DNA of 8,689 nucleotides from Candidatus Eiseniibacteriota bacterium (GCA_025453925.1 JALOPK010000126.1:1-8689); one strand, 5' to 3'; counted from the stretch's first letter, positions 1 through 8,689 are shown. Program-made: numbers and translations. Notes: generated from the letters alone by a model not told the origin.

Positions 1-1448
1 CTTCCCCGCAGTTCCTTCACCTGATCCCACGCCTGGGGCAACGGCGCGACCGGGGCGGTGGTCAGGTTGGGTCCACCCGCACCGGGGACGAAGGTCGCGG
101 ACCCATGGCCGGCGGCCCGCGCCTGTTCCGCCAGTTCCACGATATGCTGATAGGTTCTCTTCAGGTCATAGAACCCATGCCACCACGCATAGTCCGGCCC
201 CATCATCATCGCTCCCATGCGCGCGCGTCGCCCTTCGTGGTGCCAGAACTCATAGAATGCCCACTCGATCTCCTCATCGAAGACCGGCCATGCGGTCAGG
301 ATGCTCTTGGCGTAGAGATCATCCATGATGGCTTTGATGGGCCGGTAGTAGGCGTCGTTGTAGTGGACCACCGTCTCGTCCAGCCGTGCCAGGTAGTTGC
401 CTGCCCAGCGCGGCGAATGGCATTGCGTGCACACCTGGAGCATCTTCTCCCGTTCCGCATTGCCGTCATGATCCTTGTTGAGCACGGTCAGTGCGGCCTG
501 CGTCTCCCATTTCAGGCGCTCGCCGACGTCGTGGCTCGTGGCCAGGCCTCCTAGGCCCGCCATGTGGCAGGCCGCGCACGTCGGCGCGGTGAAATGGGCA
601 CCGGGCTCCCACGCATCGGGAGCAACCTCGAAGTTCCATGATTCGCCCTCGGCCAGATAACGCTTTCCGTGCTTCGACTCGAAGTAGATCTCATCCTGGG
701 GGTGATCGGGCCCGAGATGACACTGGCCGCAGGTTTCGGGTTTGCGGGCCTCGGCGATGGAGAACCGGTGGGTCGTATGGCAGATCACGCAGGCGCCCTT
801 GGACCCATCCGGATTCAGTCGCCCGCAGCCGCTGTTGGGCCAGTTCTCCGTGGTGAGCACCCCCGAGCTGATGTCTGATCCGTGGCACACATAGCAGCCC
901 GTGGATCGCTCTACGGGGCTGTTCATCCCCTTGAGCCATGGATCCTTGAGTTCCGCGGTCTGGATCTCCCAGGTGCGCGCGTGCTTGCTGAGGTCGAACT
1001 GCGCCGCCTCCCGGGGGTGGCAACGACTGCAGTCCCGTGGCGTCACCACCGGTGAGATCTTGATGTTCCTGTGCGGCATGGTCCCCGGGCACTCCGCGGC
1101 ATCCTTGTCGGTGAGCAGGGCCGCATGGCAGTCAAGGCATGTCACATTCGCCCGGGCATGAATGCTCAGGCTCCAGTCATGCACCTTCCCCGGCTCCTCA
1201 CGCGCGTGACAGGCGACACATGACGCCTCGAGCTCGCTGAGGCCCCGATCGATCTCGATCTGCCGGGGGGTGTGCGGCATTGCGTCGGCCTGAGCCCGCG
1301 CGGCGCCGGCCCCGAGAAGCGCCGCAAGGAGCATCGCCGCCAACGACACCGCCCGCAGAGGGTGCTGATCGGCGGGGCTGCCCCGTGGCCGGAGCCTGCC
1401 GACCCTGGGGGTCATTCCGCGTCGAGGACGAAGCGGTTTCGCGCTCAT
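1..1448 (-). CDS. Octaheme c-type cytochrome, hydroxylamine oxidoreductase (HAO) family, partial (C-terminus outside window)
   Basis: 482 residues are visible and the frame runs off the window edge. Residues about 31-52 form a signal peptide (basic stretch, hydrophobic core, ARA-Q cleavage site), so the protein is exported to the periplasm. Eight CXXCH haem sites are seen: CVACH 77, CLDCH 104, CSRCH 140, CYVCH 185, CVICH 220, CGQCH 240, CAACH 291 and CTQCH 340. The haem number, the NPDGS segment just before haem 5, and the MMMGPDYAWWHGFYD segment near residue 415 fit the HAO family. Members oxidise hydroxylamine or reduce nitrite, NO or hydroxylamine. Direction depends partly on a tyrosine cross-linked to the catalytic haem, and I cannot tell whether it is present. 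The start is ATG at 1448, overlapping the upstream tetraheme gene stop as ATGA, with AAGGAGGG five bases before it. The upstream NapC-type partner favours a quinol-linked reductase role, by inference. An octaheme nitrite or tetrathionate reductase-like function is less likely. Confidence 0.85.
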   Translation of the reverse strand, partial: MSAKPLRPRRGMTPRVGRLRPRGSPADQHPLRAVSLAAMLLAALLGAGAARAQADAMPHTPRQIEIDRGLSELEASCVACHAREEPGKVHDWSLSIHARANVTCLDCHAALLTDKDAAECPGTMPHRNIKISPVVTPRDCSRCHPREAAQFDLSKHARTWEIQTAELKDPWLKGMNSPVERSTGCYVCHGSDISSGVLTTENWPNSGCGRLNPDGSKGACVICHTTHRFSIAEARKPETCGQCHLGPDHPQDEIYFESKHGKRYLAEGESWNFEVAPDAWEPGAHFTAPTCAACHMAGLGGLATSHDVGERLKWETQAALTVLNKDHDGNAEREKMLQVCTQCHSPRWAGNYLARLDETVVHYNDAYYRPIKAIMDDLYAKSILTAWPVFDEEIEWAFYEFWHHEGRRARMGAMMMGPDYAWWHGFYDLKRTYQHIVELAEQARAAGHGSATFVPGAGGPNLTTAPVAPLPQAWDQVKELRG

Positions 1449-1999
1449 GGTGTCCCTCCTTCATGGTTCTGACCGAAAAGGTACTCTCTGAATCCGCCGT
1501 GGAAGAGTTCGAGATGGCAATCCAGACAACGCTGACGGCCCTTCATTCTCAGGTACTCACGGTGCGCGACTATCCCTTTGATGGAGAGGCCTTCCGGGGT
1601 GAGATTCTGGTGGCATGACCGGCACGATTCGTCGTAGACCTTCCGTCGGGCAGACGCGGCCAACTCATCCCAGTTCATCCGCGAGGGGTCGGATTCGCCG
1701 AAGAAGTGCACGAAGACATCCTTGCTCCCGTCCCGGGCTTTGACATAGAGCTTCGGGAACAGGCGGTGGGGCACGTGACAATCCGAGCACGAGGCGACGA
1801 CTCCCGCATCGTTCTGGTAGTGGCGAGACTGCATCCATCCCTGTTCACCGACCACCCGCATCTCATGGCAGGACATACAGAACGAGGAACTGGATGACCA
1901 CGAGACCCCCAGAGAGGCCGCGCCGACCAGAGCCAACGCCAGCACACCGCCGATCGCCGCGGCCGGGAGGAATCGAACCGGAAGTGAAGAGCGGCTCAT
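1445..1999 (-). CDS. NapC/NirT/NrfH-type tetraheme cytochrome c, membrane-anchored quinol dehydrogenase
   Basis: The protein has 184 aa. One N-terminal membrane segment (about residues 11-33) is followed by a periplasmic domain with four haem sites: CMSCH 41, CSDCH 71, CRSCH 126 and CLDCH 158. The first lies in a CXXCHXM context (CMSCHEM); in NrfH the methionine of that motif ligates haem 1. The length fits the NrfH/short NapC group, which takes electrons from menaquinol or ubiquinol and passes them to a periplasmic partner. The partner here is almost certainly the octaheme HAO-family protein whose start overlaps this stop by four bases, so the two are translationally coupled. The order (tetraheme then octaheme) is that of haoC-haoA in Epsilonproteobacteria, where the pair is thought to work in nitrite/hydroxylamine metabolism. 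ATG 1999 is preceded by an AGGTGATG-like site. NrfH versus NapC subfamily cannot be settled by eye. Confidence 0.9.
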   Translation of the reverse strand: MSRSSLPVRFLPAAAIGGVLALALVGAASLGVSWSSSSSFCMSCHEMRVVGEQGWMQSRHYQNDAGVVASCSDCHVPHRLFPKLYVKARDGSKDVFVHFFGESDPSRMNWDELAASARRKVYDESCRSCHQNLTPEGLSIKGIVAHREYLRMKGRQRCLDCHLELFHGGFREYLFGQNHEGGTP

Positions 2000-2076
2000 C
2001 GGGCATCACCTGCCGGGCGTAAGCGCCTGCCTGCCCCCACGAGACCGGCCGGGCATGTGAGGGGATCCCTCCGGCA

Positions 2077-2523
2077 TCATCGGCGAGGATTCGGCCCGTC
2101 CGTACCCGGCGGGAATCTCATGTCGCTGAACTGCGCCAGCGTCGTTGCGGCCAGGTAGCGGCCCACCTCGGTCTCAACCTTTGCCAGGAGCCCGCCGAAG
2201 ATGCACGTCGTTCCATCGCACGCGGGTCTTCCCAGGAGACATCCGCCCGGTGTGAGCGGGCCCTCGATGGCCTCGAAGACGTCGGCGAGGCTGATCGCCC
2301 CGGGATCCCGCGCCAACGCAAACCCGCCATGGGGTCCCCTGACGGAGCGCACGATTCCGGCTCTGGCGAGCCACTGCAGCACTTTGGCCAGGTGGGCCTG
2401 GGACACGCCGAACTCTTCCGCCATGCGCACGACGGGGACAAACGTGCCCGTGCGCGTTGCAAGAAGCGTGGCCGCGTGGAGCCCCAGCGAAGCAGCGTCA
2501 CTGACTTTCACGAGTCCTGACAT
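2077..2523 (-). CDS. Rrf2-family transcriptional regulator with three clustered cysteines (possible Fe-S sensor)
   Basis: This is a 148-aa winged-helix protein of the Rrf2 family (IscR, NsrR, RirA). The DNA-binding half includes SQAHLAKVLQWLARAGIV and the wing motif VRGPHGGFALAR (about 61-72), followed by the dimerisation helix. Three cysteines at 95, 102 and 107 sit where family members bind a [2Fe-2S] or [4Fe-4S] cluster. Their spacing, CX6CX4C, differs from the IscR CX5CX5C pattern as I recall it. The frame is open to 2577, but ATG 2523 is preferred: AAGGA lies seven to eight bases upstream and the protein then begins in the usual family way. It sits 77 bp upstream of the tetraheme gene in the same direction, so it may be a local NO or redox-responsive regulator of the cytochrome pair. 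The signal sensed is inference. Confidence 0.88.
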   Translation of the reverse strand: MSGLVKVSDAASLGLHAATLLATRTGTFVPVVRMAEEFGVSQAHLAKVLQWLARAGIVRSVRGPHGGFALARDPGAISLADVFEAIEGPLTPGGCLLGRPACDGTTCIFGGLLAKVETEVGRYLAATTLAQFSDMRFPPGTDGPNPRR

Positions 2524-2557
2524 CACGCATTCCTTCTTCTTATGACAATTCAGTACC

Positions 2558-2585
2558 AAGATACCGGTTTGACACATGCAGGCAA
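2558..2585 (-). promoter_or_regulatory. Candidate sigma70-type promoter of the rrf2-tetraheme-octaheme group
   Basis: On the minus strand TTGCCT (2585-2580) and TATCTT (2563-2558) are separated by 16 bases, each matching four of six consensus positions. Transcription would begin near 2551, leaving a leader of about 28 nt before ATG 2523. The surrounding stretch 2530-2575 is clearly more AT-rich than its neighbourhood. Just downstream lies an imperfect dyad at 2538-2559 (outer arms CTT and AAG) that could be the regulator's own operator, though it is weak. Confidence 0.35.
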
Positions 2586-2626
2586 GCGCCTCTCTTTCTG
2601 CGCGGACTCCTCATCCCCGTCTCGCT

Positions 2627-2773
2627 TCAGAAGGCAGGCCCCCGGTCGCGAAGACGCTCGATCACCGCCGGGTAGCGCTCGAGTCCCTCGGTTTCGAGTC
2701 GTGCGCGGATGCTCATGGTCTGCATGCGTCGCCGCAGCCCCTTCAGTTCTTCGCCGGTGTGGAGATACTCCAT
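2627..2773 (-). CDS. Doubtful short ORF, unrecognised; may be the 3' part of a frameshifted small gene
   Basis: From ATG 2773 this frame encodes 48 aa beginning MEYLHTGEEL and ending RDRGPAF. It is charged and probably helical, with no cysteine, signal peptide or motif I recognise. Codon third positions are mostly G or C, as in real genes here. No Shine-Dalgarno site precedes ATG 2773 or the in-frame GTG at 2788. The same frame stays protein-like upstream (for example CVEVWPAV) to about 2805. A neighbouring frame starting at TTG 2856 after a GGGG run, and overlapping the amidinotransferase stop, reads plausibly as LRDWVNGSFPRMPAF. Joined by a shift near 2795-2815, the two would make one small protein of about 70 aa. 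It is either a short gene, a decayed gene, or a chance frame. Confidence 0.35.
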   Translation of the reverse strand: MEYLHTGEELKGLRRRMQTMSIRARLETEGLERYPAVIERLRDRGPAF

Positions 2774-2840
2774 GACAGCCGGCCACACTTCAACGCACCG
2801 CGGCAGCGCCTGAACGCCGGCATGCGCGGGAAGCTCCCGT

Positions 2841-3833
2841 TCACCCAGTCGCGCAACCCCTATCCCGCTCCAACACGCCCGTCATGCAGCCGATGCTGCC
2901 CGCCGCCTTCATGAGCTCGCCCACCTCCACCGTCGTGCACGAGACGCCGGATTCCTCGTAGCAGGCCTGACTCACAGGGCACCCCGCTGGCATGACGATG
3001 CGCCGCGGCCCCACCACCACGATGTTGAGCGCCGATCCGTCGATGACTTCCGCCTCGTCGGGCATGAATCGCACCTCGAAACCTCTGGCTCGAAGCACCT
3101 CGACTACCCTGAACGGCACCCGATTGGCCCATGTAAAGGCCAGATCCCGGTCTACGATGCGGAACGTGCCCATCAGGTGCATGGCGCCGAAGGGCAGCCC
3201 CACCGGGACGGTCTCGACGCCCATCTCCCGCAGGATCCGCGTCACCTGCGCCGCACCCTCGTCATTGGTCCGCAGGCCCGACGCCACCAGCACGGTCTCA
3301 GGATCGACCCACATGGCGTCCGCGCCTTCGAACACCCCGGTGCCGTGCACCATGCCGACCACGGGAATCCCCAAGTGCGCCAGGCGTCGCGCCACGAAGC
3401 ACTCCTCTCCGGCGCGCACCGTTGAGGCCGGCCGGCCGAGGATCACCCCTTCGGGGGTGGAGAACAGCAGGTCAGCCACGAAGAGAAGGTTCGGCGGGGG
3501 AACGACTTCAGGCTCCATCATGTTCACGGTGACCCCGCAGGCCCGGTACGCCTCAGCCAATGCACGATGCTCAGCCCGCGACGCGGCGAGCTCGGGACGT
3601 TCCAGCATCTGTGCCAGGTTGGGATCGGCTATCGCCTCCCACTCCGGCCCGGGGCAGTGGAGCAACACCGCGCGCAAACGCCGCCACTCAGTGTCAACGC
3701 CGAGCGTGCGCCAGATCCGTCCGATCTCTTCTCTGCTTGACTGCGTCCGAGGCGACCATCCGGCCCCGCCGTATGCGGCTTCAATGCGGTCCGTCACGGG
3801 ATACTCCTTGCGCGTGGTCCACCGCTCCGCCAT
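2841..3833 (-). CDS. Amidinotransferase-superfamily enzyme (arginine deiminase / dimethylarginine dimethylaminohydrolase-like)
   Basis: The protein has 330 aa from ATG 3833. Superfamily hallmarks appear in order: FVAD (Asp 121, substrate guanidinium contact), the EGADAMWV segment (169-176) in place of the usual EGGD, GLRTN (187-191), the catalytic histidine in HLMGTFRIVDRD (His 219), and the terminal nucleophilic cysteine in GCMT (Cys 316). This set fits hydrolases or transferases acting on a guanidino group, such as arginine or methylarginine to citrulline plus an amine. The exact substrate is not predictable by eye. The start was chosen because AGGAGGTG ends nine bases before ATG 3833; the frame also offers GTG at 3836 and 3839. 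It overlaps the 3' end of the WbqC gene by 53 bp, so the two are probably cotranscribed. No arginine pathway genes (arcB, arcC, arcD) are nearby, so classical arginine fermentation is unlikely here. Confidence 0.82.
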   Translation of the reverse strand: MAERWTTRKEYPVTDRIEAAYGGAGWSPRTQSSREEIGRIWRTLGVDTEWRRLRAVLLHCPGPEWEAIADPNLAQMLERPELAASRAEHRALAEAYRACGVTVNMMEPEVVPPPNLLFVADLLFSTPEGVILGRPASTVRAGEECFVARRLAHLGIPVVGMVHGTGVFEGADAMWVDPETVLVASGLRTNDEGAAQVTRILREMGVETVPVGLPFGAMHLMGTFRIVDRDLAFTWANRVPFRVVEVLRARGFEVRFMPDEAEVIDGSALNIVVVGPRRIVMPAGCPVSQACYEESGVSCTTVEVGELMKAAGSIGCMTGVLERDRGCATG

Positions 3834-4533
3834 CACCACTCACCTCCTGATCCATCCGGAGGAGCCGGCGGGCGGCGGGGCCACAGGTGAATAGCATGTC
3901 CAGAATGGAGAGATTGGGGCGAAAAGGCCCCCAGAGCTGCGGATAGACTATTGGCCGTGGGTTGACATAGCGTACGGCGATCCCTGCACGCTCGAGTGCC
4001 GCGATGTCGAGGTAGTTGCCCGCCGCCTTCTGCACGACGAACACGTCCGCGCCCAGAGCGCCGCAGAGCCGGGTCAGCAGCTCGGTGCCGGCGCCGTCGA
4101 CGCCCACGTCCGACTGCAGGACGAGGCGGGAAGAGAGGCCGACGGACGCCCAGATGTGGCGCAAGATCTCGAGGTTGAATGGGACGAGGCGGTCGTGCCC
4201 GCGATGGTAGACCGTCTCGAGGAAGGCGAGATGAAGGTCGAGGTAGGGCGCGTGGCAGTAGGCGGCCTTCAGGCTCTCCAGATGCTTGCGTATCCACCTG
4301 CCCTCGCGGCAGATCTCCACGTCTCTGATCAACTGGAGGCCCCGCCCCCTCTTCCATACCGGGACAGTAAGCCACAACTCGCCGTCGCGGCCCTTGAGCC
4401 GGTTGCGGCTGACCCACGTAGTGCCGCGGGGGAACTGAACCCCATCCAAGAGCACCACGGCGTCGGCCGCGAGGGCGGCACGGAAGAACCCCGGGTACGG
4501 CGCGAAGTTGGGGCGCTGGGCGGCGACGATCAT
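3781..4533 (-). CDS. WbqC-family protein
   Basis: The protein has 250 aa. The N-terminus, AAQRPNFAPYPGFF followed by ADAVVLLDGVQFPRGTTWVSRNR and WLTVPVWKRGRG, is the typical WbqC-family signature (QPxYxPxxGYF, then DxVQFxxxxWxxRNRIK, then LTVPV). There is no signal peptide or membrane span, so it is cytoplasmic. Family members are usually found in O-antigen, exopolysaccharide or secondary-metabolite clusters; I know of no biochemical role I could assign with confidence. No glycosyltransferases or sugar-nucleotide genes lie in this window, which makes the context unusual. Its last ~18 codons overlap the amidinotransferase gene, and this tail (from about DGGAVDH) looks like read-through rather than a conserved part. 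It starts 58 bp after the end of the upstream rrf2 gene. ATG 4533 has only a weak GGCGGGG site. Confidence 0.82.
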   Translation of the reverse strand: MIVAAQRPNFAPYPGFFRAALAADAVVLLDGVQFPRGTTWVSRNRLKGRDGELWLTVPVWKRGRGLQLIRDVEICREGRWIRKHLESLKAAYCHAPYLDLHLAFLETVYHRGHDRLVPFNLEILRHIWASVGLSSRLVLQSDVGVDGAGTELLTRLCGALGADVFVVQKAAGNYLDIAALERAGIAVRYVNPRPIVYPQLWGPFRPNLSILDMLFTCGPAARRLLRMDQEVSGDGGAVDHAQGVSRDGPH

Positions 4534-4591
4534 CGCCCCGCCGGGAAAGGCGACCGGCCGTACCCGCGGGGGCGCCGCACATGCATCTGAC

Positions 4592-4993
4592 TCAGCTCAC
4601 GTCGGCCAGCGTGGTGGTCTCCAGCGTGCGGGAGACGTGGTCGCGAATCTTGCGGAACACATCCACGAGCTTCTGCTCCCGCTCGATGGGTGTCGACTCG
4701 TAGAAGTGCTCGCTCACCGATTCGGTCGGCGCGAGGGCGCCGTCGAGGTAGCGGATGATCTCCGCCAAGGAGATCTTCTCCGGCGCCTTGGCCAGTCGGT
4801 AACCGCCCCTTTTCCCCTTGCAGCTCCTCAGGTACCTGCCCCGCTTGAGGGCGAGCATGATCTGCTCCAGGAACTTCGGCGGGATGCTCTGCGCGGTCGC
4901 GATGGTCTCCACGGTGATGAAGGAATCGCTGTTCTCGCGCGCCAGGTACACCAGCGCGAGGAGCGCATACTCGCTTCGCGAGGTGAGCTTCAT
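4592..4993 (-). CDS. Rrf2-family transcriptional regulator lacking Fe-S cysteines
   Basis: The protein has 133 aa. It starts with the classic family N-terminus MKLTSRSEYALLALVYLA, followed by the recognition helix IPPKFLEQIMLALKRG (38-53) and wing SCKGKRGGYRLAK (57-69). The only cysteine is Cys 58 in the wing, and the usual cluster region (about 88-105) has none. It should therefore sense something other than a cysteine-ligated Fe-S cluster, as CymR-like members do (CymR acts through a protein partner). ATG 4993 follows a perfect AAGGAGG site. It heads the minus-strand run leading to wbqC and the amidinotransferase, and is divergent from nadA, so its targets may be itself, the following genes and/or nadA. 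The promoter region carries a dyad suggestive of autoregulation. Confidence 0.92.
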   Translation of the reverse strand: MKLTSRSEYALLALVYLARENSDSFITVETIATAQSIPPKFLEQIMLALKRGRYLRSCKGKRGGYRLAKAPEKISLAEIIRYLDGALAPTESVSEHFYESTPIEREQKLVDVFRKIRDHVSRTLETTTLADVS

Positions 4994-5067
4994 GAGGCCT
5001 CCTTGGGTGCGGATTCGAGGTCGGGGCGCCGGATCCCGGCGGCCCCAGACACTCCCCGCCCCATGTG

Positions 5068-5096
5068 TGATTACGCGAGGGACTCGTTCGCGTCAA
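5068..5096 (-). promoter_or_regulatory. Candidate promoter of the outer rrf2 gene with overlapping dyad operator
   Basis: On the minus strand TTGACG (5096-5091, five of six -35 matches) is followed after 17 bases by TAATCA (5073-5068). An alternative -10, CGTAAT, lies at 5075-5070 with a 15-base spacer. A perfect inverted repeat, ACGCGA (5073-5078) and TCGCGT (5088-5093) with a nine-base spacer, covers the space between the elements. A dimeric regulator bound there would block polymerase, so the rrf2 product is a natural candidate for autorepression. The leader to ATG 4993 would be about 65-70 nt. The -10 match is poor. Confidence 0.4.
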
Positions 5097-5233
5097 GACC
5101 TCCGGGCCTCCGGAGAGGGAAGCGCACCCTTGTGTTCGCCCCGGCGTCACCCTCGCACCAACCGCCCGTGGCCCCCGGGGCATGCCGTCCGGTATGGACC
5201 AGGTGGGAGATCGTGTTATCTTGCCTTCGTCAG

Positions 5234-5248
5234 ATCCGGCGGCCGGAT
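5234..5248. promoter_or_regulatory. Perfect 6-3-6 inverted repeat upstream of nadA, candidate operator
   Basis: The arms ATCCGG and CCGGAT flank a CGG centre, ending 43 bp before the nadA start codon. The position would overlap or follow the nadA promoter, as expected of a repressor site or an RNA hairpin in the leader. In a GC-rich genome a 6-bp dyad can occur by chance, so the evidence is position and symmetry only. Confidence 0.25.
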
Positions 5249-5291
5249 GATACCCTGCTGCGTACCACTCCGTTACCTGGAGGTCTCCCCG

Positions 5292-6191
5292 ATGGATCTC
5301 GCGCGACAGATCACCGAGCTCAAGGCCGCACGCAACGCGGTGATCCTCGCCCACAACTACACCGTGGGCGATGTGCAGGATAGTGCGGACTTCGTCGGTG
5401 ACTCCCTGGAGCTGGCCCAGAAGGCGGCCGCCACCGCCGCGGATGTCATCGTGTTCTGCGGGGTCCACTTCATGGCCGAAACGGCCGCTATCCTGAATCC
5501 CGGCAAGACCGTGCTCATGCCCGACCAGTTCGCCGGCTGCCCCATGGCCAACATGATCACCCCCAAGGAACTGGCGGCCCGCACAGCCGAGCTGCCCGGA
5601 GTGAAGGTGGTCACCTACGTCAACAGCACGGCCGCCATCAAGGCAATGAGCGATATCTGCTGCACCTCGGCCAATGCCGTGAAGGTAGTGCAGTCGATGG
5701 GGGATGCCGAGATCCTGTTCGTGCCTGATCAGTATCTTGGCCACTACGTGCAGACCCGGCTGGGGAAGGCGCTGCATCTGTGGCCGGGCTTTTGCCCTAC
5801 CCACCGCCGCATCCGGCCGCGGGACATCAAGGAGGCCCGTGCCGCCCACCCCGAGGCCAAGGTGGTGGTGCATCCGGAGTGCATGCCGGAGACGATCGCT
5901 TTGGCAGACCATGTCGGCAGCACATCCGGCATCCTGCGCTTCTGCCGTGAATCGGATGCCCGCGAGTTCATCATCGGCACCGAACTGGGCCTGCTCCACC
6001 GGCTCACCAAAGAGAACCCCGACAAGCGGTTCTATCTGGCGACGGAGCTCTCCGATTGCCCGAACATGAAACTGACGACGCTGGAGAAGGTGTTCTGGTG
6101 CCTCCGGGACCTGGAGTTCGTCATCACCGTGCCGCCGGACATCGCCCAACAGGCGCGAGTCCCCATCGAACGCATGCTGGAGGTCGTGTGA
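5292..6191 (+). CDS. nadA: Quinolinate synthase NadA
   Basis: The protein has 299 aa, the usual size of the compact NadA type. It condenses iminoaspartate with dihydroxyacetone phosphate to quinolinate in de novo NAD synthesis, in the cytoplasm, using a [4Fe-4S] cluster with three protein ligands. Visible hallmarks are AHNYTVGDVQD near the N-terminus, AGCPMA (Cys 83), TYVNST (108-113), GFCPTH (Cys 168), HPEC (194-197) and LSDCPNMK (Cys 256). Cys 83, 168 and 256 are at the spacing of the known cluster ligands. The frame stays open back to 4818, but the homology starts at MDLARQITEL and GGAGGT lies seven bases before ATG 5292. No nadB or nadC is in the window, so iminoaspartate must come from a gene elsewhere. 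It is divergent from an Rrf2 regulator. Confidence 0.97.
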   Translation: MDLARQITELKAARNAVILAHNYTVGDVQDSADFVGDSLELAQKAAATAADVIVFCGVHFMAETAAILNPGKTVLMPDQFAGCPMANMITPKELAARTAELPGVKVVTYVNSTAAIKAMSDICCTSANAVKVVQSMGDAEILFVPDQYLGHYVQTRLGKALHLWPGFCPTHRRIRPRDIKEARAAHPEAKVVVHPECMPETIALADHVGSTSGILRFCRESDAREFIIGTELGLLHRLTKENPDKRFYLATELSDCPNMKLTTLEKVFWCLRDLEFVITVPPDIAQQARVPIERMLEVV

Positions 6192-6338
6192 CGCGGACTG
6201 CGGGAAGCACGAAATCCGAAATCTGATGCGCTCTGACAAACGGAGGCATGGCAGGCCGGACAGCCGAGAGCCGACAGCGCTCAAAGGAGCTCAACCGTGA
6301 ACGGTGCACGGTGAACGCCGAGCGGCGCGAGGCCTCCC
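6192..6338. repeat. Intergenic spacer with three different degenerate heptamer tandem repeats
   Basis: Three unrelated seven-base units are tandemly repeated within 147 bp: CGAAATC twice at 6210-6223; AGCCGAG then AGCCGAC at 6262-6275; and GTGAACG, GTGCACG, GTGAACG at 6297-6317. The shared seven-base period is the notable feature. Such heptamer arrays are known as short tandemly repeated repetitive sequences in several bacterial genomes. No terminator with a U tract was seen after nadA. Confidence 0.6.
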
Positions 6339-6923
6339 ATGACTGAGGTCATTCCCCGCTGGGAGTGGCGGACGTTCGGCGCGGACTTCGGCGAGGCCGA
6401 AGCCCGCATCGCCGCGGGTGAACAGACCCGCGCGGTGGACAGCGGAGAAGTGTACATCCTGTCACGACGCAGCGGCGTCAACGTCAAGATCCGGGAGGCG
6501 GTCTTGAACGTGAAAGTACTTCTGCAGACGAACGGGGAGCTGTTGGAGCAGTGGACGCCCGCCTTGAAGGCCCTCCTGCCCCTGGATGCGGAGACGGTGG
6601 CCGAGGTGATGCAGTTGCTGCGCGTGCCGCCACCGCGCTCCCTGAGCGGACCGCATTCCCTGGAGCGGCTGCTGAAGCTGGCGGCCTCCGGGGCGGACCT
6701 CCTGCCGGTGCATGTGACGAAACAGCGTACGTGCCACTCGGTAAACGGCTGCAAGGCGGAGATCGCCGATCTCACTGTGGATGGAATCCCGATCCGTACT
6801 GTCGCGGTGGAGCATGAGAGCCCGAAGCTGGTCACTTTGACGGTGCACATGCTCGGGCTGGAAGGCCGGGAGAACGTCAACTACGTCCGCGGGCTCAAGC
6901 GCCTCATGGGCTGGGAGGCGTGA
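6339..6923 (+). CDS. CYTH-like (triphosphate tunnel metalloenzyme fold) domain protein
   Basis: The protein has 194 aa, with no signal peptide or membrane span. Its strand pattern resembles the CYTH/triphosphate tunnel fold: an N-terminal EWR in RWEWRTFG (standing in for the family ExExK), VYILSRR, VKIREAVLNVKVL, then VTKQRTCHSVNGCKAEIADLTVDG (family KxR...E.xxDxV). It ends with VAVEHESPKLVTLTVHMLGL and the closing ENVNYVRGLKRLMGW, like the family's C-terminal glutamate strand and final helix. CYTH proteins bind triphosphates or polyphosphate and include thiamine triphosphatase, inorganic triphosphatase and class IV adenylate cyclase. The incomplete ExExK makes catalysis uncertain. It abuts the Ppx/GppA gene downstream, which supports a phosphate-chain role. 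ATG 6339 has a modest GAGG site. Confidence 0.65.
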   Translation: MTEVIPRWEWRTFGADFGEAEARIAAGEQTRAVDSGEVYILSRRSGVNVKIREAVLNVKVLLQTNGELLEQWTPALKALLPLDAETVAEVMQLLRVPPPRSLSGPHSLERLLKLAASGADLLPVHVTKQRTCHSVNGCKAEIADLTVDGIPIRTVAVEHESPKLVTLTVHMLGLEGRENVNYVRGLKRLMGWEA

Positions 6924-6928
6924 TACCC

Positions 6929-7858
6929 GTGGCGCGCGTTGCTGCCATCGATGTGGGCTCGAACTCGGTGAAGATCCATGTTGCGGAGCTGGGGAATGGC
7001 GCCCGGTGGAAGACACTCGCAGATCAGACCGAGATCACTCGTTTGGGCGAAGGGCTGAGAGATACCGGAGCGATCACGCCGCCGGCCATGGCCCGCACCT
7101 TGGAGGCCCTGGGCCGTTTCGTCTCCACGGCACGCACGCGTGGCGCCGAGCGAATCGCAGCGGTGGGCACCATGTGCCTGCGGGAGGCCGCCAACTCTGA
7201 GGAGTTTCTCATGCGCGCCAGGGAGACGCTTGGCTTGGAGATCGAAGTGATCGACGGTGAAGAGGAGGCGCGCCTCTCGTACCTCGCCATCATCTCGGGA
7301 CTGCCACTCCCCCAGGGGGTCATCGCCTTCGACACTGGCGGCGGCAGCACGGAGTTCATCGTGGGCCGCGGCAGCGTCATCGAGCTGCGCTTCAGCCTCA
7401 ACCTGGGGTCCGTAGCCCTCACCCAGGAGTTCCTCCGGTCCGACCCGGTGACGCCCGATGAGCTTTCGGCCCTGCTCGCGCACCTCGCGCCCTCGCTGCG
7501 CCCGATGACTCGCCCGGGCAAGCGGTTCACCATGGTGGGTATGGGCGGCACCTTGACCTCCATGGCGGCAGTGAAACTTGAGCTTGCGGTCTATGACCCG
7601 GAGCGTGTCCACGGCTCCATGCTGACGCGCGCCGACGTCGAAGCACAGGTGGCGCAGTACCGGAAAGCCCCGATCGATGAACGCCGGAGCATCGTCGGTC
7701 TCCATCCCAAGCGCGCCGATGTCATCCTGGCCGGCGCCGCCATCGTCCTCGCCATCCTTCGCCATCTCGACATGGATCACCTCTTGGTCAGTGATCGAGG
7801 CCTCCGCCACGGCCTCATCTTCGATCGATTTGTTGCACCTGCAGCGTCCACTGAGTAG
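6929..7858 (+). CDS. Short Ppx/GppA-family exopolyphosphatase / guanosine pentaphosphatase
   Basis: The protein has 309 aa from GTG 6929. It is an ASKHA-fold phosphatase: AAIDVGSNSVKIHVAE (phosphate-1 loop, about 5-20), TMCLREAANS (81-90), the acidic DGEEEARLSYLAI segment (109-121) carrying the family's catalytic glutamate region, FDTGGGSTEF (phosphate-2, 134-143) and VGMGGTLTSMA (adenosine-type loop). It ends with ADVILAGAAIVLAIL and SDRGLRHGLI. The length equals the two-domain Ppx/GppA type (Aquifex-like), without the C-terminal HD domains of E. coli Ppx/GppA. It hydrolyses terminal phosphate from polyphosphate or pppGpp; which one cannot be told here. The frame also has GTG 6920 overlapping the upstream TGA, but GGGAGG (6913-6918) is only one base from 6920 and ten from 6929. 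Probably cotranscribed with the CYTH-like gene. Confidence 0.92.
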   Translation: MARVAAIDVGSNSVKIHVAELGNGARWKTLADQTEITRLGEGLRDTGAITPPAMARTLEALGRFVSTARTRGAERIAAVGTMCLREAANSEEFLMRARETLGLEIEVIDGEEEARLSYLAIISGLPLPQGVIAFDTGGGSTEFIVGRGSVIELRFSLNLGSVALTQEFLRSDPVTPDELSALLAHLAPSLRPMTRPGKRFTMVGMGGTLTSMAAVKLELAVYDPERVHGSMLTRADVEAQVAQYRKAPIDERRSIVGLHPKRADVILAGAAIVLAILRHLDMDHLLVSDRGLRHGLIFDRFVAPAASTE

Positions 7859-7881
7859 CGCGAGGGCAGGCGCCCTCCGCG
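7859..7881 (+). terminator. GC-rich hairpin just after the ppx stop, possible terminator without U tract
   Basis: GAGGGC (7862-7867) and GCCCTC (7872-7877) form a perfect 6-bp stem with a four-base AGGC loop. It can be extended by CGC (7859-7861) pairing with GCG (7879-7881) around one bulged C. It begins directly after the TAG stop, where a terminator would lie, but no T run follows, so it may act as an RNA-stabilising hairpin instead. Confidence 0.4.
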
Positions 7882-7925
7882 ACTCCCACGGACAGAAGTG
7901 TGGTCCTGCGCTCCGCGAACGGCAC

Positions 7926-7967
7926 CAGCAGGAGGGTGCCCTCGCTATCGCCGGGGAGCTCCTGCTG
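7926..7967. repeat. Perfect 9-bp inverted repeat with 24-base loop
   Basis: CAGCAGGAG at 7926-7934 is the reverse complement of CTCCTGCTG at 7959-7967. It could form a stem in either transcript of the convergent pair. No T tract flanks it on either side, so a terminator role is unproven. Confidence 0.4.
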
Positions 7968-8167
7968 CCTCCTCCTGCGATTCTCCTCTGGCGGCTCCTC
8001 CCGTGTTCTGCTCGAACTCGCCCACGGTCTCGTGCGCCGTGATGACTGAGAACGTGGAGTCGTTGCAGACTATGCAACAACGCAAGGAGGCGGCGCGAGT
8101 TCTGGGCTTCGTATCTGACCGCCTCGCTTGGCAGGATATGCGGTTCGTGCTCGCCCACCGACTGACT

Positions 8168-8189
8168 CATATAGGACATGTCCTATATG
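8168..8189. promoter_or_regulatory. Perfect 22-bp AT-rich palindrome, candidate protein-binding site
   Basis: The left arm CATATAGGACA is followed immediately by its exact reverse complement TGTCCTATATG, with no spacer. Symmetry breaks at the next base on both sides. The site is AT-rich inside a GC-rich gap, which is characteristic of a homodimeric regulator operator rather than a terminator. It sits 28 bp beyond the 3' end of the kinase gene. No promoter or start codon clearly served by it was found. Confidence 0.5.
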
Positions 8190-8192
8190 CCT

Positions 8193-8211
8193 GCGAACTC
8201 GGCGAGGTCGC
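8193..8211 (-). terminator. Imperfect dyad directly after the histidine kinase stop
   Basis: GCGA-A-CTCG and CGAG-G-TCGC flank a single central G, giving two 4-bp helices separated by one mismatch. It lies seven bases beyond the kinase TGA (8220-8218) and could fold in the minus transcript. There is no U run, so it is only a weak terminator candidate. Confidence 0.2.
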
Positions 8212-8217
8212 GAAGGC

Positions 8218-8689
8218 TCAGGGCTGGGGGAGGGTTACCGTGAACGTCGCGCCCACGCCAACCGCGCTTTCCACTGAGATGGCGCCACCCATGGCCTCGA
8301 CCAACTGCTTCGTGATGGTCAAGCCCAACCCCGCTCCTTCCTCCCCGGTTTCCCTTGTGCTAAGCCGCACAAACGGATCGAACAGGCGCTTCTGATCCTC
8401 CGGCGAAATGCCAGGGCCGTTGTCGTGGACGGAGAGTGCGACCAGGTGCTCGTCGGCACGGCATGAAACCCGCACGTTCCCTCCCTGCCCCGTGTACTTC
8501 AACGCATTCCCCAGAAGGTTGATAAGCACCTCCCTGAGCCGATCGGGGTCTCCGTTCACGGGACACGAAGGCCATCCGTCGTCGTCAGCGGTGAGGGCGA
8601 TACGGCCATCGGCAGCCCTCACCGACAGCAGTTGCACGACATCAAGGATCAACGGTCTCAGCTCGAACGGCACGCGCTTGCACTCCCCG
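8218..8689 (-). CDS. Sensor histidine kinase, C-terminal ATPase (HATPase_c) domain, partial (N-terminus outside window)
   Basis: 156 residues are visible up to TGA 8220-8218, and the frame enters from beyond the window edge. All ATP-binding boxes of the GHKL kinase domain are present: N box LREVLINLLGNALKYT, G1 box VHDNGPGI, F box LFDPFVR, and G2 box GAGLGLTITKQLVEAMGG, followed by the final strand GATFTVTLP. The dimerisation helix with the phosphorylated histidine and all sensor domains must lie upstream. The visible start, ECKRVPFELRPLILDVV, is the usual junction from the histidine helix to the ATPase domain. GTG at 8673 is in frame but is not a real start, since the domain would lack its phosphoacceptor helix. 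No response regulator follows downstream, so any partner is upstream or elsewhere. Its signal is unknown. Confidence 0.93.
   Translation of the reverse strand, partial: GECKRVPFELRPLILDVVQLLSVRAADGRIALTADDDGWPSCPVNGDPDRLREVLINLLGNALKYTGQGGNVRVSCRADEHLVALSVHDNGPGISPEDQKRLFDPFVRLSTRETGEEGAGLGLTITKQLVEAMGGAISVESAVGVGATFTVTLPQP

Follow-up and report, generated by a model that had tools for sequence, protein, structure and literature searches.

The window analysed here, an entire contig of 8689 bp (C116), belongs to a metagenome-assembled host genome of 3.9 Mb in 502 contigs that is 82% complete and that was compared with two phylum mates. On its minus strand lie, in this order, a gene for an Rrf2-family regulator (rrf2, positions 2077 to 2523), a gene for a NapC/NrfH-type membrane-anchored tetraheme quinol dehydrogenase (nrfH, 1445 to 1999) and a gene for an HAO-like octaheme cytochrome c with eight CXXCH motifs (occ, 3 to 1448), the last of which is cut by the contig end. 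The first-pass annotation had described this order, a cysteine-bearing Rrf2 protein and an ATGA overlap between the two cytochrome genes, all of which are borne out: Pfam and NCBIfam assign the same families, the 148-residue Rrf2 protein (PF02082, 3.1e-28) has three cysteines, and the nrfH TGA overlaps the occ start at positions 1445 to 1448. The 184-residue NrfH protein contains four CXXCH motifs and matches Cytochrom_NNT at 3.3e-32. A spacer of 77 nt separates rrf2 from nrfH, and a scan of this gap revealed no terminator-like site.

The rrf2 reading frame is open from position 2577. Its relatives start at the equivalent of the ATG at 2523, which is accompanied by an AAGGA ribosome site, and the start has therefore been revised to 2523; the orthologue in a sister genome, 78% identical, also begins at the corresponding ATG. 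Upstream of rrf2 on the same strand are an operator-like palindrome, GGTATCTTGGTACTGAATTGTC, at 2544 to 2565, with a strong first half and a degenerate second half, and a putative promoter, TTGCCT-16 nt-TATCTT, at 2558 to 2585, the -10 element of which is covered by the palindrome. The promoter-like sequence noted earlier at this site thus overlaps a 22-bp palindrome that stands far above chance, whereas the promoter itself scores 8/12 with a weak -35 element, and a strict sigma-70 scan returned none above threshold.

The octaheme cytochrome and its tetraheme partner

The readable part of the octaheme protein (OCC) comprises at least 482 residues, and alignment with full-length relatives indicates that only about 2 to 6 C-terminal residues and the stop codon are missing. 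OCC matches the Pfam family Multi-haem_cyto at 2.6e-34 (119 bits against a cut-off of 21.9), and its closest entry in the PDB is 4qo5, the Ignicoccus octaheme (165 bits), with HAO next (99 bits); together with the eight motifs, these matches place it within the HAO superfamily of octahemes. An AlphaFold2 model built from 10 sequences had a mean pLDDT of 46 and was not usable. In a tree of 27 rows, which included no named Campylobacterota (epsilon-HAO) sequence and no HAOr, OCC falls in a clade with support of 100/99, apart from the HAOs of Nitrosomonas and Kuenenia and from the Ignicoccus group, with long branches that make the deeper joins unsure. The members of this clade come from Latescibacterota, WOR-3, Planctomycetota and Myxococcota and are 56-68% identical. 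The HAO-family affiliation proposed at first reading is supported by this grouping with HAO-like reductive octahemes. Two other identities were considered and rejected: octaheme tetrathionate reductase, since no TIGR04315 match occurs at an E-value of 0.001, and ONR/NrfA, which is marked by a CXXCK motif, since all eight motifs are CXXCH and the match to PF02335 lies below its cut-off.

In the Nitrosomonas HAO chain, the residues around the cross-linking tyrosine, Tyr467, read WTY467TEGW. Comparison with the Nitrosomonas and Kuenenia enzymes, a check suggested by the earlier reading, shows that OCC lacks this tyrosine and carries tryptophan in the Tyr467 column (W423, or W422 under another gap placement), with an invariant His424 directly after it. 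Y420, the tyrosine closest to this position, is replaced by phenylalanine in the planctomycete homologue (L028) and is not conserved across the clade. The Asp-His pair that follows the region of the sixth haem motif in HAO is kept as D248-H249. Oxidative enzymes are reported to be marked by a tyrosine at the cross-link site, which reductive ones lack (PMC12758564). With no cross-linking tyrosine and with nrfH adjoining its gene, OCC is probably a reductive-type HAO-like octaheme that reduces nitrite, NO or hydroxylamine.

The association with nrfH is constant: nrfH precedes the octaheme gene in all ten genomes of the OCC clade. That with rrf2 is optional, as an Rrf2 gene adjoins the pair in three of the ten (the window, L025 and L028). 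The outcome named beforehand as one that would refute the first-pass reading, a lack of rrf2 beside this pair in all relatives, did not occur, as rrf2 accompanies the pair in two further phyla. The planctomycete locus (L028) has the order Rrf2, ferredoxin, NrfH, OCC, a nitrite/sulphite-reductase-like Fe-S protein and, farther downstream, Hcp, with the ferredoxin, NrfH and OCC genes following rrf2 on one strand. Elsewhere, flavodiiron protein genes flank nrfH-occ (L211 and L032), and in one of these loci (L032) a DUF438-hemerythrin gene lies beside the pair.

The Rrf2 subfamily and its operator

Scored against the NCBIfam models, the window's Rrf2 protein reaches 41.6 bits for NsrR (cut-off 182) and 52 bits for IscR (cut-off 207.6), and it also falls below the cut-offs for RirA and CymR. 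Assignment as IscR was rejected on this score, and assignment as NsrR on its score together with an operator that differs from the NsrR site, gATGyAT-N5-ATrCATc. A profile of 14 aligned Rrf2 homologues applied to 386 genomes separates about 40 members scoring at least 124 bits from ordinary Rrf2 proteins at 115 bits or below, and a branch with support of 99/96 splits 22 members of this group from 9 generic Rrf2 proteins. The window's protein is thus a member of one deep-branching subfamily that is separate from both NsrR and IscR. As in Fe-S-binding Rrf2 proteins, a conserved cysteine triad follows the winged helix. These residues, Cys95, Cys102 and Cys107 (codons within 2203 to 2241), are invariant in 14 of 14 aligned subfamily members, the C-x6-C-x4-C pattern recurs in 25 of 30 members of a wider set, and they are putative ligands of an Fe-S cluster.

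Members of the subfamily repeatedly have genes for a 4Fe-4S ferredoxin, a cupin and, most commonly, Hcp as neighbours. The host genome itself contains a second such locus, on contig C271, with the order cupin-ferredoxin-Rrf2-Hcp, where the contig edge truncates the Hcp gene. In Desulfovibrio desulfuricans, the genes that NO induces most strongly include a cupin-hcp pair (PMC5701242), and NO is the most likely signal for this regulator.

A search for a motif shared upstream of related loci, which the first-pass annotation had proposed, was successful. When upstream regions were placed side by side, the sequence GGTAT-N4-RTACC was seen over the -10 box, with TTGACA ahead at normal spacing; the full operator is a 22-bp palindrome, GGTATTCTGGTACCAGAATACC, that covers the -10 box and is common to subfamily members, in which it mostly lies 39-51 bp before the start. 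Among 29 members retrieved by protein alone, 16 have the motif within 150 bp upstream (at most one mismatch), compared with 0 of 18 generic Rrf2 genes and a shuffle mean of 0.1. A search for TTGACA-N13..16-GGTATNNTRRTAYY carried out blind to genes in 386 diverse genomes returned 20 sites, against 1 for a reversed-pattern control. Eight of these adjoin a gene for a subfamily Rrf2, Hcp, ferredoxin or cupin, including the one on C271 and the corresponding site of the sister genome. For the remaining 12, no connection with the regulon is visible, and these may be ordinary promoters.

With a weight matrix built from 24 sites, the window excluded, the best site in the window is that at 2565-2544 (17.0 bits), and the next unrelated site scores -1.3. 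This level corresponds to about 1 site per 4 Mb of GC-matched random sequence; operator counts for the host genome as such are based on pattern searches and random sequence. A 14-mer of the window site, GGTATCTTGGTACT, is identical to that ahead of an Rrf2-ferredoxin-Hcp operon in another genome (G286), both at -41. Where the second half of the window palindrome is degenerate, the sister genome has GGATTACC, and its rrf2 site scores 19.3 bits, likewise at -41 from the start. The operator also precedes the cupin-ferredoxin-Rrf2-Hcp operon of the host genome, porin-NrfH-NrfA genes in G158 and, at a distance of 146 bp, an octaheme gene in G008 (score 28.7). The rrf2 gene of L025 is preceded by a diverged version where the site would be expected (16.4), and most other nrfH-occ genomes have no strong operator ahead of nrfH. 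High-scoring palindromes of the form CTATTCTA-N4-TAGAATAG in G001 (L125 and L126) lack the GGTAC centre and resemble dispersed repeats, and were excluded as evidence. The sharing of the rrf2 operator with Hcp operons supports the self-regulation suggested at the outset. Because an Rrf2 paralogue lies in the C271 operon, which has the same operator, OCC in the periplasm and Hcp in the cytoplasm would respond to one type of signal.

A proposed circuit and competing explanations

We consider it quite likely that the locus is a quinol-fed NrfH-OCC operon for nitrogen-oxide reduction or detoxification, repressed through the 22-bp palindrome by an Fe-S Rrf2 protein that NO, most plausibly, would release. 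In unstressed cells, an Rrf2 dimer loaded with a cluster held by Cys95, Cys102 and Cys107 would cover the -10 box of its own operon. Damage to the cluster by NO, or perhaps hydroxylamine, would relieve repression and allow rrf2-nrfH-occ to be transcribed. NrfH would then pass electrons from the membrane quinol pool to periplasmic OCC, whose five-coordinate haem without a cross-link would be where nitrite, NO or hydroxylamine is reduced in the direction of hydroxylamine or ammonium, and the paralogous Rrf2 circuit would raise cytoplasmic Hcp alongside. The placement of OCC among reductive octahemes and the operator shared with Hcp both speak for the nitrite/NO/hydroxylamine module envisaged in the first-pass annotation, as does the genome for its view of the host as no obvious nitrifier: searches of the host and its two phylum mates turned up no gene for NrfA, NarG or a member of the haem-copper oxidase/NorB family, so that the host looks like neither a nitrifier nor a classical denitrifier.

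Respiratory nitrite ammonification is a possible reading, though one we hold only tentatively. The NrfH-OCC pair would then be the main energy-conserving nitrite reductase, with Rrf2 merely tuning it, in a reverse-HURM pathway such as that proposed for Nautilia, which employs HaoA, CycB and Hcp (PMC3701875). The octaheme appears to occupy the operon slot of NrfA, as the arrangement of an Alginate_exp porin ahead of NrfH-OCC in WOR-3 (L027) matches the porin-NrfH-NrfA layout of G158 and L116, and NrfA itself was not found in the host genome. Against this, no NarG-type nitrate reductase, the one type sought, was found in the host or its phylum mates, and the regulon partners seen elsewhere (Hcp, flavodiiron protein and DUF438-hemerythrin) are stress proteins.

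It is unlikely that Rrf2 senses Fe-S supply or general redox or oxygen stress, which would make the operon a general redox-stress system with no specificity for nitrogen oxides. IscR and other Fe-S sensors of the Rrf2 family respond to cluster status, and some subfamily members lie by NifU/NifS-like genes (L179 and L181, judged by eye) or rubrerythrin-like genes (L167), but the commonest neighbour is Hcp with ferredoxin or cupin, the Desulfovibrio counterpart of which is NO-induced as described above. A chance adjacency of rrf2 and nrfH, with Rrf2 controlling only itself and hcp, would accord with the association in only three of ten genomes and with the rrf2 of the sister genome, behind which no nrfH was seen; it appears improbable, as a subfamily Rrf2 gene adjoins the pair in three phyla (the window, L025 and L028), is followed at L028 by ferredoxin, NrfH and OCC genes on one strand with Hcp downstream, and has its operator directly ahead of the octaheme gene in G008. 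Finally, an oxidative OCC, acting as a hydroxylamine dehydrogenase that feeds quinone, would fit its superfamily and the reversibility in principle of NrfH-type electron flow, but is very improbable and was rejected, given the missing P460 cross-link tyrosine, a score of 78 bits against 900 for the HDH model, the position outside the HAO clade (100/99) and the failure to find a haem-copper oxidase family gene in the host and its two phylum mates.

Known systems and distribution

The proposed nitrogen-oxide circuit resembles a reverse-HURM pathway (PMC3701875) combined with NsrR-like logic, but with another protein subfamily and another operator. As in the reverse-HURM/epsilon-HAO systems of Nautilia and other Campylobacterota (PMC3701875, PMC2628731), an octaheme without the cross-linking tyrosine is found with a NapC/NrfH-type donor and with Hcp in the genome. 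Whereas haoA (NAMH_1280) and cycB (NAMH_0559) are unlinked in Nautilia and no Rrf2 protein has been described there, the window pair is a translationally coupled operon headed by rrf2, with an operator common to hcp. The Tyr-less, reductive HAOr of anammox bacteria, which has been shown to reduce nitrite (cited in PMC12758564), and the Ignicoccus protein 4qo5 share the HAO fold family with OCC, but OCC is partnered with NrfH; 4qo5 also lies in a separate clade and has Asp-Val where OCC has Asp-His. NrfHA, the ammonia-forming nitrite reductase, shares the donor family and, in G158, the operon slot behind the same regulator, with a pentaheme NrfA in place of the octaheme.

Among regulators, NsrR, the NO-sensing repressor of hmp, hcp and nrf, is likewise an Rrf2 protein with three cysteines and with hcp and nitrite reductase targets (PMC1274295, PMC12285233), but differs from the window protein, with its x6/x4 cysteine spacing, and in its operator. 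HcpR also targets hcp, ferredoxin and sometimes cytochrome genes in anaerobes (PMC1274295), but belongs to the unrelated CRP/FNR family and uses an unrelated operator. We think it likely that the subfamily described here, with its C-x6-C-x4-C motif and a 22-bp operator of its own that covers the -10 box, is an undescribed repressor responding to NO or nitrosative stress in anaerobes of many phyla, with Hcp and ferredoxin/cupin as its core target and with NrfH-NrfA or NrfH-octaheme recruited as interchangeable modules. The presence of the same repressor and site at Hcp in many other bacteria points to what is apparently a widespread, undescribed anaerobic nitrogen-oxide defence circuit; among open-licence papers, we found none that links Rrf2 to octaheme cytochromes in such a way.

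Genes for HAO-like octahemes abound in microbial mats and other anoxic habitats (PMC8940962), and their role has so far been argued mostly from homology. The shared operator ties one octaheme clade to Hcp and so provides a direct, testable functional clue. It also offers a candidate NO-response regulator for phyla in which none has been named, and the operator can be used to search uncultured genomes for nitrogen-oxide genes.

The OCC clade has a patchy distribution, being carried by 3 of 64 Latescibacterota genomes, which suggests horizontal spread. The sister genome keeps a syntenic nadA-DDAH-rrf2 block with the operator, its rrf2 is followed by no nrfH in the 306 bp up to the contig end, and the one HAO-like octaheme that this genome does encode is another protein, a fusion with CopD-like and cytochrome b5-like domains. 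A recent arrival of nrfH-occ behind a resident rrf2 may explain this difference, as may loss of the pair from the sister genome.

Genes near rrf2 in the window

Immediately upstream of rrf2 lies an arginine deiminase/DDAH-family gene (2841-3839, minus strand), and the same DDAH-rrf2 gene order is present in the sister genome from this phylum (L163). A second Rrf2-family gene (4592-4993, minus strand), whose product scores as CymR-like and lacks the cysteine triad, is accompanied by a WbqC gene downstream and a divergent nadA; the shared operator, a predicted 22-bp palindrome, is absent in front of this second gene.

Octaheme genes and NrfA in other settings

One gene of the sister genome (G001, contig C304; L006:505-2694) encodes CopD-like and cytochrome b5-like domains followed by a fused octaheme HAO-like domain; close to its N terminus the fusion protein carries a ninth CXXCH motif. 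No NrfH gene adjoins this gene, and the protein is possibly a self-contained membrane version of the octaheme. Elsewhere, a lone octaheme gene of the HAO/Kuenenia branch (genome G008; L215:743-2163) has a strong operator copy upstream, and the two members of the Hcp-associated Rrf2 subfamily in that genome are located away from it. At L116:1437-7810 (G158), where pentaheme NrfA takes the octaheme position, porin-NrfH-NrfA genes and an rrf2 gene are divergent with the shared operator between them, followed by a second rrf2 gene and Hcp.

Other clusters, palindromes and subfamily expansion

Rrf2 genes of the subfamily also head GltD-like flavoprotein clusters (L118 in G018; L187 in G307). The G018 cluster includes genes for Rieske and cytochrome b proteins, and in G044 (L122) an octaheme gene lies next to a comparable GltD-Rieske-cytochrome b cluster. 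A protein that combines PCP_red with a nitrite/sulphite reductase 4Fe-4S domain recurs in operons of this group (encoded at L028:7471-8541 and L166:3382-4215); it is perhaps an electron carrier or an additional nitrogen-oxide enzyme.

Palindromes with the pattern CTATTCTA-N4-TAGAATAG in the sister genome (L125:5904 and L126:6873) score against the weight matrix built from operator sites; they lack the operator centre and probably represent a dispersed repeat. Genome G331 (L171, L182-L186) contains at least six subfamily members, each on a separate contig; one of these members has two perfect 22-bp operators, which lie 700 bp apart.
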